A stretch of 64,000 nt of DNA, taken from NCBI RefSeq assembly GCF_007556755.1, contig NZ_VJOO01000007.1, forward strand, positions 1 to 64,000, read 5' to 3'. Within the stretch, counting starts at the first letter, position 1. Every line of letters starts with the position of its first letter. A program made the translations under genes and the position numbers. Source of the stretch: Tepidimonas fonticaldi (lineage in GTDB: Bacteria; Pseudomonadota; Gammaproteobacteria; Burkholderiales; Burkholderiaceae_C). Shown piece after piece: positions 1 through 64,000 of the stretch. The notes beneath the pieces were generated by a model, which was given only the letters and a program-made list of their open reading frames with translations, made no database searches and was not told the origin of the DNA.

Positions 1-127
1 CACTCCGCAAACCACACGGCGCACAGGATCTACCTCAATGTGCTTCGTTTCCAACGATGGCCTCCTTGCGAACGAGGGGGTCAGTTCCTCGTGTCGCTAG
101 GGGGTCAATTTACGGTGTCGCCTGACA
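1..127. mobile_element. Terminus of an IS21-like insertion sequence (partial)
   Basis: Two imperfect 23-bp direct repeats stand 24 bp apart at 76-98 and 100-122. Each begins with GGGGGTCA and ends with GTGTCGC, and the stretch finishes with CTGACA at 127. Read from 127 leftwards it starts TGTCAGGCGACACC and runs into TTGACCCCC. Multiple short repeats behind a TG...CA tip are known for IS21-family ends, where the transposase binds. No transposase reading frame can be recognised in the 75 bases that remain, so most of the element would lie outside the window or be lost. The family name is inferred from end architecture, not from a database match. Confidence 0.5.
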
Positions 128-175
128 GCCATGGGGGCGTTGGGAGCGTCCCGCCGTTCCCGAACGATTCGTATC

Positions 176-1107
176 ATGGCTTATTCCTCCCATTCTTTGA
201 CGATTCAACCCGGTCGCTGGCGCCGCCATGCCGTGGCAGCCGCTGCGGTGCTGGCCACGCAAGCGCCCGCCGCATGGGCTCAGACATCGGCAGCGGTGCC
301 CGCATGGCCCGATGTCCAGGTCCGCGCCGACCGCGAGACCGTGCTGCCCAGTCCGGCGCCTACACCTACGAGGCGGGCGGTGTGTCGCGCCTGCCGGTCA
401 TCCGCGGACTGGCGGATGAGCGTTTGCGTCTGCAGATCGACGGCATGGACCTGTATGCGGCCTGTCCCAACCACATGAATACGCCGCTGTCGTACCTGGA
501 CCCCGGCCAGGTCGAGCGCGTGCGGGTCTGGGCCGGCATCGCGCCGGTGTCGGCTGGCGGGGATGCCATCGGCGGCGTGGTGGCGGCCGAAACCCCGGCC
601 CCCACCTTTGCCGCGCCGGGCCAGACCGGCACGCGTGGCGAAGTCGGTGTGAGCGCCCGCAGCAACGGCCATGCTTGGGGCCAGTGGGGCGTGCGCGGGC
701 AGTTGAGCTACCTCAAGGGCCGCAACCGCAGCACCGGCGATGGGCTCTACCAGATTTTGCCGCTCAACGCCCGCGTCAGCCTGACGCACCGCGCCGGCGC
801 CTGGGACAGCGCGGTGGAACTGGTCGCGGTCCGGGCCAAGACCGACGTGTCCCAAGTGCGTAACGAGGTCCGTACCCCGGGCTTTGCCCTGCTGAACGTG
901 CGCACGGCATACCGCCTGGGCCGTGGCAAGCTGGAACTGGGCATCGACAACCTGTTCGACCGCCTGTACTACCTGCCCACCGGCGGGGCGTATGTGGGGC
1001 AGGGCACCACGATGACCAACCCCACCCCGCCGAATGTGCCGCAGTGGGGCACGGCGGTGCCCGGGCCGGGCCGCACGGTGTGGGTCACCTATCAACAGAC
1101 GTTCTGA
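176..1107 (+). pseudogene. Decayed TonB-dependent copper receptor (OprC/NosA-like)
   Basis: This is the remnant of an outer-membrane TonB-dependent receptor. A signal peptide (ATG at 176, ending near AAWAQ) is read in one frame as far as about 350. The plug domain continues in another frame from about 355, so there is a frameshift and probably a small deletion. The plug contains DGMDLYAACPNHMN; its CxxxM pattern matches the copper-binding CxxxM described for OprC. Near 660 the sequence jumps from the end of the plug into the last barrel strands (IDNLFDRLYY and a C-terminal Phe), so roughly 350-400 barrel residues are missing, including the region expected to hold the second copper motif. About 300 codons remain against about 700 in the family. 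An IS end lies 49 bp upstream of the start. A receptor able to form a full barrel cannot be made. Confidence 0.8.
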
Positions 1108-1149
1108 CCGCGGCCGGGTCGATACCTACGCCGCGATAGAATGGGGTGC

Positions 1150-1238
1150 ATGCTCCGGGGTGTCCACGTGATGTGGGCTGAGATGGCAAGAGCCGAACCC
1201 GCGAACTTGATCCGGTTCATACCGGCGAAAGAAGAGCT
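1150..1238 (+). promoter_or_regulatory. TPP riboswitch (THI element) upstream of thiC
   Basis: The aptamer shows the conserved CTGAGA at 1178-1183 and the downstream core around 1206-1230 (CTTGATCCGGTTCATACC followed by GGCGAAAGAAG). GCTC at 1152-1155 can pair with GAGC at 1234-1237 to close P1. It lies 120 bp before the thiamine gene thiC, its usual place. Thiamine pyrophosphate binding is expected to lower thiC expression. A possible -10 hexamer, TAGAAT, sits at 1137-1142, which would start the transcript just before the aptamer. Confidence 0.93.
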
Positions 1239-1264
1239 GCTGGCCCGGCGGGCGGTTGGGGTGA

Positions 1265-3957
<2,693 letters not shown>

Positions 3958-3979
3958 GACCGCGGACTGTAGCAGCGCC

Positions 3980-4957
3980 TCACGGGTTTGTGTCAGCCTC
4001 GGGGTGGCGCTGCGCGGCCTCGGGCCCGGTCGGGCGGCGTGGGGCACGGCGGGCCTGGCGTTGCGCCTGCAACTGCGCTTCGGCCGCCCGCGCCGCGTCC
4101 AGCCAGGTGGCAAACGTTTGCGGCGTTTCCAGCGTGATGCGGCCGATGGCCCCGGCGCGAAAATCCGCCAGCACCGCTTCGCCGGCTTTGTGGGGGTCGA
4201 TGCGTCCTCCGGGCAGCAATGCGCCGCGCTTGCGTCCAATCGCGGCGAGCAGCTCGTGGTCGGGCAGCGCGGCGATGGCCGCCGGCGCCAGTCCCAGGCG
4301 GTAGCGGGCCTCGAGCAGCGCCGGGTAATCGGCCTGCAGCGCCCGCAGCAGGGCCAGCGCGACGGCTTCCTCGTCGAAGGCATTGCGCCCGACGGCGCCA
4401 CTGGCGGCCAGCCGGTCCCCGCTTTCCGGCACGATGATCTTGGGCCACAGCAGGCCCGGCGTGTCGTACAGATACACGTCGTCGGCCAGCACGACGCGCT
4501 GCTCCTGCCGGGTGACGCCCGGCTCATCCGCCGCCTTGGCGGCGCGTTTGCCGAGCAGGGTGTTGATCAGGGTGGACTTGCCCACGTTGGGGATGCCGGC
4601 GATCAGCACCCGCAGCGGCTTGACCATGCCACCGCGGTGCGGCGCCAGCCGACGGCATTCGGCCACCAGGGTGCGCGCCGGCCCCGGGGTATGCGCGTGC
4701 AAGGCGATCGCACGGGTGCGGGGCTGGGCGTTGTAGTAGGCCAGCCACTGCGCGGTGCGCGCCGGGTCGGCCAGGTCTTCCTTGTTCAGCACCTTCAGCG
4801 TGGGCCGATCACCGATCAGCTGGGCCAGCAGCGGATTGGCGCTCGACCCCGGCAGCCGGGCATCGAGCAGTTCGATGACGACGTCCGTGGTCTTGAGTCG
4901 CTCGCGCAACGCCTTTTGCGTTGCGTGCATATGACCGGGAAACCATTGGACACTCAC
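3980..4957 (-). CDS. ylqF: Ribosome biogenesis GTPase, RbgA/YlqF type
   Basis: This is a circularly permuted GTPase of the YlqF/RbgA (YawG/MTG1) family, which in Bacillus subtilis acts in late 50S subunit assembly. The motif order is permuted: G4 NKED at residues 58-61, then G1 GIPNVGKS at 121-128, then G3 DTPG at 165-168. The N-terminus, [10 protein letters not shown], is diagnostic. The GTG at 4957 is chosen because AGGAG lies 7 nt upstream and the family begins there. The product has 325 residues with a basic C-terminal tail. It lies between a HAD phosphatase gene (31 bp gap) and lexA. A role in this organism is inferred from the family. Confidence 0.9.
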
Positions 4958-4988
4958 GGGCGGGCTCCTGAACGGGGGGGGCGGACGC

Positions 4989-5690
4989 TCAGGCATGCAC
5001 GCGCAGCCAGGCATGCAGGTCGGCCACGGTGTGCGCCACGAACGCTGGCTGCAGCGAGCGCAGGTCCTCGTGCGCATGGGCGCCGTAGGTGACCGCGACT
5101 GCGGCGCAGCCGGCGTTGCGCGCCATCTGCAGGTCGTGCGTGGTGTCGCCGATCATCAGGGTGCGCTCGGGCGGCACGTCGAATTCGGCCATCAGTTCCA
5201 GCAGCATTTGCGGGTCGGGTTTGCCGGCCGTCTCGTCGGCGGTGCGGGAGGCGTCGAAGACACCGTGCAGCGCCACCGTCTGCAAGGCGACGTCCAGCCC
5301 GCGGCGGCTTTTGCCCGTGGCCACGGCTAAGCGGTGGCCGCGGTCGCGCAGATCGGTCAGCAGCGGCAGCACCCCGTCGAACAGGGTGACCTCGTGCTGG
5401 CGCGCAAACCAGTGGTGGCGGTAACGCTCCACCAGCAGCGGCTGGCGCTCGGGCGGCACGTCCGGCGCGGCGTGCGCCAGCGCCTGGGCCAAACCCATGC
5501 CGATCACCCAGGCCGCGCGCTCGCGCGATGGCACCCGTCCGCCGACGTCGCGCACCGCGTCTTGGATGCAGCCGACGATCAGTGCGGTGGAATCGAACAG
5601 CGTGCCGTCCCAGTCGAAGGCGATCAGGTCGTAACGCCGGGGATGGTCGGTGGCAAAAGGAGCGGGAACGGAGACAGTGGAATCGGTCAC
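4989..5690 (-). CDS. HAD-IA hydrolase, phosphoglycolate phosphatase-like
   Basis: The protein is a haloacid-dehalogenase-superfamily phosphatase of about 233 residues. The nucleophile motif DWDGT (D26, D28) is followed by a cap domain, the motif II/III region ATGKSRRG and the metal-binding MIGDTTHD. Gph-like and pyrophosphatase-like family members look alike at this level, so phosphoglycolate is only one possible substrate. The GTG at 5690 starts just before the conserved core; an ATG at 5750 would place the N-terminus inside the upstream terminator hairpin and is rejected. It follows the H-NS-like gene on the same strand. Confidence 0.8.
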   Translation of the reverse strand: MTDSTVSVPAPFATDHPRRYDLIAFDWDGTLFDSTALIVGCIQDAVRDVGGRVPSRERAAWVIGMGLAQALAHAAPDVPPERQPLLVERYRHHWFARQHEVTLFDGVLPLLTDLRDRGHRLAVATGKSRRGLDVALQTVALHGVFDASRTADETAGKPDPQMLLELMAEFDVPPERTLMIGDTTHDLQMARNAGCAAVAVTYGAHAHEDLRSLQPAFVAHTVADLHAWLRVHA

Positions 5691-5739
5691 GGTGGGCCCG
5701 GAAATGGCAACGGCCCCGAATCCGGGGCGCCAAAATGAC

Positions 5740-5764
5740 AAAAGGCGCATGACAGGCGCCTTTT
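5740..5764. terminator. Stem-loop terminator between the H-NS-like gene and the HAD gene
   Basis: AAAAGGCGC (5740-5748) pairs perfectly with GCGCCTTTT (5756-5764) across a 7-nt loop. It is 22 bp past the H-NS-like stop codon on the minus strand and can act in both directions. A second GC stem lies next to it at about 5712-5728. If it works, the HAD and RbgA genes need read-through or their own promoter. Confidence 0.65.
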
Positions 5765-5785
5765 GCCGTCCCTGTGTCAGAGGGC

Positions 5786-6097
5786 TTAGGCGATGCGGAA
5801 GTTCTCGATGTTGCCGCCAGCCGCCAAAACGTTGCGCACCCATTCCGGCTTGCGGCCTGGGCCGCCGGACCAGAGTTCGCCGTTGGGGCCGCGGTATTTG
5901 GGCTGGGCCTTGGAGCGGCCGGCCTTGGCCTTGCCGCCGCGCGTGCCGGTGGTGGCCAATTCTTCGGCCGTGATGCCGTATTCGGCCATGCGGGCGCGGA
6001 TCTCGGCGATCACGCCGGCGCGCTCTTGCTTGCGCAATTGCTCGGCCTGGGCCAGAAGGGCTTCGGCTTGGGCTTTCAGTTCTGCATAGGTTGCCAT
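5786..6097 (-). CDS. H-NS family nucleoid-associated protein (small)
   Basis: This is a 103-residue H-NS/BpH3-type DNA-binding protein of the Burkholderiales kind. An N-terminal coiled coil (about 3-40) should oligomerise. The C-terminal domain carries the conserved core WSGGPGRKPEW (76-86), the AT-hook-like loop that inserts in the minor groove of AT-rich DNA. The second ATG (6097) is preferred over the one at 6103 because GAGGA stands 8 nt before it. It sits alone between rluC and a HAD gene and has its own terminator and a candidate promoter. Such proteins silence AT-rich acquired DNA; the targets here are unknown. Confidence 0.9.
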   Translation of the reverse strand: MATYAELKAQAEALLAQAEQLRKQERAGVIAEIRARMAEYGITAEELATTGTRGGKAKAGRSKAQPKYRGPNGELWSGGPGRKPEWVRNVLAAGGNIENFRIA

Positions 6098-6139
6098 GAG
6101 CATTCCTCAACGGTTGAACAAAATGGTTCTGACGGCGCG

Positions 6140-6145
6140 ATTGTA
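6140..6145 (-). promoter_or_regulatory. Candidate -10 element for the H-NS-like gene
   Basis: On the minus strand the hexamer reads TACAAT and lies about 43 bp before the start codon, next to a T-rich tract. It abuts the rluC stop codon. No good -35 hexamer is seen at 16-18 bp, so the call is weak. Confidence 0.3.
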
Positions 6146-6146
6146 A

Positions 6147-7124
6147 TCAAAAAAATCGCCGCATGTCGCCCCAATCGGCCAATTCGGGTGGCAATGGCGC
6201 ATGCAATTGCAATTCCTGCTCCGTCACCGGATGCCGTATCGTCAGCCGCCAGGCGTGCAGAAACATCCGCTTGAGCCCCAGCCGTGTCAGCAGGCGGTTC
6301 CATTCGAAATCGCCATACTTGTCGTCGCCGGCGATGGGATGGCCGGCGTGGGCCAGATGCACCCGGATCTGATGGGTGCGGCCGGTTTTGATGGTCACGG
6401 CCAACAATGTCATGCGCGGGGCGTCTGCCGCCGCACCGGGTGGCGGATGCACGTCCCCCAGCACCCGCACCAGCGAAATCGAGCGCTGTCCCAGGGGGTC
6501 GCGCGCATCGGTGACCCGCACGCGCCGCTCGCCGTCGGGCAGCAGGTATTTGTGCAAGGGGGCATCGATCACCTTGCGGGCAGCGGGCCATTCGCCGCGC
6601 ACCAGCGCCAGATAGGTTTTGCCCGTGCTGCGTTCGCGAAACTGGTCCTGCAGGCGTTTGAGCGCGCTGCGACGTTTGGCCACGAGCAGCACGCCGCTGG
6701 TCTCGCGGTCCAGGCGGTGCACCAGCTCCAGCAGCGCCGCACCGGGCCGTGCCCGGCGCAGTTGTTCGATCACGCCGGACGACACACCGCTGCCGCCGTG
6801 CACGGCCACGCCGGCGGGCTTGTCGATCGCCAGCAGCCAATCGTCCTCGTAGAGCACGGGGAACTCCCGCGCGGGCACGGCCGCCGGTGCCGCGCCGATC
6901 ACCCGTTCGGGCAGGCGCACCGGGGGCAGCCGCACATCGTCGCCCGCTTGCAGCCGGGTGTCGGCGCGGGCGCGCGCCTTGTTGACCCGAACCTCGCCGC
7001 TGCGGATGATGCGGTAGATCAGCGTTTTGGGCGCGCCTTTGAGTTCGCGCAGCAAAAAATTGTCGAGCCGCTGGTCGGCGGACTCGGCATCGACGGTGAG
7101 GTGACGGACGGCGGCATTGGACAT
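6147..7124 (-). CDS. rluC: Ribosomal large subunit pseudouridine synthase RluC/RluD family
   Basis: The protein makes pseudouridine in 23S rRNA. It has an N-terminal S4 RNA-binding domain (about 15-75) and a catalytic RluA-type domain with HRLDRETSG, in which D139 is the catalytic aspartate. The 325 residues match the family. The ATG at 7124 is preferred over an upstream in-frame ATG because it begins the usual N-terminus (MSNAAVRHL). It is divergent from rne, an arrangement common in betaproteobacteria and one that favours RluC over RluD. The exact modified positions (955/2504/2580 in E. coli) are inferred. Confidence 0.9.
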   Translation of the reverse strand: MSNAAVRHLTVDAESADQRLDNFLLRELKGAPKTLIYRIIRSGEVRVNKARARADTRLQAGDDVRLPPVRLPERVIGAAPAAVPAREFPVLYEDDWLLAIDKPAGVAVHGGSGVSSGVIEQLRRARPGAALLELVHRLDRETSGVLLVAKRRSALKRLQDQFRERSTGKTYLALVRGEWPAARKVIDAPLHKYLLPDGERRVRVTDARDPLGQRSISLVRVLGDVHPPPGAAADAPRMTLLAVTIKTGRTHQIRVHLAHAGHPIAGDDKYGDFEWNRLLTRLGLKRMFLHAWRLTIRHPVTEQELQLHAPLPPELADWGDMRRFF

Positions 7125-7175
7125 GGGCAAGCGGCGACCCGCCCCCAGCACATCGCACGCCATGCGGTCCACGCC

Positions 7176-7181
7176 TATAAT
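7176..7181 (+). promoter_or_regulatory. Candidate -10 element for rne
   Basis: A perfect TATAAT hexamer lies 46 bp from the divergent rluC start. The hexamer 17 bp upstream (TCGCAC) is a poor -35, so an activator or a different start site cannot be excluded. Confidence 0.35.
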
Positions 7182-7290
7182 CCCAGCGTCTGTCCGTGCG
7201 CCAAAAAAGGATCGGGTCGCCGCGAAGTGTACGGCACGCCGGTCGCTGCAGAGCGCTGACAGGCATATTCTTGCCGAACCCTGGGCGGGC

Positions 7291-7347
7291 GGCGCATCCG
7301 GGTCAGGTCCGTCGTGTTTGGGCCACCGGTCCCCGGATGGATGCGCC
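7291..7347 (+). promoter_or_regulatory. Stem-loop in the rne leader (distal)
   Basis: GGCGCATCC (7291-7299) is an exact reverse complement of GGATGCGCC (7339-7347). The 39-nt interval is GC-rich and can fold further. No U-run follows, so it is more likely leader structure than a terminator. Confidence 0.45.
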
Positions 7348-7553
7348 TTGCCCCGGTAGAACCGACGTTCATTCAGTCAGCGAACCCGATACGGAATACC
7401 CCCAACGTGCAGCCCGCGGCCGAGCCGAATCGCCGTGTGGCGGGCTGCACGAGGATTCAGTGACCACCGAGACGCCCGCCTTCCCGTGCTGCACAACGGT
7501 CCGTCGTCCCTGTTCACCGTGATCCACGCGCCCATGCCCGGGAGCGCGTGACC

Positions 7554-7579
7554 CCCTGCCCGGCGCACGCCGGGCAGGG
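7554..7579 (+). promoter_or_regulatory. Strong stem-loop in the rne leader (proximal)
   Basis: An 11-bp perfect stem, CCCTGCCCGGC with GCCGGGCAGGG, closes a GCAC tetraloop. It stands 116 nt before the rne start and no T-run follows. It could be the RNase E-sensing element of the leader; this is inference. Confidence 0.5.
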
Positions 7580-7695
7580 CTGCGCGCATCCCAGAGGCTC
7601 TCCGGCAATTCCTTCCCGTTCGCTCGACCGGTCCGCGGTTCGCGGCATCCGCGCCCATCGAGGGCGCTTGTACGACCGAGTCTGAGGAACACACG

Positions 7696-10600
7696 ATGAA
7701 ACGCATGCTGATCAACGCCACGCAGGCCGAAGAGCGCCGCCTGGCGATCGTGGACGGCCAAAAGCTGCTGGACTACGAGGTCGAAATCGAAGGCCGCGAG
7801 CAGCGCAAAGGCAACATCTACAAAGCGGTGGTGACGCGCGTCGAGCCGTCGCTGGAAGCGTGTTTCGTCGACTACGGCGAAGACCGCCACGGCTTTTTGC
7901 CGTTCAAGGAAATCTCCAAGCAGTATTTCCAGGGCAACGTGCCGCCGTCGCAGGCACGCATCCAGGACGTCATCAAGGAAGGCCAGGAACTGCTGGTGCA
8001 GGTGGAAAAGGAAGAGCGCGGCAACAAAGGCGCGGCGCTGACCACCTTCATCAGCCTGGCGGGGCGCTACGTGGTGTTGATGCCCAACAACCCGCGCGGC
8101 GGAGGGGTCAGCCGCCGCATCGAAGGCGAAGACCGCGCCGAACTCAAGGCCACGCTGGACAAACTCGAATACCCGAGCGGCATGTCCATCATCGCGCGCA
8201 CCGCCGGCATCGGGCGCGAGGCCGCCGAGCTGCAGTGGGACCTCAATTACCTGCTCAAGCTCTGGAACGCCATCGAGGGCGCGGCCAAGGCGCTGTCCAA
8301 GCCGGAGCTGATCTACCAGGAATCGACGCTGGTCATCCGCGCGATCCGCGACTATTTCAACAGCGACATCGGCGAGATCCTGATCGACACCGACGACATC
8401 TACGAGCAGGCGCGCGGCTTCATGTCGCACGTGATGCCGGAGTACGTCAACCGCGTCAAGCGCTACCGTGACAACGCGCCGCTGTTCTCGCGCTTCCAGA
8501 TCGAGCACCAGATCGAAACCGCCTACAGCCGCACGGTGACGCTGCCGTCGGGCGGCGCGATCGTGATCGACCAGACCGAGGCGCTGGTGGCCATCGACGT
8601 CAACTCCGCGCGCGCCATCAAGGGCGGCGACATCGAGGAAACCGCGCTGCGCACCAACCTGGAGGCCGCCGACGAGGTGGCGCGCCAGGCGCGGCTGCGC
8701 GACCTCGGCGGGCTGATCGTGATCGACTTCATCGACATGGAGGACAGCAAGAACCGCCGCGAGGTCGAAAACCGCCTGCGCGAGGCCCTCAAGCAGGACC
8801 GCGCGCGCGTGCAGTTCGCGCCGATCAGCAAGTTCGGCCTGCTGGAGATGAGCCGCCAGCGCCTGCGCCCGACGCTGTCGGAGGGCGCCTCCATCCCCTG
8901 CCCGCGCTGCGGCGGCTCAGGCCACATCCGCGACACCGAATCGTCGGCGCTGCAGATCCTGCGCGTGATCCAGGAGGAGTCGCTGAAGGACAACACCGCC
9001 GCCGTGCTGGTGCAGGTGCCGGTGGACGTGGCCAGCTTCCTGCTCAACGAAAAGCGCGTCGAGATCACCAAGATCGAGCTCAAGCAGCGCATCAGCGTGC
9101 TGCTGGTGCCGAACAAGTCGCTGGAGACGCCGAACTACAAGCTGGAGCGCTTGAAGCACGACGACCCGCGCCTGGACAACCTGGACGCCAGCTACAAGCT
9201 CGCCGACATCGTCGAGGACGTGGCGATGGTGACGCGGCGCAGCCAGGAGCGCACCAACCGGCAGGAGCCGATCATCAAGGGCGTGCTGCCGGACAGCCCC
9301 GCCCCGGTGGCCACGCCGCGGGCCGAGGCCCCAGCCGCGCCCACCAGCGCCGCCCCGGCCTTGGCACCGGTCAGCCCTACACCGGCGCCGGCCGCCGCGC
9401 CCGTCGCCCCTGTGGTGCCGGCCGAGACGGGCTTCCTGGCTTGGCTCAAACGCCTGTTCGGGTGGCAGGCCGTCCCGGCCACCCCGCCGGCGCAGGCGCC
9501 GGTCCCTGTGGTCACCCCCGCCGCGGCCCCGGCCACGGGCGTGCCCGAGCGCCCCGGCAGCGACGAGCGCCGGGGCCGGGGCAACCGCGGCGGTCGCGGC
9601 CGTGGGGAAGTGGTGCGCAATGGTGAAGGTCGAGAGGGTCGTGAAGGCCGCGCGGAACGCAGCGAGCGCAGCGAACGCGCCGAGCGGCCCCCCCGTCCCG
9701 AGCGGGGCGAGGCCCGATCCCCGACCCGCGACGAAGGTTTGACGGCTACGGAGGCTGCTTTGACCGAGCCGCGTGCCGATGGCGCCCCGGGCGAGCGCCG
9801 GGAGCGGGGCGACCGACGCCCCCGCGGCGAGCGGGGCGAGCGCGGGGTGCGTCCCGCCCGGCCGGATGAGGCCCCCACCGAAGCGGTCGCTACTCTGGCG
9901 CCCGTGACCGACGGTGGCCAGGGTGTGGCGAATGTGGTGCCCTCCGCCGACGAGGGCACGGCGGGCGAGCCGCGCGAGCGCGGGGACCGCCGCCGCCGCG
10001 GGCGCCGATCGCGTGGCGAGGCCACCGATAACGGGGCCGTGTCCGCCACGACAGAGGCCGCTCCCGATGCCCTGACGGAAGCATCCGCCGCCGCGCCGCT
10101 GGCCGAGGTCGGCGGCGCGGGTGGCGCGACGGTGGGAGAACCGGCCGAAGCCGCGCGCGCACCCCGCGAGCGCCGCAGCCGCGACCGCTACGGGCGCGAC
10201 CGAAGCCGCCGTCCGGACGGGGAGGGCGCCGCCCCGAGCGGGGCCGAAGCTCCCGAAGCCGGCGCCGCCGCCGACAGCGGCGCGCTCGAGCCCCCGCGTC
10301 GCTCGTACTTCACGGTGCCGCCGACCCCGGCGGAGCCCGTCGCGACCCCGGCGGAGCCCGTGGAGCCGCCGGGCGCTGCTCACGTGCCCGCGTCGGCGCC
10401 CAGCAAGGTGCCTGTCGCAGAGCCCGCGACGGCGCCCGTTGCCGCTGCTGCACCAGCCGCGGTCCCCACCCCGCAGCCGTACCGCTTGCCGGTCGAGGAT
10501 CTGGCCGTTCTGGCCCGTCAAGCCGGCCTGGAATGGGTGCAGTCGGACGCGGACAAGGTGGCGGCGGTGCAGGCCGCCATCGCGGCCGAACCGCTCCCGG

Positions 10601-10710
10601 TGCATGTGCCGCGCGAGCCGCGTCCCGCCCCTGCGGTCAGCGACGAGCCGCTGGTGCTCATCGAGACCAAGCGGGATCTGCGTGCGCTGAAGTTCCCCTT
10701 CGACGCTTGA
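7696..10710 (+). CDS. rne: Ribonuclease E
   Basis: RNase E is the main mRNA-decay and rRNA/tRNA-processing endonuclease and the scaffold of the degradosome. The 1004-residue protein has the N-terminal S1/5'-sensor region, catalytic aspartates D301 (AIDVNSAR) and D344 (VIDFIDME), and the Zn-link CPRC (C402, C405). After about residue 540 it becomes Ala/Pro/Arg-rich and disordered. A short amphipathic stretch, [12 protein letters not shown] (579-590), resembles a membrane-targeting helix, and Arg-rich segments follow (about 640-680 and 810-850). The C-terminus ends in an [10 protein letters not shown] block. A 21-bp DNA tandem repeat occurs at 10323-10364. The ATG at 7696 is supported by GAGGA 8 nt upstream. 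Confidence 0.97.
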
Positions 10711-10731
10711 GCGCCCCCCTCGGCTGGGGGC

Positions 10732-10745
10732 TTGACCTGCGTCAA
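10732..10745 (+). promoter_or_regulatory. FNR/Anr-type binding site
   Basis: TTGACCTGCGTCAA is a near-perfect dyad matching the FNR/Anr/Dnr consensus TTGAT-N4-ATCAA at 8 of 10 positions. Its centre (10738.5) is 32 bp from the centre of a TACGCT -10 hexamer at 10768-10773. That is exactly the class II activator spacing (-41.5) for a start at about 10780. It would activate the hemerythrin gene when oxygen is low. Confidence 0.7.
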
Positions 10746-10767
10746 GTCCCTCAGCCGCCGACCCCGC

Positions 10768-10773
10768 TACGCT
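10768..10773 (+). promoter_or_regulatory. Candidate -10 element of the hemerythrin gene
   Basis: TACGCT stands 8-13 bp before the hemerythrin ATG. A transcript starting the usual 6-8 bp downstream would begin at or one base before the start codon, giving a leaderless mRNA. No Shine-Dalgarno is visible before that ATG, which agrees. Confidence 0.5.
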
Positions 10774-10780
10774 GCCTGTC

Positions 10781-11275
10781 ATGGAGACCGATACTTTCCC
10801 CGAAATCCCCGACCTTGTCTGGGGCGAGTCGCTGGTCACGGGCGACGGCCGCATGGACGAGACCCACGAGGAGTTCGTCACCCAGCTGGCCCGGCTGCGC
10901 GCGCTGCCGCACGACCAACAGCTCGAGCCCTACCGGGCGTTGGTGGCGCACACGGTGGAGCACTTCGAGCGCGAGGAGCGCTGGATGGTCGCCGTCGGCT
11001 TTGCCGAGGACAACTGCCACGCCGCGCACCATCGGCAGATTCTGGACACCATGCGGGCCGTGGAAGCGCACTTCCTGCAAGGGGATCACGAGATCATCGA
11101 CCGCATGGCGGCGGCGCTGGCCGAGTGGTTTCCCATGCATGCGCAGACCATGGATGCCGGGCTGGCGCAGCACATGCGGGCCGTGGGCTTCGACTCGCGC
11201 ACCGAGACCCTGGCCGATCCCAGCCGGGTGCGGCCCGCGACCATGACCGGCTGCGGCAGCGTGCATTGCAGTTGA
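10781..11275 (+). CDS. Hemerythrin-domain protein
   Basis: This is a single-domain bacteriohemerythrin of 164 residues that binds O2, or possibly NO, at a non-heme di-iron centre. All seven canonical ligands can be placed: H29, H61 and E65 in HFERE, H80 and H84, and H120 and D125 in HAQTMD. The C-terminal tail ends MTGCGSVHCS with two cysteines, which is unusual for the family and might bind metal or a redox partner. There is no signal peptide, so it is cytoplasmic. The upstream FNR/Anr-type site suggests induction at low oxygen, where the protein could store or sense oxygen or defend against NO. Confidence 0.9.
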   Translation: METDTFPEIPDLVWGESLVTGDGRMDETHEEFVTQLARLRALPHDQQLEPYRALVAHTVEHFEREERWMVAVGFAEDNCHAAHHRQILDTMRAVEAHFLQGDHEIIDRMAAALAEWFPMHAQTMDAGLAQHMRAVGFDSRTETLADPSRVRPATMTGCGSVHCS

Positions 11276-11318
11276 GGCGGCTGCGACGTTTCTTCAACGG
11301 CGCGCACCGGCATTTCAA

Positions 11319-11347
11319 GTGACGCCCGGGGGCTTCGGCGCTAGGAT
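11319..11347 (+). promoter_or_regulatory. Candidate sigma70 promoter of the lldD-like gene
   Basis: GTGACG (11319-11324) and TAGGAT (11342-11347) are separated by 17 bp and each matches its consensus at 4 of 6 bases. A start near 11354 would leave a 15-nt leader containing the AAGGAG ribosome site. Confidence 0.45.
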
Positions 11348-11368
11348 GCGCACGAAGAAGGAGTCCCC

Positions 11369-12523
11369 ATGACCGTCATCACCTGCATCGAAGACCTGCG
11401 CCGGCTGGCGCAACGGCGCGTGCCGCGCATGTTCTACGACTATGCCGACAGCGGCTCGTGGACCGAGAGCACCTACCGCGCCAACGAATCCGACTTTCAG
11501 CCCATCAAGCTGCGCCAGCGGGTCGCCGTCAACATGGAGGGGCGCAGCACGCGCACCACCATGGTCGGCCAACCCGTGGCCATGCCGGTGGCGCTGGCGC
11601 CCACGGGGCTGACCGGCATGCAGCACGCCGATGGCGAAATCCTGGCCGCCCGCGCGGCGCGCGCGTTTGGCGTGCCCTTCACGCTGTCGACCATGAGCAT
11701 CTGCTCCATCGAGGACGTGGCCCGGCACGCGGGGGAGGGCTTCTGGTTCCAGCTCTATGTGATGCGCGACCGCGACTTCATCGAGCGACTGATCGATCGC
11801 GCCAAGGCCGCCAACTGCGGCGCGCTGGTGCTCACGCTCGACCTGCAGATTCTGGGGCAGCGCCACAAGGATCTGAAAAACGGCCTGTCTGCGCCGCCCA
11901 AGCTGACCCTGCCCAACATCGTGAACATGATGACCAAACCCCGCTGGTGCCTGGGCATGCTGGGCACGCCCCGGCGGCAGTTCGGCAACATCGTCGGGCA
12001 TGTCAAGGGCGTGGCCGACATGGGCAGCCTGTCGGCGTGGACGGCGCAGCAGTTCGACCCGCGGCTCAACTGGGGCGATGTCGAGTGGATCAAGAAGCGC
12101 TGGGGGGGCAAGCTCATCCTCAAGGGCATCATGGATGTGGAAGATGCCAAGCTGGCCGCCGACTCCGGCGCGGATGCGCTGATCGTCAGCAACCACGGCG
12201 GGCGCCAGCTCGACGGGGCGGAGTCGAGCATCCGCGCGCTGCCGCGCATCGTGGAGGCGGTGGGACACCGCATCGAGGTGCACCTGGACGGCGGCATCCG
12301 CAGCGGCCAGGACGTGCTCAAGGCCCGTGCGCTGGGGGCGCGCGGCACCTACATCGGCCGCGCCTTCCTGTACGGCCTGGGGGCCATGGGCGAGGCGGGT
12401 GTGACCAAGGTGCTGGAAATCCTGCACAAGGAACTCGACATCACCATGGCGTTTACCGGCCACACGAATATCGAGACGGTGGACCGCTCGATCCTGATCC
12501 CGGGTACCTATCCGGTGGCGTGA
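11369..12523 (+). CDS. lldD: FMN-dependent alpha-hydroxy-acid dehydrogenase (L-lactate dehydrogenase-like)
   Basis: The protein belongs to the FMN-dependent alpha-hydroxy-acid oxidase/dehydrogenase family, which oxidises L-lactate, glycolate or mandelate. The 384-residue TIM barrel shows the active-site H276 in SNHGGRQLD, the phosphate/FMN loop LDGGIRSGQDVLKA and the N-terminal FYDYADSGSW motif. It is probably a membrane-associated quinone-linked enzyme like LldD. The exact substrate cannot be read from the sequence. AAGGAG precedes the ATG by 6 nt. The 3' end overlaps the convergent MFS gene by 16 bp. Confidence 0.85.
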   Translation: MTVITCIEDLRRLAQRRVPRMFYDYADSGSWTESTYRANESDFQPIKLRQRVAVNMEGRSTRTTMVGQPVAMPVALAPTGLTGMQHADGEILAARAARAFGVPFTLSTMSICSIEDVARHAGEGFWFQLYVMRDRDFIERLIDRAKAANCGALVLTLDLQILGQRHKDLKNGLSAPPKLTLPNIVNMMTKPRWCLGMLGTPRRQFGNIVGHVKGVADMGSLSAWTAQQFDPRLNWGDVEWIKKRWGGKLILKGIMDVEDAKLAADSGADALIVSNHGGRQLDGAESSIRALPRIVEAVGHRIEVHLDGGIRSGQDVLKARALGARGTYIGRAFLYGLGAMGEAGVTKVLEILHKELDITMAFTGHTNIETVDRSILIPGTYPVA

Positions 12524-13602
12524 AGCCGCTGGGTCACGGGTGCGACGCTCAACGGCCGCCGGCCCCGGCCGTGGTGGCTGAACCAGCCAAACGCGGTGCC
12601 GCGCAGCTGCGCCGGGGCCAAGTCGGCGACCAGGGCTTTTTCCACCCCCTCGGTGGCGGCCAGAAAGACGCCATAGAACGCAAACCACCCGACCAACCAG
12701 ACGCCTGTGGGGGCGGACAGACCCATGACCAGATAGAACAGCGCGTAGGCGCCGTAGCCCATGAGCAGCAGCCGGCGACGGCCCACGCGATCCGACAGGC
12801 CCGACAGCGGGACGGACAGCACCATGGCGATGAGCGAGACGGCCGCCCACAGCAGGGGGATCTGGGCCTGGGGAACGCCCAGCTCGCTGGCGCGCAGCAA
12901 CAGAAACATGTTGGACGAGTTGCCCAGGGCGAACAGCGCGACGACCACGAGGTAGCGGCGAAAGACCAGCGGCAGGGCCGCACCGCCGCTGAGGTCGATG
13001 GGCGGGGCGTTCGAGGCCGGGGCCGGTGTGGCCGGCTCGTGCAGCGCCAGGGCCAGGGCGACACACGCCAGCGCGGGCACCCAGGTCCACAAGAACACGT
13101 CGCGCAGCGGCATGCCGCTGGCCAGCAAGGCGGCGGCCAACAGCGGGCCGATCACCGCGCCCGCGTTGTCCATGGCCCGGTGCACCCCGAAGGCCAGCCC
13201 GCGCCGATCCGCTCCGACGCTGGCGGCCAGCAGCGCATCGCGCGGCGATGTGCGCAGCCCCTTGCCCACCCGGTCCGCAAACCGGATGGCCAGCAGCGCT
13301 GGCCAACTGGTCACCCAGGCGATCAAGGGGCGCCCCAGGGCCGCCAGACCGTAGCTGACGACGATCCAGGGTTTGCTGCGCCGTGTGCGGTCCACCACGA
13401 CACCGGAGACCCATTTGAGCAGGCTGGCCGTCGCTTCGGCAATCCCCTCGATCAGGCCCAGCGCGCGCGGGCCCGCCATCAGCACCGAGGTCAGATAGAG
13501 CGGAACCAGGGGGTACACCAGCTCGGATGCCGAATCGTTGATCAGGCTGATCAAGCCGATGAGCCATACGGTGGGCGGCAGCGCGCGGATCGTCTGCCAC
13601 AT
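12508..13602 (-). CDS. MFS transporter, C-terminally truncated
   Basis: This is a major-facilitator protein of 364 residues. About ten transmembrane segments can be traced, and the A-loop-type motif DRVGRRR follows TM8. After TM10 the chain reads AFGWF, which in relatives leads into TM11, but here it turns to an Arg-rich tail ([12 protein letters not shown]) and stops inside the 3' end of the lldD-like gene. TM11 and TM12 are therefore missing, about 40-60 residues short of typical members. It may be a pseudogene or a permissive truncation. The ATG at 13602 is chosen because the upstream extension is Pro/Arg-rich and unlike the family. No substrate can be assigned. Confidence 0.75.
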
Positions 13603-13939
13603 GGTGCGAAGGGACGGGCTGCGAAGCCTTCCATCATACGCCGCTGCGGAGTCCCCCGGCGCCGGACGATCGTCGCCCGCGTCCGGTGTCACTGTGTTAG
13701 AGTCGGGCCGTGGCGGGGGCGTTTTCTTCCCCGCATGCACTCCCCGCGTGCGTCGGGGGCCTCGGATCGCGGTGATCCTGGGCAACCCTTTGGCACGCGC
13801 CCCCGTCCGGCCGTGTATGGCCGCCGACCCCGGCGGCGGATTCTCCGGTCATCGCTCCCCACCATCCCCTGATGCGCTCGGTGGCTCGCAGGCCAGGCGT
13901 GCCTGCCCCCTTCCGCATCGCCACCCCAAGGAGGCCCCC
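13603..13939 (+). other. Intergenic region upstream of the infA-like gene
   Basis: This 337-bp divergent region holds no gene I can support. A weak TAGAGT hexamer lies at 13698-13703 with no matching -35. The promoters of the truncated MFS gene and of the infA-like gene must lie here, but I cannot place them. No repeat or RNA gene is seen. Confidence 0.3.
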
Positions 13940-14206
13940 ATGGCCAAAGAAGAATTGATCGAGATGCGCGGCACGGTCGACGAGATCCTGCCCGACTCCC
14001 GCTACCGCGTCACCCTGGAAAACGGCCACACCCTGGTCGCCTACACCGGGGGAAAGATGCGCAAGCACCACATCCGCATCCTGGCGGGCGACCGGGTGTC
14101 GCTGGAGCTGTCGCCCTACGACCTGAGCAAAGGCCGCATCACCTTCCGGCACCTGGAGCCGCGCACGGGCGGCGAGGCCCCCGCCGCCCGGCGCAAGCCG
14201 CGCTGA
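13940..14206 (+). CDS. infA: Translation initiation factor IF-1, long paralogue
   Basis: IF-1 binds the A site of the 30S subunit during initiation. The 88-residue protein has the S1-like OB fold ([22 protein letters not shown] ... [25 protein letters not shown]) plus a basic tail of about 16 residues (ARRKPR). Many Burkholderiales carry a short IF-1 in the ribosomal operon and a second longer copy such as this one, possibly condition-specific. A strong AAGGAGG stands at 13928-13934. It is convergent with glnS, with only 10 bp between the stop codons. Confidence 0.93.
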
Positions 14207-14216
14207 CCGGCGCGGC

Positions 14217-16283
14217 TCACTTGCCCCAGCTGTCCTTCAGGCCCGCAATCCGGTTGAACACCGGCCGCTCGGGCGTGTGGTCCACGCGGTCGGTGCCGAA
14301 ATAGCCGTGCCGCTCGAACTGGTAGCGCTCCTCGCGCGGGGCGTTCGCCAGCGACGGCTCCAGGTAGGCCGTCACCACCCGCAGGCTGTTGGGGTTGAGC
14401 GCGGCCTTGAAGTCCTTGCCACCGGCGTCGGGCTGCGGATCGGCGAACAGCCGGTCGTACAGGCGCACTTCGGCGGGCACCGCCTCGTGCACGCCCACCC
14501 AGGTCAGCGTGCCCTTGACCTTGACGGCGTCGGCCCCGGGCGTGCCGCTCTTGGTGTCGGGCACCACCGTGGCCAGCACGGCCGTGACGCGGCCGTCGGC
14601 GTCCTTCTCGCAGCCAGTGCACTCGACCACATAGCCGTATTTGAGGCGCACCTTGTTGCCGGGGAAAAGGCGGAAATAGCCCTTGGGAGGCTGCTCCATG
14701 AAGTCCTCCCGCTCGATCCACACCTCGGGGCCCAGGCTGAATGCGCGCAGCCCCAGCTCGGGCCGCTGTGGATGCACCGGGGCGCTGCAGGCCTCGCGGT
14801 GGTCGGCATCGCCAAACACCTGCGCCCAGTTGGTGAGTTTGAGTTTGACCGGATCCAGCACCGCCATGGCGCGCGGCGCCTTACCTTCCAGGTCGTCGCG
14901 CAGCGCGATCTCCAGGTTGCTGTAATCGATCCAGCCCCCGGCTTTGCTGACGCCGGTGCGTTCGCAGAACAGGCGGATGGCTTCCGGCGTGTAGCCGCGG
15001 CGGCGCAGACCGACGATGGTGGGCATGCGCGGATCGTCCCAGCCGCTGACGATGCCCTCGTCCACCAGTTGCTTGAGCTTGCGCTTGCTGGTGACCACGT
15101 AGGTCAGGTTCAGCCGGGCGAACTCGTACTGGTGCGGCAGGTTGAACGGCTCGATGCGGTGCGTCTCCAGCGCCGACGCCAGCAGCGGCGTGAACTGGTG
15201 CGTCTGCGTCTTGAGCAGCCCGAAGAACTCGCCCAGGTCGCGCAGCACCGCGTCGCGGTCGTGCTCCCACTTCGTGAACAGTGCCCGCATGCGCTGCTCG
15301 GGCTCGGTGTTCAAGCCGAGCTTGTGCGCGTGGTTGTGGCAGTGCAGGGCAAATTCCTTGCCCGCTTCCACCCCCTGCTGTTCGATGCGCTCGACGAGCT
15401 GGCGGGCGCGCTCGAACTGCGGTGCGCGCAGGATCGGCACGATGCGCTCGAGCAGCCAGTCGTAGAACGGCCGCTGGTCCTCGAATTCCAGGGTGCAGAT
15501 GCTATGGGTGATGTTCTCCAGCGCATCCTCGATCGGGTGCGCGAAGGTGTACATCGGGTAGATGCACCAGGCGTCGCCGGTGTTGTGGTGCGTCGCGTGC
15601 TTGATCCGGTAGATGGCCGGGTCGCGCAGGTTGATGTTGGGCGAGGCCATGTCGATCTTGGCACGCAGCACCATCGCCCCGTCCGCGTGGCGGCCGTCGC
15701 GCATCTCGCGAAAACGCGCCAGGCTCTCCTCGGCCGGGCGGTTGCGGTAGGGGCTGTCGATGCCGGGCTCGGTGAGCGTGCCGCGGTTGGCCCGCATCTG
15801 CTCCGGCGTCTGTTCGTCCACATAGGCGTGGCCGGTTTCGATCAGGTACTCGGCCGCCCGGTACATGAAGTCGAAGTAGTCGCTCGCGTAGTACAGGTGG
15901 CGGGTGCCGTGGGCCTCCCAGCTCCAGCCCAGCCATTGGACGGCGTCCAGGATGGAATCGACGTACTCCTGCTCTTCCTTCTCGGGGTTGGTGTCGTCGA
16001 AGCGCATGTGGCACACGCCGCCGTAGGCCTGCGCCAGGCTGAAGTTGAGCCAGATGCTCTTGGCATGGCCCACGTGCAGGTAGCCGTTGGGCTCCGGCGG
16101 AAAGCGCATGCGCACCCGGGCCGGGTCGGCCACGCCCCGCTCGTGGTGGCTGCCGTCACCGGGGCTGCCGCCCCACAGGCGGCCGTGGTAGCGGCCCTGG
16201 GCCAGATCGCGCTCGATGATCTGGCGCAGAAAATTGCTGGCAGCGGGCGGATGGGGGGAAGAGTGCGGGGCGTGATCGCTCAT
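14217..16283 (-). CDS. glnS: Glutaminyl-tRNA synthetase with a large insertion
   Basis: GlnRS charges tRNA-Gln. The class I HIGH motif is PPEPNGYLHVGH (HVGH at 70-73) and the KMSKS equivalent is VTSKRKL (about 397-403). The DPVKL and FNRIAGLKDSW C-terminal anticodon-barrel segments are intact. At 688 residues it is far longer than E. coli GlnRS (about 555). Part of the excess is an N-terminal extension; most is an insertion of about 100 residues (282-382) between YDWLLERI and PHQYEFARLNL in the catalytic core, containing HCHNHAH (314-320). The reading frame is continuous through it. The ATG at 16283 is the only suitable start. Confidence 0.95.
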   Translation of the reverse strand: MSDHAPHSSPHPPAASNFLRQIIERDLAQGRYHGRLWGGSPGDGSHHERGVADPARVRMRFPPEPNGYLHVGHAKSIWLNFSLAQAYGGVCHMRFDDTNPEKEEQEYVDSILDAVQWLGWSWEAHGTRHLYYASDYFDFMYRAAEYLIETGHAYVDEQTPEQMRANRGTLTEPGIDSPYRNRPAEESLARFREMRDGRHADGAMVLRAKIDMASPNINLRDPAIYRIKHATHHNTGDAWCIYPMYTFAHPIEDALENITHSICTLEFEDQRPFYDWLLERIVPILRAPQFERARQLVERIEQQGVEAGKEFALHCHNHAHKLGLNTEPEQRMRALFTKWEHDRDAVLRDLGEFFGLLKTQTHQFTPLLASALETHRIEPFNLPHQYEFARLNLTYVVTSKRKLKQLVDEGIVSGWDDPRMPTIVGLRRRGYTPEAIRLFCERTGVSKAGGWIDYSNLEIALRDDLEGKAPRAMAVLDPVKLKLTNWAQVFGDADHREACSAPVHPQRPELGLRAFSLGPEVWIEREDFMEQPPKGYFRLFPGNKVRLKYGYVVECTGCEKDADGRVTAVLATVVPDTKSGTPGADAVKVKGTLTWVGVHEAVPAEVRLYDRLFADPQPDAGGKDFKAALNPNSLRVVTAYLEPSLANAPREERYQFERHGYFGTDRVDHTPERPVFNRIAGLKDSWGK

Positions 16284-16293
16284 GCCCCCGATT

Positions 16294-17538
16294 TTAGGCG
16301 GCCCCCGTCGCCAGACAGACCCGGTTGCGCCCGCCGCGCTTGGCGCGGTAGAGGGCCTCGTCGGCCTGGTTGATCAGGTACTGGTAATCCGGGTGGCCGC
16401 TGTAGGGCGCGACGCCGATGCTGGCGGTCAGCGACAGGTGCACGCCGTTGGCCAGCGCGAACGGTGTGGCGGCGATGCGCTGGCGCAGTTTGTCGGCCTG
16501 CTGCCGGGCCTGCTCGGGCGTGACGTCCACCAGCACGACGAGAAACTCCTCGCCGCCGTAGCGGAACACGAAGTCGCTGGAGCGCACGTCGTTGAGCAAA
16601 AGGGCGGCGGTTTGCTGCAGCACCAGGTCGCCCGCGTCGTGGCCGTGCTGGTCGTTGACGTGCTTGAAGTGGTCGATGTCCAGCATCAGCAGCGCAAACG
16701 GAATGTGCCGCTGTTGCGCCAGGTGGATCTCGCGCGCCAGGATCGGCGCCAGAAAGCGCCGGTTGAGCAGGCGCGTGAGGGCATCGCGCCCGCTTTCGAG
16801 CTCGACGTGGCGCTCGAACAGCATCTGCACCAGATACTGCAGGTTGTCGAGCTCGCCCTGCAATTGCATCAGCAGCGTGGCGCGGCGCGGATCGTCGATC
16901 GTGGTGGCCGCCAACTGCGGCAGCAGCGCTTCGTCCAGGCGCTGCATGCCCTGATGCACCAGATCGACCTCCGGCGCGCCGTCGAAGACGTTGCTGCCCT
17001 TGTGCATGAACCACAGGCCGAATTCGGAACTGCGCAGGGCGGGCAGCACCAAGGGCTGACCGCCGCGGTGCAGGGCAAAGAGCAGCTCCTGCCCCCAGTT
17101 GGCCAGCAGGAAGCGCTGGCGTTCGCGCTCGACCTGTAGATTCTGGCTCAGGGCATGCAGGCGAAAGGCTTCCTCGCTGCGCGCAACCCGTTGGGTGTCG
17201 CGCACGTAGGACTCGGCCATCAACTCCAGCGCCAGGTCGAACAACGCGCCGATGTGGGCCATCGAGGCTTCGACCAGCGCGGGCGCGGCCCCATCGGCGG
17301 CGATGCGCTGCAGCAGCCGTCCCTTGAGGAGCCGCGCGCCCCGGGCCACCAGATGCATGGGCAACTGGATGCGGGCGTGGACTTCGCCCACGTGGCGCTG
17401 GTGGGCCACGATGGCCGGCACGTCCTGCGCCGAGTGCAGGGCGAACAGCTCCGTCAGCCAGACCTGCAGGGAGGCGTGCAGCCTCTGGTGCACGACCTCC
17501 GCATCCAGGAAGGCCTGGGCCTGCTGGTGGGCCATCAT
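16294..17538 (-). CDS. Globin-coupled diguanylate cyclase (DosC/YddV-like)
   Basis: The protein is an O2-sensing enzyme that makes cyclic di-GMP. The N-terminal globin sensor contains EVHARIQLP, where H54 is the likely proximal heme ligand. A middle alpha-helical region (FGLWFMHKGS) resembles E. coli DosC. The C-terminal GGDEF domain has RYGGEEF near residue 324 and the inhibitory I-site RSSD five residues before it, so both catalysis and product inhibition should work. The first ATG (17538) falls after the codons for TGFYQD, which align with the DosC helix holding the distal Tyr. That open frame runs upstream to about 17650 without ATG, GTG or TTG, so the true start is unclear or the 5' end is damaged. 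Confidence 0.85.
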   Translation of the reverse strand: MMAHQQAQAFLDAEVVHQRLHASLQVWLTELFALHSAQDVPAIVAHQRHVGEVHARIQLPMHLVARGARLLKGRLLQRIAADGAAPALVEASMAHIGALFDLALELMAESYVRDTQRVARSEEAFRLHALSQNLQVERERQRFLLANWGQELLFALHRGGQPLVLPALRSSEFGLWFMHKGSNVFDGAPEVDLVHQGMQRLDEALLPQLAATTIDDPRRATLLMQLQGELDNLQYLVQMLFERHVELESGRDALTRLLNRRFLAPILAREIHLAQQRHIPFALLMLDIDHFKHVNDQHGHDAGDLVLQQTAALLLNDVRSSDFVFRYGGEEFLVVLVDVTPEQARQQADKLRQRIAATPFALANGVHLSLTASIGVAPYSGHPDYQYLINQADEALYRAKRGGRNRVCLATGAA

Positions 17539-17724
17539 GTCCTGATAGAAGCCCGTGGCCAGTTCCGCGCGGTGCTGCTCGGATTGTAGGGGTCGGGTTA
17601 TGGGGCGCGTGTCGGGCCCGCTGCGCCGGTCCGTTACGTCTGTTTACAGCCGTCACAAAACGGCAACCGGCCAAGCGCGGCAGCGGTGGTTCAATGTCGG
17701 TATCGTTGTTCAGGAGCGCGAACC

Positions 17725-18105
17725 ATGAACCCTCTGACTCCGTTGCGCCCCGCGTCGCTGGCCCGGGGCCTGGCTGCCGTGGCGTTGGTACTGGCCGGCG
17801 CGGCGCATGCCGGCGATGTGTACTGGTCGATCGGCGTACACCAGCCGGGCGTGACCGTGGGGGTGGGCAACACCCCGCCGGTGGTGATCGCACCGGCGCC
17901 CCGTGTGGTGATGGTGCCCCCGGTGGTGGTGTCGCCGCCGGTGGCCGTTGTGGCCCCCGCCTACGGCTATGCGATGCCTCCCGGGCACCGCAAGCACCGG
18001 CATTGGCACCCCCGCGAATGGGAGAAGCGCCCCGGCTGGGACGACCGGCGCGGCTGGCGTGATGACGGCTGGCACCGCCACGACGGCTGGCGCGACCGAC
18101 GCTGA
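17725..18105 (+). CDS. Small secreted protein, W/H/R-rich C-terminus
   Basis: No family function is recognised. The 126-residue product has a clear signal peptide (cleavage near AAHAG, residue about 30), a Val/Pro-rich middle, and a C-terminal stretch rich in Trp, His, Arg and Asp (HRKHRHWHPREW ... GWRDDGWHRHDGWRDRR). Small periplasmic proteins of this style are frequent in Burkholderiales. AGGAG lies 8 nt before the ATG at 17725. A 19-bp tandem duplication spans the stop codon. The His-rich tail could bind metal, but this is only a guess. Confidence 0.8.
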   Translation: MNPLTPLRPASLARGLAAVALVLAGAAHAGDVYWSIGVHQPGVTVGVGNTPPVVIAPAPRVVMVPPVVVSPPVAVVAPAYGYAMPPGHRKHRHWHPREWEKRPGWDDRRGWRDDGWHRHDGWRDRR

Positions 18106-18135
18106 GGCCCGGGGGCGACGCTGAGGCCCGGGGGC
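18098..18135 (+). repeat. 19-bp tandem duplication across a stop codon
   Basis: The unit GACGCTGAGGCCCGGGGGC occurs twice without a gap (18098-18116 and 18117-18135). The first copy contains the last codons and TGA of the small secreted protein gene. It looks like a recent slippage event. Confidence 0.9.
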
Positions 18136-18180
18136 GGCGGGCCGTTACACTCGCCGCTTCGCCCACTCCCGCGTCTGTCC

Positions 18181-19011
18181 ATGGATGTCACCCTGCTGCT
18201 CAAGGCCGCCCTCATGGGGGTGGTCGAGGGCCTGACCGAGTTTTTGCCCGTTTCGTCCACCGGTCACCTGATCCTCACCGCCGCCTTGCTGCGGTTGACG
18301 GGGGAGACGATCAAGGTGTTCGAGGTGGTCATCCAGACCGGGGCCATTCTGGCCATCGTGGGCCTGTATTGGCAGCGGCTGATCGGCACCCTGCGCGGAC
18401 TGCCGCGCGAGGCGCAGGCGCAGCGCTTCACGGTCAATGTGCTGCTCGGGTTTTTGCCGGCGGCGCTGGCGGGGTTTTGGTTCATCGGGCCGATCAAGGC
18501 CGTGCTCTTCAACGCCTGGGTGGTGGCGGCCGGCTTCATCGCCGGCGGGCTGATCATGCTGTGGGTGGAGGCCGTCCAGGCCCGCCAGCCCGCGGCGCGG
18601 GTGGCGACTGTGGACGATTTGGGCTGGCGCGATGCGCTGGCGGTGGGGTTGATCCAGTGCGCGGCCCTGGTGCCGGGGGTCAGCCGGTCGGGGGCGACCA
18701 TCATCGGCGGCATGGCGCTCGGCCTGTCGCGGCGCGCGGCGACCGAGTTCAGCTTCTTCCTCGCCATTCCGGTCATCTTTGGCGCGGCCGTCTACGATCT
18801 GTACAAGCACCGCGATCTGCTGGCGGCGGCGGACCTGCCGCTGTTCGCGGTGGGGCTGGTGGCGTCGTTCGTGTCGGCGTGGGTGTGCGTGCGCTGGCTG
18901 CTGCGCTACGTGGCCACCCACACCTTCGTGCCGTTTGCGTGGTACCGCATCGGCTTTGGCGTGCTGATCCTGGCCAGCGGGGCGTTCGGCTGGGTCAACT
19001 GGACGCCGTGA
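18181..19011 (+). CDS. uppP: Undecaprenyl-diphosphatase UppP/BacA
   Basis: UppP recycles the lipid carrier undecaprenyl pyrophosphate for peptidoglycan and other surface polymers, and it confers bacitracin resistance when abundant. The integral membrane protein has 276 residues. The active-site signature [14 protein letters not shown] (E16, E20 and the SSTGH at 25-29) and the second motif [10 protein letters not shown] are intact. The gene overlaps the convergent alpha/beta-hydrolase gene by 17 bp at its 3' end. Confidence 0.95.
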
Positions 19012-19870
19012 CGGGCGCCATGAAGTGCCGCAGCGCGCGGTCGATGGCCGCGGCCGTGGCTTCCGGGTGCTCCATGGGGAACAGGTGCGTGCCGTCGATG
19101 AACTGCAGCCGCTCGGACGGCTCGCGCCCGCACAGCTTGTGCGTCATCGTCAGGCCCACGCGGCGCATCTCTTCGGACTGCGTGCCCCCGACGAAGGCCA
19201 CCGGGCAGGCCAGGGGGTGGCGGCGCAGCAGCCGGTCCAGGTGGTGCGGCAGCGTGTTGTAGATGGCGGTCTCGATGTCGCGGTCGAAGGTCAGCACGCG
19301 CTGCGTGCCCTCCGGCGTGTGCACATCGTGCGTGCCGTGGGCGATGTAGTCGGCCAGCACGCGCGGGTCCCAGCGGGCGAAGGCGCGCTTGTGGCGGAAG
19401 TGCTCCAGCGCCTCCTGGGCGTTGGCCCAGCGGTTGCGGCGCTTGCGGCTGACCTGACCCGGTGAGACGGCACCGATCAGGCGGGTGTGTTTGGCCGCGG
19501 CCAGGGCACGCGCCTTCCAGCCCCCCAGGACGGGGGAGTCGAGCATGACCACGCCGCGCACCGGCTGCCCGGCCAGCACGGGGTGGCGGGCGGCGCACAT
19601 CAGACTCAGAAAACCGCCGAGCGAGTGACCGACGAGGAACAGCGGCGTGTCGCCGGGGCCGACCTGCGCCTCGACGAAGTCCGCGAGCTGCTGCACCAGG
19701 TGCGGCCAGTTGCTGGTGACGGGGTAGCGCGGATCGTGGCCGTAGCGCTCCACCGCGGTGACGCGGTAGCCCCGCTCGCGCAGGGCCTGGAAGACGACGC
19801 TGTAGGTGCCGGCGGGGAAGCTGTTGCCGTGCGAAAAGACGATGCAGGGGCGGGGGGATGCGGCGCTCAT
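18995..19870 (-). CDS. Alpha/beta hydrolase
   Basis: This is an alpha/beta-fold hydrolase of 291 residues. The nucleophile elbow is GHSLGG (S83), the oxyanion region is HGNSFPAG (14-21), and the late His in [11 protein letters not shown] is the likely catalytic base. The substrate is unknown; lipase/esterase-like or lactonase-like activity is possible. It has no signal peptide. The start at 19870 lies 4 bp after the stop codon of the Anbu gene, so the two are probably co-transcribed. Confidence 0.8.
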
Positions 19871-19874
19871 GGGG

Positions 19875-20693
19875 TCAAATCAGCCTGTCCTTGGGGTCTG
19901 TGATCTTGCGCAGCGCGGCGTGGCGCCCGCTCGGGGCGGCCAGCGGGCCGGTGGGGTCCCAGTCCGGGGCTTCGATCTGGTCGAAGGCCTCGCGCAGCTT
20001 GCGACCCCAGGTGCTGCGCAGCATGTGGAAGTAGGCGTTGTGCTCGTCGATGCACACCACCCGGTCGCTGGTGCAGCGGTCGGCCTCGTAGACCGCCAGG
20101 TCCAGCGGCAGCCCCACCGACAGGTTGGACTTGAGCGTGGAGTCCATGGAGATCAGCAGGCACTTGGTGGCCTCTTCCAGCGGCGTGTCGGGGGTGATGA
20201 CGCGGTCGAGCACGGGTTTGCCGTACTTGCTCTCGCCGATCTGGAAAAACGGGGTTTCGGCGGTGGCCTCGATGAAATTGCCGGGGGAGTAGACCTGAAA
20301 CAGCCGCATGCCTTCGCCGCGGATCTGGCCGCCAAAGATCAGGCTGGCGTTGAATTCGATGCCGGAGCGGCGCAGGGCCTCGCCGTCGCGCTGGTAGACG
20401 TGGCGCACGGCCGAGCCCAGCACGCGCGCGGCGTCGAACATGCTGCGCGCGTTCCAGATGGTGATCGGCTCGCCGCCGTCGGGGTCTTTCAGTTGCTCGG
20501 TCTGCAGAATTTCGCGGATCGACTGCGAGATGCTGAGGTTGCCGGCCGACAACAGGCACATGAAGCGGTCGCCGGGCTTCTCGTAGACGATCATCTTGCG
20601 AAACATGCTGATCTGGTCCAGCCCGGCGTTGGTGCGCGAGTCGGACAGGAACACCATGCCAGCCTTGAGTTTGACGGCGACGCAGTAGGTCAT
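19875..20693 (-). CDS. Proteasome-like protease Anbu (BPH)
   Basis: The protein belongs to the Anbu/BPH family, bacterial relatives of the proteasome beta subunit with an Ntn-hydrolase fold. The N-terminus MTYCVAVKLKAG places the nucleophile T2 directly after Met. D18 in FLSDSRTNAG and K33 fit the rest of the catalytic set. The 272-residue length is typical. Anbu genes usually sit with an ATP-grasp protein, an alpha-E protein and a transglutaminase-like protein; none of these is present here. The downstream neighbour is an alpha/beta hydrolase 4 bp away. The substrate is unknown. The ATG at 20693 is fixed by the required Thr2. Confidence 0.9.
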   Translation of the reverse strand: MTYCVAVKLKAGMVFLSDSRTNAGLDQISMFRKMIVYEKPGDRFMCLLSAGNLSISQSIREILQTEQLKDPDGGEPITIWNARSMFDAARVLGSAVRHVYQRDGEALRRSGIEFNASLIFGGQIRGEGMRLFQVYSPGNFIEATAETPFFQIGESKYGKPVLDRVITPDTPLEEATKCLLISMDSTLKSNLSVGLPLDLAVYEADRCTSDRVVCIDEHNAYFHMLRSTWGRKLREAFDQIEAPDWDPTGPLAAPSGRHAALRKITDPKDRLI

Positions 20694-20737
20694 GGAGTGG
20701 CGGTCGAACGAACCACCGTTCGCTGTGGGACGGGCGC

Positions 20738-22666
20738 CTATGGTAGCGCCTGCCGCAGCGCGTCGCGCAGGGCGCTGTCGCGTTCGGTGCGCCGCCGCAG
20801 CGCCGCGCGCAGCGTGGCCGCGCCGCCCGGCAGCACGAGCGTGAGCCGCTCGCGCGCGCGCGTGAGGCCCGTGTAGAGCAGCTCGCGCGTCAGGATCGGG
20901 CTGTCGGCGTCGGGCGGCAGCACCAGCACCACGTGGTGGAACTCGCTGCCCTGCGACTTGTGCACCGTCAGCGCCCAGGCGCTGGCGGTGTCGGCGAGCT
21001 GCCCGGCGGCAACCCACTGCACGCTGCCCGGCCGCTGCGGCGCCGGCAGCGCCAGGCGCCAGCGCCGCGTGCCGTCGGCGTGCGGCCGCGCCAGCAGCAG
21101 GCCCAGGTCGCCGTTCATCACGCCCAGGCGCGGCTGGTTGCGCGTGACCAGCCACGGCTGGCCGCTGCGGCCATAGGGGCCTGTGGGGGCGTGCGGGGCC
21201 AGCCGCGCGGCCTCGGCCTGCAGGCGCGCGTCCAGCCCCTCCACGCCCCACGGCCCGCGCCGCAGCGCGGCCAGGACCTGCAGCCACGCCTGGCCCTGCA
21301 GCAGGCCGGCGGCCCAGGCGTCGGGGTCGCCGGCCGCCGGCGGTGGCGCCGCCGCCTGCAGCCACGGCGCCACCGCCGCGCGCCAGGTCGGCAGCCAGCC
21401 GTCGGCGGCCTGCGTGCCGAGGTGGACGCTGACGCCCTCGCCCGGGTCGCGCAGCAGCGCCAGCGCGGTGTCCTCGTCGCCGTCGCGCACCGCGGCGGCC
21501 CAGCGGCCGATGGCGCCGCCGGCGTCGAAGCGGCGGCTGAGCCGCAGCATCGCCACCGCCTGGTCCAGCGCGTCGCCGTCGGCGTCGATCCACGCCGCCG
21601 GCGGTGCCTGCCCGGTGGCGGCGGTGAGCCACGCGGCGGTCTCCCGCTGCCAGCGGCCCTCGCGCGCATGCGCGCACAGCTCCGCCAGCACCGCGCCGGC
21701 CTGCACCGAGGCGAGCTGGTCGCGGTCGCCGAGCAGGATCAGCCGCGCCTGCGGAGGCAGCGCCCGCAGCAGCGCGTGCAGCAGCTCCAGATCGACCATC
21801 GACGCCTCATCGACCACCAGCGCGTCCAACGGCAGCGGCTGGCGCTCGTCGTGGCGCGCGCCGGTGCCGTCGGGCCGCTGGCCCAGCAGCGCGTGCACGG
21901 TGACGGCGCGGTGCGGCAGGTGCGGCTGCAGCACCGCCCACGGCAGCGGCAGCGCCCAAGTGGCAAGCTTCCGCCACGCGTCGGTCAGCGCAGTGCTCAG
22001 GCGCGCGGCGGCCTTGCCGGTGGGGGCCGCCAGGCCCACGGCCAGCGGCGCGCCGCCGCCCTGCAGCGCCAGCCCCTGCAGCAGCGCCAGCAGCCGCGCG
22101 ACGGTGTGGGTTTTGCCGGTGCCGGGGCCGCCGGTGATGACCGCCAGCCGCTGCCGCAGCGCCAGCGCGCAGGCCAGCCGCTGCGCATCCGGCTCGGGGG
22201 ACGGCGGGCCGAACAGCGCCTCGATCCACGGCCGCACGGCGTCGGGGGCAGGGGCGTCGGCAGCGGTCAGCCGCTGCGCCAACGCCTGCGCCACTTCCCG
22301 CTCGCGGCGGAAGTGGCGGCCCAGGTAGAGCACGCCGCCGGCGGCGACCACCGGCGTCAGCGGCGCGCCCGCGCCGACCCAGCCGGGGCCGCTCAGCGCC
22401 GCCGGCCCGTCGGCGTGCAGGCGCTGCAGCAGCCAGCGCGCGCAGGGGCCGCGGGCGTCGTCCGGACGGGCTTCGGCCCAGCGCCAGGCGACGTGGCCGT
22501 CGGCGGCGCGGCGCATCAGCAGCGCGGTGGCCAGCAGGGCCTCCAGGTTCGCCTGCGGGCACAGCGCGGCGGCCTGGCGCGCCAGCGTCGCGTCCGCCGG
22601 GCGCAGCTCGCCGGCCTGCAGGCCGCGCTGCAGCCAGGCTTCCAGCTCGGGGCGGGGCGCGGTCAT
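20738..22666 (-). CDS. recD: Exodeoxyribonuclease V alpha subunit RecD
   Basis: RecD is the 5'-3' helicase of the RecBCD complex. The 642-residue protein has Walker A GGPGTGKT near residue 178, Walker B VVDEASMVD, and the C-terminal UvrD-like motifs ALTVHKSQGSEF and YTGLTRAR. The start ATG overlaps the recB stop as ATGA, so translation is coupled. Together with RecB and RecC it resects double-strand breaks and degrades linear DNA. Confidence 0.95.
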   Translation of the reverse strand: MTAPRPELEAWLQRGLQAGELRPADATLARQAAALCPQANLEALLATALLMRRAADGHVAWRWAEARPDDARGPCARWLLQRLHADGPAALSGPGWVGAGAPLTPVVAAGGVLYLGRHFRREREVAQALAQRLTAADAPAPDAVRPWIEALFGPPSPEPDAQRLACALALRQRLAVITGGPGTGKTHTVARLLALLQGLALQGGGAPLAVGLAAPTGKAAARLSTALTDAWRKLATWALPLPWAVLQPHLPHRAVTVHALLGQRPDGTGARHDERQPLPLDALVVDEASMVDLELLHALLRALPPQARLILLGDRDQLASVQAGAVLAELCAHAREGRWQRETAAWLTAATGQAPPAAWIDADGDALDQAVAMLRLSRRFDAGGAIGRWAAAVRDGDEDTALALLRDPGEGVSVHLGTQAADGWLPTWRAAVAPWLQAAAPPPAAGDPDAWAAGLLQGQAWLQVLAALRRGPWGVEGLDARLQAEAARLAPHAPTGPYGRSGQPWLVTRNQPRLGVMNGDLGLLLARPHADGTRRWRLALPAPQRPGSVQWVAAGQLADTASAWALTVHKSQGSEFHHVVLVLPPDADSPILTRELLYTGLTRARERLTLVLPGGAATLRAALRRRTERDSALRDALRQALP

Positions 22667-25600
22667 GCCGTCACCTCCGCGCCGGTGAACAGAGCCTCCA
22701 GCCGCTGCACCAGCGGCCACGGCTGCGTCAGCTGCCAGATGCCGGCGCCGGGGGCAGCCACGCCGCGCCAGAACACGCACAGCGCGCCGCCAAGGTGCCG
22801 CACCGGGTCGTAGCGCCGCCCCAGCCGCTGCGCCAGCCAGCGATGCAGCGCCAGCAGGTACAGCGCCGCCTGCGCGTCGTAGCGCTGGCGCAGCACCTCG
22901 GCCTGCACCGCCGCGGCGTGGTAGGCGGCGTCGTCCGGCCCCAGCGCGTTGGACTTGTGGTCCAGCACCCAGTAGCGCCCGTCGTGTTCGAAGACCAGGT
23001 CCATGAAGCCTTTCAGCATCCCGTGCAGCGTGACGGCGGCGAGCGCCGGGCGTGGCTGGCCTGGCGCGACGTGGGCGAGCAGCAGGCGGTCGAGCGCGCG
23101 CGCCTCGGCGGCGGCGTCGATGCGCAGCCAAAACGGTACCTCCGGCTCGGCGTGCGTGAGGTCGCGCAGCCGCACGCCCGCGCTGCCGGGCAAGGGCAGC
23201 GCGGCGTCGCCGATCGCATGCGCCCAGCGCGCCAGGTCCCCGGCGTCGGCCGGCAGGCGCTCGGGCGCCCAGCCGAGTCCCTGCAGCGTGCGCTGCGCCA
23301 GCGGCTGCAGGGCATCCGGGGCGCCCGCGGGCCAGCCGTGGCGCTGGCAGGTTTCCAGCAGCGCGTGCAGCGCCACGCCGGGCTGCGCGCCGCGTGGCCA
23401 GCGGTGCCACGGCGCGGTGGCGGGGGCCTCGTCGCGGAGCCCGGTGGCGTCGGGGGCGGATGCGCCGGGGTCGTCGTCGCCGACGTGCGCCTCGGTGGCG
23501 GCGTCGGCGCCAGCCGGCGCCTCGTGGGCGGCGCGCGCCAGCGCGCTGTAGCTGGCGATCCACCAGCTCGGGCCCCTGCGCGGGCGCGCCACGTGCGCCC
23601 AGGCGGCGGGGCGTGTGGGCATCACGGCTGGGGTGCTGGCCCGGGCGGTAGGGGCGGTCTTGTCGTCGGCCAGCCCGGTGCAAGCGATGGTGCCGCCGCT
23701 GGCCGCCGCCACCTCGTCCAGCCGCGTTGGAGTCTGCTCGGCCAGCGTGGCGGCGTCCGCCCCCTGCAGCCCGAGCAGCCGCGCCAGCGCGCTGGATGCG
23801 AGACCCGGCTCCAGCGCCACGCCGACCCAGGTCAGGTGCACCGCGCGCGTCAGCGCCACGTAGAGCTTGCGCGTGTCTTCCAGCAGGCGTTCGCGCTCGG
23901 CGCGCTCGAGCGCCTGCCGCCACGCCTCGCCCTCGTCCGGCAGCGTGACGTGCGCGTGGCCCGCGTCGTCGTGCCAGCGCAGCACCCGTGGACGGTTGTA
24001 TTTGTCGTCCAGCGGGCGCGCGCGGCCCGCAAACGGCAGCAGCACGATCGGAAACTGCAGCCCCTTGGCCTTGTGCACGGTGATGACGGGGATGGCCTGC
24101 GGCGTGCCGTCGAGCCGGCGCTCCACGCCGGTCAGCGTCGGGTCGTCGCCGGCGGGGGAGGGGGCGGCACCCTCCTGCCGCGCCAGGCGCAGCAGCGCCA
24201 GCGTCGCCTCCACCCCGCCGCGGCCTCTCTGGCGTGCGGCCTGTTGCAGCCATTCGGCCATGTGCAGCAGGTCCGCCAGCGCCCGCGCGCCGGGGCTCGG
24301 GTGGTCGGCGGGGCGGGCCAGCAGCCGCGCCGCGACGCCGAAGTCGTGCATCAGCGCGCGCACCGCGGCCAGCACGCCGTGGCGCTGCCACAGCGCGTGG
24401 TAGTGCGCAAAATGCTCCAGCGTCGTGTCCCAGGCGTCCTCGTCGCGCAGCAGCGCGGCGAGCGCCGCCGCGTCCAGCCCCAGGGCGGGCGTCAGCAGCG
24501 CGTGGGCGAGGGCGTCGCGGTCGTGCGGGTGGGCGCAGGCGTGCAGCCACGCCTGCAGGTCGTCGGCCTCGGGGCCGTCCCACACCGAGGCGCGCTCGGA
24601 GCGGTAGGCGCTGGCCAGCCCATGCCGGCGCAGCGCGCGCGCCACCGCCTGCGCCTCCTGGCCGTCGTTGACGAGGATGGCCAGATCCTGCGGTTGCAGC
24701 GGGCGCCGCCGCCCGTCGCGCTCGAAGCCGCAGCGCCCCGCCGCCGAGCCTGCCAGCCACCGCGCCACGGTGGCCGCGCAGGCGGCGGCGAGCCGCTCCC
24801 GCACGTCGTCGCGCGTGAGCCTGTCCGTCTCCGGCCGCCACAGCGCGAAGGTGAGCGCCGCGCCGCTTGCGGCGTCGTCGTCGCGCCAGCGCTCGGCCTG
24901 GCCGGCCGGCCGCGCCGGCAGGAACGGCACCGGCTGCACGCCGTCGCGCGCAAAGCCGAACGCTCCGTCTGGCAGCGTGCGCTCCGCGTGGCCGAACAGG
25001 GCGTTGACGGCCTGCACCATCGCCGTGCTGCTGCGGTGGTTGACCGCCAGCGACCAGATGCGCCCGGCGCAGGCGGCGCGCGCCTGCAGGTAGCTGTGGA
25101 TGTCGGCGTGGCGGAAGGCGTAGATGGCCTGCTTGGGGTCGCCGATCAGCAGCAGCGCGGTGCCGGGGGGCGGCTGCTCGGGCCGGTAGATGGCCTGCAG
25201 GATGCGCCACTGGCGCGGGTCGGTGTCCTGGAACTCGTCGACCAGCGCCACCGGCTGCTGCTGGCGCAGGCGCTGGGCGAGCGCCGCGCCCTGCGGGCCG
25301 GCCAGCGCCTCGTCCACGCGGCGCAGCATCTCGTCGAAGGTGAGCTGCTCGGCGGCGCGCAGCTGCGCGCGCATGCGCTGCGCCACCCACACGGCGGCGT
25401 GGCGCGTCAGCGCCCCTTGCACGCCGGGCAGGGCGGCCAGGCGCGCCTGCAGCTGGGGCAGCTCGTGCAGCAGCGGCAGCGCCTCCACCTCGGGGGGGAG
25501 AGAGCCGGCCTTGGCGCGCAGGTGGTCCAGCGTCATCCGTTGGCGGGCATCCTTCGAGCGATTCGGTTGCGTCGCTTCGGGGGTGTTGGCCCATTGACGA

Positions 25601-26445
25601 AGCTTTTCGAACCAGTCCCGCACGGTGGGCTTCTGGGTGCTGAGGTGTTTCAGCAAATCGTGCCGTTCCAGCACCGCTTCGGCCTCGTCGATCCACGCCG
25701 GCCACGGGGCCTTCAACGCCGCCAGCGCCTGCGCGCGTGTGGCCTCGGCCTGCCGCAGCACGTCGGAGAGGCTTCGCGTCGGCAGGCCCGGATCCCGCGC
25801 CGCCCACAACTCGGCGTGCTCGAGCAGATCCTTGATGGCCTTGTCCAGCCCGTCCGGCGAGCTCCATACGTCCAGCACCTGCGCGGCGTCGGCCTCGTCC
25901 AGCGGCAGCACGTGCAGCCGCCACCAGTCGCGCACCGCCTCCAGGCGCAGCGCGGCGGTGTCCTGCAGGATGCGCGGCTGGAAGGGCTCGCCGCTGAGCA
26001 GCGCCTGCTCGCGCAGGATGCGCTGGCACCAGCCGTGCAGGGTGCTGATCGGCGCCTCATCCAGCGCGTCGGCGGCTTCGCTCAGGCGGCGCGCCAGTGA
26101 GGGCCATTGGGTTGGCGGGTAACGATCACGCAGCGCCAGCAGCCGCTCCACCGCCGCATCGGTGGGGTCGAGCGCCTCGCCGCCAAAGACCGCGGCGGCC
26201 TGCAGCAGGCGCGCCTGGATGCGGCTGCGCAGCTCCTGCGTGGCGGCGTCGGTGAACGTCACGACCAGGATCTGCCGGGGGGAAAGCGGCGGCGGCCCGG
26301 CCTCGCCGGGTGATGCGCCCAGCACCAGCCGCACCGCCAGCAGCGCCATCGTCCAGGTCTTGCCGCTGCCGGCGCTGGCCTCGATCAGCTGGCTGCCCGC
26401 AAGCGGCAGGGTCAGCGCGTCTAGGTGCGGCAGGTCGGCCCTCAT
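22663..26445 (-). CDS. recB: Exodeoxyribonuclease V beta subunit RecB
   Basis: RecB supplies the 3'-5' helicase and the single nuclease of RecBCD. The product has 1260 residues. Walker A ASAGSGKT is at 23-30, followed by the SF1 motifs LVDEFQDTDP, LIGDPKQAIY and VITVHKAKGLQFP. The C-terminal nuclease domain shows the Asp-x-Lys motif in VLDHKSN, near residue 1165. The ATG at 26445 overlaps the recC stop (ATGA); a longer in-frame N-terminus lies inside recC and is not used. Confidence 0.96.
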   Translation of the reverse strand: MRADLPHLDALTLPLAGSQLIEASAGSGKTWTMALLAVRLVLGASPGEAGPPPLSPRQILVVTFTDAATQELRSRIQARLLQAAAVFGGEALDPTDAAVERLLALRDRYPPTQWPSLARRLSEAADALDEAPISTLHGWCQRILREQALLSGEPFQPRILQDTAALRLEAVRDWWRLHVLPLDEADAAQVLDVWSSPDGLDKAIKDLLEHAELWAARDPGLPTRSLSDVLRQAEATRAQALAALKAPWPAWIDEAEAVLERHDLLKHLSTQKPTVRDWFEKLRQWANTPEATQPNRSKDARQRMTLDHLRAKAGSLPPEVEALPLLHELPQLQARLAALPGVQGALTRHAAVWVAQRMRAQLRAAEQLTFDEMLRRVDEALAGPQGAALAQRLRQQQPVALVDEFQDTDPRQWRILQAIYRPEQPPPGTALLLIGDPKQAIYAFRHADIHSYLQARAACAGRIWSLAVNHRSSTAMVQAVNALFGHAERTLPDGAFGFARDGVQPVPFLPARPAGQAERWRDDDAASGAALTFALWRPETDRLTRDDVRERLAAACAATVARWLAGSAAGRCGFERDGRRRPLQPQDLAILVNDGQEAQAVARALRRHGLASAYRSERASVWDGPEADDLQAWLHACAHPHDRDALAHALLTPALGLDAAALAALLRDEDAWDTTLEHFAHYHALWQRHGVLAAVRALMHDFGVAARLLARPADHPSPGARALADLLHMAEWLQQAARQRGRGGVEATLALLRLARQEGAAPSPAGDDPTLTGVERRLDGTPQAIPVITVHKAKGLQFPIVLLPFAGRARPLDDKYNRPRVLRWHDDAGHAHVTLPDEGEAWRQALERAERERLLEDTRKLYVALTRAVHLTWVGVALEPGLASSALARLLGLQGADAATLAEQTPTRLDEVAAASGGTIACTGLADDKTAPTARASTPAVMPTRPAAWAHVARPRRGPSWWIASYSALARAAHEAPAGADAATEAHVGDDDPGASAPDATGLRDEAPATAPWHRWPRGAQPGVALHALLETCQRHGWPAGAPDALQPLAQRTLQGLGWAPERLPADAGDLARWAHAIGDAALPLPGSAGVRLRDLTHAEPEVPFWLRIDAAAEARALDRLLLAHVAPGQPRPALAAVTLHGMLKGFMDLVFEHDGRYWVLDHKSNALGPDDAAYHAAAVQAEVLRQRYDAQAALYLLALHRWLAQRLGRRYDPVRHLGGALCVFWRGVAAPGAGIWQLTQPWPLVQRLEALFTGAEVTA

Positions 26446-29400
26446 GCGGCGGTCTCCTTGGCGGCTGCGTTGCGGTCGTCGTGATCGCGGGCCAGGTGCG
26501 CGTGCAGCGGCGCGAGCAGCGCTTGCGTCCAGTGGGCGAACGGTCCGTCCGCGTGCGCCTCGCGCGGGCCGGCCAGCGCTTCGAACGTCGGGTAGTGGCG
26601 CCGCCACAGCGGCTCCTTGGCCTGGCCGTGGTCGCTTTCATAGGCTTTGCGGGCGGCCTCCCACGCCGCGGCGGGGTCGGCGTCCTTGCCATGCAGCCGG
26701 CCCCAGTAGGCCGCGGCGGCGTGGCGCGGCAGCGGCAGCGGGGCGGGGCCGTGCAGGCCGGCGTGCCACGCCTGCCCCAGCGTCGTCCAGACGGCGGTGA
26801 CGGTCTGCGGCTCCAGCGGCCGCATCCGCCCAACGCCCAGGGGGGTGGCGATCCAGCTCGTCACGGGCCCGAGCGCGACGTTGAGCGCGACGTGCTCGAC
26901 CCAGGGGCGCAGCAGCCGGTGCAGGGCGTAGGTCTTGGCGTCGAGCTTCTTGCCCTCGACGAGGGCGCTGCCGAGCGTCACCAGCCGCGCCAGCGCGCCG
27001 TCGTCGCCGCGCCGCAGCGGCGGCAGCACGTCGCGGATTGCAAGCGTCGGGCCGTCCGGCAGCGCCAGCGTCGTCTCCAGCCGCGCCCGCTCCGCCACCG
27101 GGTGGGGGTGGCGTGCGGCGAGTTCCCGGGCGTGCTGCCAGACGCGGCGGATCGCCTCGTCCCAGTCGCGTGCGAGCCATGCTCCGGCCGCGCCGGCGGG
27201 CCAGTCGCCGGCCAGCTCGGCGCGGCGGCGGGCGCGCCGGGCGGCGGCCTGCGTGGCGGCGTCGTCGGCACCGGCCAGCGCGGCGTCCACCACCGCCTCC
27301 ACCCACGCCAGCCGGGTGCGCCACTGCTGCAGGCGGTCGGGTGCGAACGGCTCGGCGTCGTCGTCGGCCTCGTCGTCGCGTGGCGGCGCCAGCCCCAGGC
27401 GCTGGCGTGCGTAGGCGCGCGCGGGGTCCTGCAGCAGCTCGGCCAGCGCCGCCACCGTCACCGGCATCGGCTCGTCCGGGTGTGACGGGATGGCCGGCTC
27501 GGGGCGCGGGGTGGGCGTGTCCGTGGCGGTGCCTCCCGTTGCGAGCCACTCCCGCGCGTAGCTGAACGCGCCGGTCAGCGGCGGGGCGGCGCCATCGGCC
27601 GCCGACGCCGGGCTGAAGTTGGCGGGGTCGAACGGATGCAGCGGGTGCGCGCGCGTCAGCGCCGCGGCCACGTCGCCTTGCAGGCCCGGCGCCAGCCGCC
27701 ACTGGCGGTTCAGGTGGTGGCGCAGCTGGGCCACCGGCAGCGCCGGCTGGCGCTCGGTGTCGTCCACCGGGCGGCGGCCCAGCCACGAGACGCCCAGGTG
27801 GTCGCGCGCCGACAGCACCGCCTCCAGCAGCAGGTAGAGGTCCTCATGCCGGCGCAGGCGGTCGCCCGGGCGCGGCGCGGCGGCCATCAGGTCGTGCGTG
27901 TCGCCCTGCGGCCGGCGCGGGAAGTTGCCGTCGTGCAGGCCGAGCAGGTAAATGCGGCGAAACGGCACCGCGCGCATCGGCAGCAGCGTCGCAAACGTCA
28001 CCCCGCCGCCCAGGAAGCGGGCCGGCGCGCCGCCGCCACCTGCCAGCGCCAGCCACGTGTCGGCCACCACGGCGGCCGGGATCGGCTCCGTGCCGGCCTG
28101 CTCGGCCTGCCGCGCCCAGCGATCGGCCGCGGCGCGCAGCCGCGCCACCGCCAGCGTCCCCTCCACGTCGTCCGCCGCGGGCTGCAGGAACTGCGCCAGC
28201 AGCGCGTGCAGCCGATCGGCCCACGCGGTGGCGTCGGTCGGCTCGGCCAGGCGATGCGTCCACGTCGCCACCGCGTCGATGAAGGTCTGCAGCCGGTGCA
28301 GCAGCTCGCCCTGCAACACCGCCACGCCGCGCGCCGGCAGCAGGCGATCCTGCCACGGCTCGTCCTCGGCGCCGAGCATGGCGCCGAGCCACAGGCGCTG
28401 CAGCCCCTCGCGCCAGGTGTAGCGCTCGGCCAGCGCGGCGCCGCCCGCGGCCAGCCCCAGGCGCTGGCGGTGCGCGCCGTCCAGGCCCCAGCGGATCGCG
28501 GCCTCGCGCCGCCACGCGCGCAGGGTGTCGAGGTCGTCCGCCGCCAGGCCGAAGGCGCGCGCCACCGCCGGCACGTCCAGCCAGTCCAGCGCATCGCTGC
28601 CGGTCAGTCGCAGCGCCTCCGGGCGCAGCAGCGCGCGCAGCAGCTCGCGCAGGCGCGCGGTGGTGTCGTCCTCCACGTCGGCCAGCTGGTACGGGATGCG
28701 GCGCGCATCGTCCGGCGGCAGGCTGCCCCACACCGCGTGCACCAGCGGCGCGTAGGCGGCGATGTCGGGCGCGAAGACGGCGATGTCGCGCGGCTGCAGC
28801 GTCGGGTCGCGCTGCAGCGCGGCCAGCACCTGGTCGTGCAGCAGCTCCACCTCGCGCAGCATGGTGTGGGCGACGTGCAGCCGCAGCGAGCCGTCGCGCG
28901 CCGGATCCAGCGGCGGCCAGTCGCGCTCGCCCGGCGCGCGGCCGTGGCGCAGGTCGTCCTGCAGCTGTGCCAGCAGGTGCGGCGGGGCGGCGTCGTCGGC
29001 GGGCTCGTCGTCCCAGGCGTCCTCCAGCGTCGCCGGGGCCAGACCGGCGGGCGGCTCCTCGGCGGCCAGCGCCTGCAGCCCGGCGATGAACTCGCGCCCC
29101 TGCCGGCCCCAGGCCGCCAGCAGCGGGTGGCCGGTGCGCGCGCCGTCGCGGTCGAACCAGTCGGTGCGCGCCGGGTTCAGCACATAGACGGCCACGTCGC
29201 GCCAGCGCGCCACCGCTTGCAGCGCCTGCAGCACGTCGGGCGTGAGGGCGCTGACACCGAATACCGTCAGCCGCGGCGGCTCGCGCGCCGGCAGGGGGCA
29301 GGCGCGCGCGTCGGCCATGCGCCGCAGCCACGCGGCATGAATGTCGCAGCGGCTGGCCCAGCGGTGGCCCTGGGCCTCGGCGTCGACGCGCAGCAGCCGC

Positions 29401-29969
29401 CACAGCGCCGGCTGCCAGCGCTCGTCGTCGGGCAGCTCGCGCACCCGCCCGTCGGCGTCGCGCAGGCGGTCGTGCCCGGCGGCCCAATCGGCCAGCCAGT
29501 CGGGCCGGTAGATCTGGTACTGGTCGAACAGGTCCGCCACGCGGCGCGCCAGCTGCGCGCGCCGCAGCGGGTCGCCGTCACCCAGGTAGTGGACCAGCGG
29601 GGCGTGCACGGCGGCATCGGCGCGCTGCGCCAGCGTCGGCAGCAGCCGCCACAGCCGCCAGCGCAGCGGGCCGCGGTCCAGCGGCGCCTCGTCCGGCACC
29701 GCGGCCTCGCCGAGCACGGCGCGGTAGGTCTGCCACAGCCACTGCGCCGGCAGCAGACACTCCAGCCCCGCGCAGACGCCGTCGCGCTGCGCCAGCGCCT
29801 GCTGCACCCACTGCGCCATGCCGTGGCTGGCCACCAGCCAGCGCTGCGGCTGCAGCGGCTGCGCCGCCTGGGCCTGCGCGGCCTCGGCCGCGGCGCGTTG
29901 CAGCAGCGTTTCGATGCGGTCGCTCTGGACGATGCGCAGCGGGGTCGGGGTGGATGGGGCACGTGTCAC
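26442..29969 (-). CDS. recC: Exodeoxyribonuclease V gamma subunit RecC
   Basis: RecC recognises Chi and splits the DNA strands in RecBCD. The family start LRIVQSDRIETLL and the HGMAQWVQQAL motif are present, as is the C-terminal nuclease-like fold (YALHRLLRPWVEHVALN). I place the start at the GTG at 29969 (1175 residues), which reaches the family's N-terminus after a short tail. An ATG at 30056 would run almost to greB and adds unlike sequence. Ribosome-site evidence is weak for both. The gene order recC-recB-recD lacks the ptr gene found between recC and recB in E. coli. Confidence 0.93.
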   Translation of the reverse strand: MTRAPSTPTPLRIVQSDRIETLLQRAAAEAAQAQAAQPLQPQRWLVASHGMAQWVQQALAQRDGVCAGLECLLPAQWLWQTYRAVLGEAAVPDEAPLDRGPLRWRLWRLLPTLAQRADAAVHAPLVHYLGDGDPLRRAQLARRVADLFDQYQIYRPDWLADWAAGHDRLRDADGRVRELPDDERWQPALWRLLRVDAEAQGHRWASRCDIHAAWLRRMADARACPLPAREPPRLTVFGVSALTPDVLQALQAVARWRDVAVYVLNPARTDWFDRDGARTGHPLLAAWGRQGREFIAGLQALAAEEPPAGLAPATLEDAWDDEPADDAAPPHLLAQLQDDLRHGRAPGERDWPPLDPARDGSLRLHVAHTMLREVELLHDQVLAALQRDPTLQPRDIAVFAPDIAAYAPLVHAVWGSLPPDDARRIPYQLADVEDDTTARLRELLRALLRPEALRLTGSDALDWLDVPAVARAFGLAADDLDTLRAWRREAAIRWGLDGAHRQRLGLAAGGAALAERYTWREGLQRLWLGAMLGAEDEPWQDRLLPARGVAVLQGELLHRLQTFIDAVATWTHRLAEPTDATAWADRLHALLAQFLQPAADDVEGTLAVARLRAAADRWARQAEQAGTEPIPAAVVADTWLALAGGGGAPARFLGGGVTFATLLPMRAVPFRRIYLLGLHDGNFPRRPQGDTHDLMAAAPRPGDRLRRHEDLYLLLEAVLSARDHLGVSWLGRRPVDDTERQPALPVAQLRHHLNRQWRLAPGLQGDVAAALTRAHPLHPFDPANFSPASAADGAAPPLTGAFSYAREWLATGGTATDTPTPRPEPAIPSHPDEPMPVTVAALAELLQDPARAYARQRLGLAPPRDDEADDDAEPFAPDRLQQWRTRLAWVEAVVDAALAGADDAATQAAARRARRRAELAGDWPAGAAGAWLARDWDEAIRRVWQHARELAARHPHPVAERARLETTLALPDGPTLAIRDVLPPLRRGDDGALARLVTLGSALVEGKKLDAKTYALHRLLRPWVEHVALNVALGPVTSWIATPLGVGRMRPLEPQTVTAVWTTLGQAWHAGLHGPAPLPLPRHAAAAYWGRLHGKDADPAAAWEAARKAYESDHGQAKEPLWRRHYPTFEALAGPREAHADGPFAHWTQALLAPLHAHLARDHDDRNAAAKETAA

Positions 29970-30064
29970 AGCCGGTAATCGTAGAGGAAAGCTGTGCTTA
30001 CCTTGGCTGCGAATAGGCGAGTGGCCGACGGTCCGGAGGCCCCCCTGCGCTACCATCCACCCCC

Positions 30065-30640
30065 ATGAGCAAGGCTTTCGTGCGCGAGCAGGACCACGAC
30101 GAGGACGATGACGCGCTGCCCGTGGGGCAGCGCATCCCGGCCGGGGGCAAGAACTACATGACGCCGCAGGGCTACGCGCGCTTGCGCGGCGAGCTGATGC
30201 ACCTGATCGACGAGGAGCGCCCGCGCGTGGTCGAGACGGTGTCCTGGGCCGCGAGCAACGGGGACCGCTCTGAAAACGGCGACTATCTGTACGGGAAGAA
30301 GCGGCTGCGCGAGATCGACCGCCGCATCCGCTTTTTGACCAAGCGGCTGGAGCGCGCCGAGGTGGTGGACCCGAGCGTGCACCACGGCAAGGACCAGGTG
30401 TTCTTTGGCGCGACGGTCACTTACGCGCGCCCCGATGGCAGCGAGGTCACCGTCACCATCCTGGGCATCGACGAGGCGGACAGCAGCCGGGGGCAGATCA
30501 GTTGGATCTCCCCGGTGGCGCAGGCGTTGCTGAAGGCGCACGAGGGCGACGAGGTGCGCTTGCACACGCCCGCCGGGGTCGAGATGCTGGAGATCCTGAA
30601 GGTCCGCTACCCCGAACCCGGCGCGCCATCCGCGGCCTGA
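30065..30640 (+). CDS. greB: Transcription elongation factor GreB
   Basis: GreB rescues backtracked RNA polymerase by stimulating transcript cleavage. The 191-residue protein has an N-terminal coiled coil (about 33-105) with the tip acidic residues in GDRSENGDY, and a C-terminal FKBP-like domain (WISPVAQALL). The basic KKRLREIDRR stretch and the N-terminal extension (MSKAFVREQDHDEDDD) fit GreB rather than GreA. It is divergent from recC with a gap of about 95 bp. Confidence 0.94.
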   Translation: MSKAFVREQDHDEDDDALPVGQRIPAGGKNYMTPQGYARLRGELMHLIDEERPRVVETVSWAASNGDRSENGDYLYGKKRLREIDRRIRFLTKRLERAEVVDPSVHHGKDQVFFGATVTYARPDGSEVTVTILGIDEADSSRGQISWISPVAQALLKAHEGDEVRLHTPAGVEMLEILKVRYPEPGAPSAA

Positions 30641-30677
30641 TCGGCGCGCGGTCAGTGTCAGTGCGCGGGCGGCCGCG

Positions 30678-32969
30678 TCAATTGCCAGTGTCGCCCTGGC
30701 GCGCCGGGCGCAGCCGCTGGGCCCGCACCACCGACGGCGTGCGCCGCAGTTGGCGCAGCACCTGGGCCAGGTGCACGCGGTCGCGCACCGCCACGGTAAA
30801 GCGCAGCTCGGTCGTGGTCTGCGCCGCCTCGTCGCCCATGTGGATGTGGGTGATGTCCGCCTCGGCCGCGGCGATGGCGGCCGCCACGCGCGCCAGCACC
30901 CCCTTGCCGTTGTTCACGGTGACCGTCACCGTCGATTCGAAGGCGCGGGTCGGCTCCTCGGCCCATTCCACTTCCAGAAAGCGCTCGCGGTCGCGGTGCA
31001 GCAGGCGCCGCACCACGGGGCAGTCCTCGGTGTGGACGGCCAAGCCTTCGCCCCGGCCCAGATAGCCGACGATGCGGTCCCCCGGGATGGGCCGGCAGCA
31101 ACTGGCGTAGGTGACGGAGCCGCCTTCGCTGCCGTCGAGCGTGACCACGCCTTGGCTGGGCTGGTCCTCGCGCGGCGTGCCGAAACGCTCCTGGCTGATC
31201 AGCAGCACGTCGGGGCGCACGCCCGCCTCGACCATGAGGGCGGCGAGTTTTTTGCCGACCATGCCGGCGATGCGCCGCCCCAGGCCGATGTCGATCAGCA
31301 GCTCGTCGCGCGAGCGGTTGCCCGTGAAGCGCAGCAGCTTGTCCCAGATGGCCTGACCGGCCTCGTCGTCGCCGGGCAGGCTGGCCATCCCCTCGGCGCG
31401 CACCGACTGCAGCAGCAGCCGGTCGCCCAGGGCGCGCGATTCCTCCTGCTCCAGTGACTTGAGGTAGTGCCGGATCTTGGAGCGTGCGCGCCCCGTTTTG
31501 ACGAAGCCCAGCCACGCCGGATTGGGCCGCGCGTGAGGCGAGGTGGTGATTTCGACCACGTCGCCGTTGTGCAGCTCGGTGCGCAGCGGGACCTGCTCGC
31601 CGTTGACCGTGGCCCCGATGGCCCGGTGTCCCACATCGCTGTGGATGGCGTACGCAAAGTCCACCACCGTGGCGCCGCGCGGCAGCGCCATGATCTTGCT
31701 CTTGGGGGTGAACACATAGACCGAGTCGGGGAACAGGTCGATGCGCACATGGTCCCAGAACTCGCCGGAGTCTTTGGTCTCCTGCTGGATGTCCAGCAGC
31801 GACTGCAGCCACTGCACATTGAGGGCCTGCGCCGAGGCGTCGGCCGCGCCCCCGGCCTTGTACAGCCAGTGCGCGGCGATGCCGGATTCGGCCACCACGT
31901 CCATGTTGGCGGTGCGCAGCTGGAACTCGATGGCCGTGCCAAACGGTCCGACCAGCGTGGTGTGCAGCGACTGGTAGCCGTTGACCTTGGGGATGGCGAT
32001 GTAGTCGCGAAACTTGCCCGGCAGCGGCTTGTAGAGCTGGTGCAGCACCCCCATGGCCGTGTAGCAGTCCAGCACCTGCGGCACGATGATGCGAAAGCCG
32101 TAGATATCGGTCACCTGCGCGAACGACAGGTGCTTGGTGTCCATCTTGCGGTAGATGGAATAGAGCGTTTTTTCGCGCCCGGTGATGCGCACCTCCAGCC
32201 CGCTGTGCGCGAAGGCCGCCTCCACCTCGCCCTGTACGCGGGCGATCAGGTCGCGCCGGCGGGCACGCGAGCGGGCCAGCGCCTTGGACAGCGCCTGGTA
32301 GCGCCACGGGTGCAGGTGGCGGAAGGCCAGGTCTTGCAGCTCGCGGTAGAAATTGTTGAGGCCCAGCCGGTGCGCGATGGGGGCGTAGATGTCCAGCGTC
32401 TCGCGCGCGATGCGGCCCCACTTGTGGCGCGGCATGTCGCCCATGGTGCGCATGTTGTGCAGCCGGTCCCCGAGCTTGATCAGGATCACCCGCACATCGC
32501 GCGCCATGGCCAGCAGCATCTTGCGGAAGGACTCGGCCTGCCCCTGCTCGCGGCTGTCGAACTCCAGCTTGTCCAGCTTGGTCAGCCCGTCCACCAGATC
32601 GGCCACCGCGGGGCCGAAGCGCTGCGTCAGCTCCGCCTTGGTGACGCCGCAGTCCTCCAGCACATCGTGCAGCAGGGCGGCGCACAGGGCCTGGGCATCC
32701 AGCTTCCACTCCGTGCAGATCTGCGCCACTGCAATCGGGTGGGTGATGTAGGGGTCGCCGTTTTTGCGCATCTGGCCCAGGTGGGCCTGATCCGCGAAGC
32801 GATAGGCCTGCCGCACCAGATCGATTTCGGCCGCGTTGAGGTAGTCCAGCCGCGACTCGAGGGCGGCAAAGCTGGCCGCCGCCGCGCTGGCCGCGGCTTG
32901 GGGCGGCGAGGCGGGCGGGCGGGTGCCGTAGGCGGTTGCCTCGGCAGGACTTACGGCGTCGACACTCAC
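30678..32969 (-). CDS. spoT: Bifunctional (p)ppGpp synthetase/hydrolase SpoT
   Basis: The enzyme makes and degrades (p)ppGpp, the stringent-response alarmone. The 763-residue protein has the HD hydrolase domain (H77, H101, D102 in LLHDVLED; KLGDRLHNMRT), the synthetase domain (GREKTLYSIYRKM, TDIYGFRIIV), a TGS domain (VYVFTPKSKIMALPRGATVVDFAYAIH), the CC/ZFD region with SCCRPIPGD, and a C-terminal ACT domain. The intact HD residues mark it as SpoT rather than RelA. It starts at GTG 32969, only about 20 nt after a terminator-like T-run. Confidence 0.95.
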   Translation of the reverse strand: MSVDAVSPAEATAYGTRPPASPPQAAASAAAASFAALESRLDYLNAAEIDLVRQAYRFADQAHLGQMRKNGDPYITHPIAVAQICTEWKLDAQALCAALLHDVLEDCGVTKAELTQRFGPAVADLVDGLTKLDKLEFDSREQGQAESFRKMLLAMARDVRVILIKLGDRLHNMRTMGDMPRHKWGRIARETLDIYAPIAHRLGLNNFYRELQDLAFRHLHPWRYQALSKALARSRARRRDLIARVQGEVEAAFAHSGLEVRITGREKTLYSIYRKMDTKHLSFAQVTDIYGFRIIVPQVLDCYTAMGVLHQLYKPLPGKFRDYIAIPKVNGYQSLHTTLVGPFGTAIEFQLRTANMDVVAESGIAAHWLYKAGGAADASAQALNVQWLQSLLDIQQETKDSGEFWDHVRIDLFPDSVYVFTPKSKIMALPRGATVVDFAYAIHSDVGHRAIGATVNGEQVPLRTELHNGDVVEITTSPHARPNPAWLGFVKTGRARSKIRHYLKSLEQEESRALGDRLLLQSVRAEGMASLPGDDEAGQAIWDKLLRFTGNRSRDELLIDIGLGRRIAGMVGKKLAALMVEAGVRPDVLLISQERFGTPREDQPSQGVVTLDGSEGGSVTYASCCRPIPGDRIVGYLGRGEGLAVHTEDCPVVRRLLHRDRERFLEVEWAEEPTRAFESTVTVTVNNGKGVLARVAAAIAAAEADITHIHMGDEAAQTTTELRFTVAVRDRVHLAQVLRQLRRTPSVVRAQRLRPARQGDTGN

Positions 32970-32978
32970 CCTGCTAAT

Positions 32979-33018
32979 GTAAACAAAAAACAAAAAAGGC
33001 GCCTTGGGTAGGCGCCTT
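32979..33018 (-). terminator. Strong intrinsic terminator between rpoZ and spoT
   Basis: On the minus strand AAGGCGCC pairs with GGCGCCTT across a 7-nt loop and is followed by TTTTTTGTTTTTTG. It is 22 nt past the rpoZ stop and ends just before the spoT start. It should end much of the gmk-rpoZ transcript and leave spoT to read-through or to its own promoter. Confidence 0.85.
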
Positions 33019-33040
33019 GAGGCATGGCCGCGGTCGCGAC

Positions 33041-33244
33041 TCAGACCGGGACCTTGCGCAGCATCTCCAGACCGACGAGCCCGGCGGCGATTTCGCGCAG
33101 CGCGGTCACGGCGGGTTTGTTGCGCGTCTCCAGCTTGGGCGCGTGGCCCTGGTTGAGCATGCGCGCACGGTAGGTGGCGGCCAGCACGAGCTGGAAGCGG
33201 TTGGGGATTTTTTCCAGGCAATCCTCGACGGTGATGCGTGCCAT
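33041..33244 (-). CDS. rpoZ: RNA polymerase omega subunit
   Basis: Omega aids RNA polymerase assembly and is part of a (p)ppGpp-binding site on the polymerase in proteobacteria. The 67-residue product begins [23 protein letters not shown], which is diagnostic. ATG 33244 is used instead of an upstream in-frame ATG because it is the conserved start and GGAGG lies close before it. It sits between gmk (32 bp upstream) and spoT, the classical gmk-rpoZ-spoT order. Confidence 0.96.
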
Positions 33245-33276
33245 GGAAACCTCCGGCAAAGCGTTGAAACAGGGGG

Positions 33277-33906
33277 TTATTGGATGCCCAGCGCCTGGAA
33301 CACTTCGGCGCGGGCCCTGCGCTGGGCCGCGACCCGCAGGCGCTGCGAGTGGGTGATCGTCTTGAGGTCGAACAATGCCCGCTCGAAAACCTCATTGATT
33401 ATAACGTAGTCGAATTCATGGACATGCGCCATCTCTTCGGCGGCATTGCGCAGGCGCAGTTCGATGACGTCCTCGCTGTCCTCGCCGCGGCGCAACAGGC
33501 GGTTGCGCAGCTCGTCCCAGCTTGGCGGCAGGATGAAGATCAGCACCGCGTTGGCAAACTGGCGCCGGATCTGCAGCGCCCCCTGGTAGTCGATTTCCAG
33601 GACGATGTCGGCGCCGGCGGCGATCTTGTCTTCGATGGCCTTGCGCGAGGTGCCGTAGCGGCGGCTGTGCACCCGCGCCCATTCGACGAACGCATTGGCC
33701 GCGACCATGCGGTCGAATTCCTCGTCGCTGACGAAGAAGTACTCGCGGCCGTGCACCTCCTGCCCGCGTGGCGCGCGCGTGGTGTGGGAGACGGACAGCT
33801 CCATGCGCGAGTCCACCTCCAGCAGCGCTTTGACGAGGCTGGACTTGCCCGTGCCGCTGGGGGCGGCCACGACGAACAGGTTGCCGGGGTATTCCATGGG
33901 GGTCAT
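33277..33906 (-). CDS. gmk: Guanylate kinase
   Basis: Gmk converts GMP to GDP with ATP. The 209-residue protein shows the P-loop APSGTGKSS, the GMP-binding [17 protein letters not shown] region and the lid. Its ATG overlaps the stop of the yicC gene as ATGA, so the two are coupled. The MTPMEYPGN start is favoured by this coupling; a second ATG 9 bp later is possible. Confidence 0.96.
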
Positions 33907-34808
33907 TCGAGGTTTTGAACCTGCTCGCGCATCTGCTCGATCAGCACTTTCATGTCCACCGACAGGCGCGTGAGCTCCAGGCTGGCCGATTTGGAGCCCA
34001 GCGTGTTGGCCTCGCGGTGCAGCTCCTGGATCAGAAAGTCCAGCCGCTTGCCGACCTCGCCGCCGCGCTGCAGCAGCCGGTCGATCTCGCTCAGGTGCGA
34101 CTGCAGCCGCGTCAGCTCCTCCGCGACGTCCACCCGGATGGCAAACGCCGCGGCCTCGGCCAGTGCGCGCTCCTGCAGGGCGGCGGGGTCGGCCGGGGTG
34201 GCGCCGAGCGCGTCGTGAAAGCGCTGCAGAAAGCGCTCGCGCTGCTGCGCCACGATCTGCGGCACCAGCGGCTCGGCCTGCGCCGCCAGCCCGCGCAGTT
34301 GCGCCACGCGGTCGCGCAGCATGGCGACCAGCCGTGCGCCCTCGCGCTCGCGCGCGGCCGTGAAGTCGTCCAGCACCCGATCGGTCAGCGCCAGCAGCGG
34401 CTCCACCCAGTCGGCGGCCGCCGGGGCGCTGCGCTGGGCAAGCTGCAACACCTCGGCGACCGACAGGCCGCGCGCCTGCGGCAGCCAGGCCTGCACCTGC
34501 TCCTGCGCGCCGAGCAGGCGCTGCAGTTCGGCCGCCGGCGGCACGCGCACGCCACCGTCGCCGCGCTGTTCGATCCAGGCGCGCAGCTCCACCTTGCCGC
34601 GGCGCACGCGCGCGCCGACGCGCTCGCGCAAAGCCGGCTCGGCCGCGCGCAGGTCTTCGGGCAGGCGCAGCGACAGGTCCAGAAAGCGCCCGTTGACGGC
34701 GCGGATTTCCAGCCCCAGCACACTGGCGCCGGGCGTGTGGGTGTCGGAGGCCGCCGCGTGGGGGTTGCATTGCCCCGTGGCGTAGCCGGTCATGCTGTAC
34801 ACTGACAT
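33903..34808 (-). CDS. yicC: YicC/YloC family endoribonuclease
   Basis: YicC-type proteins are stress-induced RNases or RNase adaptors. The 301-residue protein starts [12 protein letters not shown] and contains the family's [17 protein letters not shown] and the C-terminal [22 protein letters not shown], typical of the YicC_N and DUF1732 domains. It is the first gene of the yicC-gmk-rpoZ group and is divergent from a Ser/Thr kinase gene 72 bp away. Confidence 0.92.
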
Positions 34809-34880
34809 CGGCCTTTAGCAGAGGGCGGCCCCGAGGGCGGCGCCGGCCGCCTGGGCGTAAGGTTTGCTCATGCACGGATT

Positions 34881-35900
34881 ATGTCAAAGACCAAGCCGGC
34901 CCCTCTGCCGCCCGACACGGTGATTGGCGGCTACCGCATCGTGCGCCTGCTGGCGGCCGGCGGTTTTGGGTTGGTCTATCTGGCGCTGGACGCCAACGGG
35001 CACGAAGTCGCCATCAAGGAGTACCTGCCCGCGTCGCTCGCGCTGCGCTCGCCCGGCGAACTGCTGCCGGTCGTGGCGCCCGAAAAGCAGGCCCTCTACC
35101 GGCTGGGCCTGCGCAGTTTTTTCGAGGAAGGGCGGGCGCTGGCGCAGATCTCCCACCCAGCGGTGGTGGGCGTGCTCAATTTTTTCCGCGAGAACGAGAC
35201 CGTCTACATGGTCATGGACTACCTGCAGGGCGCGTCGCTGCAGGAGTTCATCGTGGCGGCGCGCAGCCGGCAGCGCAAGAAGGTGCTGCGCGAGGCGACC
35301 ATCCGCTCGCTCTTCGACGAGGTGCTGCGCGGGCTGCGCATCGTGCACCAGCACAAGATGCTGCACCTGGACATCAAGCCGGCCAACATCTTCATCACCG
35401 ACGACAACCGCGCGGTGCTGATCGACTTTGGCGCCGCGCGCGAGGTACTCAACACCGAGGGCACTTTCGTGCGCCCCATGTACACCCCGGGTTTTGCCGC
35501 GCCGGAGATGTACCGCCGCACCGGCAGCACCGGCCTGGGGCCGTGGACCGACATCTACGCCATCGGGGCGTGCATGTACTCGTGCATGCAGGGCTATCCG
35601 CCCCACGACGCGCCCCAGCGACAGGACAAAGACCGGCTGGAGGCGTCGCTGGCGCGGCTGCGCGGCGTGTATTCCGACAATCTGCTCGATGTGGTGCGCT
35701 GGTGCATGGCGCTCGATCCGCTGGCGCGCCCACAGTCGGTCTTTGCCTTGCAGCGCGAGCTGGCCCGCGAGGAGTCGCCCGAGCCGACGCCGCCGCGCTG
35801 GTGGGACCGCGTGCGCGCGCGCCTGGGCCTGGCCGGGGACGATGTGCGCGAGGCGGCCAGCCACCACAGCCAGCGATCCAGCTTTCTGGAGCCGCCGTGA
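34881..35900 (+). CDS. Hanks-type Ser/Thr protein kinase
   Basis: This is a soluble eukaryotic-like kinase of 339 residues. The glycine loop is AAGGFGLVY (25-33), the ATP lysine is K46 in VAIKEY, the catalytic loop is HLDIKPANI (D164; HLD instead of HRD), the metal motif is DFG (182-184), and AAPEMY is the APE equivalent. There is no transmembrane or sensor domain; the C-terminal tail is short and charged. Its stop codon overlaps the start of a PP2C phosphatase gene (GTGA), making a kinase/phosphatase pair. Targets are unknown. Confidence 0.92.
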
Positions 35901-36844
35901 AGTTTGCCGTCTACCAGGCCACCCACACCGGCGGGCGGACGCGCAACGAGGATCGCCTGGGCTACACCTACACCCGCCAATCGGTGCTGCTGGTGTTGGC
36001 GGACGGTATGGGCGGCCACCCCGACGGCGACCGCGCGGCCGAGATCGCGGTGCGAACCTTCGTGCAGGCGTTCGTCGATCAGGCCCACCCCAAGCTGGCC
36101 GATCCGCGCGCCTTTCTGGAGGCCACGGTGCTGCAGGCCAGTCAGGCCATCGTCGATTTTGCGCGCGCGCACGGCCTGGCCGAGCACCCGCGCACCACGG
36201 CTGTGGCGGCCGTGGTGCAGGACGGCCAGCTGACCGCGCTGCACAGCGGCGACTCGCGCCTGTACTGGGTGCGCGGCGGCCGGCTGCTGCAGCGCACGCG
36301 CGACCACAGCTACCACGACAAGCCGGAGCTGTTTGCCCAACTGCCGCCGGGCGTGCACCGCAGCGTCCTGTTCACCTGCCTGGGGTCGGACACGCCGCCC
36401 CTGTACGACGTGCTGGGCCCGCTGCCGCTGGAGCACGGCGACCGCATCCTGCTGTGTTCCGATGGGCTGTGGGGGGTGATGGACGACGACGATGTGGCCG
36501 CGGGCCTGCACGGGCAGCCGCTGGCCGATGCGGTGGCGCAGTTGTCCGAAGTGGCGGTGCGCCTGGGCGGCCGGCACGGGGACAATGTGTCCTTGCTGGG
36601 CCTGGAGTGGCAGGCGGACGACGACTTCCCTTCCACCCAAGTGCTGGAGCCCCCGCCCGCCGCGCTGGCCCCCCACACGCCCGCGACGGCCGCGCCCCCC
36701 TCGGGCATCGAGGGCTTGACCGCCGTCGAGCTGGACGACGACGCGATCGAGCGTACCATTGCCGAAATCAACGATGCGATCCGTCGCACCCGCCGGCCCC
36801 CGCCCCAGGCCCCCGCGCCGGCGCGGCCCGGTCGGCGGCGCTGA
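35897..36844 (+). CDS. PP2C-family Ser/Thr protein phosphatase
   Basis: The protein is a metal-dependent phosphatase of 315 residues, probably the counterpart of the upstream kinase. Motifs are NED (D19), LADGMGGH (D36), [17 protein letters not shown] and GDN. The catalytic domain ends near residue 240. A Pro/Ala-rich linker leads to a conserved-looking acidic helix ([21 protein letters not shown]) and a basic tail. The GTG start at 35897 overlaps the kinase stop and is required by the N-terminal motif spacing. rph follows 17 bp later. Confidence 0.92.
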
Positions 36845-36861
36845 CCTCCCAGGAAGACCCC

Positions 36862-37626
36862 ATGACCCACGACCCGACGGCGGCCGCGGGCGCCCACCGG
36901 CGCCACGACGGCCGCGCCCCCGACCAGCTGCGCCCCGTGCGCATCACCCGTGGCTACACCGTCCACGCCGAAGGCTCGGTGCTCATCGAATTTGGCCGCA
37001 CCCGCGTGCTGTGCACGGCCTCGGTGGAAGAGCGCGTGCCCCCGCACAAAAAGGGCAGCGGCGAAGGCTGGGTGACGGCCGAATACGGCATGTTGCCCCG
37101 CGCCACCCACACCCGCAGCGACCGCGAGGCCGCCCGCGGCAAGCAAAGCGGCCGCACGCAGGAGATCCAGCGCCTCATCGGCCGCTCGCTGCGTGCGGTC
37201 TTCGACCTGAGCGCCCTGGGCGAGCGCACCATCACGCTGGATTGCGACGTGCTGCAGGCCGACGGCGGCACCCGCACCGCGGCCATCACCGGCGCCTGGG
37301 TGGCGGCGCACGACGCCGTACACCAGTTGCTGGCCGAGGGCAAGCTGCAGCGCAGCCCCATCCTGCACCCGGTGGCGGCCGTCTCGGTCGGTATCGTGGA
37401 CGGGGTGCCGGTGCTGGATCTGGACTATGTGGAAGATGCCGGCTGCGAGACGGACATGAACGTCGTCATGACCGGGGCGGGACACTTCGTCGAGCTGCAA
37501 GGCACGGCCGAGGGCGAGCCCTTCAGCCGCGAGGATCTGCAGCAGCTGCTGACCCTGGCGGATGGCGGCATCCAGCAGCTGATCGCGATGCAGCGCGCCG
37601 CGCTGGCCGGCGCCGAGGTGGGGTGA
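36862..37626 (+). CDS. rph: Ribonuclease PH
   Basis: RNase PH trims tRNA 3' ends phosphorolytically. The 254-residue protein has the family signatures [35 protein letters not shown] and [19 protein letters not shown]. An N-terminal extension of about 22 residues (His/Arg-rich) is longer than usual. AGGAAGA lies 5 nt before the ATG. It is 3 bp from rdgB and very likely co-transcribed with the kinase/phosphatase genes and hemW. Confidence 0.96.
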
Positions 37627-37629
37627 GCC

Positions 37630-38259
37630 ATGGCGGATGCGTCCCTGCCGCGCCGTCTGGTGCTGGCTTCCAACAATCCGGGCAAGCTGGCCGAATTGCA
37701 GGCGATGTTCGCGCCGCTCGGCCTGGAGCTGGTGACGCAGGGCAGCCTGGGCATCCCCGAGGCGCCGGAGCCGCACCACACCTTCATCGAAAACGCGCTG
37801 GCCAAGGCCCGCCATGCGGCCGCCGCGAGCGGCCTGCCGGCCCTGGCCGACGACGCCGGGCTGTGCGTGGCGGCCTTCGGCGGCCGGCCGGGGGTGGACA
37901 CGGCGCACTACTGCACGCAGTTCGGCTACCCCAAGAGCGATGCCAACAATGTGCGCGCCTTGCTGGAGCAAATGCGCGACATCGACGATCGCCGCGCGGC
38001 GATGGTGAGCACGCTGGTGGCGGTGCGCCACCCCGAGGACCCCGAGCCGCTGGTCGCCAGCGGCCGCGTCGAGGGGCTGATCGCGCGCGAACCGGTCGGC
38101 CACGGCGGCTTTGGCTTCGACCCGGTGATGTTCATCCCGGCCTTCGGCTGCACCTTCGCCCAACTGCCCACCGAAGTGAAGAACGCCCACAGCCACCGTG
38201 GCCGCGCGGCGCGTGCCATGCTGGCCCTCATGCAGGAGCGCGGATGGCCGGCGGGCTGA
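37630..38259 (+). CDS. rdgB: XTP/dITP diphosphatase RdgB
   Basis: RdgB removes ITP, dITP and XTP from nucleotide pools. The 209-residue HAM1-family protein has the SNNPGKLAEL start, ADDAGLCVAAFGGRPGVDTAHY (catalytic Asp in DDAG) and the C-terminal GFGFDPVMF. It overlaps hemW by 16 bp and follows rph by 3 bp. Confidence 0.95.
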   Translation: MADASLPRRLVLASNNPGKLAELQAMFAPLGLELVTQGSLGIPEAPEPHHTFIENALAKARHAAAASGLPALADDAGLCVAAFGGRPGVDTAHYCTQFGYPKSDANNVRALLEQMRDIDDRRAAMVSTLVAVRHPEDPEPLVASGRVEGLIAREPVGHGGFGFDPVMFIPAFGCTFAQLPTEVKNAHSHRGRAARAMLALMQERGWPAG

Positions 38260-39497
38260 GCGGGCCCGGTCCCACCAGCCCCATGGGGGCCACCGAGGCC
38301 GCCGTGCTGTGGCAGCGCCCGGGCCAGGTCCGGCTGCACGGCCTGCCGCCGCTCGCGCTCTATGTGCACCTGCCGTGGTGCCTGAAAAAGTGCCCGTACT
38401 GCGACTTCAACTCGCACGAATGGGGGGCGGCCAGCGGCCAGGCCGGGCCGCTGCCCCAGCAGGACTATGTGCGCGCCCTGCTGGCCGACCTGGAGGCCAG
38501 CTTGCCGCTCGTCTGGGGGCGGCCGGTGGGCAGCATCTTCATCGGCGGGGGCACGCCCAGCCTGTTCGACCCGGATGTGATCGGGCGGCTGCTGTCGGAC
38601 TTGCGTGCCCGCCTGCCGCTGGAGCCGGGCGCCGAGATCACGCTGGAGGCCAACCCCGGCACCTTCGAGCGCGAGCGCTTTGCCGCCTTTCGCGACGCGG
38701 GCGTGACGCGGCTGAGCATCGGTGTGCAGAGTTTCGACGACCGTTTTCTGCGCGCGCTGGGGCGGGTGCACGATGCCGCCCAGGCCCACGCCGCGGTGGA
38801 CGAGGCGGCGCGGTACTTCGACACCTTCAATCTGGACCTGATGTATGCGCTGCCTGGCCAGACCCCCGCCGATCTGGAGCGGGACCTGGACGCGGCGCTG
38901 GCCCACCAGCCTCCCCATCTGTCCGTCTATCACCTGACCATCGAGCCCAACACCTGGTTTGCCAAGCATCCGCCGACCGTGCCGGACGATGACACGGCCT
39001 ACGCCATGCTCGACCGCATTGCCGAGCGCACGGCCGCCGCCGGGTTGGTGCGTTACGAGGTCTCGGCCTACGCCCGCGCGGGCCACCGCTGCCGGCACAA
39101 CCTGAACTACTGGCAATTTGGCGACTATCTAGGCATTGGGGCGGGCGCGCACGGCAAGCTGAGTTTTGCCCAGCGCATCGTGCGTCAAGTGCGCTGGCGC
39201 GACCCGGCGCGCTATGTGCAGCAGGCGCTGGCGGGCACACCCGTGGCGCAGGAGCACGAGGTGGCGGCCCGCGATCTGCCTTTCGAATTCATGCTCAATG
39301 CTCTGCGGCTGCGCGACGGATTTGCGCTGCGGACCTTCAGTGAACGCACGGGCTTGCCGATGAATGCGGTATCGGCGACCATCGAGCGCGCGCGCGAGCG
39401 CGGCTGGCTCGCCGTGGGAGACGACGGCTGGCTGGCGCCGACCGCGCGTGGCTTCGACTGGTTGAGCGATCTGCAGGCGCTGTTCCTGCCCGACTGA
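38244..39497 (+). CDS. hemW: HemW heme chaperone (radical SAM, coproporphyrinogen oxidase-like)
   Basis: HemW is a radical-SAM protein that binds heme and passes it to respiratory proteins; it is often misnamed as an oxygen-independent coproporphyrinogen III oxidase. The 417-residue protein has CLKKCPYC (C46, C50, C53), with Phe instead of the extra Cys in PYCDF, and the IFIGGGTPSLF and LSIGVQSFDD motifs. The ATG at 38244 has AGGAG 6 nt upstream and lies inside the end of rdgB. An in-frame ATG at 38283 is an alternative. Confidence 0.92.
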   Translation: MAGGLSGPGPTSPMGATEAAVLWQRPGQVRLHGLPPLALYVHLPWCLKKCPYCDFNSHEWGAASGQAGPLPQQDYVRALLADLEASLPLVWGRPVGSIFIGGGTPSLFDPDVIGRLLSDLRARLPLEPGAEITLEANPGTFERERFAAFRDAGVTRLSIGVQSFDDRFLRALGRVHDAAQAHAAVDEAARYFDTFNLDLMYALPGQTPADLERDLDAALAHQPPHLSVYHLTIEPNTWFAKHPPTVPDDDTAYAMLDRIAERTAAAGLVRYEVSAYARAGHRCRHNLNYWQFGDYLGIGAGAHGKLSFAQRIVRQVRWRDPARYVQQALAGTPVAQEHEVAARDLPFEFMLNALRLRDGFALRTFSERTGLPMNAVSATIERARERGWLAVGDDGWLAPTARGFDWLSDLQALFLPD

Positions 39498-39554
39498 GGC
39501 GGGATCTGCGCACCGCCGGGGCGCCGGTCTGCGGATCCGGACAGGAGGGTGTGC

Positions 39555-40250
39555 ATGCTGGCCATCTACGGCACTTCGGGCCTGATGTACCGCGGTCCGA
39601 TCGAGGACCTGCGGCGGGTGTTGCCCTCGTTGCGCACCGGGCGCCTGCGCGCCTTGGCGGTGGAGATCGACCGCCCCGATTTTGCGGACAGCGGCCTTCG
39701 TGTGGCGGGCCGCCGCTCGGGCGACGAGCCCGCGGCCGACACCTCGCTGCCGCGGCCCGCGGCCGCCGCCGTCCAAGCCTACGGCGAGGTGCAGCACCCC
39801 CCGACCACCCGCCACCCGCTGGAGCGGGTGCAGGACGTCATGTCCCGCGAGGCGGTCACGGTCACCGAGACCATGACCGTGGCCGATGGCTGGCGGCGCC
39901 TGGCCGAGCGCGGCCTGGGGCAGGCCCCGGTGCTGGATGCGCAGGGGCGGCTGGTCGGCCTGCTCACCCGGGCCGAGCTGCTGCACATCGACCGCCTGCC
40001 CCGCCCGGAGGACAGCGCCCTGGTCTGGCGCGCCTTTTTGGCGCTGCCCTTGTCCGAGATCATGGTCACCCCCATTCCCGCCGTTACCCCGGACACCCTG
40101 CTGCGCCGGCTGGCGCTGGCCCTGCTGCACACCGGTTTGCCGGGCCTGCCGGTCGTGGACAGTGGGGGCGCGCTGATGGGTTTCGTATCCCGCAGCGACC
40201 TGCTCAAGGCGGTCGTGCACGATCCGCCGCTGGATCTGTGGGCCGGGTAG
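39555..40250 (+). CDS. Tandem CBS-domain protein
   Basis: The 231-residue protein has two CBS domains (about 92-145 and 167-225; VMSREAVTVTETMTVADGW and IMVTPIPAVTPDTLLRRLA). Such pairs bind adenine nucleotides and act as regulatory modules. The N-terminal 85 residues (MLAIYGTSGLMYRGPIEDLR ...) are not recognised and carry no membrane segment. AGGAGG 6 nt upstream fixes the ATG at 39555. It lies 57 bp after hemW and 29 bp before the DUF349 gene. No partner enzyme can be named. Confidence 0.85.
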   Translation: MLAIYGTSGLMYRGPIEDLRRVLPSLRTGRLRALAVEIDRPDFADSGLRVAGRRSGDEPAADTSLPRPAAAAVQAYGEVQHPPTTRHPLERVQDVMSREAVTVTETMTVADGWRRLAERGLGQAPVLDAQGRLVGLLTRAELLHIDRLPRPEDSALVWRAFLALPLSEIMVTPIPAVTPDTLLRRLALALLHTGLPGLPVVDSGGALMGFVSRSDLLKAVVHDPPLDLWAG

Positions 40251-40279
40251 GTGACAATAACCCTTTGGCGGCGGTCTGC

Positions 40280-42907
40280 ATGACTGCCGGATCCGATGAC
40301 CCGACTTCCCCGAGCGGCCAACCCGCGCCCCGCACCGTGAACGCGTCCGACTCCCCTTCCGCGAAAGTTTCTTTGACCGAACTCGACCAGCGCACCCGCG
40401 GCGCCTTCACGGCGCCGACCTCGGGCGAGCGTGCCGCCCGCCTGCGCGAGTGGCTGGCCACCGACCCGCCGGCCGACGATGTGGCCGAGGTCTACCGCGA
40501 GCTGGCCACGCGCGACAAGGGGGCCGCCAAACTGGTCAAGGAACGGCTGGACGAGCTGCGCCGCGCCCGCGCCCAGGATGCCCTGGCCGCCGAATGGGCC
40601 GCCCGGGCCGAGGCGTTGTTGGGTGCTCCCCGGCTGAATCTGGCCGACGCCATGGCCTGGCAGCGCGATGCCGCCAAGGCCGGGGCTCCGCTGTCGCGCG
40701 AGCCGCTGGCCGGCCTGCGCCAACGCCTGACCGAGCGCATGAAGGCCATCGAGGACCTGCAAACCCGCGTGCAGGTCGAGCGCGAGGCCGCCGGCCTGCT
40801 GGTGCAGCGCATCGACCTGGCGTCCACCAAGCCGCGCGCCGAGGCGCAGGCTGCACGCGACGGCTTGGCGCAGGACGTCAACGACTGGCGCGAGCGCCAG
40901 CAAGGGCTGACGTCGGCCGCGGGCTGGGCCGACCTCGATCCCCGCTACCCGAACCAGCTCGACGCCGCGCGCCAGCAGCTCGAGGCCGTCTGGCAGGCGT
41001 TCGAAGCGGCGCTCGCCCAGGCCGCCGCCGCGGCCGAGGACCCCCAGGCACCCCTGCCCGGGGTGCCCGTGTGGGCCGACGAAATCCGCGCCCAGCGCGG
41101 CGAGCCGCTGGCCGCCGAGGCCGAGTCGGCCGCCCCCGTGCCCAAGGCCGTACAGGCGCTGGCCCAAGCCGCGCTGCTGCCGGCGATCGAGGCGCTGGAG
41201 CGCGAGCTGGCCGCCGGCCACACCAAAGCCATGAGCCGCTACGCCGGCGAGCTGCGCCATGCACACAAGGTGCACGGCCGCCATGCGGGGCCGGAGCTCG
41301 ACGCCCGGGCGCTCGCGGCGCTGGCCAAGGCCAAGGAGCTGGAGGACTGGCAGCGCTGGCGTGCCGACCAGTTGCGCGAAGGGCTGCTGGCCCAGGCCGT
41401 CGCCCTGACCCAGGGCCCCGAGGCGGAGCGGCCCACCGGCCGCAAGCTGCAGGAGGCCATCCGCCAGTTGCGCGAGCAGTGGAAGCAGACGGACCAGGGC
41501 GGCACCTCCAACCACGCGCTGTGGAAGCGCTTCGACGAAGCGTGCAACCAAGCCTATCAGGCGGTCGAAGCCTGGCGGCGCGAACTCAAGGCCCACAACG
41601 AGGCGGCGCGGCAATCCCGTCTGGCCCTGATCGAGGAAGTGCAGGCCTGGACCGCCGCCCACGCCGCCAGCGAGGACTGGAAGGCCCAGTTGCGCGACCT
41701 GCACGCCTTTGCCGAGCGCTGGCGCCAGGGCGGCCACGTCAGCGAAAAAATCTTTGCCGAGCTGCAGCCGCTGTGGAAGGCCGCCATCGCCGCCGCCCAC
41801 GAACGGCTGGAGGCCGCGCAGGCCGACAGCACCGCACGCCGCCAAGCCCTGATCGCCGAGGCCCAGGCCCTGGCGGCCGAGCCGCGCCTGCGGCTGGATG
41901 CCGTCAAGGACCTGCAACAGCGCTGGCAGCTGGAGGCGCACCGTGTGCCGCTGGACCGCCGCAAGGAGCAAAAGCTGTGGGAGGCGTTCCGCCAACCCAT
42001 CGACGAGGCCTTTGCGCGCAAGAGCGCCGAGCGGGAGAAGACCCAGGCCGCCACCAGCCGGCTCGACGCCGCCGTGCTGGAGGCTGCGCGCGCCCTGGAA
42101 GCCGCCTGCGCCGCCGACGACGCCCAGCAGATCCGCGCAGCGATGGCCGCCCTGCGGACCGCGGCGCAAGGGGAGGGCGCGACGGCGGATGAGACCCCGC
42201 CGGCCCCCACCCCGGCCGCGATGTCTGCCGAAACAACGGCCGAAACACCGGCCGGGGCAGCGGCCGCCGCTTCCCGCGATGCGCCCGCTCCGGCGGCCCC
42301 GCGTCCCGTCGTGGCCCGGCGGGGCGACGACCGGCCCGGGGCGACCCCGGCCAGTGCCGCGGCCGCGGCCCGCTTGGCGCCGGCCAAACTGGCCCCGCGC
42401 GCACGGCCGGAGCGGTCCCCCCGTCCGGAGGGCCCGGCGCGTCCGCGGCTGGGCGATGCGGCCTTCCGCGCCCAGCGCCAGGCCCTGGAGCGTGCCGAGG
42501 CCAAGTTGCGCCAGTTGGCGGCGCGTGCCCACGGCGAGGCCCTGACCGAGCTGCTGGCCGCGTGGTCGGCGCGCGATGCGGCGCGCGTCCCGCCCGGGCA
42601 GCAGCTGGGCGGCCGTCAGGCCGCGGCGGCGCGTCCCGCGTGGGTGCAGGCGCTGGGGCGGGCCGCCGCCCCCGCCAGCGAAGCCGCCGAACCCCTGCTG
42701 CGGCTGGAGATTGCGGCCGATGTGCCCACGTCGGCCGACCAAGTCGATGCCCGGCGTCAGTTGCAGCTTCGGCTGCTCACGCGCCGGCACGAACCCGGGC
42801 CGGCCGAGACCTGGGCGCAGGATGTGGCCCGGGTGCTGGCCACGGCCCACGACGCCAGCCACGAGCGGCGGCTGCAGGCGGCGCTGAAGGTGTTGCTGCG
42901 GCGCTGA
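40280..42907 (+). CDS. DUF349 coiled-coil protein
   Basis: This is a large, highly charged Ala/Glu/Arg-rich protein of 875 residues, predicted mostly helical. Repeated DUF349-type units occur (LREQWKQTDQGGTSNHALWKRFDEACNQAY near 390-430; LQQRWQLEAHRVPLDRRKEQKLWEAFRQPIDEAF near 550-580). A low-complexity Ala/Pro linker follows (about 630-720). The domain function is not established; in some bacteria DUF349 proteins are linked to cell envelope or stress. The ATG at 40280 is uncertain; a GTG near 40339 is possible. Confidence 0.85.
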   Translation: MTAGSDDPTSPSGQPAPRTVNASDSPSAKVSLTELDQRTRGAFTAPTSGERAARLREWLATDPPADDVAEVYRELATRDKGAAKLVKERLDELRRARAQDALAAEWAARAEALLGAPRLNLADAMAWQRDAAKAGAPLSREPLAGLRQRLTERMKAIEDLQTRVQVEREAAGLLVQRIDLASTKPRAEAQAARDGLAQDVNDWRERQQGLTSAAGWADLDPRYPNQLDAARQQLEAVWQAFEAALAQAAAAAEDPQAPLPGVPVWADEIRAQRGEPLAAEAESAAPVPKAVQALAQAALLPAIEALERELAAGHTKAMSRYAGELRHAHKVHGRHAGPELDARALAALAKAKELEDWQRWRADQLREGLLAQAVALTQGPEAERPTGRKLQEAIRQLREQWKQTDQGGTSNHALWKRFDEACNQAYQAVEAWRRELKAHNEAARQSRLALIEEVQAWTAAHAASEDWKAQLRDLHAFAERWRQGGHVSEKIFAELQPLWKAAIAAAHERLEAAQADSTARRQALIAEAQALAAEPRLRLDAVKDLQQRWQLEAHRVPLDRRKEQKLWEAFRQPIDEAFARKSAEREKTQAATSRLDAAVLEAARALEAACAADDAQQIRAAMAALRTAAQGEGATADETPPAPTPAAMSAETTAETPAGAAAAASRDAPAPAAPRPVVARRGDDRPGATPASAAAAARLAPAKLAPRARPERSPRPEGPARPRLGDAAFRAQRQALERAEAKLRQLAARAHGEALTELLAAWSARDAARVPPGQQLGGRQAAAARPAWVQALGRAAAPASEAAEPLLRLEIAADVPTSADQVDARRQLQLRLLTRRHEPGPAETWAQDVARVLATAHDASHERRLQAALKVLLRR

Positions 42908-42920
42908 TGGCCGCCGACGG

Positions 42921-43844
42921 TCACCGGGTGTCGCCCGGCGCCGTCGGCCGGGCAAAAAACGCGTCCAACAGCGCGACCAGATCGGCGTGGGCCTCGGCCA
43001 GCCGCTCGCGGTCCACGCAGTACGCCTCGCACGCCACGGCGAAAAACTCGGCCAGGGATTCGGCGCCGTAGGCGTCCAGCCAGGGCGGCGGGGCGCCAAA
43101 CCGCTCGTGCAGCGCCACCCGTTGCCGGTGCGTGGCGTGCGCCTCGGTCAGCACGGTGTGCCAGTGCTGCCGTGCCGCCGCAGCCGACAGGCCCAAAAAG
43201 CCCGCGGGCAGCAGCGGGCAGCCGTCGGCCGGCTGGCCCAGCGGCTTGCCGTGCAGGTCGATGGCGTGGGCAAACTCGTGGATCACCAAGTTGTGGCCGA
43301 TGCCTGTCGCGCCGGGTGCCGAGCCCAGCACGCGCGGCCACGCCAGCACGATCGGGCCGCCCTGCATGGCCTCGCCGGCCAGCGCCTCGTCGTATTCGTG
43401 CACGACGCCCGCCTCGTCCCGGATGCGGCGCGGGGCGACCACCTCGTCCGGATGCAGCACGATCCCCACGAAGTCGTCGTACCACGCCAGCGCGGACAGC
43501 CCCCGGTGCCGCAAGGGCAGACAGGCCTGCGCCGCGACCAGCAGCGCCATGCGGTCGTCCACGACCAGCCCGTGGGCGCCGCTGAACTCCTTGCGTGCCA
43601 GAAAGGCCGCGCACAGGTCGCGCAATCGGGCCTGTTCGTTCCCGTCCAGGGCCTGCAGGCAGGGCAAATCGGCCACGACGCGTGCCCACAGCCGGTCGGG
43701 GATGGCGCGACCATCGCCCCGCCGCGCCTGCCAGCGTCGCCGCCAGTGTGTCAGCTTGTGTGTCAGCCAGCGCGTCACCCCCCGCAACCAGCGGGGCCCG
43801 CCCGAGGCCGGTTGGGACGGTGAAGACGATGGCGGGGGACTCAT
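42921..43844 (-). CDS. mtfA: MtfA-type zinc peptidase (M90)
   Basis: MtfA (YeeI) in E. coli binds the Mlc repressor and has aminopeptidase activity. The 307-residue protein has the zinc motif HEFAH (189-193) after GHNLVI, the upstream WYDDFVGIVLHPDEVV block, and the downstream YGAESLAEFFAVACEAYC containing the third-ligand Glu. An Arg/Trp-rich N-terminal segment precedes the domain. The ATG at 43844 overlaps the lpxH stop as ATGA. Confidence 0.9.
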   Translation of the reverse strand: MSPPPSSSPSQPASGGPRWLRGVTRWLTHKLTHWRRRWQARRGDGRAIPDRLWARVVADLPCLQALDGNEQARLRDLCAAFLARKEFSGAHGLVVDDRMALLVAAQACLPLRHRGLSALAWYDDFVGIVLHPDEVVAPRRIRDEAGVVHEYDEALAGEAMQGGPIVLAWPRVLGSAPGATGIGHNLVIHEFAHAIDLHGKPLGQPADGCPLLPAGFLGLSAAAARQHWHTVLTEAHATHRQRVALHERFGAPPPWLDAYGAESLAEFFAVACEAYCVDRERLAEAHADLVALLDAFFARPTAPGDTR

Positions 43845-44659
43845 GCCGGGGTGGCGCGGGGCAAGGGCCACACCTGCCAGCCTCCGTGGCGGTCCAGACT
43901 GAGCGCCTGCAACCGTGGCGGCTGGTCCGCGGCATCCCAGTCGCTCAACACCAGGCGATGGGCCGTGGCGCCCAGGCGGTGCAGGCCGGGCCGGTGCGTG
44001 TGGCCGTGGATCAGGCCCGTCGCCCCCACGGCTGCGACCGCTTGCGCGGCCAAGTCGGTATCCACATCGGCCGGCGCCACCCCGGCTTGGCGCTGTGCCG
44101 TTTGATGCTGTTGGCTGCGCTGGCGCAGGGCGCGCGCCTGCGCCAGCCGGTCGGCCAACGGCCGCGCCAGGAAGGCCGTTTGCCAATCTGCCCCACGCAC
44201 CTGCGCGCGAAACGTTTGATAGTCCCGGTCGGCCACGCACCAGGCATCGCCGTGGCTGAGCAGCCACCGGTGCGCACCGAAGGCGAGCACGGCCGGATCG
44301 GCCAGCAGCCGCACCCCGCTGGCGGCGGCAAAGCCGTCGCCGAGCAAAAAGTCGCGGTTGCCATGCATCAGATAAACCGGGCGGCGGCGAGCCAGCACGC
44401 CGAGCGCCGCAACGGCGTGCTGCATGAACGCGATTTCGGGATCGGCCGCCGGATCGGCGGTCAAGGCATCGTCCCCGACCCAGACCTCGAACAGGTCGCC
44501 GAGGATGCACAGCGCGTCGAATGGCGCCGCCGCCAGATAGGCGTGCCACGCGGCGGCGGTTTCTGGATCCTGCGCGTGCAGGTGAATGTCCGAAACGCAA
44601 TCGACGCGCTGCCATGACGGCGGCGCGTCGATGTGGTCGAGCAGGGCCGGGCCGCTCAT
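43841..44659 (-). CDS. lpxH: UDP-2,3-diacylglucosamine diphosphatase LpxH
   Basis: LpxH catalyses the fourth step of lipid A synthesis, giving lipid X. The 272-residue calcineurin-like phosphoesterase has SDIHLH (D24, H26), GDLFEVWVGDD, HGNRDFLLG, LSHGDAWC and HGHTHRPGLH, the full metal-binding set. It lies downstream of a cyclophilin gene, an order seen in many beta- and gammaproteobacteria, and is coupled to mtfA. Confidence 0.94.
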   Translation of the reverse strand: MSGPALLDHIDAPPSWQRVDCVSDIHLHAQDPETAAAWHAYLAAAPFDALCILGDLFEVWVGDDALTADPAADPEIAFMQHAVAALGVLARRRPVYLMHGNRDFLLGDGFAAASGVRLLADPAVLAFGAHRWLLSHGDAWCVADRDYQTFRAQVRGADWQTAFLARPLADRLAQARALRQRSQQHQTAQRQAGVAPADVDTDLAAQAVAAVGATGLIHGHTHRPGLHRLGATAHRLVLSDWDAADQPPRLQALSLDRHGGWQVWPLPRATPA

Positions 44660-44692
44660 GCGCTCATGGGGCGGGGCCGGGCGCGGCGCGCG

Positions 44693-45370
44693 TCAGGGGG
44701 TGACGACTGCCGCCTTGGTGATGACCACATCCTGCACCGGCACGTCGTCGTGAAAGCCCCGGCGACCGGTGGCCACCTTGCGGATGGCGTCCACCACCTC
44801 GGTCCCTTTGACGACGCGGCCAAACACCGCGTAGCCCCAGCCTTGCAGCGTGGGGGCGGTGTGGTTCAGAAAGCCGTTGTCCGCCACGTTGATGAAAAAC
44901 TGCGCCGTGGCCGAGTGCGGCGCCTGCGTGCGCGCCATGGCGATGGTGTAGCGGTCGTTCTTCAGGCCGTTGGCGGCCTCGTTTTCGATCGGGGCGCGCG
45001 TGGGTTTTTGCTTCATGCCGGGCTCGAAACCGCCCCCCTGGATCATGAAGCCGTCGATGACGCGGTGAAAGATCGTGCCGTCGTAGTGGCCGTCGCGCAC
45101 ATACGCCAGAAAGTTCTCGACCGACTTGGGCGCCTTGGCGGCATCGAGTTCGAGGGTGATGACGCCATGGCCGGCGATGTGGAGTTCGACTTGGGGATTC
45201 ACGGAACGGGCTCCAGTGGGGGCGGGTCGGGGACCTGCCGTAGAGGGGGACACAGAGGATGGGGACGGTTGGGACGACTGGGCGTGGGCGGCGGACCAGC
45301 CGAGCAGGGCGCTGCCCGCCAGCAGGCCGAGCGCGGCCCGGCGATGCGCGAAGAAGGTTGGGATCGTCAT
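44693..45370 (-). CDS. Cyclophilin-type peptidyl-prolyl isomerase with signal peptide
   Basis: The protein catalyses proline isomerisation, here probably in the periplasm. A signal peptide ([23 protein letters not shown]) ends near residue 30, followed by a Ser/Pro linker and a cyclophilin domain (about 55-222) with [13 protein letters not shown] and [10 protein letters not shown]. The twin Arg before the hydrophobic stretch is not a full Tat motif. The 225-residue length is PpiA-like. It is followed by lpxH and preceded by a TPR gene 31 bp away. Confidence 0.9.
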
Positions 45371-45401
45371 GGCAGATGAGAGGCGAAGACGGTGCCGGGG
45401 T

Positions 45402-45989
45402 TCAACGCGGGGCGTCGGCCCCCAGCAGGTCGCGCAGCGCCCGCGACCGCTCGCCCAGGCCGGGGCTGTCGGGTTGCAGGGCCAGGGCGCGCTGCCAATG
45501 GCCCAGCGCCAGACGGGCATACACGTCGCCCAGGTTGCGGTGGGCGGTGGCGTAGTCGGGGTTGAAGCGCAGGGCCGACTCGAGTGCCGCGCGCGCCTCG
45601 GGCAGGCGCCCTTGGGCGGCGTGCAGCACGGCCAGGTTGTTGTACGGCTCGGGCAGCTCCGGGTAGGTCTGGGTCAGGCTTTCGTAAACCTGGCGCGCGC
45701 CATCCGCATCCCCCTGGTTGGCCAGCACCACGCCCAGCAGCAGGCGCGCCTGCGGGTCGGTGGGGCGCTCCTGCAGCCATTGTTCCAGCCTTTGCCGCGC
45801 CAGTGCCAGCTCGCCGGTGGCGATCAGGCGCTGGGCCTCGGCATAGGGGGCGGTCGGGGGCGCGCTCTGCGCCGTGGCAGCCAGCGGCAAGCCGCCCAGC
45901 AGCGCCGCGCCCAGGCTCAGCGCCAGGCCAAGGCGGCGCGCGCGCGGCCGGCGCATCACGGGGCGAAGGGGGTGAAACAGATCGGGCAT
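45402..45989 (-). CDS. Exported TPR-repeat protein
   Basis: The 195-residue protein has a signal peptide ([22 protein letters not shown], about 20-41) and about four tetratricopeptide repeats from residue 48 onward ([58 protein letters not shown]). TPRs mediate protein contacts; no partner is known. An alternative start lies 33 bp further in at MRRPRARR. It precedes the periplasmic cyclophilin gene and is divergent from cysS with 68 bp between the starts. Confidence 0.85.
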
Positions 45990-46057
45990 CGGTGCACAAT
46001 ACGCGCCTTTCGGCTGATTGTAGCCCGGGGGTTCGCGCCCGCCGGGCGGGTATCGTC

Positions 46058-47434
46058 ATGACCCTGTGCATCTACAACTCGCTCACCCGCCGGCTCGATC
46101 CGCTGGAGCCGCTCGAGCCCGGCCACGTCCGCATGTACGTCTGTGGCATGACCGTGTACGACCTGTGCCACCTGGGTCATGCGCGCTCGATGGTGGCGTT
46201 CGACGTGGTGCAGCGCTGGCTCAAGGCCAGCGGCCTGCGGGTGACCTATGTGCGCAACATCACCGACATCGACGACAAGATCATCGCCCGCGCCCTGAAG
46301 AACGGCGAGACCATCCGCAGCCTGACCGACCGCATGGTCGAGGCGCTGCACGCCGATGCCGATGCACTTGGTATCCAGCGGCCCGACTTCGAGCCGCGCG
46401 CCACCGAGTTCGTGCCGCAGATGCTCGACCTGATCGGCCGCCTGGAGGCCAAGGGCCTGGCCTACCGCAGCGACAACGGGGACGTCAACTATGCGGTGCG
46501 CGCCTTTGCGGGGTACGGCAAGCTCTCGGGCAAGAGCCTGGACGAGCTGCGCGCGGGCGAGCGCGTCGCCGTCGGCGACGGCAAGCGCGACCCGCTCGAC
46601 TTCGTGCTGTGGAAGGCGGCCAAGCCCGAGGAGCCGGACGAGGCCAAGTGGGACAGTCCCTATGGCGTGGGCCGCCCGGGCTGGCACATCGAGTGTTCGG
46701 CCATGAGCTGCGAGATGCTGGGCGAGAGTTTCGATATCCACGGTGGCGGGGCCGACCTGCAGTTCCCCCACCACGAGAACGAAATCGCCCAGAGCGAAGG
46801 CGCAACGGGCAAGCCGCTGGCGCGCATCTGGATGCACAACGGCTTCGTGCGCGTGGACAACGAAAAGATGTCCAAGAGCCTGGGCAACTTCTTCACCATC
46901 CGCGAGGTGTTGGAGAAGTTCGATGCCGAGACGGTGCGCTTTTTCATCGTGCGGGCGCACTACCGCAGCCCGCTCAACTACAGCGACCAGCACCTGGAGG
47001 ACGCACGCGCGGCGCTCAAGCGGCTCTACACCACGCTTGATGCGGTGCCGCCCCAGCCCGTCGCCGCCATTGACTGGGCCGAGCCGCATGCGGCGCGCTT
47101 CAAGGCCGCGATGGACGAGGACTTTGGCACGCCGGAGGCGGTGGCGGTGCTGTTCGAGCTGGCGGCCGAGGTCAACCGCACGCGCGATGCGCGCCTGAGC
47201 GGCCTGCTGCGCGCACTCGGCGGTACCCTGGGCCTGCTGCAGCAAGACCCCCAGGCGTTTTTGCGCGCCGGCGCCGGCCTGGACGAGGCCGCCATCGCCG
47301 CGCGCATCGCCGAGCGGGCCGCGGCGAAGGCGGCGCGCGACTTCGCCACGGCCGACCGCATCCGTGCCGAGCTGGCCGCGCAGGGCATCGTGCTCAAGGA
47401 CGGCCCCGGCGGCACCACGTGGGAGCGCGCATGA
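46058..47434 (+). CDS. cysS: Cysteinyl-tRNA synthetase
   Basis: CysRS charges tRNA-Cys. The 458-residue class I enzyme has the zinc ligand C29, HLGH (38-41), [20 protein letters not shown] and KMSKSLGN. The C-terminal anticodon-binding helices end in [22 protein letters not shown]. The ATG at 46058 starts the conserved [12 protein letters not shown]. Its stop overlaps the start of the glycosylase gene (ATGA). Confidence 0.97.
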
Positions 47435-48117
47435 GCGCAGCCCGCCGCGCGCCCGACGGCGCCTGTGTGCCGCCGGCGGCGCTGCCGGCCGGCGACGGCT
47501 TCGTGCCGGCGTTCTGGGCGCAGGCCTGCGACCATCTGGCCGGGCGCGATCGCGTCATGGCGCGGCTGATCCCGCAGTTTCCGGGCGCTTGCCTGCAGTC
47601 GCGCGGGGACGCCTTCACCACGCTGGCGCGCAGCGTGGTGGGGCAGCAGATCTCCGTCAAGGCTGCGCAGGCCGTCTGGGAGCGGCTGGAAGCCTGCCTG
47701 GGCGGCTGCACGGCCGCGGCCGTGCTGGCCCGCGCGCCCGAGGAGCTGCGCGCCGCCGGCCTGAGCGCGCGCAAGGTGGAGTATTTGCTCGACCTGGCGC
47801 GGCACTTCGACGATGGCCGCATCGATCCGGCCGCCTGGCACGCGATGGACGACGAGGCCATCATCCGCGACCTGACGGCGATTCGCGGCATCGGCCGCTG
47901 GACGGCCGAGATGTTTTTGATTTTTCACCTGATGCGCCCGGACGTACTGCCGCTGGACGACGTCGGGCTGCTGCGCGGCATCAGTCAGTGCTATTTTTCC
48001 GGCGAGCCAGTCAGCCGCAGCGACGCGCGCGAGGTCGCCGCCGCCTGGGCGCCGTACCGCAGCGTGGCGACTTGGTATATTTGGCGCTCGCTGGATCCGG
48101 TCCCGGTGGCGTACTGA
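47431..48117 (+). CDS. DNA-3-methyladenine glycosylase (AlkA-like, HhH-GPD)
   Basis: The enzyme excises alkylated bases from DNA. The 228-residue protein has the helix-hairpin-helix [14 protein letters not shown] (151-164) and the catalytic aspartate D177 in LPLDDVGL. No iron-sulfur cluster motif is present, as in AlkA and unlike endonuclease III. It lacks the N-terminal Ada-like domain of E. coli AlkA. It is translationally coupled to cysS and lies 73 bp before accA. Confidence 0.92.
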
Positions 48118-48190
48118 ACCCCGCCGGCCGGGCGCGTGTGCCGCGCGCCCATCGGCGACACGAGGGCCCGAGCGCCCGTGGAGTGACAAC

Positions 48191-49168
48191 TTGGCCAAAC
48201 GCAACTTTCTGGATTTCGAGCAGCCGATCGCGGAACTCGAAGCCAAGATCGAAGAGCTGCGCTATGTGCAGACCGAGTCCGCGGTCGACATCTCCGAAGA
48301 GATCGACCGCCTGAGCAAAAAGAGCCTGCAGCTCACCAAGGACATCTACAGCAAGCTCACGCCGTGGCAGGTCACCAAGATCGCGCGCCACAGCGACCGG
48401 CCCTACACCCTGGACTATGTGCGGGCCATCTTCACGCACTGGACCGAGCTGCACGGCGACCGCCACTTTGCCGATGACCAAAGCATCGTCGGCGGGCTGG
48501 CGCGCTTCAACGGCCAGCCGTGCGTCGTCATCGGTCACCAAAAGGGGCGTGACACCAAGGAGCGCGCGCTGCGCAACTTCGGCATGACCAAGCCGGAGGG
48601 CTACCGCAAGGCGCTGCGCCTGATGAAGCTGGCCGAGAAGTTCCGGCTGCCGGTGTTCACCTTCGTGGACACGCCGGGCGCCTACCCCGGCATCGACGCC
48701 GAGGAGCGCAACCAGTCCGAGGCGATCGGGCGCAACATCTTCGAGATGGCCCAGCTGGAGGTGCCGATCATCAGCACCATCATCGGCGAGGGCGGCTCGG
48801 GCGGTGCGCTGGCCATCGCCGTGGCCGACCAGGTGCTGATGCTGCAGTACGCGGTGTACTCGGTGATCAGCCCGGAGGGCTGCGCCTCCATCCTGTGGAA
48901 GACCGCCGACAAGGCGCCCGACGCCGCCGAGGCGCTGGGCATCACCGCGCACCGCCTCAAGGCGCTGGGGTTGGTGGACAAGATCGTCAGCGAGCCGGTG
49001 GGCGGCGCGCACCGCGACCCGCAGCAGATGGCCGCGCTGCTCAAGCGGGCGCTGGCCGAGTCGCTGCGGCACGTGGTGGATCTGGAGCCGGCCGAGCTGA
49101 TCGAGCGCCGCCATGCCCGCCTCAATGCCTACGGGCGTTTCAACGACACCAAGGCCAGCCGCGGCTGA
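48191..49168 (+). CDS. accA: Acetyl-CoA carboxylase carboxyltransferase alpha subunit
   Basis: AccA, with AccD, transfers the carboxyl group from biotin to acetyl-CoA in fatty-acid synthesis. The 325-residue protein starts [20 protein letters not shown] and has the crotonase-fold [10 protein letters not shown] and the oxyanion [10 protein letters not shown]. It begins with a TTG codon at 48191, supported by GGAG 7 nt upstream and by the conserved N-terminus. The 3' end overlaps tilS by about 56 bp. Confidence 0.97.
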
Positions 49169-50210
49169 GCCCGATCCGCGCCCCGCCGACCCCACGGCCG
49201 ACCCCGCCGTGCTGGCCGCGCTCGATGCATGGTGGCGCCGTCACGGCGCCGCGCTGCCGTCCGGGGCGGGGCTGGGGGTGGCCTTCAGCGGCGGGGCGGA
49301 TTCCACATCGTTGCTGCTGGCGGCGGCTGCGCGCTGGCCGGGGCGGGTGCACGCCCTGCATGTGCATCACGGCTTGCAGGCGGCGGCGGATGCCTTCGAA
49401 GCGCATGCCGCGGCCACGGCGGCCCGCTGGGGCGTGGCGTTTGCCGCCTTGCGTGTCGATGCCCGGCCCGCCCCGGGGGACAGCCCCGAAGACGCCGCGC
49501 GCCGTGCCCGCTACCGGGCGCTGGCCGATGCCGCCCGGGCGCGGGGCCTGGCCGCCGTGCTGCTGGGGCACCATGCGCAGGACCAGGCGGAAACCCTGCT
49601 GCTGGCGCTGACGCGCGGGGCGGGGCTGCCGGGGTTGGCCGGCATGCCCGAGCGGCGCTGCATCCATGGGGTGTGGTTTGGCCGGCCGCTGCTGGCGCTG
49701 GACGGCGACGCGCTGCGGCGCTGGCTGGACGGGCAGGGCATCGCCTGGGTCAGCGACCCGACCAACGCCGATCCTGCCTACACCCGCAACCGCATCCGGC
49801 TGCAGGTCATCCCCGCGCTGGCGCAGGCGTTTCCCGCGTATGCCGCAACCCTGGCGCGCAGCGCGCGCCACGCCGCGTCGGCCCAGCGCCTGCTGGACGA
49901 GTTGGCGGCCGAGGATCTGGCGCGGCTGGGCGATCCCCCCGCGCTGGCTGGGCTGCGCGCCTTGTCGCCGGAGCGCGCCATCAATGCGCTGCGCCACTGG
50001 CTGCGCCAGCGCCACGGCGCCAGCGGGACCGAGGCCCAATGGCAGGAAGTGGCCCGGCAGATCGCCGCAGCCCGCACGCGCGGCCATGCCATCCGGCTGC
50101 GGGTGGGCGCCGGCTACCTGTTGCGGGCGGGCCCGGTGCTCGACTACCGGGCCGATGTCGCGGCCCCGGCGGGGCCGGGCGCGGGGCAGGCCGTGCCTCG
50201 CCCCCTATAA
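49113..50210 (+). CDS. tilS: tRNA(Ile)-lysidine synthase TilS
   Basis: TilS converts C34 of the CAU anticodon of tRNA-Ile2 to lysidine so that it reads AUA. The 365-residue protein has the PP-loop SGGADST (about 60) and the [12 protein letters not shown] segment. Three starts are possible: ATG 49113, ATG 49125 and GTG 49210. I use the first, but the N-terminal 30 residues are Pro/Ala-rich and may not all be made. It lacks much of the C-terminal domain of E. coli TilS (432 residues), as do many relatives. Confidence 0.92.
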
Positions 50211-50211
50211 T
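50206..50211 (+). promoter_or_regulatory. Candidate -10 element of lysC overlapping the tilS stop
   Basis: A perfect TATAAT includes the TAA stop of tilS (50208-50210) and lies 83 bp before the lysC start. The region 17 bp upstream is very GC-rich with no -35 match. Confidence 0.35.
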
Positions 50212-50293
50212 GGCAGGGTTTGCCCGGGGGTGGCCCGGGCGCCCCCGCCGGCCCCCGCGCGTCGCGGCCGGCCGTCACACCCGCGAAATCTCC

Positions 50294-51577
50294 ATGGCAC
50301 TGATCGTTCACAAGTACGGCGGCACCAGCATGGGCTCGACCGAGCGCATCCGCAACGTCGCCAAGCGCGTCGCCAAATGGGTGCGCGCCGGCCACCAGAT
50401 GGTCGTCGTGCCCAGCGCGATGAGCGGCGAGACCAACCGCCTGCTTGGCCTGGCCAAGGAAGTCGCCCCGGCCAAGCCCGGTGACGCCTACTACCGCGAG
50501 CTGGACCAACTGGCAGCCACGGGCGAGCAGGTCTCGGTCGGGCTGCTGTCCATCGCGCTGCAGGCCGAGGGGATCGAGGCCGTCTCCTACTGCGGCTGGC
50601 AGGTGCCCATCCGCACCAACAGCGCCTACACCAGGGCCCGCATCGAATCCATCGACGACCAGCGCATCCGCGCCGACCTCGATGCCGGGCGCGTGGTCAT
50701 CATCACCGGCTTTCAGGGCGTGGACGCCGGTGGCAACATCACCACGCTGGGGCGTGGCGGCTCGGACACCTCCGCGGTGGCCGTCGCGGCCGCGATCAAG
50801 GCCGACGAGTGCCTGATCTACACCGACGTGGACGGCGTGTACACCACCGATCCGCGCGTCGTGCCCGAAGCCCGGCGCCTGGAGCGCATCAGTTTCGAGG
50901 AAATGCTGGAAATGGCCAGCATGGGCAGCAAGGTGCTGCAAATCCGCTCGGTGGAGTTTGCGGGCAAATACCGGGTGCCCATCCGCGTGCTGTCTAGCTT
51001 CACCCCCTGGGACATCGACATCCACGAGGAGGCCCGCTCCGGCACCCTCATCACCTTCGAGGAAGACGCATCCATGGAACAAGCCGTCGTTTCCGGCATC
51101 GCGTTCAACCGCGACGAGGCCAAGGTCTCGGTGCTGGGCGTGCCCGACAAGCCCGGCATCGCCGCCCAGATCCTGGGCGCCGTGGCCGATGCCAACATCG
51201 AGGTCGATGTCATCATCCAAAACGTCAGCAAGGACGGCAAGACCGACTTCAGCTTCACCGTCCACCGCAACGATCTGGCCCGCACGATCGATGTGCTCAA
51301 AGCGCAGGTCGTGCCGGCCCTCGGCGCGGCCGACGTGGTGGGCGACGCCCGCATCTGCAAGGTCAGCATCGTCGGCATCGGCATGCGCAGCCATGTGGGT
51401 GTGGCCAGCCGCATGTTCCGCTGCTTGGCGCAGGAGGGCATCAACATCCAGATGATCTCCACGTCGGAGATCAAGACGTCTGTCGTGATCGACGAGAAGT
51501 ACATGGAGCTGGCCGTGCGCGCGCTGCACCGCGAGTTCGACCTGGATCAGCCCGCCGACACCCTGCAGGGGGCCTGA
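50294..51577 (+). CDS. lysC: Aspartate kinase
   Basis: The enzyme phosphorylates aspartate, the first step to lysine, threonine, methionine and diaminopimelate. The 427-residue protein has KYGGTSMGS (7-15), the kinase core with TDVDGVYTTDPR, and two C-terminal ACT domains (about 270-335 and 345-420) for feedback control by lysine/threonine. Residue 261 is a Met (51074) preceded by GAGGAAGA at good spacing, so a separate regulatory subunit might also be made, as known for some alpha2beta2 aspartokinases. Confidence 0.97.
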   Translation: MALIVHKYGGTSMGSTERIRNVAKRVAKWVRAGHQMVVVPSAMSGETNRLLGLAKEVAPAKPGDAYYRELDQLAATGEQVSVGLLSIALQAEGIEAVSYCGWQVPIRTNSAYTRARIESIDDQRIRADLDAGRVVIITGFQGVDAGGNITTLGRGGSDTSAVAVAAAIKADECLIYTDVDGVYTTDPRVVPEARRLERISFEEMLEMASMGSKVLQIRSVEFAGKYRVPIRVLSSFTPWDIDIHEEARSGTLITFEEDASMEQAVVSGIAFNRDEAKVSVLGVPDKPGIAAQILGAVADANIEVDVIIQNVSKDGKTDFSFTVHRNDLARTIDVLKAQVVPALGAADVVGDARICKVSIVGIGMRSHVGVASRMFRCLAQEGINIQMISTSEIKTSVVIDEKYMELAVRALHREFDLDQPADTLQGA

Positions 51578-51632
51578 TTTTCCGGATTCCGGGCCGTCAT
51601 CCCCCAAACTTGGGGCATAATGTCGGTTCTTC

Positions 51633-51725
51633 GGAGTGATGACCGAGAGGCCGAAGGTGCTCCCCTGCTAAGGGAGTATGCGGTGTAGAGCCGCATCGAG
51701 GGTTCGAATCCCTCTCACTCCGCCA
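51633..51725 (+). tRNA. tRNA-Ser (anticodon GCT)
   Basis: Acceptor GGAGTGA (51633-51639) pairs with TCACTCC at the 3' end, followed by discriminator G and an encoded CCA (51723-51725). The anticodon loop CTGCTAA places GCT at 51667-51669. The long variable arm (TATGCGGTGTAGAGCCGCATC) is typical of tRNA-Ser, and the T-loop GGTTCGAATCC is present. It reads AGC and AGU codons. A CATAAT hexamer at 51616-51621 may be its -10. Confidence 0.97.
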
Positions 51726-51766
51726 GCACAAGCCTCCCATCCGCCCATCAGGCTCGGGAAGGACAG

Positions 51767-51795
51767 AGCCCCGCACGATGCGGGGCTTTTTGTTA
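51767..51795 (+). terminator. Intrinsic terminator after tRNA-Ser
   Basis: AGCCCCGCA (51767-51775) pairs with TGCGGGGCT (51779-51787) across a 3-nt loop and is followed by TTTTTGTT. It is 42 bp past the tRNA and oriented to end the tRNA transcript. Confidence 0.9.
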
Positions 51796-51848
51796 TGCGA
51801 TGCGGGCGTCGGGCTGCGGAAACAGCCGACGATCCAGGCGGAGTGCCA

Positions 51849-53678
51849 TCACCCCTCCCCGCCGTCGCGGCCGTTCGTCGCCATCGGATCGCCCGTCCCC
51901 TCGTCGTCCAGCGCCAGCAGGTCGGCCGCTTCCAGGCCCGTCGGGGAGTCGGCGGGCAGTTCTTCCACCCCGCGCAAGCGGCGTTCGATGGCCCGCGTGC
52001 GCACGCCGATGTCGCTGAACTTTTTGGCCGCGTTGTCGATGGATTTGCGGGTGGCTTCGATGGTGTCGCCGAATTTGCGGAATTCCGTCTTGACGCTGGC
52101 CAGGATGTTCCAAACCTCGGACGAGCGCTTCTCGATGGCCAGGGTGCGAAAACCCAAGCGCAGGCTGTTGAGCATGGCGGCCAGGGTGGTTGGCCCGGCG
52201 ATCACGACACGGTGGTCGTTTTGCAGCGTTTCGACCATGCCGGGGATGCGGCAAATCTCGGCAAAGAGCCCCTCGGTCGGGACGAACAGAATGGCAAAGT
52301 CCGTCGTTTTCGGCGGGGCGACGTATTTTTCGCGGATTTTCTTGGCTTCGGCCTTGACGGCGGCCGCAAAGGCGTTGCTCGCCTTGAGGACCTGCTCCTT
52401 GTCACCGCTGTCGTGGGCGTCGAGCAGGCGCTGGTAGTCCTCCACCGGATACTTGGAGTCGATGGGCAGCCACACGGCCTCGTGGTCGTTTTTGCCCGGC
52501 ATTTTGATGGCGTACTCGACCAGGTCCGCGCTGCCCTCGACCGTCTTGACATTGCGATCGTACTGTTCGGCCGTCAGCAGGCTCTCGATGATCGCGCCCA
52601 GCTGCACCTCGCCCCAGGTGCCGCGTGTGCGGACATTGGTCATGACGCGCTTGAGATCCCCCACACTGCCGGCGAGGTGCTTCATCTCGCCCAGGCCGGC
52701 GTGGACCTGCTCGAGCCGTTCGCTCACCAGGCGGAACGAGTCCCCGAGGCGCTGCTCCAGGGTCGCGTGCAGCTTCTCATCGACCGTGCGGCGCATTTCT
52801 TCGAGCTTGGCGGTGTTGTCCGCCTGGATGGCCGCCAGGCGCTCGTTGAGGGCGTGGCGCAGTTGCTCGGCGCTTTGCTGCCAGCCCTGGGTCATGGTTT
52901 GCAGTTGTTGCGCCACGGCCTCCTGCAGCGTCGCAAACTGGCGGTGCATGTGGCCGCTCGTGGCTTCCAGCAAATCCTTGAGGGCCGTCGCCAGGGTGCC
53001 CAGCTGTGAGGAGACGTCCTTCTTGAGCGTATCGAGGGTCGTCGCGGTGATCTGGCCCAGCGCCTCGAAGCGGTTCTGAATCTGCTGCTCGAAGGCGTGC
53101 GCATTTTGGGCGAGCGTCAGACGCGCGGTTTGCGTCTCGTCCGACAGGGCCTTCAGCGTCGTGGACAGATCTTTGCGGAAGGCCTCCAGCGCCGCGGTGA
53201 GTTCCTGGCGGGCCGTCGCCGCATCGGCCTGCGCCTGGGCAAACTGCGCCGTCTGCGCCTGGGTGGCTTCGGCCAGCCGGGAGAGCAGGGCGTGCTGCAG
53301 CGAGTCGAATCGTTGCCCCATGGACGCATCGAAGCCCCCGATGCGCTGCTCCAGGCGGGCCGCGAACTGTTGAAATGCCCCGGTCAGTTCGTTGCGGCCG
53401 TGGCGCGACTCGTCCATCATCAGCGCGAGCTTGGCATCCAGGTTGTGGTGGGTGTTTTGGGTGAAGTCGCGCAGTTGCGCATCGAGCCGTGTCAGGCCGG
53501 CATCGGCGCGGGCCCCCGCCTGCGCCAGCCCCTGCAGGGCCTGCTCCATGACACCGATGCGCGCCGCAAGGTCGGCCGGGGTGTCGAAGCGGGGCCGGCG
53601 CAGCAACAGCACCAGCAGCAGCACGGCGTTGATCAGGCCCAGGCCCAGCCCGGCGAGCATGAGGGTGTCGGGGGTCAT
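51849..53678 (-). CDS. rmuC: RmuC family protein
   Basis: RmuC limits inversions at short repeats in E. coli and has a nuclease-like core. The 609-residue protein has one N-terminal membrane anchor (LAGLGLGLINAVLLLVLLL, 8-26), a long coiled coil (about 35-330), and the conserved RmuC domain (LKRVMTNVRTRGTWGEVQLG ... LPIDSKYPVEDY ... FVPTEGLFAEI). GGGAGA lies 7 nt before the ATG. It is divergent from the asparaginase gene. Confidence 0.93.
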   Translation of the reverse strand: MTPDTLMLAGLGLGLINAVLLLVLLLRRPRFDTPADLAARIGVMEQALQGLAQAGARADAGLTRLDAQLRDFTQNTHHNLDAKLALMMDESRHGRNELTGAFQQFAARLEQRIGGFDASMGQRFDSLQHALLSRLAEATQAQTAQFAQAQADAATARQELTAALEAFRKDLSTTLKALSDETQTARLTLAQNAHAFEQQIQNRFEALGQITATTLDTLKKDVSSQLGTLATALKDLLEATSGHMHRQFATLQEAVAQQLQTMTQGWQQSAEQLRHALNERLAAIQADNTAKLEEMRRTVDEKLHATLEQRLGDSFRLVSERLEQVHAGLGEMKHLAGSVGDLKRVMTNVRTRGTWGEVQLGAIIESLLTAEQYDRNVKTVEGSADLVEYAIKMPGKNDHEAVWLPIDSKYPVEDYQRLLDAHDSGDKEQVLKASNAFAAAVKAEAKKIREKYVAPPKTTDFAILFVPTEGLFAEICRIPGMVETLQNDHRVVIAGPTTLAAMLNSLRLGFRTLAIEKRSSEVWNILASVKTEFRKFGDTIEATRKSIDNAAKKFSDIGVRTRAIERRLRGVEELPADSPTGLEAADLLALDDEGTGDPMATNGRDGGEG

Positions 53679-53793
53679 CGGGATCTCCCTGTTTGGCGTT
53701 CGCGGCGTGCGGCAGCCGCCCTGCCGTCGCCAGCCGGCGCTACGTTAGCATAGTGCGGAACATTCAAAGGTTTGTCATTTCACGGGCCGAATC

Positions 53794-54843
53794 ATGACGA
53801 TGGTCGCGATGACGGAGGGCCGTGCGGCGCAGCCGCCGCGCGTGCTGGTGGTGTTGGGCATGGGCGGAACGATCGCGGGCCGCGCCGCCAACGCGCAGGA
53901 TGTGGTGGGGTACCAGGCCGGGGTCGTGCCGGTGGCCGACCTGTTGGCGGGGTTGGTGCCGCCCGAGGGCATGCGGCTAGAGGCCGAGCAGGTTGCCAAC
54001 GTGGACAGCAAGGACATGACGCCCGCCCTGTGGCAGGCGCTGCTGGCGGCCGCGTGGCGGCACCTGCAGCGGCCGGAGGTGGCGGCGTTGGTCATCACCC
54101 ACGGCACGGACACGCTGGAGGAGACCGCCTGGCTGCTGCACGCGGTGCTGCAACCGCGCCGGCCGGTGGTCCTGGTGGGGGCGATGCGGCCGGCCTCGGC
54201 GGCAGCGCCCGATGGCCCGCAGAACTTGGCCGATGCCCTGACCCTGGCGGGGGATGCCGTCGCGCAGACGGCGGGCGGGGTGTGGGTGACGCTCGCCGGG
54301 CGCGTATTCGATGCCCGCGCGGTGCGCAAGGTGCATCCGGCTCGGGCGGATGCGTTCGGTGCGGGCGATGGCGGCCCGGCGGCCTGGGTCGAGGCCGGGC
54401 GCGTGCGGTGGCTGGCCCAGCCTGCCGCCGTCTCACCCCACCCCGATCAGGCGGCGCGTGTGCAGGCCGTGTTGACCGCGCAGCGTTGGCCGCGGGTGGA
54501 GTGGATCAGCAGCCACGGAGGGGCGGATGGGGCGCTGGTGCGCGCCCTGCTGCGGCAGCGGCATGCCGCCGTGGCCGGTGAAGACGCCGATGCCCCATTG
54601 GCCGGCCTGGTGGTGGCCGGCACGGGCAACGGCTCGTTACATACCGAACTGGTGGCGGCCCTCGCCGACGCCGAGGACCAGGGGGTGACCGTCTGGGTGA
54701 CGACCCGCTGCCCCGAGGGCGAGGTGATTCCCGGCGACGGCGGGCGGGCGCGGCGCCCGTTTGCGGTGACGGATCTGCCGCCTGCCAAGGCCCGGCTGGC
54801 GCTGTCGCTGCACCTGCTGTGGCAGCAGGCCGCCCTGAGCTGA
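53794..54843 (+). CDS. L-asparaginase (type I/II family)
   Basis: The enzyme hydrolyses asparagine to aspartate and ammonia. The 349-residue protein shows the first catalytic threonine in MGGTIAG (T26) and the second catalytic motif VITHGTDTLEET, with the Lys position replaced by VLVGAMRP. No signal peptide is seen, which argues for a cytoplasmic type. Glutaminase activity cannot be excluded. It is convergent with adk. Confidence 0.9.
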   Translation: MTMVAMTEGRAAQPPRVLVVLGMGGTIAGRAANAQDVVGYQAGVVPVADLLAGLVPPEGMRLEAEQVANVDSKDMTPALWQALLAAAWRHLQRPEVAALVITHGTDTLEETAWLLHAVLQPRRPVVLVGAMRPASAAAPDGPQNLADALTLAGDAVAQTAGGVWVTLAGRVFDARAVRKVHPARADAFGAGDGGPAAWVEAGRVRWLAQPAAVSPHPDQAARVQAVLTAQRWPRVEWISSHGGADGALVRALLRQRHAAVAGEDADAPLAGLVVAGTGNGSLHTELVAALADAEDQGVTVWVTTRCPEGEVIPGDGGRARRPFAVTDLPPAKARLALSLHLLWQQAALS

Positions 54844-54864
54844 ACGCCCCCGGGGCCGGCGCGT

Positions 54865-55530
<666 letters not shown>

Positions 55531-55669
55531 TTACTCGTCGCGATCGTGTTAGCGGGGCCGCTGCGCGGTGGGGTGCCTCGCAGACCGGCGGCGGCTGGCG
55601 CTCGGCCAGCGCCAAAGAATAGCATGCGCACCCCGACACAGCCTTACAGGCTGCGATACCACTGGGGGT

Positions 55670-56455
55670 TCAGCCGTGCAGGTGTGCCCACAGGGCGCGG
55701 ACGCGCTCCAGGTCCTCCGGGGTGTCTACACCGGGGCCGGGGGCGTGCTCGGTGACGGTGACGGCGATGCGCTCGCCGTGCCACAGCACGCGCAGTTGTT
55801 CCAGCGCTTCGCAGCGCTCCAGGGGCGCGGCCGGCAATTGCGGAAAGCGCCGCAAAAACCCGGCACGGTACGCATACAGGCCGATGTGCCGCAGCGGCCG
55901 CGCCTGCGCGGGCCAGGTGGCGAGGTCCAGCTCGCCATCGTGGCACGGTGCGTCACGCCACCAAGGCATGGGCGCGCGGCTGAAGTACAGCGCCGTCGCC
56001 CGCCGGTCCAGCACCACCTTGACGACGTTCGGGTTGAACAGCTCCGCCGCCGTGGCGATCGGGTGGGCGGCCGTCCCCACCGCGCAGTCGGGGCGGTCCT
56101 GCAGCACCTGGGCCACGGCCCGCACCAGCGCCGGGTCGATCAGTGGCTCGTCTCCCTGGACGTTGACCACCAGCGCGTCGTCGGGCAGCCCCAGCCGGTC
56201 CACCGCCTCGGCCAGCCGGTCGCTGCCACTGGGATGGTCCACCCGGGTCAGGAGGGCGGCGACACCCGCGGCGGCGCATGCGTCGGCGATTGCCGCGTCG
56301 TCGGTCGCGACGGTGCATGAGCGGGCCCCACTGACCAGGGCGCGCTGGGCCACCCGCACGACCATCGGGGCGCCGCCGATGTCGGCCAGCGGCTTGTCGG
56401 GCAGGCGGGTGGAGGCGCGCCGCGCCGGAATCACGACGTGGAAATCGACAGGCAT
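55670..56455 (-). CDS. kdsB: 3-deoxy-manno-octulosonate cytidylyltransferase
   Basis: KdsB makes CMP-Kdo for lipopolysaccharide core synthesis. The 261-residue protein has the nucleotide-binding [22 protein letters not shown] and the [19 protein letters not shown] and [14 protein letters not shown] motifs. It lies 13 bp after the Trm112-like gene. Confidence 0.96.
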
Positions 56456-56468
56456 GGCGTCGGCAGCG

Positions 56469-56690
56469 TCAGGGGGCCGCGGGGCGCGGCGGGGCCAGCC
56501 GGTCCAGTTCGGCCTCGTCCAGGGCGCGGGCTTCGTTTTCCAGCATGATGGGGATGCCGTCGCGGATCGGGTAGGCCAGCCGGGCTCCGCGGGAGATCAG
56601 CTCCTGCGTCTCGCGCGCATACACCAGCGGGCCCTTGGTGACGGGGCACACGAGCAGTTCGAGCAGCTTCGGATCCATGGCGGGCATCAT
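56469..56690 (-). CDS. Trm112 family small zinc-ribbon-like protein
   Basis: This is a 73-residue protein of the Trm112/YcaR family. The core [16 protein letters not shown] and [19 protein letters not shown] is intact; only one of the usual cysteines is present. Its function in bacteria is unclear, but it is conserved between lpxK and kdsB in proteobacteria. The ATG at 56690 has AAGG close upstream; starts at 56687 and 56678 (MDPKLLE, the usual family start) are possible. Confidence 0.9.
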
Positions 56691-56705
56691 AGCGCCTTGG
56701 ATCGG

Positions 56706-57782
56706 TCAAAGCGCAGGCCGTGGGCGCAGTCGTTCCAGATGCCGATCCACCGCCGCAAACCACGCCGGCTCGGGGGTGAACACCAGCGGTACGCGCCACA
56801 GCGATGCCTGCCCGGGCAGGGGCGGGTCGTGCAGACCGTGCAGCTTGATCGCGTCCTTGTCCGTGCACAGCCAGACGCGGGGCGCCCCGGGGGCTGCGGT
56901 GGCCTCGCGCAGCGCGGCGCCGATCTGGTCGGCCGACGCATGATCGGGCAGCGCCAGGGTCTGCGCCAGGGCAAGCCCCCGTTGGCGCAACAGGGCAAAA
57001 AACGCCTGCGGCCTGGCGATGCCCGCCAAGGCCCCCACTGGCGTACCCTGTGCCGCCCAGTCGCCCAGCGCGTGGCGGTGGCCCCGGGCATCGACGGCAT
57101 CGGCCGCCAGGGCCCGGGTCGCGGCAAACTCGGCATACGGGTGGGCACGGGGGGGGCGCCGCGGCGGGGCCGTGCGCAACACCAGCGCCGGTCCGCCACC
57201 CCAAATGGGGCCGGGCCAGGGCTCGCGCAGCGGCCCGGCCGGCAGCAGCCAGCCGTTGCCCACGTCCCGGTCGTCGAACACGACGATCGTCAAATCCCGC
57301 GCCAGGGCCCAGTGCTGCATGCCGTCGTCGCTGACGACGATGTCCACCTCGGGATGGCGCTGCAACAGGGCGCGGGCGGCGGCCGGGCGGTCCCGGCCCA
57401 CGGCGAGCGGCGCGCCGGTCTCGCGCACGATCAGGGCCGGTTCGTCGCCGCAGCGCTCGGGGTCGGCCGCGTCCTCGACGACGTGCAGATCCTGACCGGG
57501 CCGCCGGCCGTGGCCGCGCGAGACGACGCCGGGGTGCCAGCCCCGCGCCTGCAGGTGGCGCACCAGCGCGATGACGGTGGGCGTCTTGCCCGCCCCGCCG
57601 ACCACGACATTGCCGACCACCACCACCGGCACCGGCAGTCGCTGCGCCTGCCGCCCGCCCAGACGCCACGCCAGCGCGCGCCCGGCCAGCACCGCGCGGT
57701 ACAGCGCGGCCAGCGGCAGCAGACTGCAGGCCAGCGGCCCCCGCCCCAGCCAGGCCGATGGCAGGTCCAGGCCGACGGGCAT
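56706..57782 (-). CDS. lpxK: Tetraacyldisaccharide 4'-kinase LpxK
   Basis: LpxK phosphorylates the lipid A disaccharide at the inner membrane. The 358-residue protein has an N-terminal membrane-proximal helix, the P-loop GNVVVGGAGKTP (about 57-68), and the DDGMQHWALARDL motif. Its ATG overlaps the exbD stop by one base (TGATG). Confidence 0.95.
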   Translation of the reverse strand: MPVGLDLPSAWLGRGPLACSLLPLAALYRAVLAGRALAWRLGGRQAQRLPVPVVVVGNVVVGGAGKTPTVIALVRHLQARGWHPGVVSRGHGRRPGQDLHVVEDAADPERCGDEPALIVRETGAPLAVGRDRPAAARALLQRHPEVDIVVSDDGMQHWALARDLTIVVFDDRDVGNGWLLPAGPLREPWPGPIWGGGPALVLRTAPPRRPPRAHPYAEFAATRALAADAVDARGHRHALGDWAAQGTPVGALAGIARPQAFFALLRQRGLALAQTLALPDHASADQIGAALREATAAPGAPRVWLCTDKDAIKLHGLHDPPLPGQASLWRVPLVFTPEPAWFAAVDRHLERLRPRPAL

Positions 57783-58201
57783 CAGCGGCGCTCGCCGTGC
57801 TGTGTGGCAAACGTGATCTGCACCAGGCCGACCTGCCGCGCGGCGTCCATGACGTTGATCACCGACTGGTGGCTGGCCGCCGCGTCGGCCTGGATGACGA
57901 GCAGACTGTCGTTGCGCGAGGCCTGGCTCGCGCGCAGCGCGGCCACCAGCGCGTCGACCCCGTGCGCGTCCAGCACGCGGTTGTCCACCGCATAGCGCCC
58001 GTCCGGCCCGACCGTGACCACGATTTCGGTGGGGCTCTGCGGGGGCGGCTCGGCATTCGCGACCGGCAGGTTGACCTGCAGCGCGGTCGCCTGGCTGAAG
58101 GTGGTCGTGAGCATCAAAAAGATCAGCACCACCAACAGAATGTCGATGAACGGGATCAGGTTGATCTCCGGTTCCTCGCGGTTGCCGTGTCGGAAGTTCA
58201 T
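57782..58201 (-). CDS. exbD: ExbD/TolR family energy-transducing protein
   Basis: ExbD couples proton flow through the ExbB channel to TonB. The 139-residue protein has a short cytoplasmic tail (MNFRHGNREEPEINL), one membrane helix with the essential Asp (PFIDILLVVLIFLMLTT), and a periplasmic domain. It follows exbB by 31 bp. ExbD is preferred over TolR because no tol-pal genes are near. Confidence 0.93.
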   Translation of the reverse strand: MNFRHGNREEPEINLIPFIDILLVVLIFLMLTTTFSQATALQVNLPVANAEPPPQSPTEIVVTVGPDGRYAVDNRVLDAHGVDALVAALRASQASRNDSLLVIQADAAASHQSVINVMDAARQVGLVQITFATQHGERR

Positions 58202-58232
58202 GCAGACCTCGCGCAGGGGAGAGGGCAGGGGG

Positions 58233-58868
58233 TCAGCGGCGCAGGGTGAGCAGGTGGTGGACGAACCGTTCGGCCCCCACCTCGAGCTGGAGCAGGAACG
58301 CATCCGCCCGGGCCCGGTAGTAGCGCCAGAAAATCAGCGCGGGGATGGCGATCATCAGGCCGAAGGCCGTGTTGTAGAGCGCGACCGAAATGCCGTGCGC
58401 GAGCTGCGCCGGATTGCCCCCGCCCGGCATCAAGCCCCCGGGGCCGGCCTGCGAGCCGAAAATCTCGATCATGCCGATCACCGTCCCGAGCAGGCCCAGC
58501 AGCGGTGCCGCCGACGCCACGGTGGCCAGCGCCCCCAGGTAGCGCTGCAAGTGCGCTGCGGCCAGGCGGCCGGCGGATTCCAGCCCGGCGCGCAGCTCGG
58601 CCTCGGTGGCGCGGGGGTTGGCCTGCAGGGTGCGAAATCCGCTGGCCAACACCGAGCCGAGCAGCGAGTTGTCGGCCAATTGATCGACCACGGTGGGCGG
58701 GGGGACGCCATGCCGCGAGGCCTGGATGGCTTCGTCCACCAGTTGGGGGGGCGCGATCTTGCTGGTTCGCAGGCTGATGGCGCGTTCGATGACGAGCGTC
58801 AGACCGAGGACGGAGCACGCGATCAGCGTCCAAATGGGCCAGCCGGCGGCTTGTATGATCGACAACAA
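58233..58868 (-). CDS. exbB: ExbB/TolQ/MotA family proton channel protein
   Basis: ExbB forms the pentameric proton channel that powers TonB. The 211-residue protein has three membrane helices (about 8-27, 115-140 and 155-180), with the conserved LLGLLGTVIGMIEIF and AFGLMIAIPALIFW segments. It starts with TTG at 58868, placed by AGGAGA 7 nt upstream; a second TTG follows directly. It heads the leftward exbB-exbD-lpxK-Trm112-kdsB-adk series. Confidence 0.93.
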   Translation of the reverse strand: MLSIIQAAGWPIWTLIACSVLGLTLVIERAISLRTSKIAPPQLVDEAIQASRHGVPPPTVVDQLADNSLLGSVLASGFRTLQANPRATEAELRAGLESAGRLAAAHLQRYLGALATVASAAPLLGLLGTVIGMIEIFGSQAGPGGLMPGGGNPAQLAHGISVALYNTAFGLMIAIPALIFWRYYRARADAFLLQLEVGAERFVHHLLTLRR

Positions 58869-58963
58869 GGGGGTTCTCCTGGGCGGCGGTCGCTGCGCGC
58901 ATTATGGAGCAGGCCCTGTGGGGCGGGCGCGTGGGGCCGCCCAATCCATGCGGTCGTCCGGCC

Positions 58964-58972
58964 TGTGGATAA
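58964..58972 (+). other. DnaA-box-like sequence between exbB and xseA
   Basis: TGTGGATAA is the exact reverse complement of the TTATCCACA DnaA box. The 284-bp divergent gap (58869-59152) holds only this perfect copy plus a weaker TGTGGACAG nearby. It also contains a TTGACA at 59068-59073 without a matching -10. A single box may be a DnaA-regulated promoter site or chance. Confidence 0.4.
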
Positions 58973-59152
58973 GCTTGTGTGCAACCCGCCTGCTGCCCTT
59001 GGGATGGACTGGATGTGGACAGCCTGTGAATCCCGGCTTTCCTCTGGGCGGGTAAAAAATCTGTTTTTTGACAAGGACTTGGCGATGACGTTCGGGTGTC
59101 ATGCGGGCTGCGATCCACATGTCGCTGCCGGGGGCGAACTGTGGGCAACCCC

Positions 59153-60460
59153 ATGAGCGGATCGCCTTGGCCGCCGTCGGACGACGAGCCCGCCTGGCCC
59201 GTGGGGGCCTTGGTGGCGGCCGTCGCCGATGCGCTGCGGGCGCGCTTCAACCCCGTGCGGGTGAGCGGCGAGGTGGCGGGCTACCTGCGCGCCGGCAGCG
59301 GCCATGCCTACTTCACGCTGAAGGACGCGCAGGGGCAGTTGCGGTGCGCGTTTTTTCGCCGCGCGGCCGAGGTCAGCGCCGTCGCCTTGCGCGACGGCCT
59401 GCGCATCGAGGTGCTGGGGCGGCTGGATGTGTATGCCCCGCGCGGGGACCTGCAGCTCGTGGTCAAGCGCGTCCGGCTGGCGGGGCAGGGGGATTTGTAC
59501 GAGCGGTTTTTGCGCCTGAAGGCCACGCTGCAGGCCGAAGGCCTGTTCGAGTCGGCGCGCAAGCGGCCGCTGCCGGCGTTTCCGGCGAGCGTCGGGGTCG
59601 TCACATCGCTCGACGCGGCTGCCCTGCGCGACGTGGCCACCACCCTGGCGCGGCGGGTGCCGCATTTGCCGGTGCGGCTGTACCCCGCCGCGGTGCAGGG
59701 GGCCGATGCGCCGGCCCAGTTGTGCGCCGCGTTGCGCCGCGCCTACCAGGACCACCGCGACACCGGAGCGCCGGCCGTGCTGTTGCTGGTGCGCGGTGGC
59801 GGCTCGCTGGAAGACCTGTGGGCCTTCAACGACCCCGACCTGGTGCGCACGATGGCCCAGGCGCCGATGCCCATCGTCTGCGGCGTCGGGCACGAGACGG
59901 ATGTGACGCTGGCGGACTTTGTCGCGGATGTGCGGGCGCCGACGCCGACCGCGGCGGCCGAACTGTGCGCCCCCGCTGCCGCCACGCTGCGCGAGGCGCT
60001 GCAGCGCCAGGCCGAACGCCTAAGCGCGGCGCTCTGGCGCCGGATCGATGCACAGGCGCAGCACCTGGACCGGCTGGCGCAGCGGTTGGGGCGGCCGTCC
60101 GCCCTGACCGCCCGCGAGCGCGCCCGCCTGCAGGCGCACGAGCACCGGCTGGAGCGCGCGCTGGCGCTGCGCATCGACCGGCAACGCCAACACCTGCTGC
60201 GGCTGGAGCAGGCGTGGCAGTCCGCAGGGCGACGCGACACCGAACGGCGCCGGCTGCGGCTGGAGCGCTGGGGCGCCCAACTGGCCCTGTTGGACCCCCA
60301 GTTGGTGCTGCAGCGGGGCTACGCCCTGGTCACCGACGCCCAGGGCCATGTCGTCACCCGCGCCGACCAGACGGCGCAGGACGCCCCCCTCCACGTGGCC
60401 CTGGCGGCAGGACGGCTGGATGTGCGGGTGAGCGCCGTGCATGCCGGCCCGGCGCCTTGA
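59153..60460 (+). CDS. xseA: Exodeoxyribonuclease VII large subunit
   Basis: XseA is the catalytic subunit of the single-strand-specific exonuclease VII. The 435-residue protein has the N-terminal OB fold (VRVSGEVAGYLRAGSGHAYF) and the catalytic core with LLVRGGGSLEDLWAFND and CGVGHETDVTLADFVADVRAPTPTAAAE, followed by a helical region. xseB is not in the window. The ATG at 59153 gives the usual N-terminus. Confidence 0.96.
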   Translation: MSGSPWPPSDDEPAWPVGALVAAVADALRARFNPVRVSGEVAGYLRAGSGHAYFTLKDAQGQLRCAFFRRAAEVSAVALRDGLRIEVLGRLDVYAPRGDLQLVVKRVRLAGQGDLYERFLRLKATLQAEGLFESARKRPLPAFPASVGVVTSLDAAALRDVATTLARRVPHLPVRLYPAAVQGADAPAQLCAALRRAYQDHRDTGAPAVLLLVRGGGSLEDLWAFNDPDLVRTMAQAPMPIVCGVGHETDVTLADFVADVRAPTPTAAAELCAPAAATLREALQRQAERLSAALWRRIDAQAQHLDRLAQRLGRPSALTARERARLQAHEHRLERALALRIDRQRQHLLRLEQAWQSAGRRDTERRRLRLERWGAQLALLDPQLVLQRGYALVTDAQGHVVTRADQTAQDAPLHVALAAGRLDVRVSAVHAGPAP

Positions 60461-60546
60461 TCCCGCGGCCGCGACCGCGCGGCCGGGATCCCGCGCCGCC
60501 TCCGGGGACACGGCGAGCCTGCCATGCGGCTGCCATAGCCCTTCCC

Positions 60547-60552
60547 TACAAT
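60547..60552 (+). promoter_or_regulatory. Candidate -10 element of sodB
   Basis: TACAAT lies 36 bp before the sodB start codon, giving a leader of about 30 nt. The region 17 bp upstream does not match a -35. A GC-rich stem-loop (60459-60490) without a U-run separates it from xseA. Confidence 0.35.
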
Positions 60553-60587
60553 CCGAAGGTTCGACCACAACCCAAAGAGGACACACC

Positions 60588-61175
60588 ATGGAACACACGC
60601 TGCCCCCCCTGCCGTTTGCCATCGACGCCCTGGAGCCGCACTACTCCAAGGAGACGCTGGAGTACCACCACGGCAAGCACCACAACGCCTACGTGGTCAA
60701 CCTGAACAACCTGCAAAAGGGCACCGAGTACGAGTCGATGGCGCTGGAGGACATCATCCGCAAGGCGCCCAACCCCGGCCCGATCTACAACAACGCCGCG
60801 CAGGTGTGGAACCACACCTTCTTCTGGAACTGCATGAAGCCCAATGGCGGCGGTGAGCCGACCGGCGCGCTGGCGGCGGCCATCAACGCCAAGTGGGGCA
60901 GCTATGCCGCCTTCCGCGAGGCCTTTGTCAAGAGCGCGGTCGGCAACTTCGGCTCCGGCTGGACCTGGCTGGTCAAGAAGCCCGACGGCAGCGTCGATAT
61001 CGTCAACACCGGCGCCGCCGGCACGCCGCTGACCACCGCCGACAAGGCGCTGCTGACGGTGGACGTGTGGGAGCACGCCTACTACATCGACTACCGCAAC
61101 CTGCGCCAGAAGTTCGTCGAGACTTTCCTCGACAAGCTGGTGAACTGGGAGTTCGCGCAGGCCAACTACGCCTGA
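60588..61175 (+). CDS. sodB: Superoxide dismutase, Fe type
   Basis: SodB removes superoxide in the cytoplasm. The 195-residue protein has metal ligands H27 (in YHHGKHHNAYV), H76 (WNHTFFW), D159 and H163 (DVWEHAYY). The Fe-type signatures are present, including the FGSGWTWLV and NAAQVWNHTFFW segments. It follows xseA by 127 bp; AGAGGA stands 7 nt before the ATG. Confidence 0.96.
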   Translation: MEHTLPPLPFAIDALEPHYSKETLEYHHGKHHNAYVVNLNNLQKGTEYESMALEDIIRKAPNPGPIYNNAAQVWNHTFFWNCMKPNGGGEPTGALAAAINAKWGSYAAFREAFVKSAVGNFGSGWTWLVKKPDGSVDIVNTGAAGTPLTTADKALLTVDVWEHAYYIDYRNLRQKFVETFLDKLVNWEFAQANYA

Positions 61176-61244
61176 CGGCGCGACGCCCTGGCCCCATCCC
61201 GACAGAGGGGCCGGGGCCCTGAAGCGGGTGGCTCGCCCGCCCCT

Positions 61245-61802
61245 TCAACGCCCGCCAAACGGCCCGCCGGCCAGCCGAAAGCCGGGGCCGATGCCCCGCT
61301 TGGCAAACCAGCCCTGCGCGACCTCGAGCACGTAGCGCACGGGTTCGCGCGAGCAGTGGCTGGTCTCGTCGAGCGGGCGCATGTCCGCCAGGTTGACGAT
61401 GCGGCCATCGTCCGCGACGAAGGCAGCCGTCAGCGGCACATAGGTGTTGCGCATCCAAAAGCACTGCACGGCCGGCGCCTCGAAGACGAACAGCATTCCT
61501 TCGTTCGCGGCCAGCTCCCGCCGCCACATCAGGCCGATCGAGCGCTGCTCGTGCGTCAGCGCCACCTGGGCATCGATCAGGTGCATCCCGGCGCGCAGCG
61601 ACACGCGCGGCAAGTCCGTCTGGGCAGCCTGAGCCCGCTCGGGGGCGGGGGGCTGCACCGCTGCCGCCGGAGTCGCGCACAGCCCCATGGCCAGGGTCAG
61701 CACCGCCCAGAACCCCGCGCCTACCGGGCACCGACCGCGCTGCCACCGGCCGGACCAAGGGCGGCGGTGAAGGGCGGCCGGCAGGCGGAGCGGGGCAGGC
61801 AT
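61245..61802 (-). CDS. DUF192 family exported protein
   Basis: The 185-residue protein has an N-terminal hydrophobic segment (WAVLTLAMGLCATPAAA, about 32-48) and a DUF192 domain with EQRSIGLMWRRELAANEGMLFVFE, FWMRNTYVPLTAAFV and the C-terminal YVLEVAQGWFAKRGIGPG. The molecular role of DUF192 is not established. It is divergent from icd, its frequent neighbour in Burkholderiales. Confidence 0.88.
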   Translation of the reverse strand: MPAPLRLPAALHRRPWSGRWQRGRCPVGAGFWAVLTLAMGLCATPAAAVQPPAPERAQAAQTDLPRVSLRAGMHLIDAQVALTHEQRSIGLMWRRELAANEGMLFVFEAPAVQCFWMRNTYVPLTAAFVADDGRIVNLADMRPLDETSHCSREPVRYVLEVAQGWFAKRGIGPGFRLAGGPFGGR

Positions 61803-61830
61803 GGCGTCAGGTCCACGGAGGTTTTGTCGA

Positions 61831-61844
61831 TAGAATCGATTCTA
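61831..61844. promoter_or_regulatory. Perfect 14-bp palindrome upstream of icd
   Basis: TAGAATCGATTCTA is a perfect inverted repeat in the 97-bp gap between the DUF192 gene and icd. It is AT-rich compared with its surroundings and its left half (TAGAAT) could double as the icd -10. It looks like an operator for a dimeric regulator, but no known consensus is recognised. Confidence 0.45.
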
Positions 61845-61899
61845 GAGCCCAGCGCCCACTCGGTGCTGTGGCGCATTACGCCCTACGGAGACCCCGCTT

Positions 61900-63153
61900 A
61901 TGTATCAGCACATCCACGTGCCCGCTGAAGGCCAAAAGATCACCGTCAACGCCGACATGTCGCTCAACGTGCCGGACAACCCGATCATCCCGTACATCGA
62001 GGGGGATGGCACCGGCTTCGACATCACCCCGGTGATGATCAAGGTGGTGGATGCGGCGGTGGCCAAGGCCTACGGCGGCAAGCGCAAGATCCACTGGATG
62101 GAGGTCTACGCGGGCGAGAAGTCCACCAAAGTCTACGGGCCCGACGTCTGGCTGCCGGAGGAAACCCTGCACGCCCTCAAGGAATACGTGGTTTCCATCA
62201 AAGGCCCGCTGACCACCCCGGTCGGTGGCGGCATCCGCTCGCTCAACGTTGCACTGCGCCAGGAACTGGACCTCTACGTCTGCCTGCGCCCGGTGCGCTA
62301 CTTCAAGGGCGTGCCCTCGCCGCTGAAGGAGCCGGAAAAGACCGACATGGTCATCTTCCGCGAAAACTCGGAAGACATCTACGCCGGCATCGAATACCCG
62401 GCGCAGAGCGACAAGGCCAAGAAGCTGATCAAGTTTTTGATCGAAGAGATGGGCGTGACCAAGATCCGCTTCCCGGAGACCTCGGGCATCGGCATCAAGC
62501 CCGTGTCCATCGAGGGGACCGAGCGCCTGGTGCGCAAGGCCATCCAGTACGCGATCGACAACGACAAGCCCAGCGTGACACTCGTGCACAAGGGCAACAT
62601 CATGAAGTACACGGAAGGCGGCTTCCGTGACTGGGGCTATGCGCTGGCGCAGCGCGAATTCGGCGCCGAGCCGATCGACGGCGGTCCGTGGTGCAAGTTC
62701 AAGAACCCCAAGACGGGCAAGGACATCGTCGTCAAGGACTCGATCGCCGACGCCTTCCTGCAGCAGATCCTGCTGCGCCCGGCGGAGTACTCGGTGATCG
62801 CGACGCTCAACCTCAACGGCGACTACATCTCTGACGCGCTGGCGGCGCAGGTGGGCGGCATCGGCATCGCCCCGGGCGCCAACCTGTCCGACTCGGTCGC
62901 CTGCTTCGAGGCCACGCACGGCACGGCGCCCAAGTACGCCGGCAAGGACTACGTCAACCCCGGCTCCGAGATCCTCTCGGCCGAGATGATGCTGCGCCAC
63001 ATGGGCTGGAAAGAGGCGGCCGACCTCATCATCAGCAGCATGGAAAAGGCCATCCAGAGCAAGAAGGTCACCTACGACTTCGCGCGCCTGATGGAAGGTG
63101 CCACGCAAGTGTCGTGCTCGGGCTTCGGCCAGGTCATGATCGACCACATGTGA
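61900..63153 (+). CDS. icd: Isocitrate dehydrogenase (NADP+)
   Basis: Icd makes 2-oxoglutarate and NADPH in the TCA cycle. The 417-residue protein has the substrate loop [11 protein letters not shown], whose S114 corresponds to the phosphorylated Ser113 of E. coli, and the NADP-specificity segment [19 protein letters not shown] lies 9 nt before the ATG at 61900. An AceK kinase is not in the window, so phosphorylation is only possible. Confidence 0.97.
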
Positions 63154-63225
63154 TCGCTGCGCGGGCCGGGACGTGCCCGCGCCGTCCGCCGCGCCGGTCG
63201 GGCGTAATCCCTGGCGACCCACGCT

Positions 63226-63258
63226 GCCGCCGCCCCCTGGGGCGGCGGTGCTTTTTGG
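63226..63258 (+). terminator. Intrinsic terminator after icd
   Basis: GCCGCCGCCCC folds back on GGGGCGGCGGTGC with a tiny loop, followed by CTTTTTGG. It is about 75 bp past the icd stop and separates it from clpS. Confidence 0.8.
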
Positions 63259-63319
63259 GCGACGGACGGCCAGGCCGCACCCCATGTGGGGGTGCCGAAT
63301 TTATTGCAGAATGATTGCC

Positions 63320-63667
63320 ATGGCCACGACACCAAAACAACCCGATCTGACCCCGAGCGTGCCCGGTGGCGGCGATGCGGTGGTGTTGGAGCGTCGCCGC
63401 CAGCGCGTGCAGCCGCCCAAGATGTACCAGGTCGTCCTGCTCAACGACGACTTCACGCCGATGGAGTTCGTCGTGCGCGTGCTGCAGGAGTTTTTCAACA
63501 AGGACCGCGAGACGGCGACCCAGATCATGCTCAAGATCCATGTGCACGGGCGCGGCGTGTGCGGCGTCTACACCCGCGATGTCGCCGCCACCAAGGTCGA
63601 ACAGGTCACCCAGGCCGCACGGGCCGCGGGGCATCCGCTGCAGTGCGTGGCGGAACCCGTTGAATAA
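63320..63667 (+). CDS. clpS: ATP-dependent Clp protease adaptor ClpS
   Basis: ClpS delivers N-degron substrates to ClpAP. The 115-residue protein has the conserved core [17 protein letters not shown] (N-degron pocket), [17 protein letters not shown] and [17 protein letters not shown]. An in-frame ATG at 63311 is an alternative. It is followed by clpA, its partner, 81 bp later. No cspD gene lies before it. Confidence 0.95.
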
Positions 63668-63748
63668 CGAGAACTCCGCCCCACATACCCGAGTGTGCCG
63701 GTGGATGCATCGCGCTACAGTTGAACCCCGAAGTGAAGGAAGTGCCCC

Positions 63749-64000
63749 ATGATTGCCCAGGAACTTGAAGTCAGCTTGCACATGGCCTTTGTCGAGGCCC
63801 GGCAGCAGCGGCACGAATTCATCACGGTCGAGCATCTGCTGCTGGCGCTGCTGGACAACCCCAGCGCCGCCGAGGTGCTGCGCGCCTGCAACGCCAACAT
63901 CGACGATCTGCGCAAGTCGCTGACCACCTTCATCAAGGACAACACGCCCACCGTGGCGGGGACGGACGAGGTGGACACGCAACCGACGCTGGGCTTCCAG
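63749..64000 (+). CDS. clpA: ClpA ATPase, N-terminal part (runs off the window)
   Basis: Only the first 84 codons are in the window. They encode the Clp_N domain (MIAQELEVSLHMAFVEARQQ ... FITVEHLLLALLDNPSA), the part that binds ClpS. AAGGAAG stands 8 nt before the ATG. The order clpS-clpA supports ClpA rather than ClpB or ClpC. Confidence 0.93.
   Translation, partial: MIAQELEVSLHMAFVEARQQRHEFITVEHLLLALLDNPSAAEVLRACNANIDDLRKSLTTFIKDNTPTVAGTDEVDTQPTLGFQ

Follow-up and report, generated by a model that had tools for sequence, protein, structure and literature searches.

The window – the whole stretch of Tepidimonas fonticaldi DNA analysed here, 64,000 nucleotides long – holds a glnS gene whose product, a glutaminyl-tRNA synthetase (GlnRS), carries a predicted helical insert that the Escherichia coli enzyme lacks. 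Against TIGR00440 the protein scores 673 bits, above the curated cut-off of 425.8, and is therefore a member of that family; against NF011291, a model of the GlnRS/YqeY fusion, it scores 778 bits, and the Pfam catalytic and anticodon-binding domains are both matched. Its best solved matches are structures of E. coli GlnRS (PDB 1qrt, 1gtr and others), and a model of the protein matches 1qrt across the whole fold (Z 34.5, rmsd 1.7, 529 residues aligned, 55% identity). The genome contains a single GlnRS gene – a second match, at 33%, is GluRS-like – and the nearest of the 127 GlnRS cores in the tree set, at 92%, comes from a Tepidimonas MAG.

Table. Features of the glnS locus, with positions in the window and residue numbers of the window's GlnRS.
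Feature	Residues	Position	Strand	Evidence or remark
infA, initiation factor IF-1		13940-14206	(+)	TIGR00008; convergent with glnS, the two ends 10 bases apart
glnS, glutaminyl-tRNA synthetase, 688 aa		14217..16283	(-)	TIGR00440, NF011291, Pfam domains and solved E. coli GlnRS matches
Downstream junction PHQYEF	383-388	15120..15137	(-)	aligned to E. coli QYEF; 384 and 386 associated with the insert
Inserted all-helical domain (predicted)	286-382	15138..15428	(-)	no E. coli counterpart; predicted helices; 31 diverse homologues aligned
HCHNHAH	314-320	15324..15344	(-)	His not conserved, Cys315 conserved in part (column counts)
Upstream junction	277-285	15429..15455	(-)	277, 279, 280 and 281 differ with insert presence
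End of helix 133-149; Y146, T150 and H152 co-vary	146-152	15828..15848	(-)	column test, model helix
N-terminal linker of the Burkholderiales type; co-variation at 33 and 34, strongest at 45	33-45	16149..16187	(-)	
GGDEF diguanylate cyclase gene		16294-17538	(-)	directly upstream of glnS, same strand

When E. coli GlnRS is aligned to the window's GlnRS with phmmer, residues 57–282 and 383–688 find counterparts and the 100 residues between them are unmatched, facing four residues in E. coli. The E. coli enzyme (1qrt, 1gtr) has the same whole core, and differs in lacking the helical insert and about 22 residues of the N-terminal linker. The original prediction, which had read an insertion at 15138–15440 (residues 282–382), was right that it is absent from E. 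coli, in frame, helical – as AlphaFold2 predicts – and placed just before the QYEF/KMSKS-type segment; its extent can be drawn more sharply, to residues 286–382 or about 97 amino acids. The accompanying statement that it sits in the catalytic core was loose: the position before the QYEF/KMSKS-type segment stands, but what the insert replaces is a linker joining two core elements. Within the PHQYEF segment, Q385 aligns with the glutamine of the E. coli QYEF motif and is presumably the counterpart of E. coli Gln255, a residue of the glutamine pocket. The reading frame of the insert is continuous with that of GlnRS and has no stop; an intein or intron was considered and judged unlikely, the insert being in frame, uninterrupted and under selection, in a genome with one GlnRS gene.

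An AlphaFold2 model of the GlnRS, built on 38 aligned sequences, has a mean pLDDT of 86 and places helices in the insert at residues 287–302, 305–316, 327–341, 345–348, 350–359 and 361–374. Ten-residue blocks across residues 281–380 reach pLDDT values of 87–96, in a model whose shallow alignment (38 rows) leaves parts of the known core, for example 263–268 and 215–217, below 50. Modelled alone (43 sequences), the insert forms the same helices at a mean pLDDT of 79.5, and the models thus predict a compact unit, wholly helical, that can fold by itself.

Within the collections covered, searches for known relatives of this unit gave little. Foldseek against the PDB returned nothing at E <= 0.001 (best E 2.6), and the best of the 55 chains compared by VIA-align reached Z 3.8, with an rmsd of 4.3 over 78 residues. 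The insert with its flanks matched none of the Pfam and NCBIfam families; among 31 insert members searched against Pfam the best E was 0.012, the window's own best match being CARD, at 14.2 bits against a cut-off of 23.9. The best E was 0.24 for PDB sequences and 0.015 for PHROGs, and predicted viral structures yielded no match at E <= 0.001. Outside GlnRS, no homologue was found in the plasmids or phages searched, and none of 28 pattern matches in viral contigs was confirmed. The open-licence literature searched contained no description of the insert.

Within GlnRS, the insert is real but patchily distributed. Relatives were found at 48 loci of public genomes, of which 47 could be read as GlnRS carrying the insert in the same position – among them loci from Tepidimonas, Caldimonas, Curvibacter, Polaromonas, Rubrivivax, Aquabacterium, Azohydromonas and Methylibium – while the match at the 48th (L080) covers 61 residues only. 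In the window's own family, a whole-protein search of 60 genomes gave nine with an unbroken match through the insert, one genome without a match and a few with weak or fragmentary matches only; a further 21 loci fetched from this search all have an ordinary stretch of 20 residues, the remaining genomes being judged by broken matches only. In a second family of Burkholderiales, by contrast in frequency, the insert was matched in 57 of 67 genomes, and in 38 of the 39 of good quality. These relatives, together with the 14 genomes with the insert among 399 sampled across the order, show that it is not an artefact of assembly or of chance.

Beyond these families the insert thins out quickly. The 14 order genomes found at E <= 0.001 comprise that of the window, 12 from the second family and a single one from a third; a wider profile at E <= 0.1 raised the count to 28 of 399, namely the same 14 strong matches and 14 weak candidates (E 0.0026–0.08). 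The class sample, searched with a single-sequence query, gave one genome in 185, the window's own, and the phylum sample at E <= 0.001 one in 299, the own genome again, with the match in GlnRS; the wider profile at E <= 1 brought 15 genomes from the phylum, and after the own genome the strongest of these reached E 0.0096, over part of the profile. No confident match to the insert was thus seen in the order, class and phylum samples beyond the window's, second and third families. Searches with GlnRS itself gave a similar picture: insert-type breaks occurred in five of 120 order genomes (that of the window, three from the second family and a single one from the third), matches of GlnRS strength being absent in 14 of these 120, and among 94 class genomes, which include a few partial or split genes, the break was found in the own only. 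The majority of sampled GlnRS proteins are without the insert.

Some individual genes in these collections are unusual in other ways. One family genome has two GlnRS genes (G010:C8 and G010:C3), both insert-free by their match coordinates. At G056:C1:3293684-3295499 (L024) the GlnRS is split across two frames near residue 505, by a frameshift or a sequencing error, and this locus has a long branch in the GlnRS core tree. At L039:3104-5716 the GlnRS frame is 871 residues long, roughly 170 beyond its relatives at the C-terminal side.

The linker that receives the insert appears, from the alignments, to be a hotspot of insertion and deletion: other additions at the same place comprise 10 residues in each of L154 (f167) and L171 (f168), 18 in L245 (G071) and three in L256. 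In Xanthomonadales GlnRS, an 18-residue conserved signature insert has been described within residues 239–295 of that protein (PMC3568101), and it probably lies at the same linker site; by its size and region, the L245 insert, which is placed at exactly this site, may correspond to it. The Xanthomonadales insert differs from the present one in length – 18 residues against about 97 – and no sequence link between the two was seen. Another bacterial GlnRS with added sequence is that of Deinococcus radiodurans, with a chain of 851 residues (PDB 2hz7).

The addition in the Deinococcus enzyme lies at the C-terminus and not inside the nucleotide-binding fold. As for the present insert, its history was followed on a tree of 127 GlnRS cores from which the insert had been cut out; there, its presence changes 11 times, at least seven of these changes being forced by supported branches. 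Carriers in the window's family are scattered on the tree of the remaining GlnRS: among 63 rows, 40 with the insert – most of which were fetched via the insert itself, so that sampling is uneven – presence changes nine times, six of them forced by supported branches, and a single clade of carriers is rejected (p-AU 2.9e-5, with LG+G4 and a quick tree).

The 23 insert-free rows of the own family and 26 rows of ordinary length from other families share the linker consensus FYDWLLERLAEGGLLARPLP. Over the 11 residues at the linker's end, insert-free family rows match it at 5–10 positions and carriers at best at 2–5. As a counterpoint, the linker is not specially conserved, its identity between the two insert-free groups being 56% against 64% for the rest of the protein. 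Simple deletion of the insert would be a poor account of its absences, because it would not restore the ordinary linker; we infer that the insert was more likely gained several times, or that exchange with insert-free genes took place. On a tree of the insert itself, eight second-family rows and the third-family row lie nested among window-family rows; a single clade for each family was nevertheless not rejected (p-AU 0.257 and 0.294), and transfer of the insert between families is accordingly not claimed.

The presence of the insert is associated with residues elsewhere in the enzyme. For each variable core column, association with the insert over 63 rows was compared with that of traits simulated on the tree at two rates. 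Of 422 such columns, those at 45, 146, 150, 152, 281 and 384 were associated with the insert at q 0.012 at both rates, and those at 34, 277, 279 and 280 at q <0.05 at both; 33, 386 and 473 fell below 0.05 at the faster rate only, residue 473 (q 0.043) although there is no known reason for it to touch the insert. Positions 277–281 and 384–386 are the junctions, and 33–45 and 146–152 are distant in sequence. Long linked flanks do not explain the pattern, since association some 10 to 60 residues away from the junctions does not rise above its level in other places.

The two strongest remote positions can be followed across families. In the family-survey rows – nine carriers, and 23 insert-free rows made up of the 21 best-scoring insert-free family loci and two from the order search – residue 45 is T, S or D in all nine carriers against one of the 23, and residue 150 is T in eight of nine against one of 23. 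The second family, which is a single lineage on the GlnRS core tree, repeats this: T, S or D at residue 45 in 32/35 rows compared with 5/23 from other, insert-free families (five gapped rows dropped), and T at residue 150 in 27/35 compared with 1/28. When independent pairs on supported branches are compared within the window's family, residues 45 and 150 change with the insert in 5.0 and 4.9 of six pairs and never the opposite way, a weak result on six pairs (median p 0.0625); residues 146 and 152 do so in only 2.7 and 2.5 of six. Over all 127 rows, residue 150 agrees in 5.8 of seven pairs (median p 0.031), and for residue 45 at least some pairings include one contrary pair. An observation on the same region is that the extra N-terminal linker of about 22 residues (33–55, window 16119–16187) is present, insert or not, in the 17 Burkholderiales rows compared, and absent in 21 of 30 other class members, those in which the stretch could be read.

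The simplest reading of these remote residues is that they form a docking surface for the insert, and the matching changes elsewhere in the enzyme are what point to docking on its own body. We consider it rather probable that the insert is a lineage-specific accessory helical domain, docked on its own enzyme and tuning stability or the glutamine pocket. On this view a small helical bundle interrupts the linker that joins the helix FYDWLLER to the PHQYEF segment, folds by itself and would dock on a surface of the same enzyme, made up of the end of helix 133–149 (146–152) and the N-terminal linker (33–45). So docked, it might stabilise that half of the nucleotide-binding fold which runs into Q385 and the SK loop, with the effect of tuning stability or the glutamine pocket and with no added chemistry, metal site or tRNA contact. 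The data show the insert, its conservation, the purifying selection on it, its predicted helical fold, its patchy distribution and the co-variation of remote residues; contact between those residues and the insert, and any effect on function, we infer. Points against this view are the weakness of the pair comparison, the association of residue 473, the shallow alignment behind the model and the many GlnRS proteins that lack the insert.

A somewhat unlikely alternative is that the insert is a neutral passenger, long present and tolerated in a linker prone to indels, the remote changes being mere compensation; since such an insert could be docked too, this reading overlaps with the accessory domain, and the probabilities of the two do not sum to one. 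The 10-residue inserts of two rows and the 18-residue insert at the same site speak for it, as does the evolutionary rate: in 15 chosen close pairs, the dN/dS of the insert is 0.04–0.37 in 14 (the 15th has no synonymous difference) and exceeds that of the core in 12 of these 14. Yet the values lie far below 1, and the insert is under purifying selection. Its retention in nearly all good second-family genomes, and the recurrence of the same remote residues in separate lineages, also count against a passenger.

The insert could, less plausibly still, be a docking site that tethers GlnRS to a partner such as an elongation factor or a tRNA-modifying enzyme, with the co-varying residues as its seat. 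A helical bundle at a surface linker, patchily distributed, would suit this, and human GlnRS occurs in a complex with other factors (4r3z). Of the 27 columns of the insert that are invariant in nine sequences, however, 21 hold F, W, L, A or P, residues of a buried or structural kind, and the neighbouring infA and diguanylate cyclase genes suggest no partner; none was identified.

In other synthetases, inserted or appended domains serve tRNA binding, which lends some appeal to the distinctly improbable proposal that the insert is an extra contact with tRNA-Gln, improving its recognition. Loci for tRNA-Gln were found in 44 of 45 genomes searched, and 41 with a UUG gene were compared, the three without one being dropped; among these 41 (16 with the insert, 25 without), no tRNA-Gln(UUG) column was associated with insert presence at p < 0.01; some carriers and non-carriers have identical genes. 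On average the insert has a small negative net charge, -2.1 over the 40 rows of the window's family (range -6 to 3) and -1.5 over the 35 of the second family (range -5 to 3). An extra tRNA-binding role is thus unlikely.

The original prediction had further proposed that the alternating His and Cys of HCHNHAH bind a metal, and a metal-binding module built on this cluster is scarcely credible: Cys315 is invariant across the 40 insert rows from the window's family, whereas the four His vary (His314 in 25, His316 in 32, His318 in 24, His320 in 10), and in 35 insert rows of the second family Cys is found in 20 and Ala in 15, His314 in 15, His316 in eight and His320 in four, while the insert persists. 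A search for conserved ligands among the four His and one Cys thus failed, and a metal site is unlikely because the cluster is not conserved. In the model, HCHNHAH forms the end of helix 305–316 plus a turn, so that every second side chain would not share a common face. The full cluster of the window is a local feature.

Going beyond the docked accessory domain, one may tentatively picture a domain that moves between lineages by short-tract recombination, replacing the linker and each time drawing the same remote compensating changes. If this doubtful idea were true, the remote residues would amount to an intramolecular docking code, and the domain could switch glutamine activation.

GlnRS, a textbook example of a class I synthetase, has a nucleotide-binding fold that is generally regarded as almost invariant among bacteria. 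Here, a patchily distributed insert, predicted to be folded, adjoins the presumed glutamine pocket, and a remote surface changes in step with it. The co-varying residues predict the contact surface in a form specific enough to be tested, and the natural pairs of enzymes with and without the domain, acting on the same tRNA, may reveal how an added domain fits into an essential enzyme.
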